A stretch of 64,000 bases of DNA from a virus: positions 62,001 through 126,000 of IMG/VR virus record IMGVR_UViG_3300020469_000011; one strand, 5' to 3'. The number at the start of each line of letters is the position of its first letter. Positions within the stretch are counted from its first letter, which is position 1. Positions 1 through 64,000 of the stretch are shown here, one piece after another. A model generated the notes under the pieces. It had not been told where the DNA came from. It was given only the letters and a program-made list of their open reading frames with translations, and made no database searches. The position numbers and the translations under genes are program-made.

Positions 1-3000
1 CTATATTAACATAATTATTATTATTGTATTCAGAAATTTTATATGTAGAATCAAATATATTTTTTGATAACAGTTCAGCTTTCACAGAAGGAATATGGTC
101 TTCCAAGTAATCTGATAGTTTTAATTTTTTCTTTTCATCAATAGTTCCATATAAGAAATCATGGCGAATAACTTTATCAATATCAAATAATTCATTTCTG
201 TTGTTTATTTCTTCAAATAATTTTTCAATATTTTCTTCATCACCTAATACAGGAATACTATCTACAAAACTACTTTCTCTGTGTCTAATAGTTGAGGATT
301 CCTTTAATTTAGTAACTAATTTTTCTTCATCTTCAAATACGCTACTTATAACATTTCTTGAATGTCCAAATGGTATTGGTCTTACATTTTCAATTTGATC
401 ACTAATCACAGCATTTTTACGTTTTTCAATTGTACCTAATAAGAAGACATCAGTTATCTTATCTTTTAATGAAACTACTGAATTGTCAACAGGAAGTATC
501 ATTTCTTCTGAAAAATCAGTCAAACTTTCGGTTTCTACGAAAGAAGCATCTAAGAAAACTGGTTGTGTTCCTATAAGGAAATCATCTACAGTTTTTAACT
601 TTGGTAGATACTTGTCTACAAATGATTGACTAATTATTGTAGGCTCATGAATTTCTTCAGACACAACTGTTCTATTAATATCAATACGATTTTCAAGTAT
701 AGTGAAATCCAAGAAGCCGTCTATTATTTCATAGTATTTTCTTAAAATAAAATCTTTTTTAGTAATTATATGTCTATCTGAAATTACATTGTGATTATTT
801 TCATATTCATGAAACTCTAATTGTTGATCTATAGTTGCGTCTAAAAATGTAGTATTTCCGAATGTTACTGTAGTGTGGGGATATTCTTTAGTAGTTAAAT
901 CTAATTCTGGTTTATAGATTATTCTTGGTTCATGAAGTGCTCTTACAGAAGGAATGTAATTTAAATCAGAAGTAACTATAGGAACATCTAAGTAATCTCC
1001 TATTAAACCATAAAACCATTTCATTCCAATTCTACGATTTCTACCCATGACAACATTTTTATCAAGAACAAATTGATTGTGTTCATATTCATGAAACTCT
1101 AATTGTTGATCTATAGTTCCATCTAAGAATGTAGTATTTGCAAATGTTACTGTTGTGAAAGGAGTAAATTTAAATGTACCATCTAGTTCAGGTTTGTAAG
1201 TTATTTCAGGTTCATTAAGTACAGAAACTGAAGGAATAGATTGTCCACCCCATTCTACTATGGTCTGTTTTCTAAATATCTCTTTTATATTTTTATTTAA
1301 GAAAGGACTAATTTTTTCTTGAGTAGCAAATATAGAAAATCTATCAGGAATAAAGGTGTCATTTTCAAAATCAAATTCTTCAATCATATCACTTGTTGCA
1401 TCTAAGAAAGTTGTATTTGGAAAATATACAGTTGTTATTGGAGTTATTACCGTCTGAGCATCTAGTTCTGGTTTATATGTTATTTCAGGCTCATTCAATA
1501 CGGAAACAGATGGTATCGTATCCTTATTGTACTCTCTCAATATTTGAGTACGCATGTTTTTTCTAATATCTTTATTTAAAAATGGATTTATAAAGTTATT
1601 CGTAGAAAAAGTTGCGAATCTATCTATTATTGATATATCATTTTCAAAATCAAACTCTTCGGTCATGTAACTTGTTGCATCTAAGAAAGTAGTATTTGGA
1701 AATGTAACTGTAGTAAATATGTCTGTTTTTGTATTTGCATCAATGTCTATTCTTCTAATATATCTTGGTTCTGTTAAAGGAACAACTCCTGGTAAAGTAT
1801 CTTTATTATATTCTTTTAAAAATTGATTCATCATATAACTTGCAATTTTTCTGTCAAACCATCTGCCAATAATATTTCCTTTAGAAAATGTACGGTTTCT
1901 ATCAAATATTGGAACATTGTGTTCAAAAGTATCTTCTATGAAAGTAGAAATAGATCCATCTAAAAATACTGTGTTTGGAAAATAAACTATTGTATGTGGA
2001 TCGTAATATGTTTTAATTTCATCAGATAATGTTCTCAAACTTTCTATATGTGTTTCTCCTAAAACTAACGCTTGAGGTAAAGCATCTTTATCATATGCTT
2101 TAACTGTTTGTAGTCTCATGGATTTTTTTATAGGTAAATTGATTACTCTATCTATACGCCTTCTTAATGAAAATAAACGATTCCTATCTATGATTTCATT
2201 CATTATTTCAATATGAGGCTCAGGAGTTTGCTCACTTAAACTACTATCCAAGAAAGTTGTGTTCGGAAAATATACAGTTGTTATTGGTGTTATAATTGGA
2301 TTAGTTATCTCAGCTAAATCTCTTAAACTTAAAATATTAGCCATTCCAGTTGCTGCCGCTATTGGTATTCTATCACCAACATATTCTAAGAAAGAATATT
2401 TTCTATACTCATCTATAAAACGATCTGTCCAAGGTTCAATTTTATCTCCATATTGGAGAAATTCATTTCTAGATAAAACATCAAATTTTACATAAGTTGT
2501 TTTTTCTTGAAATAGAACAGTAGAAGAATCTAAAAATGTTGTGTTTGGAAAATAAACTATAGTGTCAATTTGTTCAGCGATAGATACTGCCTGTTCTTGA
2601 GGCCGTACATATAAAATTGCTTCTTCTACTGTTGTGGCTCTTCTTGTTAAATCTCCTAGCCATCTTCTACTAATAGCCTTTAACCAAGGTTTAAAGAATA
2701 CAGGTACCCAAGGTTTTATAATTTGACCAAAGTCAAAAAATAAAAATCTGTCTAGCAAATCAACTTCTATTTTTCTAAATATTTCATTTTCTGCAACAGA
2801 AAATGTATTTCCGGCAGGAGCAGGATCTATTCCACCAGAAACTAAAGTAGATAAAGGTTCTAAACCATCATTAACTGCTAATAAAGAAATATTTGATAAG
2901 TATGGAATGGGTTGATCTATTTCTACGGTCGGTATTAAACTATCTACATCATCATGCATTATAAGTTTTCTACTTAAATCTGTAAGTTCGGTAGAAGATA

Positions 3001-6000
3001 TTTGAAACGGAGATATATAATTTAAAGGTATAGATATTTGTGTTCTTTCTAATACACTAGTTTTAAAATTATCTATAATAGCATGATTGATTACTGAAGG
3101 AACTTCTATTTTAACATCAAAAACAGTTCTGTCAAAAATTGTATTTTTTCTACCCTGATGTGCGAAACCAAAATCAAAAAAGAAATCGTCTCTATCAAAG
3201 CCTACATCTGTTCCACTAAATTGGAACGGTCTTTTTAAACCATATCCAAAAACATTTTCTTCTAGATGAGTTGTATATTGAGTAGGAGGACTTTCACCTA
3301 ATGTAGCATCAACTTCATTTATTCTTGAAATAACATAACGTACATTATGATTCTTAGGTATTAAATTATCTATATTAGTCCAATTTATAAGATTTCCATC
3401 TTCAACTATTGAACCTAATTTTTCTTTTTCACCAAACACATTTATATCAGCAGCAGAAATCAAAGCATTAATTCTATTTTTTTGTAAATCCTCTATTTTA
3501 TTTAAAACAGTAACAATTGCTTTAGGATCAAATTGATGGTCAGGAGAAAGTACATTAATATTTTCTGCAAGTAATGTTAAAGCTGTCATATCACTAAAAC
3601 TTATTTCATAACCTTCTATATCAACTTTTGGTTTATATCCACGTATTGCTGATATATAATTTTCAAAGGAGAGTTTAGATACTCTGTTTTTTCTTTCATT
3701 AGCGAATCTACCAATATCAAAATTAGCTGCTTCATTTTCTTCACTAACAAATCTAGCAACAGGAGTTTCATTTGGTGAAGAATGTGGTAGTGGAAATGTT
3801 ATAGTAAATGATTGATTATCTTCATTAATGACAGTGTGTAATGGTAGTTCATCTATAGCATAAGCCCGGGTATTTGCTGATGCTTCATTAGAAAGGATAT
3901 CTTCATTAAATGTTTTAAAATCTTTTGATAAGTCAAGGGTTACATAATGAAATTTATTAGGTTCACCAGTTTCTATATGTTTTAAAAATCCGCTATAGTC
4001 AGAAAAATAAAATTCTTGTCTAATTAAGTTTAGTGAAAATTCTGGTTTAGCTAGAACTACATAATCAAGGGTCAGGGGGGAAATTCGGGCTAGGTCCACC
4101 ACTATCGATGGCTCTGGGCCGAAGGTCTGGCTGTTTCCCTTTCGTACTAAAGAACTGAAAAAAAAAAGTTCGGAAGGAGCCACCTCCGGGTAAGGATTGT
4201 TAGTATTTGCGTTGGAATTAAAATCAAATATAATTGTGTTGGAAGGTGGCTCTATTTCCAACATATGTGACAAATCTATTTTTATACCTTCTAAGAAATC
4301 CTCTGTATGCAAAACATCTTCTTCTGTTCCAATTTTTGCAACAGTAAATTCATTATTAATAGCATATGACATATGTACAAAATCTAAATCTGGCTCACTT
4401 ATCTTTATACCACTCTTAATGAAATTCTCTATGTTATCTATTACAACACAATATAAAGTACCTGTATAGCTTACTCTATTTCTTGTAATGTTATTTTTTA
4501 TTCTAACCTGTTCATTTACAACAGATTCATTTGAATATAGTTTACTCAAATCTACTGTGTTAAAGAATGAAGAAGTTCTTGCAATATTTAATTTTTTGGA
4601 TTTTACCTTAAAAAGTAATTTATCTATACCTGAAGTAACTAATTCTTGTTCTTCCGTTACAGTAATAGATAGTCCTGCATTATCTGTATATTCGTATAGA
4701 TAACCATCATAATCAGACTCTATAATTAATTTGGGTTTTTTCCATTTAACAATTCCCTTTTCACTAACATCAGCTACATGATCATCATAAGTTAAATTTT
4801 TAAACATTACCCAACCACGATCTCTAGTAAGAATTTCACTTGTAGGTAAATATGCAGCTTCTCCATTTAAAGAGTTTCCACTAATTAAAGGTTTATAAAC
4901 TGCTGTTTCACTAAAATCAAATGAAGTATTACTGTATTTTACATCATCTCCGCTGGTTCTATTTCCTGTATAATCTGAGATATCACGTACTATAATCATA
5001 CCACCTCTATTAAAAGAAGCAGTGTGACGATTAATATAATCTATTGTTATTCTAAAATTATCAATGGTTTTATCTTTGGCTGAGTCAATTGGACCTGCTT
5101 TATATTTTATTAAATCAGTTCTCCAGTTAGCTTCATCTTCTACGTTTACTATTTTCATGAAAGATTCAACAGATACTAATCCATCATAGTAAAATTGTTC
5201 TGTAATTAAATTATCTTTGTTATCAGTAGCCAAATACTTATCAAAAGAAGTATTACTTTTGCGTCTATTGTTTGAGTAATAAAAATCATATAAAGGACTT
5301 TGTAATGGATTTGTTACTATATCATCTATGAAATATTTAAAAGTGGCAAATATATCAGGTATGCCATCCATACCACCACCAATTTCTACTCTATGATGAT
5401 CTTTTGTTGTAATAGTTTCATTACTAATTTGAGAGACTTGTATTGTGGGTTCTACTAATATTTTATTATCATTTAAAATAAAGTCGTCTTTGTTCAGAAG
5501 TTTATCTTTTTCTATCTGAACTACCATGTGAGGATATATTTCACTTTGTAAATATCCTGCAGTTTCGTTTTCTATTTCTGTAAATTCAAAAGTTTTTATT
5601 CTAGTTTCTAATTCAGATTCAAATTTATTTCTTATGAACGCTAAAAATCCTGCTGGATGCAATTCATCTAATAATAGAGGTTCAATTAAATCTGCTGGTA
5701 TTTTTGTTATAATTTCATAAGAATAATGTTGATAGTAATAATTATCAAAGAAATACTTATTTGATGAAAGCATACTATCATTGTTTAAGAAATCTCCAAA
5801 AGGTTCAAACAATAAACCAGTTTCATATTCAAGTTTACCTGTTAATCCATGTTCTATTAAAGAGTCATAAAATGTTAGTGTTTCCGGAGGTCTTTTGAAA
5901 ATAACTTCATCTGTATCATCTACCATCAAACCAACATCATCTATTTTTAATTCTGATATTCCATCACCTAGTTTAGACTCTAAAACAGCAGTGTCACTTA

Positions 6001-7675
6001 AAGGATTGATATTTACAAGGTCTTTAATTTCGGCAGTTAATTGAGCGTTATTATAAGTAAAAGTTACATCTGTATCGTTTTCTAAATTTGTTGCAGACCG
6101 TTGAGTAACGAATCTTTTAACTTTAACATTTTCACTCTTAATAGAAATACCATTAAATAATATAGGAGTTTCATCTGTATCAATATCTACTTCCCCTATA
6201 CAAGTTGCTAAAGTTTCATCATTTGGAACATTGGTAGCTCCTGATATAGTGAGTGAGGTATTTGCAACAATGTATTGTGCATTAGCTTCATAAGTCGCTG
6301 AGTTTACATCTGTATCAAATAATACATCAAAGTAATTTAATAAACTTGCTTGAGTTAATGAATTAAATGCAGTAGTTCTTGGTGGTAATTCATAGCCTAA
6401 TCCAGAATCTTCAAATTTAACTTCTTTAATTGAACCAACCTCATAATCTGAAGCAAAACTTACTGGAAGAACTTGTAAACTGTTAGTGTTCTGAAATGTA
6501 TTAGAACCTGAAAATACAGTGTTATTTAAATTATAATTTTGAAATGTACTTACAGGTCTATTTTTTATAGTGTTATAATAACTATTAAAAAACTGAGTTA
6601 ATGTTGGATTTACATCAATTGCAGTAACTTTAGCTTTTGCTGAATAAGTTGCTCCTGTAAATTCATTATCAAATACAATTGGATCACCGACACGATAACA
6701 AACTCCAGAATCTTTGATATCAATTTTTGTGACAGAGTGTTTCTTTAATTTAGAAATTCTACCCATACCATCATCAAAGGTAAATCTATCATCTACACTA
6801 TGACCTATTCCACCGTCTATAGGCTTTACACCAATAATAGATTCTAATATTTGAGTTCTTCCTTTTTCAACACCTGTGCTTATATCATAGGCAATAATTG
6901 TTTCATCTTTAACAAATGTTCCGTTTATATAAATTAAATCTAAAAATCCACGAAAAGTATTGTCTAGATATCTTGATACAGTATTTTTACAGGTGGCAGT
7001 AGCTCCAGATATCGTACCAACTATTCTAGCGTTACTAAATGTTGAACCATCTCTGTTGATTTTTATTTGAACTAAATTTTTCTCAGTATATCCACTATCA
7101 GAGAGCCGTAAAATATCTACTTTTGGATAATATAATTCTATGTCATCTTCAAAAAATATTCTAAAAAACCAATAATAAGAATTTTCAGTATCTTTATTTT
7201 TGTAATAATCTAATATTCTTTTAGTTAGAGTTTTTGGATCAACTCTTTTAAACACACTTTCATCAAGTGATACATTATTTTTAAAATATTTTTTAAATAC
7301 GTTTAGTGCGGTATCATAAGAAGTATTATCTTCAATATCATTCATGTATTGATATATATTTTTATAAAGACTTCTTATGAAATATATTTCTCCAGTATCA
7401 CCGTTAAATATAACTTCATTTTTATAAAACTGATTTCCTTCTGTTATATAATCAAAGTATATTCTATTGTTTGTAACAATTTTTACAACTGCTTTAGCTT
7501 TAGATAAAGAGCCGTAAATTAGATCACCTTCTGATAGTTTTTTGTTATCAGATAAAACTATAATTGAAGATTCTAAAAAGTTGTAGTATTCTTCTACAAA
7601 CTTTATGAATTGAGGGTATTGCTCATAAAAATAGTTGGGCAGTTGGCTTTCAACTAAATCTTTGGGTGTTGTCAT
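1..7675 (-). CDS. Giant virion protein, C-terminus beyond the window (at least 2558 codons)
   Basis: The frame opens with ATG at 7675, overlapping the gp6 stop as ATGA, and stays open to the left edge. The N-terminus (MTTPKDLVESQLPNYFYEQY, then a YYNFLES stretch) resembles the start of large baseplate-associated virion proteins of marine T4-like phages. The next 1500 or so residues are beta-rich and unrecognised. The C-terminal third repeats a module built on the core (T)V(Y/T)FPNTTFLDATS about every 93-97 residues. Its place directly after gp6 is where T4 has gp7, but it is far longer than T4 gp7, so homology is not claimed. It is probably a baseplate or fibre protein. One GC-rich in-frame patch lies at 4066-4192. 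Virion role is inferred from neighbours; exact function is unknown. Confidence 0.8.
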   Translation of the reverse strand, partial: MTTPKDLVESQLPNYFYEQYPQFIKFVEEYYNFLESSIIVLSDNKKLSEGDLIYGSLSKAKAVVKIVTNNRIYFDYITEGNQFYKNEVIFNGDTGEIYFIRSLYKNIYQYMNDIEDNTSYDTALNVFKKYFKNNVSLDESVFKRVDPKTLTKRILDYYKNKDTENSYYWFFRIFFEDDIELYYPKVDILRLSDSGYTEKNLVQIKINRDGSTFSNARIVGTISGATATCKNTVSRYLDNTFRGFLDLIYINGTFVKDETIIAYDISTGVEKGRTQILESIIGVKPIDGGIGHSVDDRFTFDDGMGRISKLKKHSVTKIDIKDSGVCYRVGDPIVFDNEFTGATYSAKAKVTAIDVNPTLTQFFNSYYNTIKNRPVSTFQNYNLNNTVFSGSNTFQNTNSLQVLPVSFASDYEVGSIKEVKFEDSGLGYELPPRTTAFNSLTQASLLNYFDVLFDTDVNSATYEANAQYIVANTSLTISGATNVPNDETLATCIGEVDIDTDETPILFNGISIKSENVKVKRFVTQRSATNLENDTDVTFTYNNAQLTAEIKDLVNINPLSDTAVLESKLGDGISELKIDDVGLMVDDTDEVIFKRPPETLTFYDSLIEHGLTGKLEYETGLLFEPFGDFLNNDSMLSSNKYFFDNYYYQHYSYEIITKIPADLIEPLLLDELHPAGFLAFIRNKFESELETRIKTFEFTEIENETAGYLQSEIYPHMVVQIEKDKLLNKDDFILNDNKILVEPTIQVSQISNETITTKDHHRVEIGGGMDGIPDIFATFKYFIDDIVTNPLQSPLYDFYYSNNRRKSNTSFDKYLATDNKDNLITEQFYYDGLVSVESFMKIVNVEDEANWRTDLIKYKAGPIDSAKDKTIDNFRITIDYINRHTASFNRGGMIIVRDISDYTGNRTSGDDVKYSNTSFDFSETAVYKPLISGNSLNGEAAYLPTSEILTRDRGWVMFKNLTYDDHVADVSEKGIVKWKKPKLIIESDYDGYLYEYTDNAGLSITVTEEQELVTSGIDKLLFKVKSKKLNIARTSSFFNTVDLSKLYSNESVVNEQVRIKNNITRNRVSYTGTLYCVVIDNIENFIKSGIKISEPDLDFVHMSYAINNEFTVAKIGTEEDVLHTEDFLEGIKIDLSHMLEIEPPSNTIIFDFNSNANTNNPYPEVAPSELFFFSSLVRKGNSQTFGPEPSIVVDLARISPLTLDYVVLAKPEFSLNLIRQEFYFSDYSGFLKHIETGEPNKFHYVTLDLSKDFKTFNEDILSNEASANTRAYAIDELPLHTVINEDNQSFTITFPLPHSSPNETPVARFVSEENEAANFDIGRFANERKNRVSKLSFENYISAIRGYKPKVDIEGYEISFSDMTALTLLAENINVLSPDHQFDPKAIVTVLNKIEDLQKNRINALISAADINVFGEKEKLGSIVEDGNLINWTNIDNLIPKNHNVRYVISRINEVDATLGESPPTQYTTHLEENVFGYGLKRPFQFSGTDVGFDRDDFFFDFGFAHQGRKNTIFDRTVFDVKIEVPSVINHAIIDNFKTSVLERTQISIPLNYISPFQISSTELTDLSRKLIMHDDVDSLIPTVEIDQPIPYLSNISLLAVNDGLEPLSTLVSGGIDPAPAGNTFSVAENEIFRKIEVDLLDRFLFFDFGQIIKPWVPVFFKPWLKAISRRWLGDLTRRATTVEEAILYVRPQEQAVSIAEQIDTIVYFPNTTFLDSSTVLFQEKTTYVKFDVLSRNEFLQYGDKIEPWTDRFIDEYRKYSFLEYVGDRIPIAAATGMANILSLRDLAEITNPIITPITTVYFPNTTFLDSSLSEQTPEPHIEIMNEIIDRNRLFSLRRRIDRVINLPIKKSMRLQTVKAYDKDALPQALVLGETHIESLRTLSDEIKTYYDPHTIVYFPNTVFLDGSISTFIEDTFEHNVPIFDRNRTFSKGNIIGRWFDRKIASYMMNQFLKEYNKDTLPGVVPLTEPRYIRRIDIDANTKTDIFTTVTFPNTTFLDATSYMTEEFDFENDISIIDRFATFSTNNFINPFLNKDIRKNMRTQILREYNKDTIPSVSVLNEPEITYKPELDAQTVITPITTVYFPNTTFLDATSDMIEEFDFENDTFIPDRFSIFATQEKISPFLNKNIKEIFRKQTIVEWGGQSIPSVSVLNEPEITYKPELDGTFKFTPFTTVTFANTTFLDGTIDQQLEFHEYEHNQFVLDKNVVMGRNRRIGMKWFYGLIGDYLDVPIVTSDLNYIPSVRALHEPRIIYKPELDLTTKEYPHTTVTFGNTTFLDATIDQQLEFHEYENNHNVISDRHIITKKDFILRKYYEIIDGFLDFTILENRIDINRTVVSEEIHEPTIISQSFVDKYLPKLKTVDDFLIGTQPVFLDASFVETESLTDFSEEMILPVDNSVVSLKDKITDVFLLGTIEKRKNAVISDQIENVRPIPFGHSRNVISSVFEDEEKLVTKLKESSTIRHRESSFVDSIPVLGDEENIEKLFEEINNRNELFDIDKVIRHDFLYGTIDEKKKLKLSDYLEDHIPSVKAELLSKNIFDSTYKISEYNNNNYVNI
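540..2560 (-). repeat. Tandem protein repeat, eight copies of a FPNTTFLD-type module
   Basis: The FLD(A/S/G) core, read on the minus strand, has its Asp codon at plus positions 548 (degenerate, PVFLDASF), 839, 1121, 1400, 1679, 1958, 2246 and 2528. Spacings are 291, 282, 279, 279, 279, 288 and 282 nt, all multiples of three. Between cores sit further conserved pieces such as PSVSVLNEPEITYKPELD and DRFATFS. Weaker FL(Y/L)GTI elements nearer the left edge suggest that the array continues out of the window. Confidence 0.85.
4066..4192 (-). other. GC-rich in-frame patch inside the giant gene
   Basis: About 125 bases are markedly GC-rich, with runs such as GTCAGGGGGG, in a gene that is otherwise very AT-rich. 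The reading frame is preserved on both sides; triplet phase matches at 7673, 4142 and 2246. The patch encodes a segment containing GNSQTFGPEPSIVVDLARIS with codons (GGC, GTG, GAC, CTG, CCC) rare nearby. A run of ten T on the coding strand lies at 4158-4167, flanked by GAACT and AGTTC. It may be a small horizontal insertion or an assembly chimera. Confidence 0.6.
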
Positions 7676-9558
7676 GAGTAACTGGTTCCACTTGACGTTG
7701 AAGAAGAGGTATCGGTTCCTCCACTAAACAATTCTGCTGTTGCTATATTAGAAGATGTTGACGAATTATCTACAAATGGCACAGGATTTATATTAACATC
7801 ACTAACACTAATAGTTAAAACTTGCTCTTTTGCTGGTGTTATAACATAATCATTTGTTTTCATTTCAAATGTCATTTCAGAAGATGTTCCACTTATAGTA
7901 ATTGGAGAAAAATTTTGTAATTCTAATGTACCATTACTGTAATTAATAGTGCCTATATTTTCAATTAATGTAAATTGTTGGGTTGCGTTTGAAACAATTT
8001 TATCAAAAACTATTTGTATTTTGCTGTAGTCAGAACTTTCCTTGAGATAACAATTGTTAACAACTAGATTATTACTATCAAAGTAAGAAAACTTGGTTGC
8101 CGATAGACTACCTCTTTCTACTTCATTATTAAAGTTTACTTTATAGTAATTTCCCGTACCTACATCTATATCTCTTTTTTGATAGAGTTTGACTTCTACA
8201 AATACACCCATATAATATCTATTTAAATCACTTATAGTTTTTATTATATTTGCTGTTTGAAAAGAACTGAAAAACTTTAATAAATTATTTTGAGTAAAAT
8301 CAGATACTGTTTGTTGTACCTCAGTGACAATATCTACATCAGACATGTTTATTCTTACTGCATCATACACAAGCCTAATATCTAATTTTATATAAGTATA
8401 TTCTGGATCTATAACATAAGGTAAAATAGTAATTACATTTACTTCTTGTAGCTTATCTAATATTTGCTGTTTTTCTGAAGCAGAAGTAAAAGTTCTGTTT
8501 CTAGGTTTTACTGCACAAAATACACTCCCATATAAAGGAGGAGTATTTTTTTCTCCACCCCAAACAGATATTGATTCTATAAATGGAAAATATTTCATTA
8601 ACATTATTTGATAGTCTTGTTCTGTTACAGATCTATTTTGACTAAAAAATAACTTTCTAGAATTGTTTCTTATAGTGTCTATATCTTCTTCAGCTTGACC
8701 CTGAGAAGAAACTTGTGTTGTTTGTACTAAATGAGTTGTTGGTAATAATGTTGTGTCATCAAGAGTAAAATTTAAACAATCGTTACCATTAACGCCAGAA
8801 GTTACTAGATACGAAACATCTATTATATTATTATTATTTAACTGTCTGCCTAAAACATTATCACCAAATATTAATTGATATTTTCCACCAAAATTTTCTT
8901 CAACATAAAATATTCTAGATCCGGAATTAAGTAGTGTTATATCATAAACACGATTATATCTTATTCTTTCTGTTGTTTGAGAACTTTCTCTTACATATAC
9001 ATTTAAATAATCTAAATCTATATCTGTGCTTGAGATCTCATACTTTTTTTCAAGCAATAAATTATTCACTACTATATTTTCAGTAATAAAAGTTCCTTGA
9101 ATTAAATCTATTGAGGATGTATAAGAATTAGTTCCATTAAATACTGTTACATCTTTACTTACAAAAGGAAGCACTTCTCCAGTAGCTTTAACACCACTAA
9201 ACTTAGTAGATCCTGGTAATGTAATAACAGTATTAAAATTTGTAGTTTCTGTTAATCTAACAGCTACTATAGCTTTTGCTGATGTTTTTGAATTCGCAAC
9301 ATATCCAAGTTGTTTAGCAATTGATACTGCATTTTTTCTTTTCTGTGCCGTATCTAAAAACATTTCACTTGCAACTTGATTTAAATAATAAGCAGAATAT
9401 TGTGTATTATAAGTTAATAAATCTACTAGAAAATTTAATCCAGATGCTTCAAAATCATAATTTTCAAATTCAGATTTGCTTTTTACATAATCTACTAAAT
9501 TGTTTCTTAGAACATTAAAGTCTAATTCGTTTATATTTTCCGTAGGAATTCTAGACAT
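7672..9558 (-). CDS. 6: Baseplate wedge protein gp6
   Basis: At 628 aa it is close to T4 gp6 (660 aa), the wedge subunit that forms the ring of the inner baseplate. The N-terminus (MSRIPTENINELDFNVLRNN, then FLVDLLTYNTQYSAYYLNQV and a SEMFLDTAQKR block) is the strongly conserved start of gp6 in T4-like phages and of the related gpJ-like family. The C-terminus is a Ser/Thr-rich tail. It starts directly after the gp25 stop with no gap, and its own stop overlaps the next start, so gp25, gp6 and the giant protein look translationally coupled. Assignment rests on the conserved N-terminal block and synteny. Confidence 0.92.
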   Translation of the reverse strand: MSRIPTENINELDFNVLRNNLVDYVKSKSEFENYDFEASGLNFLVDLLTYNTQYSAYYLNQVASEMFLDTAQKRKNAVSIAKQLGYVANSKTSAKAIVAVRLTETTNFNTVITLPGSTKFSGVKATGEVLPFVSKDVTVFNGTNSYTSSIDLIQGTFITENIVVNNLLLEKKYEISSTDIDLDYLNVYVRESSQTTERIRYNRVYDITLLNSGSRIFYVEENFGGKYQLIFGDNVLGRQLNNNNIIDVSYLVTSGVNGNDCLNFTLDDTTLLPTTHLVQTTQVSSQGQAEEDIDTIRNNSRKLFFSQNRSVTEQDYQIMLMKYFPFIESISVWGGEKNTPPLYGSVFCAVKPRNRTFTSASEKQQILDKLQEVNVITILPYVIDPEYTYIKLDIRLVYDAVRINMSDVDIVTEVQQTVSDFTQNNLLKFFSSFQTANIIKTISDLNRYYMGVFVEVKLYQKRDIDVGTGNYYKVNFNNEVERGSLSATKFSYFDSNNLVVNNCYLKESSDYSKIQIVFDKIVSNATQQFTLIENIGTINYSNGTLELQNFSPITISGTSSEMTFEMKTNDYVITPAKEQVLTISVSDVNINPVPFVDNSSTSSNIATAELFSGGTDTSSSTSSGTSYS

Positions 9559-9936
9559 CTATCTTATTCTCTTTATTGTTTTTTCAAGAGTCAATAACTC
9601 TAAAGGATTTGATAATAAACTAAATGAAATAAAAATCTTTATATTATTTAAGTCTTGTTCTATATCTACAGATTCTAAGTTTATTCTCGGTTCGTAATTA
9701 TTAATTTGATTTTTTATTGTTGTAGATAATAAATCTTCTTGTATGAAATTATTAAGTTCAAAAACATAGTCTTGTATACCCACTCCAAAATCATTATTAT
9801 ATAATTTTTCTCCTGGTCTAGTATATAATATATGATTTAATGCGCGGAATATTGCTGTTTTAGCATCTAAATTCTTAACAGTTTTTGAACTAGGGTGAGG
9901 TATAAATTTTAAATCTATATCTGAAAATCTTGACAT
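9559..9936 (-). CDS. 25: Baseplate wedge protein gp25
   Basis: At 125 aa it matches the size of T4 gp25 (132 aa), a lysozyme-like-fold protein that joins the wedge to the sheath and helps start sheath polymerisation. The segment AIFRALNHILYTRPGEKLYN followed by DFGVGIQDYVFE is the family signature. It is followed immediately by gp6, the usual T4-like order. A TAAATA-core late-promoter-like site lies just upstream at 9959-9966. Confidence 0.94.
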   Translation of the reverse strand: MSRFSDIDLKFIPHPSSKTVKNLDAKTAIFRALNHILYTRPGEKLYNNDFGVGIQDYVFELNNFIQEDLLSTTIKNQINNYEPRINLESVDIEQDLNNIKIFISFSLLSNPLELLTLEKTIKRIR

Positions 9937-9958
9937 TTAACTTTATTGTCTTTAGATT

Positions 9959-9966
9959 TATTTATC
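9959..9966 (-). promoter_or_regulatory. 25: T4-type late promoter, GATAAATA
   Basis: On the minus strand this reads GATAAATA, one base from the T4 late consensus TATAAATA. It ends about 22 nt before the gp25 start codon, in the short gap after the 1230-aa gene, which suits late expression of gp25-gp6-giant protein. Inferred from motif and position only. Confidence 0.5.
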
Positions 9967-9975
9967 TAAGCTATT

Positions 9976-12900
9976 TTAATTGGTTCTATAAAAATTGATA
10001 GCAGTATCAATTTTAAAAGTAAAGACTCTCATATTAAAATCAGGATCTTGATAACCTATTAAAATATAGGGTTTTAATATGGTTAAGTCTTCTACACCTA
10101 AAGGTATTTCACCAATGAATCTTTTTTTCTTTGTTCTTCCAAATTTGAAAACTTCGGAAGAGTCACCATTAAGTTGAGTTGCATATCTATGAGCATTTTT
10201 TTGTCCTTCAAATAAAACACCCATATACACATCTATTTTATTTATCTCAGGAAAGTTTGTGTTATAGATAGCATTAGTGGCAGCATCGGCTACTTCAACT
10301 TCCATTTCAAATTCAAATCTATATAATGCATTGTTTGTAATGTTATTATCATCTTGACTAAGTTTTAAAGCATCTTTAGATTTGACACCGTGCAAAAAGT
10401 TACTATCTAATGTACCTATAATATTAAATTCATAAGGAGTTGAGGAACCTATTGCATTAAAATATGAAGGGTCAGAAGATAATGCATCAATATTATTATC
10501 ATCTAATTCAAAACTATTTGTTGTACGAAATCCGTCAAAGCTTAATGTTATTGCTTCAGGATCTTCTCTTTCTTTTACTGAAGGAGATGGATTTGTATCT
10601 TTACTTAATTGTAATTGTATTTCTTCTAAATCTGTAACAGACCTTACTTTAGTATTAGTTGTTATAAAATCTAAATCAAGACCATTAGGATCTAGTATCT
10701 TATCTATCTGACCTGTTTCAATATCAGTGTCAAGGTCAGCAGAATCGTTTAATCCTAATAATTGAGAAATATGTCTGACTGGATAAAAAGGTAATCCTTT
10801 TGGAAGATAACTTAGAAAAAGAAGGGAAAACCCAAATTCATTTGAATAATCTAATTCTGCTCTTGCAATGTCTGCGTATATCTTAGCTTTGAGATAAGCT
10901 ATTTTATTTCTACGTGAAGTTTCTTCATTTTGACTTTTAGAAAAAATACCTCCATTATTTTCAATATTAGTATATATAGCAGAACCTACTTCAAAGGGTT
11001 TGGTAATAGATGATTGTAATTTATTAATAGTGTTTGCTCCAAGTTCTTTTGCAGCATCAAGACTATCATTCCATTCTGTATCTGTCATTGCATCTAATAT
11101 TGACTTATCTTCTAGACTTTTTTTCCTTTCGTTAGCAGGATCATTTTTCTTTGCGAATAAAGTATTAATTTCTTCTTTAATCTTCTCTGCTTCTACTGGA
11201 TCAAGTCTTTTAATACGTCTTAAATGTTTGTCTACAGATGCTAAATTACTTGGTCTAAAAGAAGATTTAGGAGGTCTGTCTTTATAATTTATATCGTCAA
11301 CTCTTGTTAACTTATTAGCTAATTCATCATAACCCTCTAAGCCGTTTGTTCTTGCATATCTTCCATAAACTTTAAATTTTAAATTTAGTTGGAAATTTAA
11401 TAATGTTATTATTTCTTCAATAGCGTCTATTAGAGTCACTAAACTTTCTTTAATATTTTCAAGTTGCTCTATTGTATTATCTAATAAGCTATCTTTTGGA
11501 GAATTACTTGCTGAAACTGTTTCATATAAACTTGTTACATAGTTTTGAACATTTTTAATTATGTTTGTAGTTCCTGTTAAATCACTAAAATTTAATTTAG
11601 CCCATGCACCCCCACCATCTTGGTTATATGGTTGTTCTGTGCTTTCCCAAACTATACCATCGGCCAGAACTGTTTGATCTCCTCCTTCAACTTTTATTAT
11701 TTGTACATATTTGTTAGCAACAATAGAATCATATGTGGCTGTTATATTACTATTTTTGTCTTTTACTGATTGAATTGTAAACGTATGTACATGACTTGTT
11801 TTTTCAATCAATGAATCTTCTACATTATATGTTTGTTGAAATAAGTTTTTATAAAGGTTATTTTTATTGGCAAGAGTATATTCATCATCATAATATATTA
11901 CTTTAGCAGATTTTGTTAAGTCCAACTTGTTATTTTCTTGATATAACTTAATTTCTTCTAATTGTAATGTTTTTGTTTTAACAATATCATTTGCAGTATT
12001 AGCAGTATCAAGAAATTGTTCCTCTGTATCTTTTCTTATTTTATTTTCTATGTCTATCAAATCTTCTTCATATTTCTTTAATTTGGCTTCTCTTGTATTT
12101 GTGCTATCAATAATACTTGTTACCATTGTAAATGGATTTCCACCCTCTAAATCACCTGATGTAGACTTGTTTTTTAAAGCAGTTGCTGCTGTTTTGATAT
12201 CATTAAAACGATTAGTTAATGATGTGTTCATATCAGAAGATATAGCAGACGCACTATTATATGCGTTTAAAGCCTCTAGAAAACTTCTTAATTCTGCATA
12301 TCTATTTTTACCGAAAGAAGATTCACTAGAATATTTTATAATTGCACTTGTTATTGAATCTTTTTGAAAGTAATGTTTGTTTAATACTTCTTGTATATTC
12401 AAAACAGTATTATCTTCTTCAAGATTTAATCTAGATAAATCATCAAGAATATTTTTTGCTGCAGGAACAATTTCCCAATAAATTATTTCTGTTTTGATAT
12501 CTTTAATATCTTCTTTTTGAGCACTATATCCACCTAACCTTCCTTCAAAAAAATCATTATCAAGATTTTCTCGAAATGCACTGTCAAAAACAGCATTTGC
12601 TGAATTTGCAGCAATATCAAAATTTGTATTTGCAATTGCTCCTTGGTTAGCTAAATCTTGTTCTAATTTTTCTTTTCTCGCTTCTGACATATTTAAGATA
12701 GGATCTGCAGGAACGATAAAGATATTTTCTAAATTTTCATCAACTGGATATAATAAACCAGAAGTTTGATTTTTTTGCTCTAATTTTGTGCTTGGATTAA
12801 ACGTACTTAATGATAGTGAGCTTAATTTATTATCTGTCAATACTTTTATTTTTTTAGTAGACGTATCATTGAATAAAGACTTCATATCATCGTGCATTCC

Positions 12901-13668
12901 CTCCAACTGTTGTAGTTGAAAGATATTAGCAAGACCTAGAATAGAATCTAGAAAGGCACTAATGGAATCTATATTTTCAGTTATATCTAATGAAAAATAA
13001 AGAAACAATCCATCATATGTACCAAGAGGTCTAGATAAATTATCAATAGAAGTTTCTACATTTATAAAATCACTTCTTGTATATTTTTTATCTCCTTCTG
13101 CAAAATCTGTTCTATAGAAAGAATCATATAATTTTTCAAATTTTCTCCCTGATTTTTTTAATCCTTCTCCTATTGATGTTTGATAGGGTTTTGTTCTTGG
13201 TAGATTCTCATCAGAAACATCATAAAATTTTCTATATGCAATACTTGCTTGTTGTTCTAAAGAAGTTGTGGGTAAATTTCTTAAACCCCAATTATTTGTA
13301 TTAGGCGGAATTACTAATGCATAAACTCCTAATCTTAATAAAGAATCTAAAGAATTATAAATAAAATCATGAATATATTTTAATACTGCTCTCATGAAAT
13401 TTTCTAGTAAATCTAAAAAATCACGAACTAGTGTAAGAGCAGTAATAGCAAAATCAAAATTATTTACAACTAAATTCCGAACATTTTGCATGTATTCTAA
13501 GTTTTCTTCAATTACATCCTTATTACCAAGACTAATAAAAAATGCAGAGTTGGCGACTTCTTTCCACTCTCCAGCGGTAGCAGTTTCGGTATCAAACTTC
13601 TGTAATTTATCTGTAAAGGTTGCAAAATCTCTACCAGTTGCCTCTCTATATTCCCCTATTGTCGGCAT
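9976..13668 (-). CDS. Large virion structural protein, 1230 aa, unrecognised
   Basis: The long ORF starts with ATG preceded by AAGGGG at good spacing. No enzymatic motif is visible. The N-terminal 250 residues are helical and hydrophobic in places (around 70-125, including a DFLDLLENFMRAVLKY stretch). The middle (about 330-650) is rich in Asn, Lys, Glu and Asp and looks coiled-coil or helical. The last 200 residues look beta-rich and end in ILIGYQDPDFNMRVFTFKID. It lies between the gp25-gp6 group and other large structural proteins, so a baseplate or tail-periphery role is inferred. Large proteins of this kind are typical of the late block of marine T4-like phages, but no specific T4 counterpart is recognised. 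Confidence 0.8.
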   Translation of the reverse strand: MPTIGEYREATGRDFATFTDKLQKFDTETATAGEWKEVANSAFFISLGNKDVIEENLEYMQNVRNLVVNNFDFAITALTLVRDFLDLLENFMRAVLKYIHDFIYNSLDSLLRLGVYALVIPPNTNNWGLRNLPTTSLEQQASIAYRKFYDVSDENLPRTKPYQTSIGEGLKKSGRKFEKLYDSFYRTDFAEGDKKYTRSDFINVETSIDNLSRPLGTYDGLFLYFSLDITENIDSISAFLDSILGLANIFQLQQLEGMHDDMKSLFNDTSTKKIKVLTDNKLSSLSLSTFNPSTKLEQKNQTSGLLYPVDENLENIFIVPADPILNMSEARKEKLEQDLANQGAIANTNFDIAANSANAVFDSAFRENLDNDFFEGRLGGYSAQKEDIKDIKTEIIYWEIVPAAKNILDDLSRLNLEEDNTVLNIQEVLNKHYFQKDSITSAIIKYSSESSFGKNRYAELRSFLEALNAYNSASAISSDMNTSLTNRFNDIKTAATALKNKSTSGDLEGGNPFTMVTSIIDSTNTREAKLKKYEEDLIDIENKIRKDTEEQFLDTANTANDIVKTKTLQLEEIKLYQENNKLDLTKSAKVIYYDDEYTLANKNNLYKNLFQQTYNVEDSLIEKTSHVHTFTIQSVKDKNSNITATYDSIVANKYVQIIKVEGGDQTVLADGIVWESTEQPYNQDGGGAWAKLNFSDLTGTTNIIKNVQNYVTSLYETVSASNSPKDSLLDNTIEQLENIKESLVTLIDAIEEIITLLNFQLNLKFKVYGRYARTNGLEGYDELANKLTRVDDINYKDRPPKSSFRPSNLASVDKHLRRIKRLDPVEAEKIKEEINTLFAKKNDPANERKKSLEDKSILDAMTDTEWNDSLDAAKELGANTINKLQSSITKPFEVGSAIYTNIENNGGIFSKSQNEETSRRNKIAYLKAKIYADIARAELDYSNEFGFSLLFLSYLPKGLPFYPVRHISQLLGLNDSADLDTDIETGQIDKILDPNGLDLDFITTNTKVRSVTDLEEIQLQLSKDTNPSPSVKEREDPEAITLSFDGFRTTNSFELDDNNIDALSSDPSYFNAIGSSTPYEFNIIGTLDSNFLHGVKSKDALKLSQDDNNITNNALYRFEFEMEVEVADAATNAIYNTNFPEINKIDVYMGVLFEGQKNAHRYATQLNGDSSEVFKFGRTKKKRFIGEIPLGVEDLTILKPYILIGYQDPDFNMRVFTFKIDTAINFYRTN

Positions 13669-13802
13669 GACCCCTTTTTATTTTTTTCTTCTTTTTGTAA
13701 TTTTTCTATAAAGGAAACACATAGCTTTAAAGTATCACGTACTTGTTCTAGTTGTTTTATTTCTTTTTCTATCTTATCCTTACTATTTACATTCTCTGTC
13801 AT
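13656..13802 (-). CDS. Small coiled-coil protein, 48 aa
   Basis: An ORF with ATG at 13802 encodes MTENVNSKDKIEKEIKQLEQ and continues to a TAG at 13656. It overlaps the end of the upstream 698-aa gene by 20 nt and the start of the downstream 1230-aa gene by 13 nt, bridging an otherwise unexplained gap. An AGGA-type ribosome site lies upstream. The sequence is charged, with leucine/isoleucine heptad spacing, so probably one helix. Small bridging genes are common in T4-like late operons; function is unknown. Confidence 0.6.
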   Translation of the reverse strand: MTENVNSKDKIEKEIKQLEQVRDTLKLCVSFIEKLQKEEKNKKGSCRQ

Positions 13803-15879
13803 ATATCTTTGTTCCTATTATATGGTAATTTCTATGATTTACTGTGTTACCAGTCTCATCTACAACATTTGCGGCATTTCTATTTTCAATATCTTGATCT
13901 ATAATTTTTTCATAATTTACCAAACTATTGACAGAAGAACGTAATTCCTCTGAGATACCATTAGGTTCCAAATACCATAATATAAATTCTACAATTTTGT
14001 AAGATAAGTTTTTAGGAGTACCCGTAGATAATGTTTTAAATTCATTAGGATCAGAACATAATTTTGTCCAAGTATTAACATCATAGCCACTTTTTCCTTT
14101 ATCAAATATATTTTTCATTTCTGAAAATTTACCAATAACATCATTTATTGCAGATATTTCATTTAAATTAACTGAGCTACCTATATTATAATCTGTAATT
14201 GCAGAGTCATATTCACTGACTGTACTGGTATAACTTGTAGGTGTAGCAGCAATAGTTGCTTCTGGTATAAAGTTTTTAAGAAAATTTAAATTACTTGTTT
14301 TGGCATCATCTGGCCATCCTGTGTTTGCTAAGTAATTATTCCAAACAGTTTCATCTGTTGGATACATTATATCAAATAAGCATTTATCTTGACTTGTTCT
14401 ACGAATCTCAACATTTGCAACAGGACTTTCTGTTTCTAATAATTTAATATTGAAATTAGTTTCTACTCCTGTACCTGATACGTCTTTTAATTGTTTTGCT
14501 AATTGTTCATAAAATACTCCTATTTTAGTTTCAAATAACAAACGAAATAAATTAGGAACAAAATATTGATACTTTTTTAAAGTTGGAATCTGTGAGTTAG
14601 CTAAACGGCTTCTAGTATTTTCAACAATTTCATTTTGCAAATAAGGTGCATCTAAATTAATTACACCACCGCCTCTGTACGGATAAAAAGGACTTTGATC
14701 AAAATAAGGAAAATAATATTGTGTGTATAAAAATGCGTAATAATCAATAGGGTTATAGGTCGGTGGTGATTGAAAATATTTATATGCTGGATGTTTTATT
14801 ATTTGAGTTTTATCAAGTGTTGTTTTTGTTGTTGAAATAACAGCAGCATGAGCATCTACACTACCTCTGAAACCATCTACATCTAATCCGAAAATAAGAT
14901 TTAGTAATCCATTGATAGCATCAAAAACTGGAGCGAAAATTGCTTTAACACCACTCCAAATAAAACCTCCAATATCTATATCAATAATGCCGGAGATTTT
15001 CATCCAGCTTAAAGGATTAGATGGTCCAAAGGCAATCAGTTCAAAATCAAATCTACCACCTCTAGCTTCTCCAACACCTACAACTCTTAACGTATTTTCA
15101 AATGGCTTTCTATGTATTGTTAATACATACTTTTTATTATAAGTTACATTTTCACCTTCTGGTACAAATCCTGTTGAAAAATATGGATTAAAAAAGAAAC
15201 TTGCTGTATTTTGATTTCTATATGACAATGTTTTATCATCTTTAACATCTTCATTATTACCTATCCAAATTGTATGTGTGCTTCCGGTGCTACATTTATT
15301 TCCACTTATATTACCAGGAACTCTTTCATTTGCAACTCTAACATCTATTTCTACATCAACAGCAGTTTCAAAACCATTTTCTATATCTCCCCAAGTGCCT
15401 TCCCAATTATACAAACCGACAGTACAAGCATCTTCTGTATAATCCTCTGGGTCTGTATCTGCATTTGTTATACCCGTGTTTCTTTCCCTTGTACTACTAA
15501 CAGTAAGTGACCAATCTTGATTAGGATTATCAATCATTTTAAAGGGAATATCTATACCATCACTAAATGTTTCTATAGTAGATACAATAGAACCTGGTGA
15601 ATTATTAGCGATGTCTGTCTTATCAAGTGCTCTATTCAATTCATTATTATATGGACCTAAACCCAATCCTTTATTATCACCATCTGATCTTAATACACTA
15701 TCTGGAGCTATCCAATTACCTAAGTAATCGTAAAAGTTTTTAGCAGGAACTTTCATAATAGTATCTGCCGTTTCATTATCTGGTTTCCAATCCTTATTGA
15801 TGATAAGTTCTGGAGATACAACAGTAGCAGTACCTATGATTTGATCGTATATCTTTTTTATCTTGCGAAATTTTGCCAT
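13783..15879 (-). CDS. Virion structural protein, 698 aa, unrecognised
   Basis: The N-terminus (MAKFRKIKKIYDQIIGTATV) is basic and the rest is beta-rich with many aromatic residues, for example near residues 365-400 where Tyr, Phe and Pro dominate. No catalytic motif is seen. It lies 6 nt after the Ig-like protein gene in the same minus-strand run, so it is probably a tail or baseplate-periphery component. It contains several cysteines, which is uncommon among its neighbours. Function unknown. Confidence 0.75.
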   Translation of the reverse strand: MAKFRKIKKIYDQIIGTATVVSPELIINKDWKPDNETADTIMKVPAKNFYDYLGNWIAPDSVLRSDGDNKGLGLGPYNNELNRALDKTDIANNSPGSIVSTIETFSDGIDIPFKMIDNPNQDWSLTVSSTRERNTGITNADTDPEDYTEDACTVGLYNWEGTWGDIENGFETAVDVEIDVRVANERVPGNISGNKCSTGSTHTIWIGNNEDVKDDKTLSYRNQNTASFFFNPYFSTGFVPEGENVTYNKKYVLTIHRKPFENTLRVVGVGEARGGRFDFELIAFGPSNPLSWMKISGIIDIDIGGFIWSGVKAIFAPVFDAINGLLNLIFGLDVDGFRGSVDAHAAVISTTKTTLDKTQIIKHPAYKYFQSPPTYNPIDYYAFLYTQYYFPYFDQSPFYPYRGGGVINLDAPYLQNEIVENTRSRLANSQIPTLKKYQYFVPNLFRLLFETKIGVFYEQLAKQLKDVSGTGVETNFNIKLLETESPVANVEIRRTSQDKCLFDIMYPTDETVWNNYLANTGWPDDAKTSNLNFLKNFIPEATIAATPTSYTSTVSEYDSAITDYNIGSSVNLNEISAINDVIGKFSEMKNIFDKGKSGYDVNTWTKLCSDPNEFKTLSTGTPKNLSYKIVEFILWYLEPNGISEELRSSVNSLVNYEKIIDQDIENRNAANVVDETGNTVNHRNYHIIGTKIYDRECK

Positions 15880-15885
15880 ATTATA

Positions 15886-17529
15886 TTAGATAATTCTAGA
15901 GTGATAATTAGGTTCATGACCGATTTCTGCATTTTCAACAATAGCTGTTACTGGAGTTAATGCAGGACCTCCTGATATTGGAGGAGATGGATTTATTATA
16001 TTTGTAAACGAATCATATTTTACAAGTAGTGATTCTTTAATAGTTGATGTCTCTCCTGGAGTAATACCTCCACTATTAAAGAAAATAACATTTGCTACAT
16101 TTGCATTAAGACCTGGTAAAAATCTGATATCAAATGCTCTGTCATAAGCAAATCCATATATTTCTGCTGCTATATCATCCGCTTCTATTTTATAAAATTG
16201 ATTGAATAACGATAGTGGAACTCCTGGATATGTTGATAATATTGGAACATTAAAGCCACTAATATTATAAGTATCGTGATAACCTTCACTAAAAGCGAAT
16301 TCCTCATTTACAGGTGAAGCGGCGCCCAACTCTGCATTAATATAAATTGGATTATAAAACACATGCACGTTATTTGCATTTGCAGGAGGTGATACTACAT
16401 TAAATGAAACTTTTGTTGGTGCTGGTACTACACTAACTTCTTCAACTGTTATTTCAACTTCTGGATCTGTCATGCCAATAAACAAATATAACTCTTCATC
16501 AATTACAGAAGAACCATTTAAAAAATTAAACGGTGTCATGTTAGTATCGGTGGATACGTCAGTAGTTTCTATATAAATGTTATTATTTGATTTGAAATTT
16601 TGATTGTATGTTAAAGTGTGTATATCATCTGCATATTTTAATACATTATTAGCAGTGTCAATTGTTTCATAATCAGGAACACTCCAATTAAAAAGGTTTG
16701 CACTTGGATATGTTACAGGAGCAACAAGCGAATCGTCAATTACTGTATTTGCTGCTTTAGTTATTAAAGGTACTTTATTAGTATATAAAAATACTATACC
16801 AGCAGTATTTGCTAACGTAGCATTAGTTTTATATGAACGAACATTAAAAACCTTTACAGTTTGTAAAGTGTCTTTATTCCATGAATCTGCACGAAACTTA
16901 TATCTCAATGGTTGTGTCGCATTTCCTCTACCATCTGTTGCAACAACTTTTAATGTATTGATGTTATTGTTAATATTTGCAGCAGGTACTGTAAAATCGG
17001 AGGGAAATGTGGTGATAGTGGGTAGTGCTTGTCCGTTTAATTCAACATCAACTTTTAAACCTGTTGCACTAATACTATCATAAACATCTACCTCAAATGT
17101 AGCATCCGCACTACTAAAAATATTTGTTTTTGATCTAAGGGTCATTAAAGGAGGATCAGTATCATTAAAAGAACGTAATATATATGTTTTACTACCAGGA
17201 ACAACATTATCATGTGAGTCTTTTCCAGTAAGTACTAATTCATATTCATTATCTCCTATAGGAAACGCATTAGATATTGGAATTGTTCCACTACTAGCAG
17301 TAACACTACCAGATCCTTTACTAACAACAGTGCTAACTCCATCTGCTTTGGTTTGAATTAAAGACCAGTTTAAGGTCTTAAAACTAGCATCACCATTACT
17401 TCCTCTTTTTACACCGGAACTTGTAAATTCTACAATTGGAGTTTCTCTAGTAGCTCTCCAACCTCCTAATCCAGAAACTACTTCCCATCCGTTACTTTCA
17501 GTAAATATTCCAGAAAAACTTATTGCCAT
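15886..17529 (-). CDS. Virion protein with immunoglobulin-like domains, 547 aa
   Basis: It is Ser/Thr/Asn-rich and beta-rich. The region around residues 30-235 has spacing typical of bacterial Ig-like folds in phage proteins, with a DSHDNVVPGSKTY segment, then FEVDVYDS and NTLKVVATDGRGNATQPLRY, the last resembling the closing strands of an Ig-like domain. Such domains decorate tails and capsids and are thought to bind surface carbohydrate weakly. It sits in the late structural run between two unrecognised large proteins. Specific role unknown. Confidence 0.7.
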   Translation of the reverse strand: MAISFSGIFTESNGWEVVSGLGGWRATRETPIVEFTSSGVKRGSNGDASFKTLNWSLIQTKADGVSTVVSKGSGSVTASSGTIPISNAFPIGDNEYELVLTGKDSHDNVVPGSKTYILRSFNDTDPPLMTLRSKTNIFSSADATFEVDVYDSISATGLKVDVELNGQALPTITTFPSDFTVPAANINNNINTLKVVATDGRGNATQPLRYKFRADSWNKDTLQTVKVFNVRSYKTNATLANTAGIVFLYTNKVPLITKAANTVIDDSLVAPVTYPSANLFNWSVPDYETIDTANNVLKYADDIHTLTYNQNFKSNNNIYIETTDVSTDTNMTPFNFLNGSSVIDEELYLFIGMTDPEVEITVEEVSVVPAPTKVSFNVVSPPANANNVHVFYNPIYINAELGAASPVNEEFAFSEGYHDTYNISGFNVPILSTYPGVPLSLFNQFYKIEADDIAAEIYGFAYDRAFDIRFLPGLNANVANVIFFNSGGITPGETSTIKESLLVKYDSFTNIINPSPPISGGPALTPVTAIVENAEIGHEPNYHSRII

Positions 17530-17552
17530 TTTATTATATACCTTTTAACATT

Positions 17553-20546
17553 TTAAATTTCTTCATATTCAACTAATCGTATGAAATAACTATCTAATAG
17601 TTGAGGTGGTGAATTTAATGGTGTTTTTAAACTTAATATAAATGTCCCATCACTTGTTGTTCCAATATTAGGATCAAAATCTAAAACATTTGTAGATGAA
17701 TTTATACTGATATTAAGAGCAGTAGTTCCTAATTTAAAATCAAGCTTAGATGCAAATGCGTTATAATTAAATTGATAAGATGATGCTGATACTCCTTTAG
17801 AAGCAAAGTAAGTGCTTCTAGTTATATTTGCATTATTATACTCATTTAAACTATTTGCAGTAGTTGTTCCATCCATATAAACAGTTTGGAAATATTTCAT
17901 CCAATAATCTACAACATCACCATTAGAGGCAAATAATGTATTTTCTGTATCTTTATCATACTTATTAAAAAATAAGTGTGCGTTAGAGTATCCCTTTCTA
18001 CCTTTTTTAAGTACTTTAAATCTATACGGACTGACAACTTCTTGAACTAACATATCTAAACCACATGTGTTATAATCAATAGAGTTTAAATTTGCTGGAT
18101 CATCAGAAGGATTTACTAAAGTACCATATGGGTCATCTGTTGGAAGAGGTGAATTTTTTACCTTTCTTATTTTTAATATGTCACCGTCTCCAAATCCGTG
18201 AGAAATTGGATTACTATTTTTAATTGTTTCTAATACAATATAAGGATCTTCACCATCTGTAAAATATAAACTACCAATTCTAGATTGATTAAGTTGATCT
18301 TTTAGTGTATCTCTAACATCAGGTTTTTTGTCATAAATTGGTGTTCCTAAAGGTTTTGTAAACGTATTGTAATTATAAACATCTAGAAAAGATTCTAAAG
18401 CGGCGGTTACATTAGCAGTATCCTTAATTGTTTTTGTTACATCTGGTATTTTAGTAAAATCAGCATTACTATTACGATAAAGTATTACTTTTTCTGTATT
18501 CGCTCTAGGAACATGAAATACTATACTATTACCTCCAGAATCAGCGCCTGTTGCCGAACCTTTTAATAAGAAGCTACCGGCTCCCTCTACATCAAAACCA
18601 CTATTTAATAAGTCAGGTGATTCTGAATTTGACATAATATTAAATCCAAGACGGTTTATTTTTCCTACATAAGATTGATTTTCAGAATATGCAGGCGTTA
18701 CTTCTATCTGAGTATTACTTGTTACTTCTCTGATTTTATGATACATTTTAAAGCTTTGTGATTTTGCACCTTGCAAGCTTTCTAATGCTCTAGTTATCTT
18801 TGCTCCTCTTGTAAGTGTACCATTAGAAAATCCATTATCTAAATTAGCTTGATCTTTCGGAACTATAACATCATTGGCATCAAGAACAATATATGCACCT
18901 TCTAATCTGTTTTCACGTATATTTCCAAAACGATATTTGAAAGTTCTTCCGCCACCATATTCTTGTATTGTAACTAAATCTCCAACTTCAAAATATCTAT
19001 TTGCTTGATAATTTTGATTTGTAAATTCAATTGTTCCTAAAAGCCTGTTTACTGGTGATGGAATTAAATTTACGCTTTCATTCACTGTAGAAAATAAATC
19101 AGTTGTTACTTCTTTAGATTTCACTTGCAGTGTGCCATCTGTAGTAAACTTAGCATCGTATAGTAAACTTAATCCTAAAACACTTTCTTGTTGAAGTATG
19201 CTTTTATTATTGGTATCAAGAAATGTTTCCATATTTGTTAATTTGTATTCTACACCACTTATTTCTATTTTAGTATTATCTTTGTATATTGTTGGGAAGT
19301 GTTGTCCTCTATAATAAATAGTATTGTCTCCTGTACTAAAGAAACTGCCACCAATGCGTCTTTCTGGAAAACTTAGTTCTATGATATCATCTACAGTTAA
19401 TTCTTCTGTGAAACGTGTTTCCGTACCTTTGATGGGGTCACGTACAATAAGTCCTGTTCCTGCATAATTTAAATCAATTGTATTTGCTGCACCTGTAAAA
19501 TCTCCTGTGTCTGGATTGAACACCAAATCTAAAACAACATCTAAATCAGGTACTATAACTTGATCTCCATCATTAAGAATAGTACCATCTGTAGTAGTAA
19601 CAATCGGTTTACCTCCACCAATAGGAGTTGTTATTAAGAAAGTTCCCTCATCTCCAGGATCCATTTCAATAGTTCCTGTAAGTTCAAATTTATTTTGTAA
19701 GACTAATTCTTCAGTTTCTATTGGAGAACCATCAAATACCATTCTTAGTGGTATTGGTTCAGGACTCACTAATTTACTAAAGGGAAATCCTCCATTGGGA
19801 GTAATATGTGGAAATTGATTATCGCTAAGAGATATCAATGTATTTAAATCGGCTCCTTCAGAACCTGCAGTTATATTTTCATTTATAGTTGTTACACAAT
19901 TAGCTTGATCTGGAATTCCATTTAATATTCCACAATGCATATATGGCAACCAAGGATATTCACTATCATAGCCAGATTCTCTATATTTTGGAATGTAAGC
20001 AGATAGAGGTAAAATTCTAGAATAAACTCCATTTGCTACATTATCTATATAAGTATTACTAGAACCTTTTGTTTCTATAAAAGTATTACCTTGTGAATCA
20101 ATACATTGTAGTATTATACTTTCACAACTATTTCCCATATCAGTAGTTTCATCACTATCTGTATAGAAGCGGAACGCTAATGCAGAAAATCTACCTCCAC
20201 CAATCCAATTTTGTTGTTCGGCTGTTGTTGGTTGATTTTGATCTTGAAAAGGTAATGCACCTAACATGTTAAAACGATGAATATATCTATCAATATCACT
20301 ATCGGTATTAACTGTTTTTTCACTAAAATCCAACCCTCTTAATTGTGCTCTTCTTAATCCAAGAGCAGTACAAACTCTTATGATTTCAGATACTTCAATA
20401 AAATTAAGAGACTGCATTTCCTGAACCATAAAGTTTGCATTATCAATTATTCTTTTTCTTAATTGCTGAACAGCAGCTGGAACTGTTTGTAATCTCAATG
20501 ATATGGCTTTTCTTTTCTGTAGTTTAGAAGCATCTCTTGTTGACAT
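17553..20546 (-). CDS. Large virion structural protein, 997 aa
   Basis: The N-terminal 100 residues are helical (AAVQQLRKRIIDNANFMVQE and after), followed by a long beta-rich body. A region near residues 280-350 is Gly/Asp/Thr-rich and resembles fibre-type beta repeats. No catalytic residues are recognised. It lies between the small 157-aa gene and the Ig-like protein gene in the late run, so a tail-fibre or baseplate-attached role is inferred. The start has few good alternatives nearby. No T4 homologue recognised. Confidence 0.75.
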   Translation of the reverse strand: MSTRDASKLQKRKAISLRLQTVPAAVQQLRKRIIDNANFMVQEMQSLNFIEVSEIIRVCTALGLRRAQLRGLDFSEKTVNTDSDIDRYIHRFNMLGALPFQDQNQPTTAEQQNWIGGGRFSALAFRFYTDSDETTDMGNSCESIILQCIDSQGNTFIETKGSSNTYIDNVANGVYSRILPLSAYIPKYRESGYDSEYPWLPYMHCGILNGIPDQANCVTTINENITAGSEGADLNTLISLSDNQFPHITPNGGFPFSKLVSPEPIPLRMVFDGSPIETEELVLQNKFELTGTIEMDPGDEGTFLITTPIGGGKPIVTTTDGTILNDGDQVIVPDLDVVLDLVFNPDTGDFTGAANTIDLNYAGTGLIVRDPIKGTETRFTEELTVDDIIELSFPERRIGGSFFSTGDNTIYYRGQHFPTIYKDNTKIEISGVEYKLTNMETFLDTNNKSILQQESVLGLSLLYDAKFTTDGTLQVKSKEVTTDLFSTVNESVNLIPSPVNRLLGTIEFTNQNYQANRYFEVGDLVTIQEYGGGRTFKYRFGNIRENRLEGAYIVLDANDVIVPKDQANLDNGFSNGTLTRGAKITRALESLQGAKSQSFKMYHKIREVTSNTQIEVTPAYSENQSYVGKINRLGFNIMSNSESPDLLNSGFDVEGAGSFLLKGSATGADSGGNSIVFHVPRANTEKVILYRNSNADFTKIPDVTKTIKDTANVTAALESFLDVYNYNTFTKPLGTPIYDKKPDVRDTLKDQLNQSRIGSLYFTDGEDPYIVLETIKNSNPISHGFGDGDILKIRKVKNSPLPTDDPYGTLVNPSDDPANLNSIDYNTCGLDMLVQEVVSPYRFKVLKKGRKGYSNAHLFFNKYDKDTENTLFASNGDVVDYWMKYFQTVYMDGTTTANSLNEYNNANITRSTYFASKGVSASSYQFNYNAFASKLDFKLGTTALNISINSSTNVLDFDPNIGTTSDGTFILSLKTPLNSPPQLLDSYFIRLVEYEEI

Positions 20547-20560
20547 AAAAAATAATCCTA

Positions 20561-21034
20561 TTATGTAAATGGTCCAATAATTGTAGCGCCTGCTGCTTTT
20601 GGATCAGAAACTGTTATCTGTATTGCTCTACAAGTTTTATCAATTGCAGTTGCCAATCCTATCGCAAATATGTCTGAACTAGGATTAGGAACTCGGCAAA
20701 TTTTTAAAATGTCAGGTAACATCAATCCTTTTGGAAATACTACTGGTCCAATCTGACCCGCAGTTTGTATTGTTGCTAGACCAGATTCAATTGCTGTAGT
20801 TAAATTACTAGCAAAAACACTTGATTCAAAATTAAAAACATTTCTAAAAACACCTAATAGTTGAGCAGTTGGTGGAATCCATCCTGTAAAAGGTCCAGGT
20901 ATTATATTTAACCCTGTAGACAAATAAAGTTGAATTCCTTGTATAATTTCTGGTACTATAATAGAAGATTCAGGATTAAACTTTCTAAAACTACTTGTAA
21001 AACTAGATATCAATGTTGTTGGTTGAAGAGCCAT
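20561..21034 (-). CDS. Small virion-cluster protein, 157 aa
   Basis: Not recognised. The sequence is hydrophobic and Gly/Pro-rich (GLNIIPGPFTGWIPPTAQLL), with few charged residues and repeated IxTAG/AIGLATAI segments. It sits 8 nt downstream of the gp5-like spike gene, so it could be a tip or hub accessory. It has no PAAR-type motif, so that assignment is not made. Role inferred from position only. Confidence 0.6.
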   Translation of the reverse strand: MALQPTTLISSFTSSFRKFNPESSIIVPEIIQGIQLYLSTGLNIIPGPFTGWIPPTAQLLGVFRNVFNFESSVFASNLTTAIESGLATIQTAGQIGPVVFPKGLMLPDILKICRVPNPSSDIFAIGLATAIDKTCRAIQITVSDPKAAGATIIGPFT

Positions 21035-21042
21035 AATATAAT

Positions 21043-23136
21043 TTAAAATACAAAAGTTTTTTTACAATAAGCATTTGCAATTGCATTTGATATAGTAGGG
21101 TCCGCTAAATTTACAGGTGACGTTGGTCCTACTGCTGTTAAATGTGTGTGCATATTAAATGCTTGCATGAACGAACTACCTTTTATTGCTGGTTCAACAG
21201 CACTTCTATCTCCTAAACGAACAGCAGTATCACTATGTACCATAGTTTCAAGTTTAGAACTAGTAGATATGAATGATTTTGCTCTTGCAAAAATTTCTTG
21301 ATCTGATAGTATATAAGTACCAATTCTGGAGCGAGTGACTATTCCTTGTCCAGATTCTATATGTGTATTTAATCTAGATTTGGTAGATATATTTGTAGCA
21401 GTAGAAACTACATCAACTGATCCACCTTTAACATTTACACTTCCTAATTGTGTTGTAACTAACTTTACAGAATTTTTAGCAGTTGTTTCTAATACAATAT
21501 TTCCTCTTGAAGACCTAAAATAAATATAGCCTGTTTGAGTTTGTCCAATTATACTAGCCGGATGTGATTGATGCCTTTCAAATTCTGGTGCATATTGAAA
21601 TTGAGCAGTAGTTGCAATGGAAGTGGGGTTAGCAGAAGTAACAGTAAATGATGCTAAATCTGATACTCTAAACGGACCTGGTAATCCATCAAAAGATCTG
21701 GCTGAAATTCTAGTGTCTCCATCTTGAGCATTTAATTCAATGTGACCGTGTTTAGCTTTAACTTCAACTCCTAGTGGGTGAGGAGCATACATTGTTGGCA
21801 TTGTAAAATCATTCTCAGCAATCATAGATATCTGATGATTTGAGCCAATTGTAAAGTTATCGCCGGCATGAAAATTAGTTTCCATTGCCGAACTGATTTT
21901 AGAACTACCAGTAGATAATTCGTATAGTCCTGCTACTTTACCTATATGAGAATTTCTTACTACATAATTGTGAGTACCTACTACTGTATCTAGAAGTTGA
22001 GTATCTTGCAATATTTCATTTGAAGCCACATATCTTAATGAAGACGCATTGAAAGTAGTTCTTCCTGTGGGAGTTTTTATATTAAAATTACCACCTTCAA
22101 CAGTCAGATTATAATCACTTGTACCACATACCCTAACAGTATAATGTTCTGCAGCTAAATTTGCAGCATTAATCATAAGTGCATAACCTTGATTATAAGT
22201 AGAATATTTTCTACCTTTGGTATATTCATAGCTATGATGTTCTGTTAGATCGTATCTCTCATTTACTGTTTTTTGTACTAGTTTACCATCAGGATGTATT
22301 TCTCTAAATGTACCTGAACGATGATATTCATGTATTCTTTCTCCTCTTGGTGTATCATCATATTCTATTATATGACCAGATTCAGTTTCCCATACGTGAT
22401 TAAAGGGATACATTGCAGAATATGGAGACGTAGGCTGATTAAATTTTATTCCTTCTAAAGAAGTTTTCACACCTCTATTTTCTAATTTTATTTTAGAAAG
22501 TAATGGTTCTTTATAAACTCTGGGTGATGTTTCCATTGTAGAGCAAGTTGAAATATCTTTATTAAATGCTATACTAAGGTCAAGCATACCTCTTGCAAGT
22601 TTAGGAGTTGTTGCCTTTCCTTCTCCTTCTATTCTTGGATATCGTTCTACATATTCATCATTATCTATTTCTACACCCAAAGCATTATCCATTCTTTTTC
22701 TTACTTGTGTAGGAGGATTCGGAAATCCTCTACTACTTAACATACTGTCAGGTCTAACATCTTTAAAACCATAAAGATTATAATCTTCAGAATCCTCAAA
22801 ATTTAATTTATCTGGTTTATTAGCATATCCACCAATAGAACCCATTATTAAAGGTTGTTGCGCTTCATCACCATCTAAAAAAATACCAATAACCCAAGAA
22901 CCTTCAACTAGTCCTGTTGGACTTTTTCCAACATCTGTCTGTGCTGCTGAAGTTGTGGGTTGCATTACCATTGCCCAAGGAAGGTCTTCTGTTGGTATGT
23001 CTATGGTACTTGCAGTGTGATAACCAAAACATCTTACTTTAACTCTACCTAGAAAATTTGGGTCCATACGATCTTCTACTACACCTACGAACCATACTAA
23101 ATTTTTTCCAAAATTAATATTGTTTAAATCAAACAT
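21043..23136 (-). CDS. 5: Baseplate hub/spike protein gp5-like, 697 aa
   Basis: The N-terminus contains the OB-fold of the gp5/VgrG family: LVWFVGVVEDRMDPNFLGRV followed by KVRCFGYH and LPWAMVMQPTTSA, with a VEGSWVIGIFLDGDEAQQPL strand pair. The middle carries an ESGHIIEYDDTPRGERIHEY block, seen at the base of VgrG-type triple beta-helices, and the C-terminal 300 residues are repeats of short beta strands. T4 gp5 has an internal lysozyme domain; no T4-lysozyme catalytic motif is visible here. Its GTG/ATG-free start at 23136 abuts the hub gene stop. The protein forms the membrane-piercing spike. Confidence 0.88.
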   Translation of the reverse strand: MFDLNNINFGKNLVWFVGVVEDRMDPNFLGRVKVRCFGYHTASTIDIPTEDLPWAMVMQPTTSAAQTDVGKSPTGLVEGSWVIGIFLDGDEAQQPLIMGSIGGYANKPDKLNFEDSEDYNLYGFKDVRPDSMLSSRGFPNPPTQVRKRMDNALGVEIDNDEYVERYPRIEGEGKATTPKLARGMLDLSIAFNKDISTCSTMETSPRVYKEPLLSKIKLENRGVKTSLEGIKFNQPTSPYSAMYPFNHVWETESGHIIEYDDTPRGERIHEYHRSGTFREIHPDGKLVQKTVNERYDLTEHHSYEYTKGRKYSTYNQGYALMINAANLAAEHYTVRVCGTSDYNLTVEGGNFNIKTPTGRTTFNASSLRYVASNEILQDTQLLDTVVGTHNYVVRNSHIGKVAGLYELSTGSSKISSAMETNFHAGDNFTIGSNHQISMIAENDFTMPTMYAPHPLGVEVKAKHGHIELNAQDGDTRISARSFDGLPGPFRVSDLASFTVTSANPTSIATTAQFQYAPEFERHQSHPASIIGQTQTGYIYFRSSRGNIVLETTAKNSVKLVTTQLGSVNVKGGSVDVVSTATNISTKSRLNTHIESGQGIVTRSRIGTYILSDQEIFARAKSFISTSSKLETMVHSDTAVRLGDRSAVEPAIKGSSFMQAFNMHTHLTAVGPTSPVNLADPTISNAIANAYCKKTFVF

Positions 23137-24677
23137 TATTCACCACCCGTAAAAAGTTGAAGTCTTTGTTTTCTTTTTTCCTCATTAACAATTTTCTGTA
23201 TTTCTGCTGAAAGTAAAGAAGTATCTGCCAATTCTCTATCTGCTTCCAAGACTATATCTTCTGATTCTGTCTTTACTGATATATCTGTTTGCTTAAATTC
23301 TTTATCTGTTCTATAGCCTTCTGATATTGTATCAGTAATCATTTCTATTAACAGTTTGTATTTTTCAGACTTGTCTATAGAATGATGAATTCTTGTAACT
23401 AGATATTTTCCAGTTAAATAGATATCTTCTTTATCTTCTTCTCCTTCTGGCACATAAAAATAAACTATATCACCTACATTAATATTGCCTGAACTGTCTC
23501 CTGGCATTTCAATTTGAATAACTAAAGAATCTATTTGAGACTGTATGCTCATTCGTCTTTGATACATTTCAGGACGATGCTCTGAAAAATTCTGAGATTC
23601 ATAATCGCCTGACTGAAATAAAACAACTTCATTTACAGTTAAAGGTTTTTCTCCTACTGAACTATTGTGTAAAAAATCTGTATAATCTGTTGATAATAAA
23701 GATTTTCCATCATTAACATGATACTGTTTTTTTGCATCTTCTTGATAATAATATCTTTTATTTTTTACATTTCTTTTTTCTAAATCTATGAAATCTACGT
23801 TAGAAGAATACATTCCTCTTGACATATTTTTAAAAATATCAAAACGATTTACAATTTTATAATCATATATAATATTCCATATAGTCAGTTTGTTTTTTGT
23901 TAATATATCTTTGGGAATATATACTAAGGTTTTTACTCTATTATCATCTCTTTTTCTTTTAAAAATATCTTCTAAACTGACAAAACGAAAACGATTTATA
24001 TCTTGAAAGAAAAAGAATAATGAACCTGTTTTAGAAACAGACCTTTTACATAATTTATTAATTGTTCTAAAGGGAGTTAAACTTGGTACAACATATTTTT
24101 CAACGTGACCTGATTCAGTTTCTATTGTAAAATAATTAACACTAGCATTTTTTTCTTTTATAATATACTCATTAGTTTCTTTTATACTTACTGTGCTTTC
24201 ATCAACTAGATTCAAATAATTTTTACATATATCAGAAACCATTGCTGATAAAGAACCTCTATGATAAGACCTTGATATTTTTTGTTTTTCGTTTACTATA
24301 GCAACATCAGATGTTAAAAATAAAGTATATAAATTGGTATTTGTGTTTACTCTTTCTATTTCTGAAATTCCTGTTACTCTCATTCTTACCAAAATAGCTA
24401 TTTTAGTATTCATTGAACGAAAACATATCTGAACATATTCTTCACCAATAATAGGAACTTCTGATAATAAATTAGTAGAATCCAATATACCTACTTTTCC
24501 ACTCAAACAATTTGAGTAAATATCCTCATAGATACTAAAATTAGTGTAAACAAGATCTAAGATATATTGTTTTTTAGAAGGTGCAGATCTTTCTAACCAT
24601 AAACTAATAAGTTCATAGTCTCCTATTTCACTTGGAAAAAAGTCTGTTTTTACAGTTCTATCAAAAATAGTTCTCAT
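23136..24677 (-). CDS. 27: Baseplate hub protein gp27-like, 513 aa
   Basis: The N-terminal segment has a Yxxx(F)xIYEDIYS block followed by GKVGILDS, P(I)IGEEYVQICF and a long beta-rich stretch, the pattern of T4-like gp27 hub proteins that hold the gp5 spike. The C-terminal 250 residues are charged. It is longer than T4 gp27 (391 aa). It is bracketed by gp53 (start overlaps its stop as ATGA) and the gp5-like gene, matching the hub grouping in marine T4-like phages. Assignment is by pattern and synteny. Confidence 0.75.
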   Translation of the reverse strand: MRTIFDRTVKTDFFPSEIGDYELISLWLERSAPSKKQYILDLVYTNFSIYEDIYSNCLSGKVGILDSTNLLSEVPIIGEEYVQICFRSMNTKIAILVRMRVTGISEIERVNTNTNLYTLFLTSDVAIVNEKQKISRSYHRGSLSAMVSDICKNYLNLVDESTVSIKETNEYIIKEKNASVNYFTIETESGHVEKYVVPSLTPFRTINKLCKRSVSKTGSLFFFFQDINRFRFVSLEDIFKRKRDDNRVKTLVYIPKDILTKNKLTIWNIIYDYKIVNRFDIFKNMSRGMYSSNVDFIDLEKRNVKNKRYYYQEDAKKQYHVNDGKSLLSTDYTDFLHNSSVGEKPLTVNEVVLFQSGDYESQNFSEHRPEMYQRRMSIQSQIDSLVIQIEMPGDSSGNINVGDIVYFYVPEGEEDKEDIYLTGKYLVTRIHHSIDKSEKYKLLIEMITDTISEGYRTDKEFKQTDISVKTESEDIVLEADRELADTSLLSAEIQKIVNEEKRKQRLQLFTGGE

Positions 24678-25180
24678 GAATTTATTATCACTGGTAAATC
24701 AGATTGAATTACGTTTATAATTGAAGGGTCAAAAACTCTAATTGTTTTCTTAGCTTCGTTTTCTTTTACAATTTTATCAAAAGCTGTCAAAGTTTTTGTT
24801 ATACCCAAAGATGTTTTTCCAACTTCATACCCGTTAGCATCATAGTAAGCAACAATTTCTCTGTTTGCTTTTTCTATAGAACCATATTTTTTAGTTATAA
24901 ATTTATCTAAATTTATTTGTGAAAGAACCCAATCTTGATAAACACTGTAAACATCATTTAACAAAAGTATTGTCCATGTATAATCATAAGTATCATACAA
25001 TTCAAAAGAGATTTCTTCTGGTCTTTTTTCGTTTTCAATTTCATAATTAATAATAACTAAAGAGTCTTGATTTTTTTTAACATAATCTAATAATTTAACT
25101 CTAACTGAAATGTCAACCATATTAACTGATTGACCATCTATCGCATAACGTGTTTTTGGAAATTCTTGAAAAAAATACAT
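24674..25180 (-). CDS. 53: Baseplate wedge protein gp53
   Basis: At 168 aa it is near T4 gp53 (196 aa). The N-terminus MYFFQEFPKTRYAIDGQSVN followed by a MVDISVRVKLLDYV block, and the YDYTWTILLLNDVYSVYQDW segment, are characteristic of gp53-type wedge proteins, which tie neighbouring wedges together around the hub. It overlaps the hub gene by 4 nt and follows the gp54-like gene by 16 nt. Confidence 0.88.
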   Translation of the reverse strand: MYFFQEFPKTRYAIDGQSVNMVDISVRVKLLDYVKKNQDSLVIINYEIENEKRPEEISFELYDTYDYTWTILLLNDVYSVYQDWVLSQINLDKFITKKYGSIEKANREIVAYYDANGYEVGKTSLGITKTLTAFDKIVKENEAKKTIRVFDPSIINVIQSDLPVIINS

Positions 25181-25196
25181 TTAATTTTATAGATTG

Positions 25197-26114
25197 TTAA
25201 TTAGTAGAAATATTGTGTACTCTGTCTACATCACCTCTTGTAAACACTTTAGTTTCTTGTAATGTTAATCCTATAGAAGTAGAAACATAAAATTTTTCAC
25301 CGTCTTCTTCAAAGAATGTCATTTCATTTTGGTCTGTAACATCGTTATGAGATACATCCACTTTTGTTATTACAGAAGGTAATAACTTAAATTTATTAAA
25401 AGGTTTATTATCAACATATATTTCTAACAACATGTTACTAGGATATTTATAATGATTATTATAATTTACAGTAGCTTTTTTACCTGGATCAGTAGTAGAT
25501 GGAAGAGCATTTTTTAAAAACACCTTTTCCATTTTTTTAATATTTTTAGCTTCTTCTTTATTTTTAGGATATAAATTCCAAGTAAAAATAAAAAATCTAT
25601 AATTTTGCGAATCTCCCTGATAAAAAACTCTAGTATGTGGATTATACGCTACACCTTCAGCAAAAGCACCTGCTCTAATTGGAGCAGCATCTGTTCTTAA
25701 CACTGCTGAAGTAACAAAAGCTTTTGCTACTTCAGTACCTTTGCTCTTATTTACTGTTTCTTGAAGTGTTTTTTTAATACCACCAGTAGTCTGGCCAAAC
25801 TCTCTCACATTAGCATATATGACGTTTCCTAATACACCTATATCTTCCGGACTATAACTTGCACTAATAGTTTCATACATTAATCTTGGAGGTATAGGTA
25901 GATATAAAATAGGATATATTATTTCTTGTATTTTATTTAAAATTCTAGAATTTGCACTAGCTCTATGTTTGACAAATGTTATCTTTACATAATTCTTTTG
26001 ATATGTTTCTCCAGTTTTTCCTATTCTTACACTAGATGCAATTTCTTGTGAAGCCGACTCAGTGTTTGTGACAAAAAGATCATTGGGATATTTAATAAAT
26101 TTTTCTTCAGCCAT
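25197..26114 (-). CDS. 54: Baseplate tail-tube junction protein, gp54/gp48-like
   Basis: About 305 aa from the ATG at 26114; an upstream in-frame ATG at 26138 would add eight residues and overlap the preceding gene more deeply. The LPIPPRLMYETISASYSPED block followed by GVLGN is paralogous to the equivalent LPLPKGLLREDFQLDYSQRE, GVIGE block of the adjacent gene. This mirrors the gp48/gp54 paralog pair of T4, which cap the baseplate and start tube assembly. Which of the two is gp54 is not certain; this one is shorter and lies second in the pair. Confidence 0.75.
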   Translation of the reverse strand: MAEEKFIKYPNDLFVTNTESASQEIASSVRIGKTGETYQKNYVKITFVKHRASANSRILNKIQEIIYPILYLPIPPRLMYETISASYSPEDIGVLGNVIYANVREFGQTTGGIKKTLQETVNKSKGTEVAKAFVTSAVLRTDAAPIRAGAFAEGVAYNPHTRVFYQGDSQNYRFFIFTWNLYPKNKEEAKNIKKMEKVFLKNALPSTTDPGKKATVNYNNHYKYPSNMLLEIYVDNKPFNKFKLLPSVITKVDVSHNDVTDQNEMTFFEEDGEKFYVSTSIGLTLQETKVFTRGDVDRVHNISTN

Positions 26115-27132
26115 TGTGTGCCTGTAAATTTTCTGCATCGTCTGCAGTGTATATTTTTGTTTCCATTATGATAAGATTTATTTCATATGTTTGATGGTAA
26201 TATCCTTTTTCACCTTTTATAAATGATTCAACATCACCGCTTGACCCATAAAAAGTATTCAAATCTCTTACTACAAATGTATATGGAAAATTCATAAAGT
26301 ATCCAATTTTATCTTTTCCTTCTTCTATTTCAGAATTTCCTTTTATTCTTTCACAAATAGTTAATTTAATTTCATTTGGTATTTTAAATACTGAGCTAAA
26401 CCATTGACCCTGATTATCTTCAAAAAAAGTTTTATCAGTATATTTTTCTGTAACATCACCAAATATAGTGTTAGCAAAACCTAAATAATTAGTAGTGGCA
26501 TTAAATGCTCTTAAAGACTCTCTTCCTGCAGTATTAAGTACTGAGAAACTAGTATCCGATAGACTAGGTAATGATGATTTCTGTATTGCTTTTATTATTT
26601 TTTCTAGTTCTATAGCATCTTCTTCATTTTTAGGAGTTATCTTCCAATCTAAAGTAAATTCTCTTACCCTACTCACACCATCAAATAATAAAGTAAAATT
26701 CGGTGCTCTTGTTAGACCTAATCCTTGAGCACCTAACTTAAAGAATTTATTATCTGTCATCATGATTTCTTTTGACAAATAAGTATCAAAAGCGTTGTAT
26801 GCAGTTGTTGCTAAAGAACCAAGAGTATCCAAAGTAGAAGGTCCTGATGAACCAGAAGGACCTTCTGATGCTAAATTTTTTTTTCCACTCAAAACATTAC
26901 TTAGCGCATTTCTTACACCTTCATACTTATCTTTAACAAGTTCTCCAATAACCCCGAGTTCTCTCTGAGAATAATCTAATTGAAAATCTTCCCTTAATAA
27001 TCCTTTTGGCAATGGCAAATAAATAGTAGAAACAGATTTTTCTTTATCAACGGAAGATTCTATGATCTCTATTTTAAGAAAAAATCTCTGAAAATTCTCT
27101 ACATTTTTTGGAAAAAATATTTCTTCTGACAC
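26107..27132 (-). CDS. 48: Baseplate tail-tube initiator, gp48/gp54-like
   Basis: The ORF uses GTG at 27132. It is paralogous to the next gene (shared LPLPKGL...DY block, F(T/F)LDWKITPKNEEDAI versus FTWNLYPKNKEEAKNI, and a C-terminal ETKIYT/ETKVFT motif). It forms the first gene of the leftward late block. T4 gp48 and gp54 form the platform on which the tail tube polymerises. A Gly/Ser/Pro linker (GPSGSSGPS) lies near residue 95. It starts 11 nt from the divergently read gp4 gene. Confidence 0.78.
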   Translation of the reverse strand: MSEEIFFPKNVENFQRFFLKIEIIESSVDKEKSVSTIYLPLPKGLLREDFQLDYSQRELGVIGELVKDKYEGVRNALSNVLSGKKNLASEGPSGSSGPSTLDTLGSLATTAYNAFDTYLSKEIMMTDNKFFKLGAQGLGLTRAPNFTLLFDGVSRVREFTLDWKITPKNEEDAIELEKIIKAIQKSSLPSLSDTSFSVLNTAGRESLRAFNATTNYLGFANTIFGDVTEKYTDKTFFEDNQGQWFSSVFKIPNEIKLTICERIKGNSEIEEGKDKIGYFMNFPYTFVVRDLNTFYGSSGDVESFIKGEKGYYHQTYEINLIIMETKIYTADDAENLQAHNG

Positions 27133-27143
27133 TCTATATACCT

Positions 27144-27581
27144 ATGAGAAAAAGCCGAAATTACAGACAGGGTAGATTTAAACCTAAGAATATAGCAAAA
27201 TATAAAGGAAACTCCGGTAATGTTATTTATCGTAGTTCTTGGGAAAAAAGAATAATGGCCTTCTTTGATGAATCCGCAAATGTAAAATGGTGGAACTCTG
27301 AAGGCTTAATAGTTCCATACTTTAATCCTATTGATAAAAAGATGCATTCTTATTTTCCAGATTTTGTTTTCATGAATAAAAATAACAAAGTATACATGAT
27401 AGAAGTAAAGCCTTACAAAGAAACATTACCACCTGTAAAGAAAGGTAGAAACTATAGGTCAGCAGCAATTACTTATGTTATCAATCAATCAAAATGGAAA
27501 CAAGCAATTGAATTTTGTGAAAAGCAAAATTGGCAATTTGTAGTTTGGACAGAAAAAGAAATGAAAAAAATGGGAATCTAG
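27144..27581 (+). CDS. 4: Head completion protein gp4
   Basis: The likely start is ATG at 27144 (MRKSRNYRQGRFKPKNIAKY); an in-frame ATG at 27108 would add 12 hydrophobic residues inside the divergent gene. The YRSSWEKRIMAFFDESANVK, WWNSEGLIVPYFNP, PDFVF and MIEVKPYKE blocks are the gp4/gp50 head-completion family, which carries a nuclease-like PD..(E)xK fold: PDF with ExK at EVK. T4 gp4 acts in preparing the filled head for tail joining. 145 aa agrees with T4 gp4 (150 aa). Confidence 0.92.
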   Translation: MRKSRNYRQGRFKPKNIAKYKGNSGNVIYRSSWEKRIMAFFDESANVKWWNSEGLIVPYFNPIDKKMHSYFPDFVFMNKNNKVYMIEVKPYKETLPPVKKGRNYRSAAITYVINQSKWKQAIEFCEKQNWQFVVWTEKEMKKMGI

Positions 27582-27603
27582 TGAAGAAAACTTAATATAA
27601 TAC

Positions 27604-27632
27604 TTGACTTTTACTTAATTCTGTGTTACAAT
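27604..27632 (+). promoter_or_regulatory. Sigma-70-type promoter for the helicase gene
   Basis: TTGACT at 27604-27609 and TACAAT at 27627-27632 are separated by 17 nt, close to the TTGACA/TATAAT consensus. It ends 34 nt before the helicase ATG at 27667, in a gap after gp4. The position suggests early expression by host RNA polymerase independent of late gp4. Confidence 0.7.
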
Positions 27633-27666
27633 AGGTTTTATTAATAAATCTGTAACATGGAGTGAT

Positions 27667-29532
27667 ATGGAAAACTTTGAAATAAAAAGATATATTTCTG
27701 AACTTGACTCATCTGTATTTTTTTGTCACAATCATTACACATCACTAATTGATTCCCCAACAGGTTCCGGTAAAACAGAATTGATTTTTGAAAGATCTTT
27801 AGATACTCCTAAAATTATAATTGCCTTTCCTTATACATCTCAAGTTATACAACAACAAAAATTACATATTGACTATCAGTGTTTATATGATGATAATCAA
27901 TATGATGATTCCAAATCAAATAAAATAATTTGTACTTATGATAAGTTAGTAACTTTAATTAATCACGATCTAGATCTAAATGAATACGAATTGCATCTAG
28001 ATGAATGTCACAATTTATATGTCTCTTCCAACTATAGAGATCGTATAATGTATTATATTTCGCTTTCTATCAGAAATCGTAACTATAAAAAAGTGTTTTT
28101 GTATTCAAGTACCTATGACACAAAATATCTTAATAACTATTTAATTATTGATAAACATTTTAAGATAACATGCAAAGATAAGAATAAAGACGATATTACT
28201 TGTATCCACTTAGATAATAGTAGTAAAGTTACAATGAATGAATCTATACTTTATCATTTTCAATATAATGTTATGAACAATGAAAAGGTTTTGATTTATC
28301 GTAACAACAAAAGTGAGAATATTTCTCTAGGTAAATCATTAGAAGATATCGGATTTGATGTTTTAGTTGTAGATAGTGATAGTAAAAATGAAGAAGAAAT
28401 CATTGACCTTCTGAGAAATCAAGAGATATCAAATAAAACAAATGTACTAATTACAACATCAATACTAACTGAAGGTATAAACTTATTGAATAAAAATATA
28501 ACTCAGATTCATTATATTGATAAAAGTAAGAGCGCATCAACTATTAGGCAATTTACAAGTAGAGCAAGAAATCGAAAACATAAAACATTTGTGTGGTATA
28601 AAAAAGAAGAAAATTTTAATATAAAGAAAAATATATTTGAAGAGTGGTATGATTTTAATGAGAATGCAAAATCTCTAGAACAGAACTATAACTATATTGT
28701 ACAAACAACTGAAAGTAAACTAAGAAACAAACACATCAATCATATATTAAAAGCATCTACTTTTTATGATAGGAGTTGGAGACAATTTGGATATCGCAAT
28801 GTAAACAGCAGTATTAAAATAGATTACACAAGAATAGCGAATTACTTTTATGAATTAGATGTTAGCAATCAAAGTCATAATTCTTACATACTTGGTGAGG
28901 AATTAGAGAAGCATAACTTTGATGTTCATTATATGAATTATGAAATATTAATTGATAAGAACGATCAACTTAATTCCAAAATGAATTCAAGAACAGTTAA
29001 AGAAGAAAGAAAGGCAGATAAGATTCTTATATTACAAAATTATATAGATGAAAATACAAATGTAAAGAAAAGATTAATTGAGTTGTTGAGAAAGAAAAAT
29101 AAAGATTCTTTAGAAAATCGTGAAATAAAAATAGCAAGAGAATGGATACAACTTGAAAAAAATAATGTTAGTAAACAAGATATACTTGAAATTATTAAGA
29201 ATAATAATAGTCATAAAGCTAAATATAGGTTATCTTTAAAATATCAAATGCAAAACGATTTACTTTATAATGAACTTGTCAATCTTGTTGAGGTTAATAA
29301 AAGGTATGGTGTAGAAGAACGTAGTGATTTACTACTACAAGCGGATAAAAATATTTTATCCAAACACAAGATTGACCTAAATATAAAAAAGATGTCTGAC
29401 GGTAGCGTACATGGTAAAACAAGTAAAGGAATCTTCTCAAATTTATTTAACTTAAATACTCATGTATATAATGGTAAACACACAATTTCTATAAAAGATT
29501 TAGATCCTCTATTCTTTCAAACAACCAATTAA
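27667..29532 (+). CDS. Superfamily 2 DExH-box helicase, 621 aa
   Basis: All core SF2 motifs are readable: motif I SPTGSGKT (residues 30-37), Ia IIAFPYTSQV, II LDECHN (about 111-116), III-like YSSTYD, V LITTSILTEGINL and VI RQFTSRARNR (about 294-302). The C-terminal half (about 330-621) has no recognised domain and is Asn/Lys-rich and helical. The organisation recalls stand-alone DEAD/DEAH replication-origin or primer-helicase proteins of plasmids and phages more than T4 UvsW. A GGAG site lies 5 nt upstream. It has its own sigma-70 promoter. Substrate and role unknown; origin melting, repair and anti-defence are all possible. Confidence 0.8.
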   Translation: MENFEIKRYISELDSSVFFCHNHYTSLIDSPTGSGKTELIFERSLDTPKIIIAFPYTSQVIQQQKLHIDYQCLYDDNQYDDSKSNKIICTYDKLVTLINHDLDLNEYELHLDECHNLYVSSNYRDRIMYYISLSIRNRNYKKVFLYSSTYDTKYLNNYLIIDKHFKITCKDKNKDDITCIHLDNSSKVTMNESILYHFQYNVMNNEKVLIYRNNKSENISLGKSLEDIGFDVLVVDSDSKNEEEIIDLLRNQEISNKTNVLITTSILTEGINLLNKNITQIHYIDKSKSASTIRQFTSRARNRKHKTFVWYKKEENFNIKKNIFEEWYDFNENAKSLEQNYNYIVQTTESKLRNKHINHILKASTFYDRSWRQFGYRNVNSSIKIDYTRIANYFYELDVSNQSHNSYILGEELEKHNFDVHYMNYEILIDKNDQLNSKMNSRTVKEERKADKILILQNYIDENTNVKKRLIELLRKKNKDSLENREIKIAREWIQLEKNNVSKQDILEIIKNNNSHKAKYRLSLKYQMQNDLLYNELVNLVEVNKRYGVEERSDLLLQADKNILSKHKIDLNIKKMSDGSVHGKTSKGIFSNLFNLNTHVYNGKHTISIKDLDPLFFQTTN

Positions 29533-29538
29533 TAAAAT

Positions 29539-30072
29539 ATGAATCTAAACGAAGCTTTTGATTTTCATAAAAACAATAACGTACCTTATTGTTTTACTTT
29601 ATTTCAACCATACTCTTCTAGTTTTTATCACTTCTATGCTGAAGCAAGAACAAAAGAGTTTTGGCATATTGATGATAAAGAAATATTTGAAACTACTAAT
29701 TTAGGTGAATTTGATCATTATGAAGATAATTATGTTCCATTAGATTTGCCTATTCTTTGTGAATCAAGCACAGAGTATCAAGGAAAAAAAGTTGAATTGA
29801 ATAAACCAAAAAGAGGTGGTTCCAAGAAATATTATGTTTACACTAGAAATCCAGATACAAAAAAAGTAGTGAAAGTTTCTTTTGGTGCTGAAGGTGGAGG
29901 TCAAAATCTTAGAGTTAAGATTAATGATCCAGATGCTAGAAGAAATTTTGCTTCAAGACATGACTGTAAAAATAAAAAGGATAAGACTAAAGCTGGATAC
30001 TGGTCTTGTAGATTACCAAGGTATGCTTCTATGCTAGGCTTAGATGTTAAAAACCCAAACTCATTTTGGTAA
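29539..30072 (+). CDS. Conserved T4-like phage protein with Cys/His motif, 177 aa
   Basis: The C-terminal half carries a KKYYVYTRNPDTKKVVKVSF strand, then RVKINDPDARRNFASRHDC, then KTKAGYWSCRLPRYA. This motif recurs in several T4-like marine phages. The RHxC...WSCR spacing could bind a metal. The N-terminal half has aromatic clusters (TLFQPYSSSFYHFYAEA). It starts 6 nt after the helicase stop. No function is assigned. Confidence 0.7.
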   Translation: MNLNEAFDFHKNNNVPYCFTLFQPYSSSFYHFYAEARTKEFWHIDDKEIFETTNLGEFDHYEDNYVPLDLPILCESSTEYQGKKVELNKPKRGGSKKYYVYTRNPDTKKVVKVSFGAEGGGQNLRVKINDPDARRNFASRHDCKNKKDKTKAGYWSCRLPRYASMLGLDVKNPNSFW

Positions 30073-30087
30073 AAAAATAAATATGTT

Positions 30088-30354
30088 ATGAAACATTATG
30101 AACAAATTGATAACATAAGAACTATACATAATGATATAGAACACTTTGTTTGGCACAGAGATAAATACGATAGAGAAATTAATATTATCTCTGGTGAAAA
30201 TTGGTTTTTACAAATAGAACATGAATTGCCTAAAAGAATGAATGTTAGTCAGTGTATGTTTATTAAAAAAGAAGTCTGGCATCGTATCTTTTGTACGAGT
30301 GAAGACTTAGACAATGACTTGGTTATTGTCATTAAAGAACTTATAAAAGAATAG
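30088..30354 (+). CDS. Hypothetical protein, 88 aa
   Basis: Short acidic-aromatic protein, HFVWHRDKYDREINIISGEN followed by a LPKRMNVSQC segment. Not recognised. It lies in tight series between the Cys/His-motif protein and the DUF5661/DUF5872-type protein, so it is probably real. A preceding A-rich leader lacks a strong ribosome site. Confidence 0.6.
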   Translation: MKHYEQIDNIRTIHNDIEHFVWHRDKYDREINIISGENWFLQIEHELPKRMNVSQCMFIKKEVWHRIFCTSEDLDNDLVIVIKELIKE

Positions 30355-30358
30355 AAAA

Positions 30359-31174
30359 ATGTTATCTTTTAATCAGTATCTTACCGAAAAGAAAAAGAAA
30401 AAGCCTTGTTGGGATGGTTATAAACAAGTTGGCATGAAGATGAAGAACGGAAAAAAAGTTCCAAATTGTGTACCTGTCAATGAAGATTTTGATGTTGACC
30501 CAAATGATAAATTAAAACCAGTACCCACTGTAGAAGAGATTACTAAAAAACATAATGTATCTACAGAAGAAGTTGAAAAGCAAATTAAAAAAGGTACTGA
30601 TATAGAGAAAGAGCATACAGAAGATACCGATACTGCTAAACAAATTGCACATGCACATATAGATGAAGCATTAGACTACTATGAAAAATTAGCTGATTGT
30701 GTTGAAGAAGAGTTTTTAGATGAAATGTATACTAAGCCTGGATTAAGAGAAAAAATTAAAAATAGAATTAAGGCGGGTAGTAAAGGTGGTAAACCAGGAC
30801 AATGGTCAGCCAGAAAGTCTCAGATGCTTGTACAGCAGTATGAAAAAGAAGGTGGTGGTTATAAATCTAAAGGAAGGTCAAAGAAGCAGAGAAACCTATC
30901 TAGATGGTCTAAAACAGATTGGAAAACGCATGACGATAAGCCATCAATACAGGGACAAAAACATGATGAAGTTGATGCATATCTTCCTAAAGCAGCAATT
31001 GCACACATGAAAAGAAAAGATAAAGAGAACGATACGAATTTATATTCTAAAATGACAAGTCAAAAAAGAAAAGCGGCTAAATCAAATGATCAACATGCCG
31101 ATTATTCTGATGATGTAAAGAAAGCAAGAAAAGCAGCAATCAAACATGCACATAGAAGTGTTAAGGGTAAGTAA
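30359..31174 (+). CDS. Capsid-targeted-like protein with DUF5661- and DUF5872-like domains, 271 aa
   Basis: It begins MLSFNQYLTE, a leader of the same type as T4 internal proteins, directly followed by KKKKKPCWDGYKQVGMK. A DUF5661-like block (VEKQIKKGTDIEKEHTEDTD, IAHAHIDEALDYYEKLADC) is at about residues 75-120. A DUF5872-like block (GGKPGQWSARKSQMLVQQYE, then GRSKKQRNLSRWSKTDW) is at about 145-190. The C-terminus is Lys/His-rich. DUF assignments are from recall of family signatures. Such proteins are frequent in T4-like phages and may be DNA-associated head contents. The stop overlaps the next ATG by one base. Confidence 0.7.
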   Translation: MLSFNQYLTEKKKKKPCWDGYKQVGMKMKNGKKVPNCVPVNEDFDVDPNDKLKPVPTVEEITKKHNVSTEEVEKQIKKGTDIEKEHTEDTDTAKQIAHAHIDEALDYYEKLADCVEEEFLDEMYTKPGLREKIKNRIKAGSKGGKPGQWSARKSQMLVQQYEKEGGGYKSKGRSKKQRNLSRWSKTDWKTHDDKPSIQGQKHDEVDAYLPKAAIAHMKRKDKENDTNLYSKMTSQKRKAAKSNDQHADYSDDVKKARKAAIKHAHRSVKGK

Positions 31175-32421
31175 TGAAATCATTCAATCAATTTATAACT
31201 GAAAACAAAATTTTAAATGAAGGTGGTAACGCACCATTTATTAATCGTGAAACTGGAGAAAAATTGGGCGATGCTCAAAAAATAGATTTAAATAAGGTAA
31301 ACAGAACTAAATTAGCTAAAAGTTTACAGCTATTGTTTGCTCAGTTAAATAAGCTTTATGAAAAGAAACATGGTGAAAAATTATGGAATGATTTTAGTGT
31401 AATAGAAACGGGTCATGCATTCAATGGTTCTTCTGAACATTTCTTTAATAAAAATATATCTGATGCTAAATTTAAAAAACACAAGCCAATGGTAGGTGAT
31501 ATAGATGTAACTATACATAATGATGAAAAAGTAAAAATTCAAAAATTAAAACCTTTGTTCGATTTACTTTCTGAATTGGAAAACAAAAAAATAACAAATG
31601 AATTTGTATACAAAGGACAAAATAAGAAGCAACAGCAAGGACATCAGATTAATGCTATCTTTCAATTTCAGAATCCAAAGATAAATGTACAAGTTGACTT
31701 TGAAGGTGTTCACTATACAGAAGATCATAAACCTACACCATTTGCAAAGTTTGCACACAATTCATCTTGGGATGATATTGAACAAGGAATGAAAGGTGTT
31801 GGTCATAAACTGTTAATTCAGAATTTAGCAAGAGCATTATCAGAGATGAAAGATGTTGTAGTGTTAACTAAAACTTCTCCATCCGAACCACCAGAGGAGG
31901 TTAAAGTTTCTAAAGCAGCATCTTCAGATGCACCCACTAATTTAGCTTTCAGTGTTGATTTAGGAATAAGAGAAAAGTATGCTCCTGCTGTTGATTCAAA
32001 AGGCAAGCAAGTCTATGTCAATGGCAAGCCAGCATTTCGAGAATTGAAAACAGGAGACAGTAAGTATCACAAAGACATTGATGTGATTTACACAATGATC
32101 TTTAAGAAGAAACCTTCAGAGGATGGCGAGGATTTGAAAAAGTTTCACAGTTTCACTGGAACGTTGGAATTGCTCGAGTCGCATAAGGTAGAAGATGATG
32201 TCATTCGCACCATGTTCAAGTCACTGATAGAAAAAAGTCTATTTGGTAAAAATGCACAAGGTTTTGAAAAAAATAATCCAGAAGGTGACAAAAAAATTAA
32301 AATGTTGATTGTAGATATGTTAGTTAAAAAGTTTCCATATCTAAATCCTATCTTAAATGGATATGAAGAAGAAATAAAAACCTATTATAATAATTATAAA
32401 AAGGTAAAGGTTGACGCATGA
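31174..32421 (+). CDS. Polymerase-beta-type nucleotidyltransferase-like protein with capsid-targeting-like leader, 415 aa
   Basis: The leader MKSFNQFITENKILNEGG matches the T4 internal-protein targeting pattern; LNE before GG fits the T4 prohead protease preference (I/L)xE. A nucleotidyltransferase signature follows: FNGSS (about 84-87), GDIDVTI with Asp109 and Asp111, and a third Asp in VQVDFE (Asp175), i.e. GS...DxD...D. The rest has no recognised domain. Adenylyl-, uridylyl- or other transfer is possible; the substrate is unknown. Codon use is locally atypical at about 31990-32225. The stop overlaps the next start by 4 nt, coupling it to the ligase-like gene. Confidence 0.7.
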   Translation: MKSFNQFITENKILNEGGNAPFINRETGEKLGDAQKIDLNKVNRTKLAKSLQLLFAQLNKLYEKKHGEKLWNDFSVIETGHAFNGSSEHFFNKNISDAKFKKHKPMVGDIDVTIHNDEKVKIQKLKPLFDLLSELENKKITNEFVYKGQNKKQQQGHQINAIFQFQNPKINVQVDFEGVHYTEDHKPTPFAKFAHNSSWDDIEQGMKGVGHKLLIQNLARALSEMKDVVVLTKTSPSEPPEEVKVSKAASSDAPTNLAFSVDLGIREKYAPAVDSKGKQVYVNGKPAFRELKTGDSKYHKDIDVIYTMIFKKKPSEDGEDLKKFHSFTGTLELLESHKVEDDVIRTMFKSLIEKSLFGKNAQGFEKNNPEGDKKIKMLIVDMLVKKFPYLNPILNGYEEEIKTYYNNYKKVKVDA

Positions 32422-34031
32422 TGTCTTTTAAAACATTTTCCCTTAGAGAAAATTATATTATTGAAGCCGCAGGTAATGCAATGCTTGATGTATCTATTAC
32501 AAATGCAGATAAAGCCTTCAAAAATAAAACAAAATTCTTTTACTATGTTGGAGATGATGAAAAATTATTAAGTGAAAAGGAATACTCAATAGAAGAAAAA
32601 TATGACGGCGTGAAGCTTACCTTATTTCGTAATGGAAAAGATTTTGATTCTAAAAACTTTGAAAATAATTGGGTTATAGCCTACAAAAATAGAAAATTAC
32701 ATCCAAGTGAATTTAAATCTACGTCTGCTGCAAATGTAAAACAAAAAGGTATTGGTGTTTCTCAGTATAAAATTATTGCAGATCATTTGAAAAAAATACA
32801 TAAGAGTTTAGATTCAATACCAAAGAATACAGAATTTTTTGTTGAATTTTTAATGCAAAAATCTACCTTAACTAGAACATATGAAAATAAACATGGTGTT
32901 GTGTTAATAGGATATTCACATAATGCTAAAGTAGATCAAGAAGACGATTTTCGTTTCTATACAAAAGAAACTAAATTAAATCAAAGTTTAAATCAAGAAT
33001 ATGCTAAGTTACTGAAATTAGATCTACCTCAAATATTATTTGAAGGAGGTGTTGGTTCTTTTGAAAATTTGAAAGAAGGTGCTTTAGATGATGAACTTAA
33101 AAAACTTCTAAGGAAAAATAAAACCAAAATTCAAGAATTTTACAAGTATAAAAAATGGGATGACTTATATGAATTAATCAAAACTATTTTTCTAGATGTG
33201 TCAAGTTTTTATGGTGGTGTGATGGAAGGAGTTGTACTAAAAGATATTAAACAAAAAACAATGTACAAATTTCTCCAAACAGACCAACATGATAAAGAGT
33301 TTCGTCAGAAGATAAAACAACAATATAAAATGGATGAAGATAAAGAAAAGGAATATTATAAAACTCTAGATAAACTTGCTAAAGATATTTTGAGTAAATT
33401 AGATTTGAGCAAAGAACACTCTGAAATAATGAGTGATTTATCAACTGCTGTTTACAAGAAAAAATTACCAAGAAATTTACATACCAAGAGAAACGATCAT
33501 CAAATAAAAGAAGATCTTCATTTAAAAGTAAAAGATGCATTTGAAAAAATGCTTAAAGGTTGGGGTGGTGTAGTAGGTAAATTTAGAATTGTTACTAAAG
33601 AACATGTAAACATGATAGACTATGCTCTTAAAAAATACAAAGGTGTTTCTGTAATGCTTGTTGCAGGCTCTAGAGATATTATGTTAGTTCAAGAGAATAT
33701 GAAAATTTTTAAAGAAATATTTAAAGACAAACCGGCAGAATTTTTTATAGCTAAGACCGGAAACATAATAAGATTAGAGCAACTTACTAGAAATCCTATT
33801 GTTGCTTATGTAGCTGGACCAGATAGAAAAGAAGATTATCAAAAACAAATTGAGGGTGCTAATAGCGATGCAGTTGTAGATGTTTATGATGGAGGAAAAA
33901 GAGATGAAATTTCTGCATCAAAAGCAGAAGAAGCTTTGATGGCAAATGATGTACAATCATTAAGAAAAATTGTACATCCAGTTGCTCTTAAAAATATTGA
34001 TAAATGGGAAAAATATTACAGTAAATTTTAA
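32418..34031 (+). CDS. ATP-dependent ligase/nucleotidyltransferase fused to an adenylyltransferase-like domain, 537 aa
   Basis: Residues 55-320 carry covalent nucleotidyltransferase motifs: motif I EEKYDGVKL with Lys61, an EFFVEFL motif III-like strand, a MEGVVLKD motif IV-like strand and MYKFLQ (motif V-like). The C-terminal part, from about residue 385, resembles HxGH-type nucleotidylyltransferases: GKFRIVTKEHVNMI in place of the usual G(R)F(x)P(x)(H/T)xGH, and ISASKAEEAL in place of ISxTxxR. The HxGH motif is degenerate (TKEH), so activity of that half is uncertain. The leader (SFKTFSLRENYIIE before AAG) resembles capsid-targeting leaders. It could be an RNA ligase or a NAD-related enzyme. 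Confidence 0.7.
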   Translation: MMSFKTFSLRENYIIEAAGNAMLDVSITNADKAFKNKTKFFYYVGDDEKLLSEKEYSIEEKYDGVKLTLFRNGKDFDSKNFENNWVIAYKNRKLHPSEFKSTSAANVKQKGIGVSQYKIIADHLKKIHKSLDSIPKNTEFFVEFLMQKSTLTRTYENKHGVVLIGYSHNAKVDQEDDFRFYTKETKLNQSLNQEYAKLLKLDLPQILFEGGVGSFENLKEGALDDELKKLLRKNKTKIQEFYKYKKWDDLYELIKTIFLDVSSFYGGVMEGVVLKDIKQKTMYKFLQTDQHDKEFRQKIKQQYKMDEDKEKEYYKTLDKLAKDILSKLDLSKEHSEIMSDLSTAVYKKKLPRNLHTKRNDHQIKEDLHLKVKDAFEKMLKGWGGVVGKFRIVTKEHVNMIDYALKKYKGVSVMLVAGSRDIMLVQENMKIFKEIFKDKPAEFFIAKTGNIIRLEQLTRNPIVAYVAGPDRKEDYQKQIEGANSDAVVDVYDGGKRDEISASKAEEALMANDVQSLRKIVHPVALKNIDKWEKYYSKF

Positions 34032-34345
34032 TCAACTTGAGAAATTAATATATCATAATCCATAGTAATTTCAAATTGAAAGTTTTCATAAAAATTAAAT
34101 TGTATAATTCCATCATCTAACTTCATGAGAAATAGAAAAGTATATTTGTTGAAATAAGTTCTTCTGTTTTCGCTTGCATATTTAAAAAAGTATTCATCAA
34201 ATTCTGAATTGTCTATGCTATCGTAACCTTTCATTCTTATAACATTATCTTGATTAAAATATACATGAATTTCATTATCAACAAAATCTATCACATTAGC
34301 ATTAGAAAAATTAAATAGATGTTTATCAGATTCAACTAAAATCAT
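34028..34345 (-). CDS. Hypothetical protein, 105 aa, minus strand
   Basis: Not recognised. It is the only gene on this strand between 27132 and 59915. It has a strong GAGGAG ribosome site before ATG at 34345 and a TATAAATA site further upstream, so it should be expressed late. The sequence is acidic-aromatic (NFYENFQFEITMDYDILISQ). Its stop overlaps the convergent ligase-like gene stop by 4 nt. Confidence 0.65.
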   Translation of the reverse strand: MILVESDKHLFNFSNANVIDFVDNEIHVYFNQDNVIRMKGYDSIDNSEFDEYFFKYASENRRTYFNKYTFLFLMKLDDGIIQFNFYENFQFEITMDYDILISQVD

Positions 34346-34390
34346 AATGGTTTCTCCTCAACATGAGTAAAGTCAATTAAAAATTAATAA

Positions 34391-34413
34391 CTAAATATAG
34401 TTAAGTATTTATA
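34391..34413. promoter_or_regulatory. Divergent T4-type late promoters
   Basis: Minus-strand TATAAATA, an exact match to the T4 late consensus, lies at 34406-34413 and points to the 105-aa gene. Plus-strand CTAAATA lies at 34391-34397 and points to the first tail-collar gene at 34440. CTAAATA recurs before hsp20 (38452-38458), supporting a real late signal. Inferred from motifs and placement. Confidence 0.6.
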
Positions 34414-34439
34414 TTCAAAAAATGAGGAAATAAAGATAT

Positions 34440-35273
34440 ATGGCAAGACTACAATCTATTCAAAAACCTACCACCCTGCTTACTTTAAAGTTCTCAAAAA
34501 CAGAAGCAAATGCATTTTCAGGTGCTGCCGGTGAAATTATATTAATTACAATAAATGGTATCATTCAAGGTGATGTTAGAATTTCAACAGGAAATCCTAA
34601 CTATACGATGCCAGTATATCCTATAGGTTCTCTCGTTTATTACGCCGGACAGACTCCTCCAAATGGATATTTATTCTGCAATGGAGCAACAGTATCAAGT
34701 AGTCTATATCCAGAATTGTATAGTAAAATAGGAACAACTTGGGGAGGAGATAGTACAAATTTTGCTTTACCCAATTTTACAACAGATGGTGGAAGATTTA
34801 TTAGAAATTTAAATCAACAAGGTGTTGGTAATTCAACATTTCCAGATTATTACTATACAAGTTATGATGATTATGGGACGTATAATAGATTTACTGCCAA
34901 TCTACAGTTAGTAAATAGAACATTCGGACAGTTTCAATCTGATGCATATGGATATCATTCTCATGGCAAACCATCAAATTCAGAATATGCAGGAGATCAT
35001 AGTCACAATTACTATGGGTCTAGAAATGCAACAAATGGTGTGCAATTAGGTAGTGACACTGCTGGAGTTAATGGATATAGAGGAGTGTTTGGATATGGGT
35101 CTGCAGCAACAACAGTTTCTTCCGGATATCATGTACATTATGGATGGTTGGGGTATGGACCAAATCAAAGTTCAACTTTACATAATACTGTTGATGCTGC
35201 TAATAGTTCTTTAAATAATCAAGGTGAGACAAGACCTGTAAATCATCCACTAATGTTCTGTATAAAATACTAA
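34440..35273 (+). CDS. Tail-collar-domain fibre protein 1, 277 aa
   Basis: Residues about 60-120 match the phage tail collar domain (YPIGSLVYYAGQTPPNGYLF, CNGATVSSSLYPELYSKIGT, TWGGDS, FALPNF), the receptor-binding collar of T4 gp12-type short fibres. Downstream is a Gly/Tyr/His-rich region (HSHGKPSNS, DHSHNYYGS) typical of metal-coordinating fibre tips, ending NHPLMFCIKY. It is the first of three tandem paralogs, probably fibres or adhesins of host recognition. A GAGGA site precedes the ATG. Confidence 0.85.
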   Translation: MARLQSIQKPTTLLTLKFSKTEANAFSGAAGEIILITINGIIQGDVRISTGNPNYTMPVYPIGSLVYYAGQTPPNGYLFCNGATVSSSLYPELYSKIGTTWGGDSTNFALPNFTTDGGRFIRNLNQQGVGNSTFPDYYYTSYDDYGTYNRFTANLQLVNRTFGQFQSDAYGYHSHGKPSNSEYAGDHSHNYYGSRNATNGVQLGSDTAGVNGYRGVFGYGSAATTVSSGYHVHYGWLGYGPNQSSTLHNTVDAANSSLNNQGETRPVNHPLMFCIKY

Positions 35274-35286
35274 AGGATTATATAAA

Positions 35287-36105
35287 ATGCCGCTACAAGG
35301 AATTAGTTCTGGAGTTTTTAAATTTTCAACTACTACTCAAAATAGAGCAAGAACTTCCATACCAGGAACGATGGCTATTTCTGTAGATGATAATAATACT
35401 ATAACAGGTGATTTTAGAGTTCATGACGGACTTACTCCTGGAGGTATTTCAAATCCACCTCCTGGTACTGTCTCGCATATAATCTCAAAATATGATAGTA
35501 ATTTTACAGATAATATTTCAGAACCAGATGGTTGGTTTTTCTGTGATGGTAGAGAAGTTGTGATAGCAGAATATAATGCATTATATCAAGCGATTGGTAC
35601 ACATTGGAATGAAGGAACCGTAACAAGTGGTTCATATAAAATACCTGATCTTAGAAATCATTATATAAGATGTACTACAGGCGCTGTTGGTCTTTCACAA
35701 AAACAAGATAGTGTTATTGAAAAACATTCTCATTGGATGTTATGGGATGGAGCAGGAAGTCATACTCATACATATACACCATATCAAGATGGTAATTATG
35801 CACCTAATGTGTATGCTTTATATATTAGACATACTAATGATGTTTCCGGATCAGATTCAGGTTATTATGATAATACTGGTATAAAGAATCAACCAGTATA
35901 TAATACACCGGGAGCATATACATATCATTGGGGAGGCAGCTATGGAGGTCCTGGACCAACTTATATTACAATGGGCTATGGTTCATCTTTACCTGCTAAT
36001 GGTAGTAGTGCTCTTGAACACCATCATCAAGTCTCTCTTACTAATGCAGGTAGTTCTGAAGTAGATTTATATCATGTTAAATTATCAACATTTATAAAGT
36101 ATTAA
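35287..36105 (+). CDS. Tail-collar-domain fibre protein 2, 272 aa
   Basis: It carries the tail-collar pattern: PPPGTVSHIISKYDSNF, PDGWFFCDGREV, ALYQAIGTHWNEG and YKIPDLRNHYIRCTTG. The C-terminal part has His/Gly/Tyr pairs (EKHSHWMLW, GSHTHTYTPY, EHHHQVSL) and ends VKLSTFIKY. The N-terminus resembles that of protein 1 (ALxxTxPxxxLxFS type), indicating shared attachment. It lies 13 nt after the first copy. Confidence 0.82.
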   Translation: MPLQGISSGVFKFSTTTQNRARTSIPGTMAISVDDNNTITGDFRVHDGLTPGGISNPPPGTVSHIISKYDSNFTDNISEPDGWFFCDGREVVIAEYNALYQAIGTHWNEGTVTSGSYKIPDLRNHYIRCTTGAVGLSQKQDSVIEKHSHWMLWDGAGSHTHTYTPYQDGNYAPNVYALYIRHTNDVSGSDSGYYDNTGIKNQPVYNTPGAYTYHWGGSYGGPGPTYITMGYGSSLPANGSSALEHHHQVSLTNAGSSEVDLYHVKLSTFIKY

Positions 36106-36107
36106 AA

Positions 36108-37367
36108 ATGGCAGACAATTATTTTTCGAATAGAATATCAATAGATGAAAGAAAACTTGATGTAAATGATGATTCTTCAAATTTTGACATCACTTCTAGT
36201 AATTATAGTACATTTATCGGTGACGTAGGAATACAAAGATTAAAAGGATTAGCTGTTACTAAACTAGATGTTAATACATTACCCACCGATGGTAATGATA
36301 CATTTCCTACAAACAAAGGAACTTTCGCTGTTTTAGAATCTGGAAATAATAATTATACAGGTCAAATAAGAATTCTAGATGGTGGTGTAACAAGAACTGG
36401 TAAACCTGTTCCTCATGTTGGGACTTTAGGCTATTTTGCGTACAATGGTATTCCAGATGGTTGGTTAGAATGTAATGGAGCATTTATATTATATGCAAAA
36501 AATGCAGGATCTGGAACTTTTAAAGATACTGAATTTACTGAACTATACAATGTTCTTAATACATGGACAAGTGCAAATTCTGACACTGCAGTTACCACAC
36601 AACCTATCTCTACAGGAAATGCTTTTAAGTTACCTGATTTTAGGGGATTTTTTATCAGATGTTCGAATACTGGAGAAGTACCACAAACAAAATACAACAC
36701 TAGTAATTATAAAAATCATTCTCACAATGGAGCTTCTCTTTATAGTAGTCATTCTGGAGGAAGTCCTGAAGTTGGAACTTACGGTTTTGCTAGATTTGCT
36801 TTCTCAGGAGATCATGGAAGTGATCAAGATTATAGTAATCCGATGAATGGGATGGATGGTTATGAATATAATTATTATCATTTAAATGCTGAAAGAGGTT
36901 CTTGGTCTGGTAGATATAATTATTCTTATTCACATCAGTATGGTTGGGCCCAAACTTACACTTATTCAGGCTGGCAAGGCGACATATATACTCACGGAAC
37001 AGGTGGCGGCCGTGCTGGTGGTACATATGGTTCTAATCCAGAAAATATATACTCATTTGATAGGCATTTACATCCTCAGATGAGAACATGGCAAAGAAAT
37101 AGTGATTACGGACCCTTGCATGGATATACATCTAATCCATTTCAAGGTGCAGAAAATTATCAAGGCTGGTGGTATTGGCCTGCTCATATTGCACTTTCAA
37201 ATGCTGGAACTCCCGCAGGCTCAGAACTATTAAATTCTGGTTATGATGGAGATAGGACATCAACTGCGGGTAGTCACCGACATGGAATTAATGTAGGACC
37301 TAGTTACAGAGGTGAAACTGAAACAAGAGCAACTAATATTGCTTTGAAAATTTGTATAAAATACTGA
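36108..37367 (+). CDS. Tail-collar-domain fibre protein 3, 419 aa
   Basis: The longest of the trio. The collar domain is at about residues 100-195 (VGTLGYFAYNGIPDGWLECN, GAFILYA, FTELYNVLNTW, FKLPDFRGFFIRCS). A Gly/Tyr/Ser/His-rich tip follows (GSHRHGINVGPSYRGETE), ending TNIALKICIKY. The inserted region between collar and C-terminus is about 150 residues longer than in the first two copies and rich in Tyr-Gly-Trp, consistent with a diversified receptor-binding tip. Confidence 0.85.
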   Translation: MADNYFSNRISIDERKLDVNDDSSNFDITSSNYSTFIGDVGIQRLKGLAVTKLDVNTLPTDGNDTFPTNKGTFAVLESGNNNYTGQIRILDGGVTRTGKPVPHVGTLGYFAYNGIPDGWLECNGAFILYAKNAGSGTFKDTEFTELYNVLNTWTSANSDTAVTTQPISTGNAFKLPDFRGFFIRCSNTGEVPQTKYNTSNYKNHSHNGASLYSSHSGGSPEVGTYGFARFAFSGDHGSDQDYSNPMNGMDGYEYNYYHLNAERGSWSGRYNYSYSHQYGWAQTYTYSGWQGDIYTHGTGGGRAGGTYGSNPENIYSFDRHLHPQMRTWQRNSDYGPLHGYTSNPFQGAENYQGWWYWPAHIALSNAGTPAGSELLNSGYDGDRTSTAGSHRHGINVGPSYRGETETRATNIALKICIKY

Positions 37368-37379
37368 TAAAGGAATTTA

Positions 37380-37895
37380 ATGGAAACTGTAAATCATAAA
37401 GATGTATGTATTTTAGATGAAAATAATTATTTTTTAAGACAAGTTAGAATTTTTAGAGATCCAAGAGACCCTGAAAACTTTTTATATCCACCTAACGCAC
37501 ATGAAATTGATCCTCCAGAAGTGCATTTACTTGAATCTGGTCATTTGGCTTTATGGAATACAGAAGATTCCGTTTGGGTATATGAACATCCAGAACCAGA
37601 AAGTAATAGTCAACCTCCGGTAGATCCAATGTATGCTTTAAGAGTTTCTAGGGACTATAGGTTACACAAATCTGATATTCATGTTTTACAATGTTATGAA
37701 AATGGTGAACCTGTTAGTGAGGCTGTAAAAAAATATAGAATAGAATTAAGAGACATTCCAAATAAAATAGCAGATGGTACATATTCAGAACCAATAGTAA
37801 ATCCTGATCCAGAACCAGATGCAAGATTTAAAGAGCCTTCAGGTTTAATTATTTTTGAAAATTGGCCTGAAATTCCAAAGGAAATGCTAGAATGA
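37380..37895 (+). CDS. Probable tail-fibre assembly chaperone 1, 171 aa
   Basis: The C-terminal half contains a YRIELRDIPNKIADGTYSEP segment and ends ENWPEIPKEMLE, the (Y)R.(L)RDIP ... WPE(x)P pattern of phage tail-assembly chaperones. It lies immediately downstream of the three fibre genes, the classic position. An acidic Pro-rich linker (EPIVNPDPEPDARF) is present. It ends 4 nt inside the next gene. Confidence 0.7.
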   Translation: METVNHKDVCILDENNYFLRQVRIFRDPRDPENFLYPPNAHEIDPPEVHLLESGHLALWNTEDSVWVYEHPEPESNSQPPVDPMYALRVSRDYRLHKSDIHVLQCYENGEPVSEAVKKYRIELRDIPNKIADGTYSEPIVNPDPEPDARFKEPSGLIIFENWPEIPKEMLE

Positions 37896-38407
37896 CCACT
37901 CAACATTGTATCTTAAATTCAAATAATAAATTTGTTGATGTTGTAAGTGAAGAAGATTCTTCACAATACACAACAGTTTTAGCTATACCCCCAACTTTAA
38001 AAGAAAATTTTGAAGCTACTTGGGATGATGGTACATGGATAGTAAGAAGAATACGTGCAAATACTACTCAAGAAATATCTAATATAGAATATACTGAAGA
38101 CAATAAAATTGAAAACACTTTTTATAATCATACTACCGTTCAATACTTGGAAGAGCAACTGAATATATTGCGTGTAAAAATGGCAATTGATTATGAAAAA
38201 AATGGTGAAGTCTTAAAAAAACATACTGATTATGAAAACGTATTAAATAGTTACATTGAAACATGTTCTAATGTTGTTTTAAAAGAAGAAGATATCTATA
38301 TTGAAGAAGAGTTTCCTGATCCAGAAGATGAACAAAAAACGGTAATTAATAAAATTTTAAATTATAAAAATTATTTTAGAAACCTTGAGGATTTAGCAGA
38401 TTTTTAA
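37892..38407 (+). CDS. Probable tail-fibre assembly chaperone 2, 171 aa
   Basis: Same length as its upstream neighbour, ATGA overlap, and similar N-terminal pattern (CILNSNNKFVDVVSE versus CILDENNYFLRQVR; TWDDGTWIVRR). The C-terminus is helical rather than RDIP-like (EEQLNILRVKMAIDYEKNGE). Probably a second fibre chaperone or fibre-associated protein; the evidence is position plus the shared N-terminal pattern. Confidence 0.5.
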   Translation: MTTQHCILNSNNKFVDVVSEEDSSQYTTVLAIPPTLKENFEATWDDGTWIVRRIRANTTQEISNIEYTEDNKIENTFYNHTTVQYLEEQLNILRVKMAIDYEKNGEVLKKHTDYENVLNSYIETCSNVVLKEEDIYIEEEFPDPEDEQKTVINKILNYKNYFRNLEDLADF

Positions 38408-38408
38408 C

Positions 38409-38437
38409 TTGACTTTTTTATCTGTATCTGTTATACT
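38409..38437 (+). promoter_or_regulatory. Sigma-70-type promoter within an inverted repeat, upstream of hsp20
   Basis: TTGACT (38409-38414) and TATACT (38432-38437) are 17 nt apart. The -35 box is part of TTGACTTTT (38409-38417), whose inverted copy AAAAGTCAA lies at 38443-38451, so the -10 box sits between the arms. CTAAATA, a late-promoter-like site, abuts the right arm at 38452-38458. This suggests separate early and late start sites with possible repressor control. Confidence 0.6.
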
Positions 38438-38475
38438 AACGTAAAAGTCAACTAAATAGTTTTGAGGAAGTAAAG

Positions 38476-38556
38476 ATGCTTTCTCATTATAAGCAGTCGC
38501 TCATTTTGAGGTCTGCGATATATAGCAACGCACGTTGCTTAATATTACTCGCTTAA
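38476..38556 (+). CDS. Short upstream ORF (26 aa) in the hsp20 leader
   Basis: ATG at 38476 is preceded by GAGGAAGTAAAG, nearly the same leader as before the first tail-collar gene. It encodes MLSHYKQSLILRSAIYSNAR followed by CLILLA and stops at 38554-38556, 12 nt before the hsp20 ATG. The stop lies just ahead of the hsp20 ribosome site, so translation could affect hsp20 initiation. It could instead be non-coding leader structure. Confidence 0.4.
   Translation: MLSHYKQSLILRSAIYSNARCLILLA
38524..38539 (+). promoter_or_regulatory. Hairpin in hsp20 leader
   Basis: AGCAAC GCAC GTTGCT forms a perfect 6-bp stem with a 4-nt loop, 19 nt before the AAGGAGG ribosome site of hsp20. Heat-shock leaders often form thermosensors, but a pairing partner for the ribosome site was not identified. 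Confidence 0.4.
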
Positions 38557-38568
38557 TAAGGAGGCTAT

Positions 38569-39054
38569 ATGTTTCTTACACGTTATTCAAGTAACGACTG
38601 GGATAAAATTTTTAGACATTCTGTAGATTTGTTTGATCGAATGGAAATGATTCTTGATGATCAACAGTTCTCAAATTCGTTATCACATACGTTTCCCCCT
38701 CATAATATACGCAAAAAAGATAATTCTTATCTAATTGAAATGGCTGTTGCTGGTTTCAATAAAGACGAAATTGATATTTTTAAGGAAAAGAATCATCTTG
38801 TCATTGAGGGTAAAAAGGAAGAAAAGAATGAAGAAGGTTTTGTGTATCGTGGAATTGCAAATCGTTCTTTTAAGAAATCATTTGCTCTAAGTGAGGACAT
38901 GAAAGTTCTTGCTGCAGATATGAGAGATGGTATGTTGTATGTTGGTCTAGAACATGAAATTCCAGAAAAAGATAAACCTCAAAAAATTGTTATTGGTGAC
39001 CGTGCTGACACTATGTCTTCTGTAATTAATAGTGTTAAAAAATTAGTCGCTTAA
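38569..39054 (+). CDS. hsp20: Small heat-shock protein Hsp20
   Basis: 161 aa with an alpha-crystallin domain at about residues 45-145: SYLIEMAVAGFNKDEIDIFK, LVIEGKKEE, FVYRGIANRSFKKSFALSED, and VGLEHEIPE near the C-terminal strand, followed by KIVIGD. ATP-independent holdase of the IbpA type. T4-like marine phages commonly carry hsp20 near late genes, where it may aid capsid or host-protein folding. AAGGAGG precedes the ATG at ideal spacing. Confidence 0.95.
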   Translation: MFLTRYSSNDWDKIFRHSVDLFDRMEMILDDQQFSNSLSHTFPPHNIRKKDNSYLIEMAVAGFNKDEIDIFKEKNHLVIEGKKEEKNEEGFVYRGIANRSFKKSFALSEDMKVLAADMRDGMLYVGLEHEIPEKDKPQKIVIGDRADTMSSVINSVKKLVA

Positions 39055-39064
39055 TATAAAGTAT

Positions 39065-39086
39065 GGTGGTTGTGAAAGCAGCCACC
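39065..39086 (+). other. GC-rich hairpin between hsp20 and tRNA-Gly
   Basis: GGTGGTTG TGAAAG CAGCCACC forms an 8-bp stem (one G-U) with a 6-nt loop, 9 nt after the hsp20 stop. No U-run follows, so it is more likely a transcript-stabilising or tRNA-processing structure than an intrinsic terminator. Confidence 0.5.
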
Positions 39087-39097
39087 TATATATAAAA

Positions 39098-39173
39098 GCG
39101 AGAATAGCTCAATAAGGCAGAGTACAGTCTTACCAAGATTGTGGTGCAGGTTCAATTCCTGCTTCTCGCTCCA
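39098..39173 (+). tRNA. tRNA-Gly with anticodon ACC
   Basis: It folds completely: acceptor GCGAGAA/TTCTCGC (7 bp), D arm GCTC/GAGT, anticodon stem CAGTC/GATTG, 7-nt loop TTACCAA, T arm GCAGG/CCTGC with loop TTCAATT, encoded CCA. Discriminator U73 with C35 and C36 are glycine identity elements in bacteria. Anticodon ACC reads GGU; A34 in a glycine tRNA is unusual in bacteria, which normally use GCC or UCC. Confidence 0.9.
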
Positions 39174-39200
39174 AACACATCATACACACAGGAGAATTAA

Positions 39201-39500
39201 ATGCAACCATACCCAATCCATCAACATTTTTATACCGCTCGGCGAGATTCTGAGCTTGTTAGGTATTTTAAAAATGAATATCGTTATGATTGGGAATTAA
39301 ATTATGTTAATTTCATGGAACGTGCGAAATCAGAAAAGTACAGTAAAACATTTAAAATATTGGTAAAAAAGTTTAAATTAATTATGAAAATCATGTTTGG
39401 TAATTATTCTGAAGAATACTTATTGAAAGTTAATGAAAAACAAATTTTTAAAGATTTATATGATTCTGAAAGAAAACAAAATTACCCTAGTTATGCGTAA
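39201..39500 (+). CDS. Hypothetical protein, 99 aa
   Basis: Unrecognised, basic and aromatic (RRDSELVRYFKNEYRYDWEL). A CA-rich leader with AGGAGA sits directly before the ATG. It is preceded by the tRNA and followed by the 92-aa helical protein gene whose leader is similar, suggesting co-expression. Confidence 0.65.
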   Translation: MQPYPIHQHFYTARRDSELVRYFKNEYRYDWELNYVNFMERAKSEKYSKTFKILVKKFKLIMKIMFGNYSEEYLLKVNEKQIFKDLYDSERKQNYPSYA

Positions 39501-39539
39501 ATTTAAATTGAACACACACATCACACAAAAGAGAGCATC

Positions 39540-39818
39540 ATGACAGATAGCAAAAATCCATTTCAGATCAGACAAGAACTTTTAAACACCGCAAAAGAAT
39601 ATGTTGAATCAATGTACAATATGCAACAATCTGCTATCGAAAGGCAATTTCATTTAGCTGAAGAAGTAATGAAGAAAAATGAAGAGCAGGGTATGAAAAT
39701 GTTTCAACAGACTACAGAAAATTTAGAAAAATACTGTAAGTCATATCCAGGAGTAGACCAAATTCTTACTGTTGCTAAACAATTTCAAGACTTTGTAGAT
39801 AATAAAGATAAAAAATAA
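39540..39818 (+). CDS. Small helical protein, phasin-like, 92 aa
   Basis: The sequence is almost entirely amphipathic helix, for example MYNMQQSAIERQFHLAEEVM followed by KKNEEQGMKMFQQTTENLEK. This resembles short phasin-type proteins, but the resemblance is compositional only. It may be a surface-binding or scaffolding helix. Preceded by the same CA-rich leader type as the 99-aa gene. Confidence 0.65.
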   Translation: MTDSKNPFQIRQELLNTAKEYVESMYNMQQSAIERQFHLAEEVMKKNEEQGMKMFQQTTENLEKYCKSYPGVDQILTVAKQFQDFVDNKDKK

Positions 39819-39837
39819 TTACATTAATAGGATTTTT

Positions 39838-39909
39838 ATGGTAGTTGATTTATTGTTTATAGGATTCGTTGCATTTTTTGTTACAGTCCTCTGGTCTAAA
39901 AAAATATGA
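39838..39909 (+). CDS. Tiny membrane protein, 23 aa
   Basis: MVVDLLFIGFVAFFVTVLWS followed by KKI: one hydrophobic helix of about 18 residues with a basic end. AATAGGA lies 6 nt upstream. It fits the gap between the phasin-like and RuvC-like genes. Small single-span proteins are common in T4-like early regions. Real coding status is probable but unproven. Confidence 0.45.
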   Translation: MVVDLLFIGFVAFFVTVLWSKKI

Positions 39910-39920
39910 CCTAATATACT

Positions 39921-39960
39921 ACTCCTAAATAATACATCAATTATTGTTTAGGAGTTTTTT
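39921..39960 (+). terminator. Intrinsic terminator overlapping the RuvC-like ribosome site
   Basis: ACTCCTAAATAAT pairs with the 3' arm ending TTTAGGAGT to give a 13-bp stem (39921-39933 with 39943-39955) and a 9-nt loop, followed by T at 39955-39960. The 3' arm contains the GGAG ribosome site of the gene starting at 39961. Thus transcription would stop just before that start unless the hairpin is disrupted. CTAAATA inside the 5' arm is also late-promoter-like. Confidence 0.65.
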
Positions 39961-40539
39961 ATGTTATATATTGGTATTGATTTTTCCATTAGTAGTCCTT
40001 GTGTTTGCTTTTGGGATACAAAAAAACAGCATTTATTTGAAAATTGCGAATTCTTTTTTCTACACTCAAAACCTAGCATTTCAAAAATAAATTTTCCTTC
40101 AAATATTTTTTATTCAGAATCTTCTGGATCAAAAGATAATTCCGTTCGCTTTTCGGAAAATGCAAAACTATTATCAACTGAAATTAAAAAAAGACTTGAC
40201 ATTTATAAAAAATCTGTTATAATGTTGGAAGGTTATTCTATGGGAGCAAAGGGAAGACTTTTTGACATAGGAGAAGCAACCGGAATTTTAAAATTATTTT
40301 TATCGTATGAAAATATTAAACCTATTATTATTGCACCAACTCAAATCAAAAAAATAGCAACTGGCAAAGGAAACGCAAATAAATTTAAAATGCTTGAAAG
40401 ATTTTTTGAAATAAATACTAGTTTACACAATTCAGATTGGACACAAGTTTTAATAACAGAAAAGCACATACAACCACCATTGACGGATATTGTAGATAGT
40501 TTTTTTATTTCTAACTCATTTACGGTAACATATGATTAA
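39961..40539 (+). CDS. RuvC/RNase H-fold nuclease (crossover junction resolvase-like)
   Basis: 192 aa. The pattern GIDFS (Asp7), MLEGYS (Glu90), GEATGIL, IAPTQIKKIATGKGNANK and LTDIVDSFF (Asp176/179) matches the RuvC-type four-carboxylate layout, with a Gly/Lys-rich segment before the last acidic pair. Likely cleaves Holliday or branched DNA intermediates before packaging. Its stop overlaps the ThyX start by 8 nt. A consensus promoter lies within it. T4 gp49 is a different family, so this would be a non-homologous replacement. Confidence 0.8.
   Translation: MLYIGIDFSISSPCVCFWDTKKQHLFENCEFFFLHSKPSISKINFPSNIFYSESSGSKDNSVRFSENAKLLSTEIKKRLDIYKKSVIMLEGYSMGAKGRLFDIGEATGILKLFLSYENIKPIIIAPTQIKKIATGKGNANKFKMLERFFEINTSLHNSDWTQVLITEKHIQPPLTDIVDSFFISNSFTVTYD
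40196..40223 (+). promoter_or_regulatory. Near-perfect sigma-70 promoter inside the RuvC-like gene
   Basis: TTGACA at 40196-40201 and TATAAT at 40218-40223, both exact consensus with 16-nt spacing, lie within coding sequence about 310 nt before thyX. It would allow early transcription of thyX and the methyltransferase past the 39921 terminator. Confidence 0.55.
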
Positions 40540-41407
40540 AGCTAAAATTGTTCAGGATAGTTCTTTACCTACTGGAGAAAGAGTTTTGACTTTCTCTGCA
40601 ATGTATGGTAGATTAATTCATTCTGAACTTCTTAGACACCGTGCTGCATCTCATTCAGTGAAAAGTTCTCGAGCGATACCCACTAAAAAATATCGAGAAG
40701 AAGTTAAACAAAACATTTATGTCCCAGTTAAATTTGGCACAAAAAAGAGAGGAATGCAAGCAGGTGAACCTACCTTTTTAAGTAAATTTTATGGAGAAAG
40801 AGTATGGAGACTTTCTTCAAAATTTGCATGTTTGTTCCATTGGATGATGGAAAAATTAGATATACATAAGGAAGTAGCTAATCGTATTTTAGAACCATAT
40901 GTGTGGGTTGAAGAAACAATTACTGTTGAAGCTGATGCTTTAAAAGAAATAGCCGAACTTAGAATTCATGATGATGCACAAGAAGATGTTCGTAAAATCG
41001 TTGAAGAAATGTTATATGAAATGGATAAAAGCACACCTGTTAAATTAAAAGAAGGACAATGGCATGTTCCTTATGTTGTGAGAAAAATTACAGATAATGG
41101 GATAATATATACAGATAATAATGGCAAAAATTTAACATTGGATGAGGCTATTGTTTGCTCTGCTGCTAGATCCGCTAGAAGTTCTTACGCTAATCATGAT
41201 AATAGTATGTCTGTACTTGAAAAGGATATTAAACTTGCTAAACAATTAATTGGTTCTAAACCAATGCACTTGTCACCGTTTGAACATCAAGCAAGACCAT
41301 TTAAAGATGATCTTGAAAAGAATCAATATGGTTCTAATCTTCGTCATTTCTTTCAGCAAAGAAAGGCAATTGAAAATTCATTATGGCACTACGAAATCAA
41401 TTCATGA
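40532..41407 (+). CDS. thyX: Flavin-dependent thymidylate synthase ThyX
   Basis: 291 aa. The ThyX motif RHR..S...S.R is present as RHRAASHSVKSSR (Arg35-Arg47). Downstream ARSARSSYANHD, HLSPFEHQARPF and NLRHFFQQRKAIE match the conserved ThyX C-terminal segments for dUMP and FAD binding. It makes dTMP from dUMP using methylene-tetrahydrofolate and NAD(P)H. Marine T4-like phages commonly use ThyX rather than the T4 td enzyme. It overlaps the RuvC-like gene start-to-stop and the methyltransferase gene. Confidence 0.93.
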   Translation: MIKAKIVQDSSLPTGERVLTFSAMYGRLIHSELLRHRAASHSVKSSRAIPTKKYREEVKQNIYVPVKFGTKKRGMQAGEPTFLSKFYGERVWRLSSKFACLFHWMMEKLDIHKEVANRILEPYVWVEETITVEADALKEIAELRIHDDAQEDVRKIVEEMLYEMDKSTPVKLKEGQWHVPYVVRKITDNGIIYTDNNGKNLTLDEAIVCSAARSARSSYANHDNSMSVLEKDIKLAKQLIGSKPMHLSPFEHQARPFKDDLEKNQYGSNLRHFFQQRKAIENSLWHYEINS

Positions 41408-42711
41408 AACCTGGCGAAATAACATTTCGCCAAAGACTAGAAGCTAATTGGAAATCACCAAACGAAAATATATTAAAGTATATTGAAAATACAGTAGATG
41501 AACGGGGGTTTCCAAATATTCCAAATTGGAAAAGTTATAAAGAAGGAAAAGATGAATTAGAGTTATATTCAGCTTTAATGTATTTTTTATTAAATGCAAA
41601 ATTATCTTTACCTAATGCAAATGAACCTGAACATAGTGTTCGTAAGTTATTCTTTAAATTTAAAAATAATACTATTGCTCCTTTTGTTCATCATTATGAC
41701 TTAGACAAACCATTAATCCATCGTTTATCTGGCAGTAGAAATACACAATATATTCATGATTATGATGATTGGAGTATGGGGTTCTTTCCTCAACATATAA
41801 CAGCAAATAAAATTTCTAATTATTTTGCTGAAAATGAGAGAATGCAATGTGAAATAACTAATCGTGAAAGTCCTACATTTTTGTGGACTACTGAACACGG
41901 TATGTCTAGATTAATGGATTGTATTCGTAGAGTTGGTATTGATGTTTTAAATGAGAAAAAATTAAAAAAAGCTTTTGGATATGCTGGTCAAGTTGCAGCC
42001 CAGTTCAATGTAAATACATCTAAAAATATTTATAATATAGTTCCAGGAAAAACAATATTTGATATATCAAGTGGTTGGGGGGATAGATTAACAGGCTTCT
42101 ATCTATCTAATAAAAAAACATATATAGGAACTGATCCAAATTTAAGTATGTATGAAATCTATAAAAAGATGTCTTACACATATGAAAAATGGTTAGGAAA
42201 CGATAATCCTAAAATAACAGAACATGATAATTATTTTGAACTTAAAGGTGTGAAAAATGTTAGAATTTATTGTTTACCTGCCGAAGATATTGATTATGAT
42301 CAAATTCCAAATATTGATCTTACTTTTTCATCTCCGCCATATTTTAATAAAGAACTATATGGTAAAGATTCTGAAAATGAAGATAGTCAATCATGGAAAA
42401 GATATGATACAGATGACAAATGGTTAACAAATTTTTTATATGTGATACTAGATAATCTCATTCCAAAATCAAAAATTACTATGATAAACATCACAGATGT
42501 TGGAACTGATGTTAGAGATAATCGTAAATGTATTTGTGACCCAATGGTAGAGAGATATAAAAATAAATTTGTAGGAATCACAGGATTTCAATTATCACAA
42601 AACATGAACATCGTCAGATATTTAACTGGTCATTACACTGAACCGATTTGGACCTTTGGTGAAAATTTCTTACAAGAAAATAAAGTAAATTTAATGGAAT
42701 TATTTAATTAG
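41404..42711 (+). CDS. DNA amino-methyltransferase (SPPY class)
   Basis: About 435 aa from ATG at 41404, which overlaps the ThyX stop as ATGA; ATG at 41383 would add seven residues. It has an AdoMet motif IFDISSGWGDRLTGFYLS and the catalytic SPPYFNKELYG near residue 310, typical of N4/N6 amino-methyltransferases (D/N/S-PP-Y). The N-terminal part is a long unrecognised region. Probably modifies phage DNA against restriction. The target base cannot be inferred. Confidence 0.8.
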   Translation: MKPGEITFRQRLEANWKSPNENILKYIENTVDERGFPNIPNWKSYKEGKDELELYSALMYFLLNAKLSLPNANEPEHSVRKLFFKFKNNTIAPFVHHYDLDKPLIHRLSGSRNTQYIHDYDDWSMGFFPQHITANKISNYFAENERMQCEITNRESPTFLWTTEHGMSRLMDCIRRVGIDVLNEKKLKKAFGYAGQVAAQFNVNTSKNIYNIVPGKTIFDISSGWGDRLTGFYLSNKKTYIGTDPNLSMYEIYKKMSYTYEKWLGNDNPKITEHDNYFELKGVKNVRIYCLPAEDIDYDQIPNIDLTFSSPPYFNKELYGKDSENEDSQSWKRYDTDDKWLTNFLYVILDNLIPKSKITMINITDVGTDVRDNRKCICDPMVERYKNKFVGITGFQLSQNMNIVRYLTGHYTEPIWTFGENFLQENKVNLMELFN

Positions 42712-42719
42712 GGAGAATT

Positions 42720-43007
42720 ATGTTACATAGAGTTACCGCAACTATTGATAAAGAAAGAACTTGGGAGAAGGTTTTAAATCTTGACTATCTATTGAGTTTT
42801 GAACCATATGCTGATAAAAATGGAATTTATATTGTTTTAAATCTTTCAGATCAAAAATATAAATTTCATTATACAAGTATAGATACGATGATGGAAGATT
42901 ACGAAAAATTACACACAAACATGTCAGAGAGTTTTACACAAATGCATTCAATTATAAATCCTATGGATGTGTCAACTGAAAACGAAAATGACGTATTATT
43001 AGGATAA
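42720..43007 (+). CDS. Hypothetical protein, 95 aa
   Basis: Unrecognised; mixed alpha/beta (LNLDYLLSFEPYADKNGIYI, then VLNLSDQKYKFHY). GGGAGAA precedes the ATG. It sits between the methyltransferase and a tiny membrane-protein gene. Real gene is likely from spacing and ribosome site. Confidence 0.6.
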   Translation: MLHRVTATIDKERTWEKVLNLDYLLSFEPYADKNGIYIVLNLSDQKYKFHYTSIDTMMEDYEKLHTNMSESFTQMHSIINPMDVSTENENDVLLG

Positions 43008-43010
43008 AAC

Positions 43011-43106
43011 ATGGAAAAAATTACAATGTTTTTTATAGTCTTAATATCTTTTGTATTAATTTCAATGTATTTTCTAGGTAAAAAAGTAATTGATATTCTT
43101 GATTAA
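43011..43106 (+). CDS. Tiny membrane protein, 31 aa
   Basis: MEKITMFFIVLISFVLISMY followed by FLGKKVIDILD: one transmembrane helix with a short charged tail. It starts 4 nt after the preceding stop and ends 22 nt before the tRNA. Resembles the 23-aa protein at 39838 in plan. Probable but unproven. Confidence 0.5.
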   Translation: MEKITMFFIVLISFVLISMYFLGKKVIDILD

Positions 43107-43128
43107 AAATATTATAATTTTTGAAAAG

Positions 43129-43205
43129 GGGCCTCTAGCTCAATAGGTTAGAGCACCGCACTCATAATGCGTAGGTTCTCGGTTCAAGTCCGAGGGGGCC
43201 CACCA
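43129..43205 (+). tRNA. tRNA with CAU anticodon, Met or lysidine-type Ile2
   Basis: It folds fully: acceptor GGGCCTC/GGGGCCC (one G-U), D arm GCTC/GAGC, loop CTCATAA with anticodon CAT, T arm CTCGG/CCGAG, discriminator A, encoded CCA. The GC-rich acceptor and overall pattern resemble bacterial tRNA-Ile2 (lysidine-modified CAU reading AUA) at least as much as elongator Met. AUA is frequent in these AT-rich genes, which favours Ile2. Position 27-43 of the anticodon stem is a C-U mismatch. Confidence 0.85.
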
Positions 43206-43242
43206 CCTCCAAAAAAACCTTTATGAAAATATAATTAAATGA

Positions 43243-44973
43243 ATGAATAAATTACTTATCTTTGACTATGGAAGTCAGTATACACATTTGATTTCCAAGA
43301 GATTTAGAAAACTTGGTTACTACACTGAAATATGTCAACCCGATATAGATTTACAATTAATATCTGCTAACGGTATTATTTTATCTGGAGGTCCTGGAAG
43401 TACAAATGCAAATAATGATTTAAATACTAATATATTTGATTTGAATATTCCAATATTAGGTATATGTTATGGTCATCAGTTAATAGCTTCCTACTTCAAA
43501 GGCACAGTAAAATCAAATACTAATGTGGAATTTGGAAAAGCAAACCTAACAAAATGTGAAGATAGTCTTCTTTTTAAAAGATTACCAAATACATTTCAAG
43601 TTTGGATGAGTCATCATGATACTATAACTTCTTTACCTGAGCAGTTTAAAGTTATAGGTAAAACAGAAACTCCTTCTGCAATTGAGCATAAACATAAAAA
43701 GATCTATTCATTACAATTTCATCCAGAAGTTAATGATACAAACTTTGGTTCAATAATATTAGATAATTTTGCCAAAATATGTAACATTGAAAATAATTGG
43801 AATACTAAAAACTTTACTGAATCTAGTATTAAAAATATTAAAGAAGAAGTAAAAGACCGTAATGTACTCATGTTTCTGAGTGGAGGTGTAGATTCTAGTG
43901 TTGCATTTTCTTTACTCAACGAGTCTCTGGGGTCTGAACGTGTATTAGGTCTTTTTATAGATAACGGATTTTTAAGAACAAATGAAGCTAAAATAATTTT
44001 AGAAAAATACAATTCTTTAGGTTATGATAATATAATATTTCGTGACTATAGTATTAAATTTTTAGAAGCTATAAAAAATATTACAGACCCAGAAGAGAAG
44101 CGCAAGTCTGTAGGAGAAACTTTTCTAAAAGTTAGAGAAGAATTTTTAGATGAATTAAATTTAAATACTGATGATTGGTTATTGGGACAAGGTACTTTAT
44201 ATCCAGATATTATTGAATCGGGTGGTTCAAAAAATTCACATGTGATCAAATCACATCACAACAGAGTAGATGCTGTAAAAAAATATATTGATAAAGGTTT
44301 GATAATTGAACCGCTAAAGGAATTATATAAAGATGAAGTTCGTATTCTTGGAGCTTTATTAGGACTCCCAAAACAAATAGTACAAAGACATCCATTTCCA
44401 GGTCCAGGTCTTTCCATTAATGTAATTTGTTCTGATTCAATTTCTGAACAAACTAGTGAATTTTTACCAATAAAAAGTGTTGGTGTGCAAGGTGATCAAA
44501 GAACTTATAAATCTCCAAAGGTCATTCATAATAAAGCTGATTGGGATACATTAGAAAAATTAAGTATTGAACATACTAATAAGGTAGATGGGAGCAATAG
44601 AGTTGTTTTACATTTATCTAAAAGTGAAATTAAACATAATGGTTGGATTAGAAAAATTGCGTATTGCACAGAAGAAAGATTAAATATTCTCAGAAAAGCA
44701 GAAACTATAGTCTCTGAGAGTCTAGAAAAAAATAATTGGATGATAAAACTTTTTCAAGTATTAGTTATTCTTTTACCAATTAGTGAAAATGGGAAAAAAG
44801 AAAGTATTGTGATAAGACCAGTGGTATCAGAAGATGTGATGACTGCACAATTTGCTAAAATTGATTGGGATGTCATAGAAGAAATTGTAGATAAATTGTA
44901 TAAGATGCCGAATATAGATTCGGTCTTTTATGATATTACACATAAACCTCCAGCGACTTTTGGGTGGGAATAA
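43243..44973 (+). CDS. guaA: GMP synthase, glutamine-hydrolysing, long form
   Basis: 576 aa. The N-terminal glutaminase has LLIFDYGSQY, GIILSGGPG, the nucleophile in GICYGHQ (Cys75), and FHPEV (His160, Glu162). The ATP-pyrophosphatase P-loop SGGVDSS is at 213-219, with GQGTLYPDIIESGG and RHPFPGPGLSI beyond. The C-terminal dimerisation region contains a roughly 100-residue insertion ending VIRPVVSEDVMTA, as in the long eukaryote-type enzyme; it ends KPPATFGWE. Converts XMP to GMP. All catalytic residues appear intact. Rarely carried by phages. Followed by the promoter for the polymerase. Confidence 0.95.
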   Translation: MNKLLIFDYGSQYTHLISKRFRKLGYYTEICQPDIDLQLISANGIILSGGPGSTNANNDLNTNIFDLNIPILGICYGHQLIASYFKGTVKSNTNVEFGKANLTKCEDSLLFKRLPNTFQVWMSHHDTITSLPEQFKVIGKTETPSAIEHKHKKIYSLQFHPEVNDTNFGSIILDNFAKICNIENNWNTKNFTESSIKNIKEEVKDRNVLMFLSGGVDSSVAFSLLNESLGSERVLGLFIDNGFLRTNEAKIILEKYNSLGYDNIIFRDYSIKFLEAIKNITDPEEKRKSVGETFLKVREEFLDELNLNTDDWLLGQGTLYPDIIESGGSKNSHVIKSHHNRVDAVKKYIDKGLIIEPLKELYKDEVRILGALLGLPKQIVQRHPFPGPGLSINVICSDSISEQTSEFLPIKSVGVQGDQRTYKSPKVIHNKADWDTLEKLSIEHTNKVDGSNRVVLHLSKSEIKHNGWIRKIAYCTEERLNILRKAETIVSESLEKNNWMIKLFQVLVILLPISENGKKESIVIRPVVSEDVMTAQFAKIDWDVIEEIVDKLYKMPNIDSVFYDITHKPPATFGWE

Positions 44974-44975
44974 AC

Positions 44976-45004
44976 TTGACATTTCTCTAGAATTATGATA
45001 TAAT
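44976..45004 (+). promoter_or_regulatory. 43: Perfect sigma-70 promoter for the polymerase gene
   Basis: TTGACA at 44976-44981 and TATAAT at 44999-45004, both exact consensus, 17-nt spacing. It ends 38 nt before the gp43 ATG, in a 69-nt gap after guaA. One of the clearest early promoters in the window. Confidence 0.85.
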
Positions 45005-45042
45005 TAAATAATTGTAAAATATTCTCAACTAATAAGGAATCA

Positions 45043-47559
45043 ATGTTTTATACTAATGTAGCACTTGTTGGTAATAAAATACACATGAGGTATATTGAAA
45101 ATGGAATAAGAAAACAAAATGATTTTTCTTTCAGTCCTGAATTGTTTATAAAAAGTAAGAAAGGTAATTTTAGAGATCTATATAATAATTCCTATAAAAG
45201 TATAGAAGTAGAAAACGTAAAAACCGCCAAAGAAAAAGTTAAAAGTTCTTCTAATATTGAAGACTATACTATTTGTGGTAATGCAAAACCCGAATTTGAG
45301 TTTATTCATAGAAACTTTCCTGAAAACATATCCTTTGACTCCTCACAAATAAACATTGGTTATCTTGATATTGAGGTTTTTACAGACGGTGCTTTTCCTG
45401 AACCATCTGCCGCAAAATATCCAATCAATGCTATATCCTTTCGTATTCATGAAATGACACATGCTTTTGGTTTAACCTATGACAATGTTACCTATAAAAG
45501 CAAAAAAGATGATGTAACTGTATATCTATTTGATACTGAAGAAAAATTATTAACTGAATTTATAAATTTTTGGAGTAAATGTGAATTAGATGTTATATCT
45601 GGTTGGAACTCTAATAGTTTTGATATTCCATACATTTGCAGAAGAATAGAAAATGTATTTGGTGAAAGGTATTTAAAAAGACTATCCCCATATTCAAAAA
45701 TCTTTTCAACAGAAAGAAAGAATGATTTTGGTAATAAAGAGATTGCATATAAAATTTATGGAATATCTCAAATAGACTATCTTGCAATCTACAAAAAATT
45801 TACATTTAAAAATCGTGAAAGCTATAAACTAGATTTTATTGCACAAGAAGAATTGGGTGAACGTAAAGAAGATGTATCTGATTATGATAATCTATTTGAT
45901 TTGTATGAAAAAGACTTTGAACTTTTCATGGATTATAATATTAAAGATACTGAACTTGTAGAAAGATTAGATGATAGATTAAAGCTAATGGAAATAGCAT
46001 TAACTCTGGCATATTTTTCAAAAGTAAATTATGAAGATATCTTTAGTCCAATGAGGTATTGGGAAAACATTATTCAAAATTATCTTTATGAACATCAGAT
46101 AGTTGTACCAATTGAAAAGCCAGAAAATGAAAAGACTAAAAAGTTTGAAGGTGCGTATGTAAAAGATCCAATTGTAGGTAAACATGATTTCATGGTATCC
46201 TTTGACTTCACTGCTCTGTATCCATATATTCTTCGTACATTTAATATTTCTCCAGAAACTATTCAAGGAATGCGATATGATCTAGATGTAGAATCTATAT
46301 TAAATCAATCAATTGATTTATCTAGTGAATATGAAAAAGACATTACTGTAGCTGCAAATGGAGCCAGATTCACTCGCAAACACACTGGATTTATTCCTGC
46401 TCTTATTAAAAGAATGTTAGATTTGAGAGTTGATTCTAAAAAAGAAATGATTAAGACTCAGCAGAAAATTGAAGAAATGAAAAAGAGCGGTGAAAATCTA
46501 AATGATATTAAACTTTTAGAAAAGAAAACAGTTGCTTTATTTAATATGCAACTTGTAGCTAAAGTAGCTGCAAACTCTTTTTATGGAATTTGTGGATTAA
46601 AATATTTTCGTTTTTATGATATACGTTTAGCAGAAGCAGTAACTTATTCCGGTCAAGCAGCAAATCGTTTTGTAGAAAAGAAAGTAAATGAATATTTAAA
46701 TAAATTACTAGAGACAGAAAATAAAGATTATACAATCTATATGGATACAGATTCTTGTTATTTTGACCTAAGTGGAATGGTGAATAAATTTGTTCCTAAT
46801 AAAACAAAACAAGAACAGAACGAGTTTGTCAAGAAAGTGGGTTATTCAAAACTCACAGAATGTATTGATAATGCTATTGATAGTTTCAACAAATATTTAA
46901 ATGTTCATGATGCTATTCTTAATATGAAAATGGAAGCCGTTGGTGGTGGAGTTTTTATAGCAAAGAAAAAGTATGTAATGTCAATAGTCCATATGGAAGG
47001 TGTAGACTATGCAAAACCAAAATTAAAAATGACAGGTGTTGAAGCAGTAAAATCTTCAACTCCTGCTCCAGCTAGAAAAGCTTTGACAGACTGTGCGAAT
47101 ATTCTTGTCACAGGAACAGAAGATGAACTAATTGAATATGTCACAAAATTTCGTAAAGAATGGAATGGTCTATCTCCAGATCAAATTGGATTACCAACTT
47201 CAGTGAATGGTATATTTAAGTATCACACAAAAGATAATAGATATGCACTTGGCTGTCCTATACATGTGAGAGCAGCAATTAATTATAATTATTGGATATC
47301 CGAATATAAAATTGATATGCATTATTCTGATATTAAAGATGGTTCAAAAGCAAAGTATGTTTTTCTTATAAACCAAAACTACACTAGAGAAAATGTCATA
47401 GCGTTTCCATCTAAGCTACCGAAAGAACTTGACTTACACTCCAAAATAGATTATAATGCTCAGTTAGAAAGATCATTTCTTTCTCCTCTTAAAATTATGC
47501 TTGAGCCAACTGGTTGGAATTATGAGAAAAAAGTAAATTTAATGGATTTATTTTCTTAA
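45043..47559 (+). CDS. 43: Family B DNA polymerase gp43
   Basis: 838 aa (T4 gp43 is 898). The 3'-5' exonuclease motifs are YLDIEVF (Asp109, Glu111), GWNSNSFDIPY and YNIKDTEL. The polymerase motifs are A SFDFTALYPYILRTFN (near 388), B KVAANSFYGICG (about 507-518) and C YMDTDSCYF (Asp568, Asp570). The end, VNLMDLFS, is similar to the clamp-binding tails of T4-type polymerases. Replicates the genome with gp41/gp61. Complete. Confidence 0.97.
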   Translation: MFYTNVALVGNKIHMRYIENGIRKQNDFSFSPELFIKSKKGNFRDLYNNSYKSIEVENVKTAKEKVKSSSNIEDYTICGNAKPEFEFIHRNFPENISFDSSQINIGYLDIEVFTDGAFPEPSAAKYPINAISFRIHEMTHAFGLTYDNVTYKSKKDDVTVYLFDTEEKLLTEFINFWSKCELDVISGWNSNSFDIPYICRRIENVFGERYLKRLSPYSKIFSTERKNDFGNKEIAYKIYGISQIDYLAIYKKFTFKNRESYKLDFIAQEELGERKEDVSDYDNLFDLYEKDFELFMDYNIKDTELVERLDDRLKLMEIALTLAYFSKVNYEDIFSPMRYWENIIQNYLYEHQIVVPIEKPENEKTKKFEGAYVKDPIVGKHDFMVSFDFTALYPYILRTFNISPETIQGMRYDLDVESILNQSIDLSSEYEKDITVAANGARFTRKHTGFIPALIKRMLDLRVDSKKEMIKTQQKIEEMKKSGENLNDIKLLEKKTVALFNMQLVAKVAANSFYGICGLKYFRFYDIRLAEAVTYSGQAANRFVEKKVNEYLNKLLETENKDYTIYMDTDSCYFDLSGMVNKFVPNKTKQEQNEFVKKVGYSKLTECIDNAIDSFNKYLNVHDAILNMKMEAVGGGVFIAKKKYVMSIVHMEGVDYAKPKLKMTGVEAVKSSTPAPARKALTDCANILVTGTEDELIEYVTKFRKEWNGLSPDQIGLPTSVNGIFKYHTKDNRYALGCPIHVRAAINYNYWISEYKIDMHYSDIKDGSKAKYVFLINQNYTRENVIAFPSKLPKELDLHSKIDYNAQLERSFLSPLKIMLEPTGWNYEKKVNLMDLFS

Positions 47560-47578
47560 CATTTAATGAAGGATTGTT

Positions 47579-48649
47579 ATGTCAAGTTTTTTTAAAAACT
47601 ATGCAAAATCAATGAAAAACGAACTTGCTACTATTGTTGGTGAGCAGGGTATGATAGGTGATTGTGAAGAATTTTTAGATACAGGTTCTTACATGCTGAA
47701 TGCAATTATGTCAGCGGATTTATTTAAAGGCATTCCTAAAAATAAAACAATTGCTATTGCATCAGATTCAGGTATTGGCAAATCATTCTTTTGTGTATCT
47801 ATTGCAAAAGAATTTCAAAAGAATTTTCCAAATGGATATGTTGTTTATTATGAAACAGAAAATGCATTTACTACAAAAATGTTTGCTGAAAGAGGAATTG
47901 ATCTAAACCGTTTGCTTTATGTACCAATTGGAACTGTTGAACAATTCCGACATGAGTCAACAAAATTTGTTAAAGATTATAATGGTTTGTCAGAAGAAGA
48001 GAAAGTACCATTTATTATGATATTAGATTCTATTGGTAACTTGTCTACAGAAAAAGAATATGAAGATGCTATTTCAGGTGCAAACAAAACAGATATGACA
48101 AAAGGCAGACTTGTTAAATCAGCACTAAGAACATTGAAAATGGAATTGTCAAGAGCCAATGCCCCATTGATTATGACTAATCATGTATACAGTGAAATCG
48201 GTTCAATGTATCCTCAAGAAGTAATGACCGGTGGAAAAGGTCCTTTGTTTCTGTCCGATGTAGTTTTGTTTTTATCTAAACGTAAAGATAAAGATGGAAC
48301 AGTACAAGTTGGTAATTTTATTTCAGCAAGAGCCAGAAAATCAAGATTTACTAAAGAAAATTCAAAAGTTGAAATTTATTTAAACTTTAAAACTGGTATT
48401 AATAAATATCATGGTCTTTTACCTTTTGCTGAAAAGGCAGGTGTTTATAAAAAAATTGGTAATCGTTATGAAGTTTCTGATGGACGTAAATTATATGAAA
48501 AACAGATTATGGAAAATCCACAAGAATTTTTCACTCAAGAAGTATTAGAAAAAATCAATGAATATATTCATGAAGAATTTTCATATGGTGGTTATACGGA
48601 AGAACTGCCATTTGATAGTTTAGATGAAGATGTTTTAGAAAAGGAGTAA
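47579..48649 (+). CDS. uvsX: RecA-like recombinase UvsX
   Basis: 356 aa, near T4 UvsX (391). Walker A is ASDSGIGKS (61-69) and Walker B-like IMILDSIGN is near residue 160. RTLKMELSRANAPLIMTNHV and EVMTGGKGPLFLSDVVLFLS match the UvsX core. Drives strand exchange and recombination-dependent replication. Follows gp43 by 19 nt and precedes a 124-aa gene and gp41. Confidence 0.94.
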   Translation: MSSFFKNYAKSMKNELATIVGEQGMIGDCEEFLDTGSYMLNAIMSADLFKGIPKNKTIAIASDSGIGKSFFCVSIAKEFQKNFPNGYVVYYETENAFTTKMFAERGIDLNRLLYVPIGTVEQFRHESTKFVKDYNGLSEEEKVPFIMILDSIGNLSTEKEYEDAISGANKTDMTKGRLVKSALRTLKMELSRANAPLIMTNHVYSEIGSMYPQEVMTGGKGPLFLSDVVLFLSKRKDKDGTVQVGNFISARARKSRFTKENSKVEIYLNFKTGINKYHGLLPFAEKAGVYKKIGNRYEVSDGRKLYEKQIMENPQEFFTQEVLEKINEYIHEEFSYGGYTEELPFDSLDEDVLEKE

Positions 48650-48655
48650 CTTAAA

Positions 48656-49030
48656 ATGGAAAACAATACAATATTTAATTATGGTGTGGTTAAAGATGAA
48701 AGTGATGATAGATGGGCTATTCATATTGAAAGTGGAGATTTTACGGATTTTATTTTTAAAATAGATCATCTTCGCTTGACATATAAAACTGATGATGATA
48801 GACTAAAGTTGGTTGAAAGTTATGATGAAGTAGATGATAAAGATGTAATTCTAGATTTTCAGTATGACCTTACCTCAGTCCCAAACAATTTTGAAAATGT
48901 AGATGGTAGTCAAGAGGCTTTTGAAAATGTTGCTAGAAATATTTTAATTGATATTTTAATGAGTCATCCTGAATTATATAAATTGGAGTCTAATAATGAA
49001 CACCAAGCTGATATTGAACAGCCTAATTAA
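48656..49030 (+). CDS. Hypothetical protein between uvsX and gp41, 124 aa
   Basis: Very acidic (DFQYDLTSVPNNFENVDGSQ, DEVDDKDVILDF). Unrecognised. A small acidic gene at this site is seen in marine T4-like phages, so it may be a replication accessory. It overlaps the gp41 start by 35 nt. Confidence 0.65.
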   Translation: MENNTIFNYGVVKDESDDRWAIHIESGDFTDFIFKIDHLRLTYKTDDDRLKLVESYDEVDDKDVILDFQYDLTSVPNNFENVDGSQEAFENVARNILIDILMSHPELYKLESNNEHQADIEQPN

Positions 49031-50354
49031 AAACAAAAGTTATGTTAATAAAACTCTCCCTTTTCTAAAACAAGAATATTTTGAAGACAAATTAGAAAAG
49101 TCTATATATAGTTATATATCTAAATTTATTACAGAATATAATACTCTTCCTTCAGATGATGTTGTAGAATATTATGCAGGTAAAGATAACACTTTAAGTG
49201 ATGATGAACTAAAAGAACTTAGTAGTGTTTGGAATGATATCATTAATCAAGATACAGAAAATATGACGGTAGATTGGTTAGTAGATATTACCGAAGAATG
49301 GTGTAAAGAAAGAGCAATTTTTCTTGCTGTAAGTGAATCTATTAATATTATTACAGATGATAAAAAGAAAGGTGATAAAAATACTATACCAGATATATTA
49401 AAAGATGCATTGTCTGTTTCCTTTGATACAAATATTGGTCATGACTTTACAGAAGATGCAGAATCTAGATTTGAATATTATCATAAAAAAGAATCTAAAC
49501 TTCCTTTTGATATTGAAATGTTAAACAAAATTACTAAAGGTGGTTTTACTCATGGAACATTAAATTTATTTTTAGGTGGGACTAATTCTGGTAAAACTCT
49601 TTTTATGTGCCATTTAGCTGCATCATATTTGAATCATGGATACAATGTTTTATATATAACACTTGAAATAGCCGAAGAAGAAATTGCTAAACGAATTGAT
49701 TCTAATTTGATGAATATAAAAATGTCTGAAGTTACTACAATGACTAAGGATAGTTTTCTGACAAAAATTGAAAAAATTAGAGCAAAAACAATTGGAAACT
49801 TAAAAATAAAACAATATCCGCCGGCTTCTGCAAATATTAATCATTTTCGTGCTTTACTAAATGAGTTAAATTTAAAGAAAAATTTTGCTCCAGATATAAT
49901 TATAGTAGATTATTTAGGATTGTGTTCCTCTGCTAGAATACGTTCTTCTGAAAATTCTTTTAATTTTTATAAATCAGTTGCTGAAGAAATGAGAGGTCTT
50001 GCTGTAGAGAAAAAAGTACCTATTGTTAGCAATCATCAATTTAATCGTTCAGGCCAATATAATACAGATGTAGATTTAGAAAACATTTCAGAATCACATG
50101 GTATATCTATGACTGCTGATTTTATGGCAGCAATTATAGTTACTGAAGAATTTATTGAAGAAAAGAAAGTTATGATAAAACAACTGAAAAGTAGATATAA
50201 TGATCCGAGTTATTATAATAAATTCATGATTGGAATGGATAGAGAAAAAATGAAACTCTATAATTTAGAAGATGAGCACGTTATAGAAATGGCATCTATA
50301 AAAGAAAAAGATGATGTTGTTTCAAAACCAAAAGTAAATATTGATTTTTCGTAA
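48996..50354 (+). CDS. 41: Replicative DNA helicase gp41
   Basis: 452 aa, DnaB-like. Walker A is GGTNSGKT (194-201), Walker B IIIVDYLGLCSS, and YITLEIAEEEIAKRID and SNHQFNRSG fit the RecA-type helicase core. The N-terminus (LILNSLIKNKSYVNKTLPFL followed by KQEYFE) resembles the T4-like gp41 start. A GGAG site precedes its ATG inside the upstream gene. Forms the hexameric helicase that partners gp61. Confidence 0.93.
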   Translation: MNTKLILNSLIKNKSYVNKTLPFLKQEYFEDKLEKSIYSYISKFITEYNTLPSDDVVEYYAGKDNTLSDDELKELSSVWNDIINQDTENMTVDWLVDITEEWCKERAIFLAVSESINIITDDKKKGDKNTIPDILKDALSVSFDTNIGHDFTEDAESRFEYYHKKESKLPFDIEMLNKITKGGFTHGTLNLFLGGTNSGKTLFMCHLAASYLNHGYNVLYITLEIAEEEIAKRIDSNLMNIKMSEVTTMTKDSFLTKIEKIRAKTIGNLKIKQYPPASANINHFRALLNELNLKKNFAPDIIIVDYLGLCSSARIRSSENSFNFYKSVAEEMRGLAVEKKVPIVSNHQFNRSGQYNTDVDLENISESHGISMTADFMAAIIVTEEFIEEKKVMIKQLKSRYNDPSYYNKFMIGMDREKMKLYNLEDEHVIEMASIKEKDDVVSKPKVNIDFS

Positions 50355-50362
50355 GGAATATT

Positions 50363-50965
50363 ATGTTAGATCCAAATAATATATTTTTAATAGGAAATCC
50401 TGAATTCTATTCAGATCCTCAAAAAAATATGTTTCGTTCAGATATATGGGATGACTATGAGTCTATGAATGAAGACTTGATATCTTATTGGAATGAGACT
50501 GTAAATAAAGATAATATTGTTTATATAGTCTGCGGTAAAGGAGGTATTGGAAATTCTTTTTTTAAAAATAAATTGAATGAAAAATTAAATGGTGAGATAA
50601 TTTTAATTCAAAATAAAAATTCATCGATACCTAAATATTATAACCATTTTGTAAGTGAAGCAGAATTCGTACATGTTAAGGCAATTGATTTAAATATTCA
50701 ATATACTATTTATTTAACTAATTTTTTAGAACATATAAATAGAGTAGAAGCTAATTTCACAGTAACTTCATGTTTAACTAATAACTTAAAAAAAGTAAAT
50801 GAAAAATTTATATATTATGAAAGTAAAGAAGGTTCACACATATTTGTAAATAATTTGAATAAACCTGTATTTAATTTATCAGCAGATTTATGGGAATTTA
50901 AACCAGTACGCTTATCTACTTTATTAGAAATTTACAAAAGCTATTGCATATTTAACTCAGAATAA
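50363..50965 (+). CDS. Degenerate metallophosphoesterase-like protein, 200 aa
   Basis: The layout of the phage calcineurin-like phosphoesterases is visible, but the metal ligands appear lost. The usual (S)DxHxGH start reads IGNPEFYSD. The usual YxxGDF reads IVYIVCGKGG (about 52-61). The usual GNHD reads IQNKN (about 82-86). The ESMNEDLISYWNETV helix typical of the family is retained. It may be a catalytically dead regulator or scaffold. Family assignment is by pattern and could be wrong. Confidence 0.5.
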   Translation: MLDPNNIFLIGNPEFYSDPQKNMFRSDIWDDYESMNEDLISYWNETVNKDNIVYIVCGKGGIGNSFFKNKLNEKLNGEIILIQNKNSSIPKYYNHFVSEAEFVHVKAIDLNIQYTIYLTNFLEHINRVEANFTVTSCLTNNLKKVNEKFIYYESKEGSHIFVNNLNKPVFNLSADLWEFKPVRLSTLLEIYKSYCIFNSE

Positions 50966-50967
50966 AA

Positions 50968-51492
50968 ATGAAAAAAACATACAATCAATTTGTAGAAAGT
51001 ATTCTTTTAGAAAAAAAGAAAAAGAATAAAAAAGAACCAGATAGTGATCTTTTTTTAGATAATGAAGAAGAAGAGGAAGAAGAACCTACTGATGAAGAAG
51101 AATCTACTGATGAAGAAGAATCTGAAGATACTGAAGAGGATACTCCAGAAGAAGGTGAGGAAGATGAGCCAGAACCAAAAGAGGATGAAAAAGAATACGA
51201 TCCTGATGACGAAGAAAAAGTTAAGACTTCAAAACAAGATACTGAGAAAAAAGCTTTAAAAAACGTATCAACTGACGTAGAAGATAGTGATATGGAAAGT
51301 GATGAAATTGAAGACAAAATTGATGATGAAATAGAGTATTTAGAAACTGATAAAGAAAGAAATGAAAAATTATCTTATAAAGATAAAAAAGAAGAAGAAG
51401 AAAAACAGAAAAAAGAAAAACAAGATAAAGAAGATAATAAAACTAAAATCGTTATCAATCCTAACATCACAGAACATTTAAATAACTGGTAA
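50968..51492 (+). CDS. Acidic prohead-core-like protein with capsid-targeting-like leader, 174 aa
   Basis: The leader MKKTYNQFVESILLE precedes a basic KKKKNKK patch, then a long Glu/Asp-rich body (a run of seven Glu within residues 32-40, many TDEEE repeats), ending TKIVINPNITEHLNNW. T4 gp67, an abundant prohead core protein, is similarly acidic and processed by the head protease. The leader LLE before KKKK fits the (I/L)xE cleavage preference. Position beside replication genes is not T4-like. Core function inferred from composition. Confidence 0.6.
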   Translation: MKKTYNQFVESILLEKKKKNKKEPDSDLFLDNEEEEEEEPTDEEESTDEEESEDTEEDTPEEGEEDEPEPKEDEKEYDPDDEEKVKTSKQDTEKKALKNVSTDVEDSDMESDEIEDKIDDEIEYLETDKERNEKLSYKDKKEEEEKQKKEKQDKEDNKTKIVINPNITEHLNNW

Positions 51493-51498
51493 TCTAAA

Positions 51499-52701
51499 AT
51501 GGCAGCATCAAACGATAGAAAGATTTCTCAATTACCTCTACTGACTGAAGTAAAAGATGACTCAACTTTTCTTGTTGTTAGTAACATTAGTACTACTCCT
51601 AAGAATGAGAGAATCAATACTCAGACCTTGTTTAACCAAGTACCTGTTTCCGTGACAGTAGGAAAAGAATTAAGTGGAAAAGATGTTATCTTTAACACTA
51701 CTCTTTCTGCAGCTAATAGATTTTATTTTGATAGTTCTAGTGGGGATTTAAATCTTGGAAGAAATTTAACAGTTGCAAACAGCGTTACGGTTACTAATGA
51801 CTTAACTGTAAATGGTACTGTTTACTTTGGTGCGATCAATCCTAATTTTGTTAATCTTGATATTACAGGAAATTTTACAAGTAATGGTTCAGCCAATGTA
51901 GGAACAACTCTACTTGTTGCTGGTGAATCCACGTTTTCAGAAAATGTAACAGCAAGCAAGCATCTAACAGTTTCAAATAATTTAACTGTTGCCGGAGCAA
52001 CAACTCTCACAGGAAATTTAACCGGCGAACACATTATTTCAAATACTGCGAATATATCAACATTAACAGTAACAAATAGTATTGCTGGTGCACAGTCAAT
52101 ATCGTCTGTAAGTTCTTTTGCTGAAAACATTGTTGCAAATAATACTATTACTGCTAACGGCTCTATTACGTCTGTAGGTAATATTACTGGTAATGCAGGC
52201 ACATTAACTTCTTTAAACGTTACATCTAATGGTCAAGTAGGAAATAGATTAACAGTTCAAAATCTAACAACTCAAGTAAATGCAGATATTGATGGTCAAG
52301 TAACGGCAAATAATGTTGTAGCAAATATTAATTTAACATCACCAGCTGCTACAATTACTACGTTGAATACCACTACATTAAATGCAACAGATTTTGAATC
52401 TACTAATAATATTAATGCACTAGCTATTACTACTGTAAACTTAGCAGTTGATACGTTTAGTATTAGTACACTAGATGCTACCACTTTAACTTCAAACACT
52501 ATAAATGCTAATAATGTAATTTCCCCAGACATATCAGTCTCTAATTTAAAAATGAGTATTATCACTACTTTACCAGATGCTAATACTATACCAGACGGAA
52601 CTATGGTTCTTTATTTTAATGCAGGAAATTATTCATTACAAGTAGCTGCAGGAACACCACCAGCTAGATATTGGAGATCTGTATTCTTAGGAAATCCATA
52701 A
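51499..52701 (+). CDS. Beta-solenoid repeat virion protein, 400 aa
   Basis: The sequence is built of short repeats such as NLTVANSVTVTNDLTVNGTV and LTVSNNLTVAGATTLTGNLT, typical of phage fibre or whisker beta-helix stems. It ends YSLQVAAGTPPARYWRSVFL, a small capping domain. The N-terminus (KISQLPLLTEV, FLVVSN) resembles the conserved start of virion fibre proteins. Likely a fibre or head-associated spike. Confidence 0.75.
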   Translation: MAASNDRKISQLPLLTEVKDDSTFLVVSNISTTPKNERINTQTLFNQVPVSVTVGKELSGKDVIFNTTLSAANRFYFDSSSGDLNLGRNLTVANSVTVTNDLTVNGTVYFGAINPNFVNLDITGNFTSNGSANVGTTLLVAGESTFSENVTASKHLTVSNNLTVAGATTLTGNLTGEHIISNTANISTLTVTNSIAGAQSISSVSSFAENIVANNTITANGSITSVGNITGNAGTLTSLNVTSNGQVGNRLTVQNLTTQVNADIDGQVTANNVVANINLTSPAATITTLNTTTLNATDFESTNNINALAITTVNLAVDTFSISTLDATTLTSNTINANNVISPDISVSNLKMSIITTLPDANTIPDGTMVLYFNAGNYSLQVAAGTPPARYWRSVFLGNP

Positions 52702-52718
52702 TATGATAAATCTTTGTT

Positions 52719-53111
52719 ATGGTTGATATATCTGAAGAGAGTTTTTATAATTTTGCTATATCTAATTTAAAATCAAAATATTTAATAGAATCAGAGTTTC
52801 GTTCTCTTTTAAAACATATAATATACATTAAGAGACTATTAAAAAAATATAAAGACAACTCTAAAACAATTAATATTAATCTATTAATAAATCATTTTGT
52901 TATTCTATATAATGAGTTTGATCAAAATTCGTTAACAGCGATATTATTTTATCAAATAAACGAGTTATATTATCCACAATTAAAAACTATTTTGTTATTG
53001 TTAAACAATATTAATTACGATGATGTGTTAATACTTAATAATGTTAAAATAGAAATAAGCAATATTCTTATAGATAAAGAATTAGAAAATATATTAAAAA
53101 GAATAATTTAA
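52719..53111 (+). CDS. Small conserved T4-like phage protein, 130 aa
   Basis: The FRSLLKHIIYIKRLLKKYKD segment followed by INLLINHFVILYNEF and LKTILLLLNNINYDDV resembles a small protein family widespread in T4-like phages (recalled as DUF7207-like). Mostly helical and hydrophobic. Function unknown. The stop and the next ATG share one base. Confidence 0.7.
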   Translation: MVDISEESFYNFAISNLKSKYLIESEFRSLLKHIIYIKRLLKKYKDNSKTININLLINHFVILYNEFDQNSLTAILFYQINELYYPQLKTILLLLNNINYDDVLILNNVKIEISNILIDKELENILKRII

Positions 53112-54268
53112 TGTCTTATCATAAAAAACACAACTTTCAAAATCAGCTTTCTTTATTTCTTAATATAGATGAAGAAAATGGTGGTAATGGTGGCGGCGGT
53201 AATGGTGGTGGAAACGGTAACGGTGGAAATGGTGGTCCAATGACTTCAGCTACAACGGGATTGCCAACTTCTGGAGAAGATACTTTTAGAAGAAATTCTT
53301 ATTTAGAAGGGGGAGTGTCTGGTTATTATTATGACCCAAATAAAAAAAGAAAAAAGAAACGAAAAAAATTAAAAAAATCTTTCTTAGATTATATGATAGG
53401 AGATGGATCTTCTTATGTTAAAGAAGATAAAGAATCTCCCATTGATTTTGCAATGTCTATAAATGAGGAAGATTTATCCGAACTGTTTGGTGAATCTGTA
53501 TATGAATTTGGAGAAAATACCTACACCGTAAAATACTATAGAAAAGGTGAAAATTATAGTTATGGTAAAATGTTCTTTGTAGGTAATAACAAATTTGCAA
53601 TGAGATTTAACAAAGAGCCAAAATCAAAGAACGAAATTGATAGTATATCTTTTTGGAATAAATGGTCAACAGAAATAGTAAACGAGGATTTAAATTTCAG
53701 TATAACACCAGATGCAGACGTTATAACAGATGATCTAAGTTTAGAAAAATGTTATGAGATAGCAAAGCAAATATTTAAAAATAGAAAACCGAGATTTGTA
53801 AAGATTGACAATATTAAGATAGAAAAAGGGGGAAAGCCAGCTAACAAAGAATTTCAAGAAGAGTTGGGGGAAGATGGAAAAAAATCTGTGAGTTTCACAG
53901 AATTACTTGACTTTGCCCGCCAAAAGGGGTATACTGTAAAGGAGCCAGGCGATGGTTCTCTTGATATTAATCTAGTTGTACCCATGAAGATTCCTAATAA
54001 AGAATTTATAATTCCTCATGAATCAGAATATAAAAAGACTATGAATGTAGATAAGTTTGTTGAAAATAACAAGCTTTTATTAACACCAGTCAATATACAA
54101 AACTTTGTTAAAAATGTTCAAGATGCAGAAGAATTATTAGAATTTTTTAGAAGTTTATTTAAAGACAACCTAATAAATAATTTATCTTTTGAAGCAATAG
54201 TTTTTGCTTCTAAAGTCATAAAAAGTAAACATCCTGAATGGCTTAAACTTTTAGTTCCTAGAATGTAA
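53111..54268 (+). CDS. Virion-associated protein with Gly/Asn-rich and basic segments, 385 aa
   Basis: Residues 24-42 are a Gly/Asn low-complexity stretch. Residues 77-90 are a Lys/Arg-rich run (KKRKKKRKKLKK). A folded alpha/beta body follows, and the C-terminal region is helical (NFVKNVQDAEELLEFFRSLF). The Lys-rich patch suggests nucleic-acid or capsid contact. Coupled to the 130-aa gene. Not recognised as a known T4 protein. Confidence 0.65.
   Translation: MSYHKKHNFQNQLSLFLNIDEENGGNGGGGNGGGNGNGGNGGPMTSATTGLPTSGEDTFRRNSYLEGGVSGYYYDPNKKRKKKRKKLKKSFLDYMIGDGSSYVKEDKESPIDFAMSINEEDLSELFGESVYEFGENTYTVKYYRKGENYSYGKMFFVGNNKFAMRFNKEPKSKNEIDSISFWNKWSTEIVNEDLNFSITPDADVITDDLSLEKCYEIAKQIFKNRKPRFVKIDNIKIEKGGKPANKEFQEELGEDGKKSVSFTELLDFARQKGYTVKEPGDGSLDINLVVPMKIPNKEFIIPHESEYKKTMNVDKFVENNKLLLTPVNIQNFVKNVQDAEELLEFFRSLFKDNLINNLSFEAIVFASKVIKSKHPEWLKLLVPRM
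53180..53236 (+). repeat. Gly/Asn codon microsatellite-like tract
   Basis: The DNA is a run of GGN and AAT/AAC codons encoding 19 Gly/Asn residues. It is likely to be length-variable between related phages. Confidence 0.6.
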
Positions 54269-54270
54269 TT

Positions 54271-54711
54271 ATGAAAAAAGTTAGTTCTGGTATCGTGATA
54301 ACAAATGGAAAAATAGTTCTTGGTTGTAAATCTTATAAATGGGATTTACCTAAAGGAGAAATAGAAAAAGATGAAAAGCCAATAGATGCTGCAGTTCGAG
54401 AGGCTAAAGAAGAAACAGGATTACAGATAGATAAAAATGATTTAACTGAATTGGGATTTTTTGATTATACAAAACACAAAGATTTATGGTTATATTTACA
54501 TGTACCTAAGAAATTACCAGATACTTCAAAAATGAAATGCACAACATATTTTGAAGATAGAAATGGAAATGAAATTTTAGAGGTATCTGACTATAAGTAT
54601 ATTAATTTTAAATATCTGGAAAGATTTTTTTATCGTTCAATTTGTAAAGTATTAAGAATAATTGAACAATCTTCTACTTTTTCGGACTACTTTAAAGGAG
54701 GTCTAAAATGA
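54271..54711 (+). CDS. Nudix hydrolase, 146 aa
   Basis: A complete Nudix box is present at residues 29-51: GEIEKDEKPIDAAVREAKEE, then TGL, matching Gx5Ex7REUxEExGU. The start KKVSSGIVITNG and KWDLPKG strand are typical. It may clean modified nucleotides, hydrolyse ADP-ribose or decap RNA; the substrate cannot be read. Stop overlaps the next ATG by 4 nt. Confidence 0.88.
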   Translation: MKKVSSGIVITNGKIVLGCKSYKWDLPKGEIEKDEKPIDAAVREAKEETGLQIDKNDLTELGFFDYTKHKDLWLYLHVPKKLPDTSKMKCTTYFEDRNGNEILEVSDYKYINFKYLERFFYRSICKVLRIIEQSSTFSDYFKGGLK

Positions 54712-55070
54712 GTCATTTATCAGCGTTACTGAATACAATGGAATCAATTGAAATTGATAGAGAACTAGGTCTACAAATTTTTGAAAATTATGTAACGGAG
54801 TATGTGCAATTAATACATGAAGAAAAAGATGCAATCTCAGAAAAGGATTTTGAAGTTATGAAAGAAGTCGCAGTTTCTCTTGGGTTAGATCCTAAAGATT
54901 TTGAAAGTGCGATGAATACAATGGCAGAAGATGATGAATATGATAAATACGATGCACAAGTAGATAATGTTGTTGATAACGATGACTTGCCTCCAGGCGT
55001 AACAGAATTTACTAGTTATTTAAATCGTTGGGTTTCCCCTAATCCTTTAGATACACGTACTCTATATTAA
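54708..55070 (+). CDS. Hypothetical protein, 120 aa
   Basis: Acidic helical protein with a Pro/Trp-containing C-terminus (SYLNRWVSPNPLDTRTLY). Unrecognised. It starts within the Nudix gene end with AAAGGAGG as ribosome site. Probably real given spacing and signal. Confidence 0.65.
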   Translation: MSHLSALLNTMESIEIDRELGLQIFENYVTEYVQLIHEEKDAISEKDFEVMKEVAVSLGLDPKDFESAMNTMAEDDEYDKYDAQVDNVVDNDDLPPGVTEFTSYLNRWVSPNPLDTRTLY

Positions 55071-55073
55071 AAT

Positions 55074-55448
55074 ATGAAAGTTCATTCATTTTTAAAAGTA
55101 AAAAAAGATATACAGAAATTTTTAAACTATGAAATGGTTAAAATAGAAGACAAAAAACCTAATCGTATTTTGCCTGTATTTCAACGTATTAATGATGATG
55201 TTCCCTATTTAACAGAATCTAAACTTGAAGATGCCTATTTAAATAAGGAAATTTCAAAAAAAACTAAAAAACTTCTTGAGTGGCTTTCTATAAAAGAAAA
55301 TTTAGAAGTCGCTGAGAATATTTACAATAATAATAAAAATAAATTTGAAGAAGTTACCTTCCTTTTGGAAAGTGAAAAAATAAATTTTACAACATTAGTT
55401 AGGAAGTTAATACATAAACATGAACAAGCGATCTCTTGTAGAGAATAA
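55074..55448 (+). CDS. Hypothetical protein, 124 aa
   Basis: Mostly helical, Lys-rich (YNNNNKNKFEEVTFLLESEK). Unrecognised. Overlaps the primase start by 29 nt, suggesting coupling. Its start lies 3 nt after the preceding stop. Confidence 0.6.
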   Translation: MKVHSFLKVKKDIQKFLNYEMVKIEDKKPNRILPVFQRINDDVPYLTESKLEDAYLNKEISKKTKKLLEWLSIKENLEVAENIYNNNKNKFEEVTFLLESEKINFTTLVRKLIHKHEQAISCRE

Positions 55449-56442
55449 ATCTCTTCAAAAAGAATTCCTTCATCGTCTTTCATCCACTCTAAGAAATTTT
55501 AAATGGAAAACAAACGGAGCTAATTTTTCTTGCCCCATTTGTGGGGATAGCAAGAAAAATGAAACTAAGGCAAGAGGTTATATTTTTGAAAAAGAAAATC
55601 TATATCAATACTTTTGCCATAATTGTGGTTTTAGTTCAAACTTTTCTTTCTTTCTGAAGAGTGTAAATTCTTTACTTCATACAGAATATCTAAAAGAACT
55701 TTTTCTAGATAAAAAAAGAACAGATGCTATAATGAGTTCTGTCAGACCAAAACTTCTACCAAATAGAATTTCGCTTACTTATGTAAAAGCACCTACTATT
55801 GATTCTTTAGATGAGGGACATGTAGCAAAAGAATATGTTAAACGTAGAAAAATTCCAAATAAATATCTAAAGGAATTATTTTATGTATCAACTTTTGGAA
55901 ATTGGGTTAGAAAGCATTATGATCCAAATTATTCTGGTGGTAATGATGAAAGAATAATTATTCCTTTTTACAATGGAAAAAAACAACTAGTAGCTTTTCA
56001 AGGTAGAGCACTATCTGGAAATACAAAACTCAGATATATAACTATAAAATTAAGTGAGAAAGCTCCAAAAATATATAATTTTGATAATGTAGATGTAAAG
56101 AAAAAGATATATATTGTTGAGGGTCCGATTGATGCAATGTTCTTACCTAATGCGATAGCTGTTGCTGGTTCAGATGTTACAAAAACTTTAGATAAATTAA
56201 ATTTTGATTTTGTATTTGTTGCTGATAGAGAACCCAGAAATCCAGAAATAATTAAAAAGATTGCAAATATGATAGACCGAAAGTATAAAGTATCTTTATT
56301 GCCAGAGTCTATGCCCGGTAAAGATATTAATGAATATATACTAAATGATTACACAACTAATCAAATAGTTCAGATGATTGATCGTTTTACTTTTGAAGGA
56401 CTTCAAGCAACTTTTCAACTCAAAATGTGGCAAAAAATCTAA
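55420..56442 (+). CDS. 61: DNA primase gp61
   Basis: 340 aa, close to T4 gp61 (342). An N-terminal zinc site (CPIC at Cys38/Cys41 and CHNC at Cys66/Cys69) is followed by the toprim core: IYIVEGPIDAMFLPNAIAVA and FVFVADREPRNP. LSGNTKLRYI and AFQGRAL also match DnaG-type primases. Makes primers for lagging-strand synthesis and binds gp41. Complete. Confidence 0.93.
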   Translation: MNKRSLVENKSLQKEFLHRLSSTLRNFKWKTNGANFSCPICGDSKKNETKARGYIFEKENLYQYFCHNCGFSSNFSFFLKSVNSLLHTEYLKELFLDKKRTDAIMSSVRPKLLPNRISLTYVKAPTIDSLDEGHVAKEYVKRRKIPNKYLKELFYVSTFGNWVRKHYDPNYSGGNDERIIIPFYNGKKQLVAFQGRALSGNTKLRYITIKLSEKAPKIYNFDNVDVKKKIYIVEGPIDAMFLPNAIAVAGSDVTKTLDKLNFDFVFVADREPRNPEIIKKIANMIDRKYKVSLLPESMPGKDINEYILNDYTTNQIVQMIDRFTFEGLQATFQLKMWQKI

Positions 56443-56462
56443 AAGTTAAAAAATCAAAATCT

Positions 56463-56470
56463 TATAAATA
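56463..56470 (+). promoter_or_regulatory. T4-type late promoter TATAAATA
   Basis: Exact match to the T4 late consensus, 37 nt before the ATG at 56507, in the 64-nt gap between primase and the 72-aa gene. It suggests late, probably abundant expression of an otherwise isolated gene inside the early block. Confidence 0.7.
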
Positions 56471-56506
56471 TATTCACTATACTATAAATTTTAAAAGAGT
56501 TCAAAT

Positions 56507-56725
56507 ATGGCTACACCAACATTAGATGCACTAAGAAGTGACGTAGGAGATCCTACTAAATATGAGATTATCACATCAACAGGTCATGCCTATCTTGTAC
56601 AAAATCATAATGTTATCGCTACAGGTACAAGTCCTAATAGTGTAATAATTTGTACTGATTCTACAAAAGCAACTAAAATAGTTAGTTTAGTTGATGCTAG
56701 TATAGTGGCTTTGTTGAAAAAATAA
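56507..56725 (+). CDS. Small late protein, 72 aa
   Basis: MATPTLDALRSDVGDPTKYE begins a Ser/Thr/Val-rich beta protein without charge clusters (SNTG/IVSLVDASIVALLKK at the end). Composition and exact late promoter suggest a virion decoration or minor coat protein. Not recognised. Confidence 0.65.
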   Translation: MATPTLDALRSDVGDPTKYEIITSTGHAYLVQNHNVIATGTSPNSVIICTDSTKATKIVSLVDASIVALLKK

Positions 56726-56832
56726 ATCTTTTTTAATCTAAACAATTTAACAAAGGAAGAAAGTGTAGAAATATACTTAATGGATTCGTACATTCTTTTT
56801 TTAACATATTAATTATCGAGAGGATATAAAAC

Positions 56833-58635
56833 ATGAGTGCCCGTATACTTTCAATGCCTCAAAGTAACAAAAAGGAATATTATGGTGTAGAAATTAATGA
56901 ACAGAGAAGTGATAATTTATCAGATATGGCAAATAAAATGTTAACTCAATTTTATTGCCGTGAAGAAGAAACTCCTCAAGAGGCTTTTGCAAGAACTGCA
57001 ATTTGTTTTTCAGCCGGTGATTTAGATTTGGCACAAAGAATATATGATGCTGTATCAAAAGGTTGGTTTATGTTTGCTTCTCCTGTATTATCCAATTCAA
57101 TTCTACCAGGTGAAAAAGCAAAAGCAATGCCAATTTCTTGTTTTCTACTTGACATTCAAGACAATTTAGATTCAATTATAGACCATTCTACAGAAATACG
57201 GTGGTTATCAGTAAAAGGAGGTGGAATCGGAGCTAACTGGTCCAAAGTTCGGTCCGTCTCAAATAAAGCACCAGGACCAATGCCGTTCCTTCATACGATT
57301 GATGCTGATATGATAGCATATCGTCAAGGAAAAACACGTAAAGGTTCTCTCTGTGCATTCTTAGATATATCCCATCCAGATATCATAGAATTTACAAACA
57401 TGAGAGTTCCAACAGGTGATGTAAATCGTAAAAATTTAAACTTACACCACTCTATAAACATCACAGATGAATTCATGAGAGCCGTTGAACGAGATGAAAT
57501 GTGGGATTTGATTGACCCATCAGATAAAACAGTTAGAGATACTATCCGTGCTCGAGAACTTTGGGAAATGATCCTAGAAGTTCGTTATCGTACAGGTGAA
57601 CCAAATATACATTTTATTACTGAGTCCAATAGACACTTACCTCAACCTTTAAAAGATAAAGGATTAAAAATAAATAGTTCTAATTTATGCCAAGAGATTA
57701 CTTTGCCAACAAATGAAGATAGAACCGCTGTGTGTTGCCTATCTAGTTTAAATCTTGACAAATACGATGAGTGGCATAAGACAACATTAGTAGAAGATAT
57801 GATTACCATGCTAGATAATGTACTTCAATTTTTTATTGACAATGCTCCCAACCAATTACAAAAAGCAAAATATTCTGCAAGTAGAGAAAGATCTTTAGGA
57901 CTAGGTGCTATGGGTTTTCATTCTTGGTTACAAAAGAATAATATTGCATGGGAAAGTCCTGAAGCAAAAATTGAAAATGAAGAAATTTTTTCATTCATAT
58001 CAAAGAAAGCCGAATCACAAACAAGATTATTAGGATTACAGAAAGGAGAATACTTAGATGGCATCGGCACAGGCCGAAGAAATGCACATCTAACCGCAAT
58101 TGCTCCAAATGCTAATTCTGGAATGTTGCTTGGTGTTTCGCCTTCTATAGAACCATATAATGCCAATACATTTACACAAAGATCTCGCATTGGTTCTTAT
58201 TTAATTAAGAATCCTTACTTAGCAGATATATTGGAAAAATATGGTAAAAATACTGATTCTATTTGGTCCGATATTATGTTGAATAGGGGGTCTGTTCAAC
58301 ATTTAAATTTTTTATCTGAACATGAAAAAAATGTATATAAAACTGCTATGGAATTAGATCAAGAGACAGTTGTGGAACATGCTGCAGATAGACAAAAATA
58401 TATTGAACAAGGTCAGAGTGTGAATTTATTTTTTCCTGCTAAAATGGATAAAGCTAATTTATCCAGAGTTCACTACATTGCATGGAAGAAAAAACTTAAA
58501 ACTTTATATTACTTGAGAACGGAAGCTGAACATCGTGTAGAAAATGTATCTTCACAGGTTGAGAGGGTTGCACTTGAAGACTATGTAGAAGATAAACCCA
58601 AGCAAGAGGATGACTGTTTAAACTGTCAAGGATAG
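56833..58635 (+). CDS. nrdA: Ribonucleotide reductase large subunit, class I
   Basis: 600 aa. Conserved NrdA elements are visible: ASPVLSN with partner cysteines in CCLSSLNL, the catalytic NLCQE (Cys near 286), GGGIG, IAPNANSGMLLGVSPSIEP and a C-terminal CLNC redox pair. An N-terminal ATP-cone of full length is not evident, so allosteric control may be reduced. It partners the Grx-NrdB fusion 59 nt downstream. Reduces NDPs to dNDPs. Confidence 0.96.
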   Translation: MSARILSMPQSNKKEYYGVEINEQRSDNLSDMANKMLTQFYCREEETPQEAFARTAICFSAGDLDLAQRIYDAVSKGWFMFASPVLSNSILPGEKAKAMPISCFLLDIQDNLDSIIDHSTEIRWLSVKGGGIGANWSKVRSVSNKAPGPMPFLHTIDADMIAYRQGKTRKGSLCAFLDISHPDIIEFTNMRVPTGDVNRKNLNLHHSINITDEFMRAVERDEMWDLIDPSDKTVRDTIRARELWEMILEVRYRTGEPNIHFITESNRHLPQPLKDKGLKINSSNLCQEITLPTNEDRTAVCCLSSLNLDKYDEWHKTTLVEDMITMLDNVLQFFIDNAPNQLQKAKYSASRERSLGLGAMGFHSWLQKNNIAWESPEAKIENEEIFSFISKKAESQTRLLGLQKGEYLDGIGTGRRNAHLTAIAPNANSGMLLGVSPSIEPYNANTFTQRSRIGSYLIKNPYLADILEKYGKNTDSIWSDIMLNRGSVQHLNFLSEHEKNVYKTAMELDQETVVEHAADRQKYIEQGQSVNLFFPAKMDKANLSRVHYIAWKKKLKTLYYLRTEAEHRVENVSSQVERVALEDYVEDKPKQEDDCLNCQG

Positions 58636-58694
58636 CTCAGTGAAGTCTCAGAATCATCACCACAAACTTTTTTTATTACACACTAGGGTAAATA

Positions 58695-59918
58695 ATGGAA
58701 ATTAAAATTTATTCAAAAAATAATTGTTCTTATTGTAAAAAAGCTAAAGAGTGGTTTGACACAAACCAAATGGAATATGAAGAAATTGTGCTTGATGACC
58801 ATAAAGAACGTATGGATTTTTATCAACGTGTTTCAAATGGAAAAGAAGTAAATAGTGTTCCACAAATTTTTATAGATGAAAAACATATTGGAACTTATAC
58901 TGATTTATTAAAACAAGAAGCATTAATATTAAAAAAAGCATTTGGAGGACTCGAAGTCTCTTCAATTACATATAAACCTTTTCGTTATGAATGGGCAGTT
59001 GAGATGGCTCAGAATCATGAAAAAATTCATTGGATTCCAGAAGAGGCTTCTCTTGAAGATGATGTTCATGATTGGAAATCTGGTAAATTATCTCAAGGTG
59101 AAAAAGATTTTATTCGTAGTGTACTCACATTGTTTGTTCAATCTGATGTAAATGTTGGTGAAAACTATATTAACTATTATTTAAAGATTTTTAAGAACAA
59201 TGAAATTCGTAAAATGTTATCATCATTTGCTGCTAGAGAATTCATACATCAAGAAGCATATGCACTATTTAATGACACAATTGGATTTCCAGAATCAGAA
59301 TATTCTGTATTTTTAGAAATAGAGGAAATGAGAGAGAAACATGATTTTATGTTAGACATTGATGTAAGTACAAAAGAAGGCACAGGACTAGCAATTGCTA
59401 GGTCTGTTATTAATGAAGGACTAGTTTTGTTTAGTTCTTTTGCAATGCTTTTAAATCTCCAAAGATTTGGTAAACTAAAAGGTTTTGGTAAAATCAATGA
59501 ATGGTCAGTGCGTGATGAAAATCTCCATGCACAAGGAATGGCAAAATTATTCAGAACATATTGTAGTGAAAATCCACGTATTGTTAATGATGGGTTTAAA
59601 AAGAAAATTTATAGTATGATTCGTAAAGCAGTGGAACTTGAAGATATGTTTATTGAACGTGCATTTGGATTTTCTAAAATGGAAGGACTAACTCAAGAAG
59701 AAATGAAGATGTATATTCGTTATATGGCAGATAGACGTTTGATTCAATTAGGAATGAAAGGTAATTATAAGATTAAGGAAAATCCTTTGTCTTGGTTGGA
59801 TCATATTTTAAATGCACCAGACCATACAAACTTCTTTGAGGGTAGAGTGACTGAATATACAGTTGCTGGTTTAACCGGTAAATTTAATTATGATTTTGTT
59901 GATGAGGTTGCAGCCTAA
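58695..59918 (+). CDS. nrdB: Ribonucleotide reductase small subunit with N-terminal glutaredoxin
   Basis: 407 aa. Residues 1-75 form a glutaredoxin: CSYC (Cys11, Cys14), VPQIFI with cis-Pro56, and GTYTDL. NrdB follows: EFIHQEAY (ligand Glu182, His185; radical Tyr189), EGLVLFSSF and RDENLHAQGM. The fusion would deliver reducing power directly to NrdA. Its stop overlaps the convergent 85-aa gene by 4 nt. Confidence 0.96.
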   Translation: MEIKIYSKNNCSYCKKAKEWFDTNQMEYEEIVLDDHKERMDFYQRVSNGKEVNSVPQIFIDEKHIGTYTDLLKQEALILKKAFGGLEVSSITYKPFRYEWAVEMAQNHEKIHWIPEEASLEDDVHDWKSGKLSQGEKDFIRSVLTLFVQSDVNVGENYINYYLKIFKNNEIRKMLSSFAAREFIHQEAYALFNDTIGFPESEYSVFLEIEEMREKHDFMLDIDVSTKEGTGLAIARSVINEGLVLFSSFAMLLNLQRFGKLKGFGKINEWSVRDENLHAQGMAKLFRTYCSENPRIVNDGFKKKIYSMIRKAVELEDMFIERAFGFSKMEGLTQEEMKMYIRYMADRRLIQLGMKGNYKIKENPLSWLDHILNAPDHTNFFEGRVTEYTVAGLTGKFNYDFVDEVAA

Positions 59919-60172
59919 CGAAAAAATCTATTTCTTTTAAGTGTTTTGAGCGGCTCACGATATATAGTTTTAGGAAAATAAGGATAGTGTTGATTTTGAT
60001 AACGATTTCTTTGTGTTCTAGCCGCTCTCACATCACTCAGAGGAGAAGGTTTTTTATTAATCCTCTGAGTTTGTTTTATTATATTTTGAATACTTTCTTG
60101 CTCCTTTCTCAAATCTCCTTCCGACATACCTAATAAAATAAAAGAACTTAAAAGTATTAAAATATTTTTCAT
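59915..60172 (-). CDS. Small exported protein, about 85 aa
   Basis: The likely start is ATG at 60172 (MKNILILLSSFILLGMSEGD), an N-terminal signal-like hydrophobic segment; a longer TTG reading from 60184 adds four residues. The mature part is basic with Arg/Gln/Tyr-rich C-terminus. No lipobox cysteine. Function unknown; possible cell-envelope or lysis accessory. Confidence 0.6.
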   Translation of the reverse strand: MKNILILLSSFILLGMSEGDLRKEQESIQNIIKQTQRINKKPSPLSDVRAARTQRNRYQNQHYPYFPKTIYREPLKTLKRNRFFR

Positions 60173-60173
60173 T

Positions 60174-61007
60174 TTAGGCATCAAGTATAATATTACATTT
60201 TTCTAACGCACTAATCATTCTTGTCATTCCAATTCCCCCACCAACTCTAGGAAAAAAATCAAAAGACAAGAATTTTTCTAATTCAGCTTCTACTCTATCT
60301 TTTCCAAATAAGTTATAAAGCAATTGACTATACTCACCATTTGTTATAGTATGAAAAGTATCACGCATTTGATCTACATTTGTTGACCTCTCTGCTGAAC
60401 CAATTGTCTCCATTCCTCCAAGAATAACGTCAATCTTTTTACTATGCACTCCATCTTCATGTCTACTCATATTCCAAAATGGACTTGTAAATTCTGGAAA
60501 ATCTGTAATCATACAAGTACCAAAATTGTTAAACATTGACTCTTCATGACTTGCATCAAGCTCACTATCAACAGCAAAATGTTCCTGCCATTCTACATAT
60601 GTTCTTTCAGTTATATCATCAAATCCTAGATAATTACAAAGTTGATATTCCATCTCACTTAAATTTTCAATTGTTCCTGGAAACTCAAATTCAAACATAG
60701 GGAAAATTATATCATGTCTTCCTGGTATTGCATTTGGTTCTTGTCTATAACTAGTGCTGATACAAAAAAACCCTTCAGAAGAAGGGCTTTTTAATAATTC
60801 ATGTTCTAACCACATCTGACCTGTTTGAGGTAAAGGCCATACCTCTCCTGCGTAATTATAAGTAGCAACATTGAACGGGTCTTCACATGCTGCTAGAATA
60901 CTCAAACGATTTTGAGTGTGAACTTCTGCGAAACCTCTATCTAAAAAAAAAGATCGTAAAGAATTTACGGTGCTTGTATATTTGCGAGGATCAATTAGTT
61001 GGGTCAT
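60174..61007 (-). CDS. Stand-alone class II aminoacyl-tRNA-synthetase-like enzyme, 277 aa
   Basis: The start is ATG at 61007 with AAAGGAG 5 nt upstream; the longer TTG reading is less likely. Class II motifs are visible: motif 2 STSYRQEPNAIPGRHDIIFP with MFEFEF, and motif 3 PRVGGGIGMTRMIS. No anticodon-binding domain is present. It resembles the catalytic core of Asp/Asn/Lys synthetases or asparagine synthetase A. It may activate an amino acid for a non-translational acceptor. A terminator-like hairpin lies inside it. Confidence 0.8.
   Translation of the reverse strand: MTQLIDPRKYTSTVNSLRSFFLDRGFAEVHTQNRLSILAACEDPFNVATYNYAGEVWPLPQTGQMWLEHELLKSPSSEGFFCISTSYRQEPNAIPGRHDIIFPMFEFEFPGTIENLSEMEYQLCNYLGFDDITERTYVEWQEHFAVDSELDASHEESMFNNFGTCMITDFPEFTSPFWNMSRHEDGVHSKKIDVILGGMETIGSAERSTNVDQMRDTFHTITNGEYSQLLYNLFGKDRVEAELEKFLSFDFFPRVGGGIGMTRMISALEKCNIILDA
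60764..60792. terminator. Bidirectional terminator-like hairpin inside the synthetase-like gene
   Basis: AAAAAAA-CCCTTC-AGAA-GAAGGG-CTTTTT: a 6-bp perfect stem with 4-nt loop, with U-runs on both strands. On the plus strand it could stop read-through from nrdB; on the minus strand it could attenuate the synthetase-like gene itself. Confidence 0.55.
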
Positions 61008-61017
61008 TTTTCTCCTT

Positions 61018-61248
61018 TCATTTTTTGTCAATTAATTTTTCAACTTCTAATTTTTCTAAATCCCATTGTATATCTTCTAATATCACATCAAGCATTCTAA
61101 AGTTTTCTTTTGCTTCAGAAATGGCTGCTCCTAATATTTCTTTAGTTTCACCATCTTCCATTTGATTATAAATTTTTATAGCAAGACGAAAAACTTTGGG
61201 GGCTTCAGTCAATTCTTTCAAAATAAAATCAAACTCTGTATTACTCAT
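61018..61248 (-). CDS. Hypothetical protein, 76 aa
   Basis: Acidic helical protein, PKVFRLAIKIYNQMEDGETK followed by EILGAAISEAKENF. Unrecognised. It ends 11 nt before the synthetase-like start, so they may be co-translated. Confidence 0.6.
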   Translation of the reverse strand: MSNTEFDFILKELTEAPKVFRLAIKIYNQMEDGETKEILGAAISEAKENFRMLDVILEDIQWDLEKLEVEKLIDKK

Positions 61249-61257
61249 ACGTTTTTA

Positions 61258-61362
61258 TTAAATCTCACGAAAGTATAGTAAATATATTATGAATCCCAAA
61301 GCATAAGCTAAAGAACCATATGTAAATATCATGGATAAAATTTTACGTGTATTTTCTTTCAT
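61258..61362 (-). CDS. Tiny membrane protein, 34 aa
   Basis: MKENTRKILSMIFTYGSLAY followed by ALGFIIYLLYFREI: a basic N-terminus and one transmembrane helix. Overlaps the next upstream ORF (61343-61513) by 20 nt. Fills a gap of a tightly packed operon. Confidence 0.5.
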   Translation of the reverse strand: MKENTRKILSMIFTYGSLAYALGFIIYLLYFREI

Positions 61363-61513
61363 TATTAATTTTTTGCTGAATCAATTCTTGTTTAATATTA
61401 TTTTTAATCCATTGAGGTAGTTCACTATATCTATATTCTGTCATACCAATTTTCATATTTGGGTCAATGTAAATTTCTTCTTCTGGTTCTGTTATTGGTT
61501 GTGCTTTATCCAT
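61343..61513 (-). CDS. Small hypothetical protein, 56 aa
   Basis: MDKAQPITEPEEEIYIDPNM starts an acidic then basic helical protein ending NNERKYT. AAGGT lies before the ATG. It sits 7 nt from the lipoprotein stop. Probably real by packing; function unknown. Confidence 0.5.
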   Translation of the reverse strand: MDKAQPITEPEEEIYIDPNMKIGMTEYRYSELPQWIKNNIKQELIQQKINNERKYT

Positions 61514-61520
61514 AAATACC

Positions 61521-62111
61521 TTATTTCACCCTCAATGTAAATTCAATAGGGTCTAATTTAATAATATTTAAACTCTCATTTACAAATCCATGTAACTTAG
61601 TTTTATATAATAATGTGATATCTGATGTATTATCAACATTAACCTTTGCTCCATCTAAAGTCATATCAGATTTTACAAGAGAGTAATTAAAGAATCCACT
61701 TGATGCTTTAGTAAAGTTATCTAATCCTGGTGTAATTCCAGTTTGATTAACAACAACCATATCAGAAGTACCTTCAATATATAGAGTGAGTACTGGTAAA
61801 GTTCCTAATGTCCAATTAGCAAGTGATAAATTTTGTGAAGTGCCACCATACAGTGCCATAACATATGTACTATTTTCTGAAGATTTTGGTGTTAGTGACG
61901 TAGTAGAATTTGAACTACTTTTATCATTTGTTGTGGTAGTAGTAGTGGTAGTGGTTACTGTATGATTGTCTTTAATAATTTCTTTATGACTAGTTACAGT
62001 ATGATTATCTTTGAGAGTGATTGTAGATTCTAACTTATTTTCTGGTAAAGCATCTCTACATGATGCTGCTAATAATGCTAATGCTATAATAGTGATAGCC
62101 TTTTTAAACAT
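61521..62111 (-). CDS. Probable lipoprotein with Thr-rich linker, 196 aa
   Basis: ATG at 62111 with AGGAG upstream gives MFKKAITIIALALLAASCRD, a classic lipoprotein signal with LAAS-C lipobox (Cys18); a longer reading from 62135 lacks this signal form. A repeat KDNHTVT occurs twice and a run of nine Thr follows, then a Ser/Thr-rich beta domain. Expected in the host envelope; phage lipoproteins can block superinfection, but this is inference. Confidence 0.7.
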   Translation of the reverse strand: MFKKAITIIALALLAASCRDALPENKLESTITLKDNHTVTSHKEIIKDNHTVTTTTTTTTTNDKSSSNSTTSLTPKSSENSTYVMALYGGTSQNLSLANWTLGTLPVLTLYIEGTSDMVVVNQTGITPGLDNFTKASSGFFNYSLVKSDMTLDGAKVNVDNTSDITLLYKTKLHGFVNESLNIIKLDPIEFTLRVK

Positions 62112-62112
62112 T

Positions 62113-63111
62113 CTACTCCTTTTTAATTTTATCAATATATTTTTTAACTATATTTGGTTTCATTTGATGTTCTTTCTCATCAATTATCTGAACATTAAGA
62201 CCTTTAACAATTTCTCTGAATTCAGAATTCGTTACCTTTGCGTTTTCTAATGCTTCTTCAATATAATAAACTTGTAATATTTTAAAGTTAGATAAAACTA
62301 TTTCATCATAGTCTAAATATTTGGAACCTGATGTCCATTTTTTACTCTGCATATTTGGCCAGCGCATAATAAGTTCATTAAAAACTTTGCGATATTCTTT
62401 TTTACTTTTAATAATCCTTTCAGTTCCAGCAACATATTGTCTTATATATTTCTGTTTAACATCGCCTGAAATATCATAAGGAGTATAATCATTTTCTTTA
62501 TCTCCATATTCATCACGAAGTTTTTTGAGTAAATTTTGTTTAAATATAACTAGTTTTTGAAGTAAAAGTTTGTATTGATAAAATTTCATTTCTTTTTCGG
62601 CAGATGTCATTTTATTTTTTTTTGATTTCCCATCTAAAAAGAATTCGATATATGATGATGACATAATTGAACTATCACTATCTCCACTTATATCAATAAC
62701 TCTCACTCCTTTTTTATCTGGCTTGCTCATGATGTCGCCAGCTTGACCCATTAGTGCAGTTCCTTCTAAAATAGTAATAACACCACCCCCATCATCCCAA
62801 ATTCCATACAACATTGTTCCAATATTATCAACAGTAAAAGCTGAAATTTGTTTTGTTCTTTTATTTTGAAGTTTTTTAAGTTTATCTAAACCTTTTACTC
62901 CAGAGGAATGTGCAGCTATTAAACGCACTGGTGTTGAAACTCTTTCTATAAATTTTTGATCAAGAATAAGATGAAAACTTTTATCTTTTTCATCTTGAAA
63001 TATATATTCTTTGTCATCAGCCAGCAATCCATCTGCTTCCATGAATATATGGTCAAATAAAGACCGCTGCCATTGAACCTCTTCGTTTACTACTTCTTTA
63101 AATGACTTCAT
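62113..63111 (-). CDS. Unrecognised protein with capsid-targeting-like leader, 332 aa
   Basis: It begins MKSFKEVVNEEVQW, similar in style to the capsid-targeting-like leaders elsewhere in the window (MKSFNQFITE). A TPVRLIAAHSSGVKGLDKLK segment followed by LQNKRTKQISAF recurs in marine phage proteins and has some likeness to ADP-ribosyltransferase-type folds, but this is weak. The C-terminal part is Lys-rich and helical. The stop lies 1 nt from the lipoprotein ATG. Function unknown. Confidence 0.65.
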   Translation of the reverse strand: MKSFKEVVNEEVQWQRSLFDHIFMEADGLLADDKEYIFQDEKDKSFHLILDQKFIERVSTPVRLIAAHSSGVKGLDKLKKLQNKRTKQISAFTVDNIGTMLYGIWDDGGGVITILEGTALMGQAGDIMSKPDKKGVRVIDISGDSDSSIMSSSYIEFFLDGKSKKNKMTSAEKEMKFYQYKLLLQKLVIFKQNLLKKLRDEYGDKENDYTPYDISGDVKQKYIRQYVAGTERIIKSKKEYRKVFNELIMRWPNMQSKKWTSGSKYLDYDEIVLSNFKILQVYYIEEALENAKVTNSEFREIVKGLNVQIIDEKEHQMKPNIVKKYIDKIKKE

Positions 63112-64000
63112 TTATTTTTTAGTTGAATTTTTTCTGCATCAGAAAGTTGATTGTTTTTATCTAATACACTTACAAGTGCGTTTGATACCTTTGCTGAGAG
63201 TCTATTTGTATGAACAAGATCAAGTATACGGTTCTTTAACATTCTTATAGCTCTATCATCTCTCAAACTCTGAAGAGTTTTTGAACCTTTTGACTTAGTT
63301 TCACCTGTGAATACTTTATCAAAGATTGCTGGAAAAGCCTCTTGAACTTCTGCAGGTATCTTATATTGTTTCTTTGACTCAATAGGTATATCATAATTTG
63401 TTAACATGTGAACATTGATTGGCTCATCTTTAATCACATCAATAATAGTTTTTGAACTTGGATTTAAATGAAGAATTGCTGAAAGATTTTGCGGTCTTCT
63501 TTGAACTAAGTTGTTCAAGTCCTCTTGAGAAAATTTGATTTCAGAATGATTGATTAAAAAATCACGAACTTCTTTTGGACTGATATTTCTGGCAAGAGAA
63601 AGCATGAGTGATTTATGGTCAACATCAATCATTTGGTCATAATAGTCTAAGTCTTTGTCCAATATTTCTTTTTCAACAATCGGTGGTAACTTTTGTGTCA
63701 TCTTCTTCTTGTCAAGTAATGTCTTCTTATCCTTATCTTTTTTTGTCAGTATACGAACAAGGTCAGGATATTTTTCACGGGGTATCTCACTGATGTTCTT
63801 ACCTCTGCGAATATGAGTTTCTAACTCACCTTCTCTCTTTGCAAATTTTGTTGAACTATGTTTCTTATTATATTCTACATCTTTATTCGGAATAATTTTA
63901 ACAACCTTATAACCTTTGCGACTAAAAAACACGGCTTGTCTTGGTTCATTTTCATGAACTACACCTAATCCAGGATCTTCAACAAGGTCATAATAGAATT
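63108..64000 (-). CDS. Unrecognised protein, start beyond the right edge
   Basis: The frame is open to the window edge, and the codons before the GTG at 63932 (a VEDPGLGVVHENEPRQA segment) read as protein-like, so the true start probably lies outside. The visible part is Lys-rich and helical. It ends 4 nt into the downstream 332-aa gene, giving ATGA coupling. No domain recognised. Confidence 0.65.
   Translation of the reverse strand, partial: FYYDLVEDPGLGVVHENEPRQAVFFSRKGYKVVKIIPNKDVEYNKKHSSTKFAKREGELETHIRRGKNISEIPREKYPDLVRILTKKDKDKKTLLDKKKMTQKLPPIVEKEILDKDLDYYDQMIDVDHKSLMLSLARNISPKEVRDFLINHSEIKFSQEDLNNLVQRRPQNLSAILHLNPSSKTIIDVIKDEPINVHMLTNYDIPIESKKQYKIPAEVQEAFPAIFDKVFTGETKSKGSKTLQSLRDDRAIRMLKNRILDLVHTNRLSAKVSNALVSVLDKNNQLSDAEKIQLKNK

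Follow-up and report, generated by a model that had tools for sequence, protein, structure and literature searches.

Do the short leaders that begin several proteins of this phage mark them as cargo for the virus head? The window, by which we mean the whole 64,000-base stretch of DNA analysed, corresponds to positions 62001-126000 of a virus record that is 146,510 bases long. The record is a fragment of a T4-like phage, with replication and baseplate genes of T4 type and a DNA polymerase ~42% identical to Synechococcus myovirus polymerases. The first-pass annotation had likened five leaders to those of T4 internal head proteins, and all five are present, at the positions it named, as predicted N-termini of ORFs. 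From the sequence comparisons presented here we consider it likely that these leaders are T4-type capsid-targeting propeptides and that the tagged enzymes are packed, cut, ejected and used in RNA repair; the labels and the packaging have good support, and the tagged proteins would probably reach the next host together with the DNA. Leaders of the window are given first, followed by further leaders from an ORF scan over the whole record, whose coordinates follow record numbering:

30359, plus strand: leader MLSFNQYLTE, predicted N-terminus
31174, plus strand: leader MKSFNQFITENKILNE, predicted N-terminus
32418, plus strand: leader (M)MSFKTFSLRENYIIE, predicted N-terminus
50968, plus strand: leader MKKTYNQFVESILLE, predicted N-terminus
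63111, minus strand: leader MKSFKEVVNE, predicted N-terminus
12700 (record coordinates): leader MKSFKEFQEVILE, ORF scan
50672 (record coordinates): leader MKTYKNFCIYLSE, ORF scan
125108 (record coordinates): leader MKSFHSFITE, ORF scan
140416 (record coordinates): leader MISFSNFCTNFLIE, ORF scan
142794 (record coordinates): leader MITFNEYLKE, ORF scan
143941 (record coordinates): leader MKKFKEFISE, ORF scan
144255 (record coordinates): leader MKTFNQFLIE, ORF scan

Leader enrichment across the record

These leaders are short, N-terminal and built around an aromatic or hydrophobic core, as in T4-type internal head proteins. Of the record's 178 ORFs, 12 fit a CTS-like pattern, where 3,000 residue shuffles gave 1.8 on average and never more than 8; a looser pattern fits 13 ORFs against 3.7 expected (maximum 11 in 2,000 shuffles). 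All shuffle figures are guides and not exact probabilities. In total the 146.5-kb record holds 12 to 14 leader-bearing proteins versus ~2 expected from shuffles. By inspection, this genome is rich in the residues F, K, I and E, which is what would allow AT-rich coding sequence to give MKSF..F..E starts by chance, but both the excess over shuffled sequences and the boundary tests on the nucleotidyltransferase and ligase described below contradict this explanation, which we regard as extremely improbable.

As a positive control, the CTS-like pattern recovered T4 IPII and IPIII (both MKTYQEFIAE/A, with a slash marking the cut here and below); it also fits 2 of 25 other T4 CDS by chance. T4 IPI (MKTFKEFTSTTTPVSTITE/A) shares their core, but its ITE site comes later and the strict pattern missed it. 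Given the IPII/IPIII and IPI forms, the 10-residue and the 16-19-residue leaders found here both have T4 counterparts. Since the looser, permissive pattern is not significant in phage HTVC008M (6 versus 2.7 expected), the motif alone is weak evidence, and homologues were therefore compared at the boundary between leader and domain, which is the stronger test.

Leader boundaries in two adjacent enzymes

The first leader gene in the window opens a three-gene run, and the two genes that follow encode enzymes with homologues suited to this comparison:

30359..30388, plus strand: leader-like N-terminus MLSFNQYLTE, 10 aa, fitting the CTS-like pattern
30389..31174, plus strand: remainder of a 271-aa protein, first gene of the three-gene run (PF18905 at 1e-7; phrog_17747)
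31174..31221, plus strand: predicted leader, 16 aa, MKSFNQFITENKILNE/GGN (boundary comparison, AlphaFold)
31222..32421, plus strand: predicted mature pol-beta superfamily nucleotidyltransferase, 399 aa (motifs, Foldseek)
32418..32465, plus strand: predicted leader, 16 aa, MMSFKTFSLRENYIIE/A (boundary comparison, AlphaFold)
32466..34031, plus strand: Rnl2-like RNA ligase fused to a HIGH-type adenylyltransferase (Foldseek, profiles, motifs)

In both enzymes the predicted cut site coincides with the start of leaderless homologues, which gives good support to the earlier suggestion of a T4-type leader cut behind (I/L)xE; for the leaders at 30359, 50968 and 63111 that suggestion stands as a resemblance of motif.

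The GGN right behind the predicted cut of the nucleotidyltransferase is invariant in 34 aligned homologues, which begin M/GGN in Vibrio phages and MKLSELMFILE/GGN in Campylobacter phages, with ...KILNE/GGN in the present phage. Among 49 IMG/VR relatives (homologue counts were deduplicated via shared 5-mers, with phylogeny ignored), 22 have a leader and 27 effectively begin M/GGN. P1 is E in 22/22 leader-bearing relatives and P3 is L, I or M in 22/22, while the frequency of E across these nucleotidyltransferases is 7%. As part of the folded domain, this E would also be expected in the leaderless proteins, from which it is missing. The leaders are highly diverse in sequence (MYTFKEYIDLNE, MLLRELFIKTKRAILE and MKTFNQHRKQLQE) and therefore do not reflect simple descent of one peptide. 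AlphaFold confidence is <50 over most of residues 1-15 and at least 93 from block 21-30 onward.

A similar boundary is found in the ligase fusion, where [ILVMF]xE lies no more than 7 aa from the LDISI domain start in 28 of 29 leader-bearing homologues, versus a null mean of 7.8 and maximum of 18 in 5,000 shuffles, and leaderless homologues begin M/LDISI. Here too the leaders are very diverse (MKLRDFINE/S, MNFVQYINE/G and MKRFSDLIFE/A among them), and residues 1-24 of the AlphaFold model fall under pLDDT 50, with the model becoming confident soon past the predicted cut; both models show the leader as unfolded. As read from these alignments and models, the leader is modular, the conserved cut motif falls exactly at the domain boundary, relatives encode the protease and the catalytic residues are intact. 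We infer from this that cutting, packaging and ejection occur in the present phage and that RNA repair is the function served.

Prohead protease, capsid proteins and virion data

Targeting leaders of T4 are 10-19 residues long and are cut by gp21 at L/I-x-E (PMC9026906). The first-pass annotation suggested looking for the head protease gene elsewhere in the genome. None was found in the record, which also contains no gp23, portal or terminase, the whole head module being missing from this fragment. Its nearest relatives are likewise fragmentary and lack the head module. Among the 17 records in which the nucleotidyltransferase or ligase occurs, 9 have a gp21-family protease, exactly those 9 that carry gp23, and the 14-kb contig L037 is a tenth carrier with such a protease. 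Capsid proteins of carrier records contain LNE/G, ISE/G, FSE/A, FTE/A and VGE/S before the capsid domain, as putative sites assigned by T4 analogy.

Cultured phages offer a link to purified particles. The T4-GC190 cytidylyltransferase starts MKKFSAFLTE/A in P-SSM7, MKKFSAFLSE/A in syn9 and MKKFSAFLNE/A in S-SM1, and a ligase-like DUF6267 gene adjoins it; we found no mention of DUF6267 in the literature. T4-GC190 was found by mass spectrometry in purified S-SM1 virions (PMC3037559). The S-PM2 ORF for T4-GC190 lacks this leader and its protein was not detected in S-PM2 virions, a match that is only suggestive, as gp21 and further proteins known from virions escaped the proteomics there too. In HTVC008M, a single cluster encodes MLSFTGYSNLSE/A, a DUF6267 protein starting MYNDLLVE/D and a kinase starting MIPFILKE/G. 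The CP220 gel list, a weak test with only 11 virion bands, includes neither of the two proteins concerned, CPT_0100 and CPT_0026.

These data bear on whether the N-terminal segments could instead be helices that stay uncut and serve to dock the enzymes on another phage or host protein, with the T4 likeness arising by convergence. Short amphipathic helices are common and HTVC008M shows no enrichment of the permissive pattern, both of which would suit docking. However, docking leaves unexplained the E exactly before GGN in all leader-bearing homologues and in none of the leaderless ones, the same motif in capsid proteins and the detection of leader-bearing T4-GC190 in virions, and we consider it improbable.

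Identity of the proposed cargo

If the leaders are capsid-targeting propeptides, the cargo looks like RNA-end-repair enzymes and not host-attacking effectors, with the nucleotidyltransferase (31174-32421) and the ligase/adenylyltransferase fusion (32418-34031) as its best-supported candidates from sequence. In the nucleotidyltransferase, G85-S86, D109xD111 and D175 are invariant across the 34 homologues, giving the pol-beta GS...DxD...D signature. Foldseek ranks DNA polymerases beta and mu highest, a weak fold match (prob 0.99, yet with an E-value of 3.7e-3 and a low TM-score), and it belongs to phrog_19290, annotated as of unknown function. Identity with RlaP (PF10127) was rejected, as the record has no match at E<=1; the PF10127 profile likewise matches 0/34 nucleotidyltransferase homologues at E<=0.1.

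The ligase part of the fusion matches T4 RNA ligase 2 (2hvr) in Foldseek at E 3.5e-7, and the second part matches PPAT/NMNAT structures. PF01467 is found in 20 of 25 homologues, with the window protein below the limit, and the HIGH/CTP_transf_like motifs TxxH and ISxT are conserved; PF09414 is found in 4 of 25, with no match to the window protein itself. Motif I (K61xDG), K284, H396 and S499 are invariant among homologues of the fusion, and one homologue search of GTDB genomes found no such fusion in cellular genomes.

In ten relatives the nucleotidyltransferase/ligase pair has a small P-loop AAA_33 kinase nearby, and in 10/10 of these contigs the kinase carries an (I/L)xE leader of its own, versus a null mean of 2.8; the present record contains no such kinase. 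With this kinase missing from the record and the RlaP model unmatched, it is folds and gene neighbours that point to RNA repair. In L028 four adjoining genes are all tagged, in L102 and L109 the nucleotidyltransferase and ligase form a single chain, and L037 encodes a kinase-ligase fusion with a leader-like linker, RLIIE/S.

The leaders may also target and be cut from cargo that serves head assembly or in-particle genome repair, for example nick sealing. Rnl2-type ligases can seal nicks in duplexes, and pol-beta plus ligase pairs are known in DNA repair too. T4 IPIII, furthermore, influences head assembly (PMC9026906). Nevertheless, an end-healing P-loop kinase and a HIGH adenylyltransferase suit RNA repair better, and Vibrio phages retain the same pair untagged, which leads us to regard this use of the cargo as unlikely.

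Tags are found at the other end of the protein as well: 11 of 18 complete nucleotidyltransferases that start M/GGN have a C-terminal [ILV]xE[ST] followed by a short tail (for example LRE/SFRDYLNTLGE), versus 0.7 expected. Since T4 Alt undergoes a C-terminal cut in addition to that of its leader (PMC9026906), these tails look, by analogy, like C-terminal propeptides. A strict exclusion between N-leader and C-tail was rejected, as the C-terminal motif is also present in 4 of 13 nucleotidyltransferases with an N-leader. Untagged carriers exist, namely Vibrio phages (both proteins without leader or C-tail) and contigs L039 and L045, and packaging is therefore not universal.

Proposed mechanism and relation to known systems

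Under the RNA-repair reading, tagged proteins would be made late and brought into the prohead core by their leaders; the late-promoter motif TATAAATA occurs in the window below expectation and upstream of one leader gene only, and was uninformative on this point. A gp21-family (S77) prohead protease would then cut behind (I/L)xE, giving the nucleotidyltransferase a GGN N-terminus, and the mature enzymes would stay inside the head with the DNA and be ejected with it into the next host. There the kinase, nucleotidyltransferase and ligase could mend broken RNA ends by healing, refilling and sealing them, with tRNAs cut by host defences as the probable substrate and repair preceding any phage protein synthesis.

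The general mechanism is already known from T4, while the cargo looks new. As with T4 IPI, IPII, IPIII and Alt (PMC9026906), there is a 10-19 aa leader with an aromatic core, an L/IxE cut motif, a gp21-family protease (here in relatives) and optional C-terminal processing as in Alt. Unlike in T4, the cargo here would consist of large enzymes of nucleic-acid repair type, the leaders sit on proteins that are leaderless in other phages, and about a dozen genes are tagged in one phage. T4-GC190 of S-SM1, detected in purified virions, shares the phage type, the kind of leader (MKKFSAFLNE/A) and a nucleotidylyltransferase fold but has no ligase domain, and its leader is not discussed in the available part of PMC3037559. 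Phage RNA-repair systems (reviewed in PMC7824862) provide a parallel in a pol-beta nucleotidyltransferase beside an RNA ligase and kinase, but here PF10127 has no match, the ligase is fused to a HIGH adenylyltransferase and the enzymes would be packaged instead of newly made. Polyvalent proteins (PMC5512222) are likewise phage enzymes thought to enter with DNA and include pol-beta nucleotidyltransferases; those are multidomain polypeptides, whereas here mostly separate proteins carry short, putatively removable tags.

A phage facing RNA-cutting defences is believed to express its repair enzymes once it has entered. If such enzymes came in together with the DNA, they would act ahead of any phage gene readout. 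It is conceivable, although we put it forward tentatively, that T4-like phages widely carry and inject a head-packed RNA-repair kit of kinase, pol-beta and ligase-adenylyltransferase enzymes, with the tag at either end and moving between partners; if so, damage by tRNA- or rRNA-cutting host defences could be repaired as soon as infection begins. In addition, the tag can be read from sequence by comparing tagged with untagged homologues, which could allow packaged cargo to be catalogued without proteomics across thousands of uncultured T4-like phages.

Other proteins of the window with leader-like N-termini

The first protein of the three-gene run contains a CWDGYK..VPNCVPVNE motif, a DUF5661 domain and a basic C-terminal half, and a second cut at VNE/D (aa 43) is possible from its sequence. 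Other leader-bearing genes lie further along the window:

50968..51492, plus strand: 174-aa protein, very acidic, leader MKKTYNQFVESILLE (ORF scan)
62113..63111, minus strand: 332-aa protein without assigned function, leader MKSFKEVVNE (ORF scan)
63108..64000, minus strand: part of a 536-aa protein with leader MKSFHSFITE/A (ORF scan of the record)

Neither the 174-aa nor the 332-aa protein has a family match; the former is possibly a core-type packaged protein. The true start of the 536-aa protein lies just outside the window, at 126718 in record coordinates, and the apparent GTG start called at 63932 is a window-edge artefact.

Leader-bearing kinases and cytidylyltransferases

The P-loop AAA_33 kinase itself carries an (I/L)xE leader in all ten contigs where it lies close to the pol-beta-type nucleotidyltransferase or Rnl2-like ligase genes (the four loci below plus six further loci).

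AAA_33 kinases with their own (I/L)xE leader
L028 8230-8751
L062 9203-9724
L046 4965-5498
L035 10198-10749

Within the whole record (G000), the leader MKTFNQFLIE begins a 205-aa protein at 144255-144872 (19255-19872 of its piece L005). This protein has kinase-like features, matches phrog_4301 and, weakly, YrbL; it may be a packaged kinase.

The cytidylyltransferase differs between two cyanophages.

Cytidylyltransferase ORFs
L196 3501-4664, S-SM1 orthologue, leader present
L199 1865-3037, S-PM2p139 of S-PM2, no leader

The leader-bearing S-SM1 protein was detected in S-SM1 virions, whereas its leaderless S-PM2 orthologue was undetected in S-PM2 virions, a comparison confounded by proteome depth.

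Fusions and C-terminal tails

In L037 (7652-9622), kinase and ligase are fused through a leader-like linker, RLIIE/SDMLDVSIK (slash, predicted cut), while L102 (1444-4320) and L109 (934-3798) encode ligase and nucleotidyltransferase as a single chain. In other phages, the leader-bearing GGN nucleotidyltransferase forms the N-terminal part of 975-1,440-aa proteins (L063, L078, L080, L090, L093 and others), several of which end in DYLEEK or have a CVPVSE motif close to the C-terminus.

Many leaderless nucleotidyltransferases have a C-terminal [ILV]xE[ST], followed by an amphipathic segment resembling the N-terminal leader; this tail may be a C-terminal capsid-targeting tag.

Examples of leaderless nucleotidyltransferases with the [ILV]xE[ST] tail
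L030 8551-9741
L054 3594-4799
L024 6335-7516

Other genes of the window

No large ORF is listed at about 700-7670, probably because a very long minus-strand gene crosses the edge of the scanned pieces. Directly upstream of the three-gene run, positions 29539-30072 encode a basic, 177-aa protein with an internal ILCE/S site. Its C-terminal region resembles that of HTVC008M gp131, where LEE/AE precedes it. The 177-aa protein is possibly also processed.
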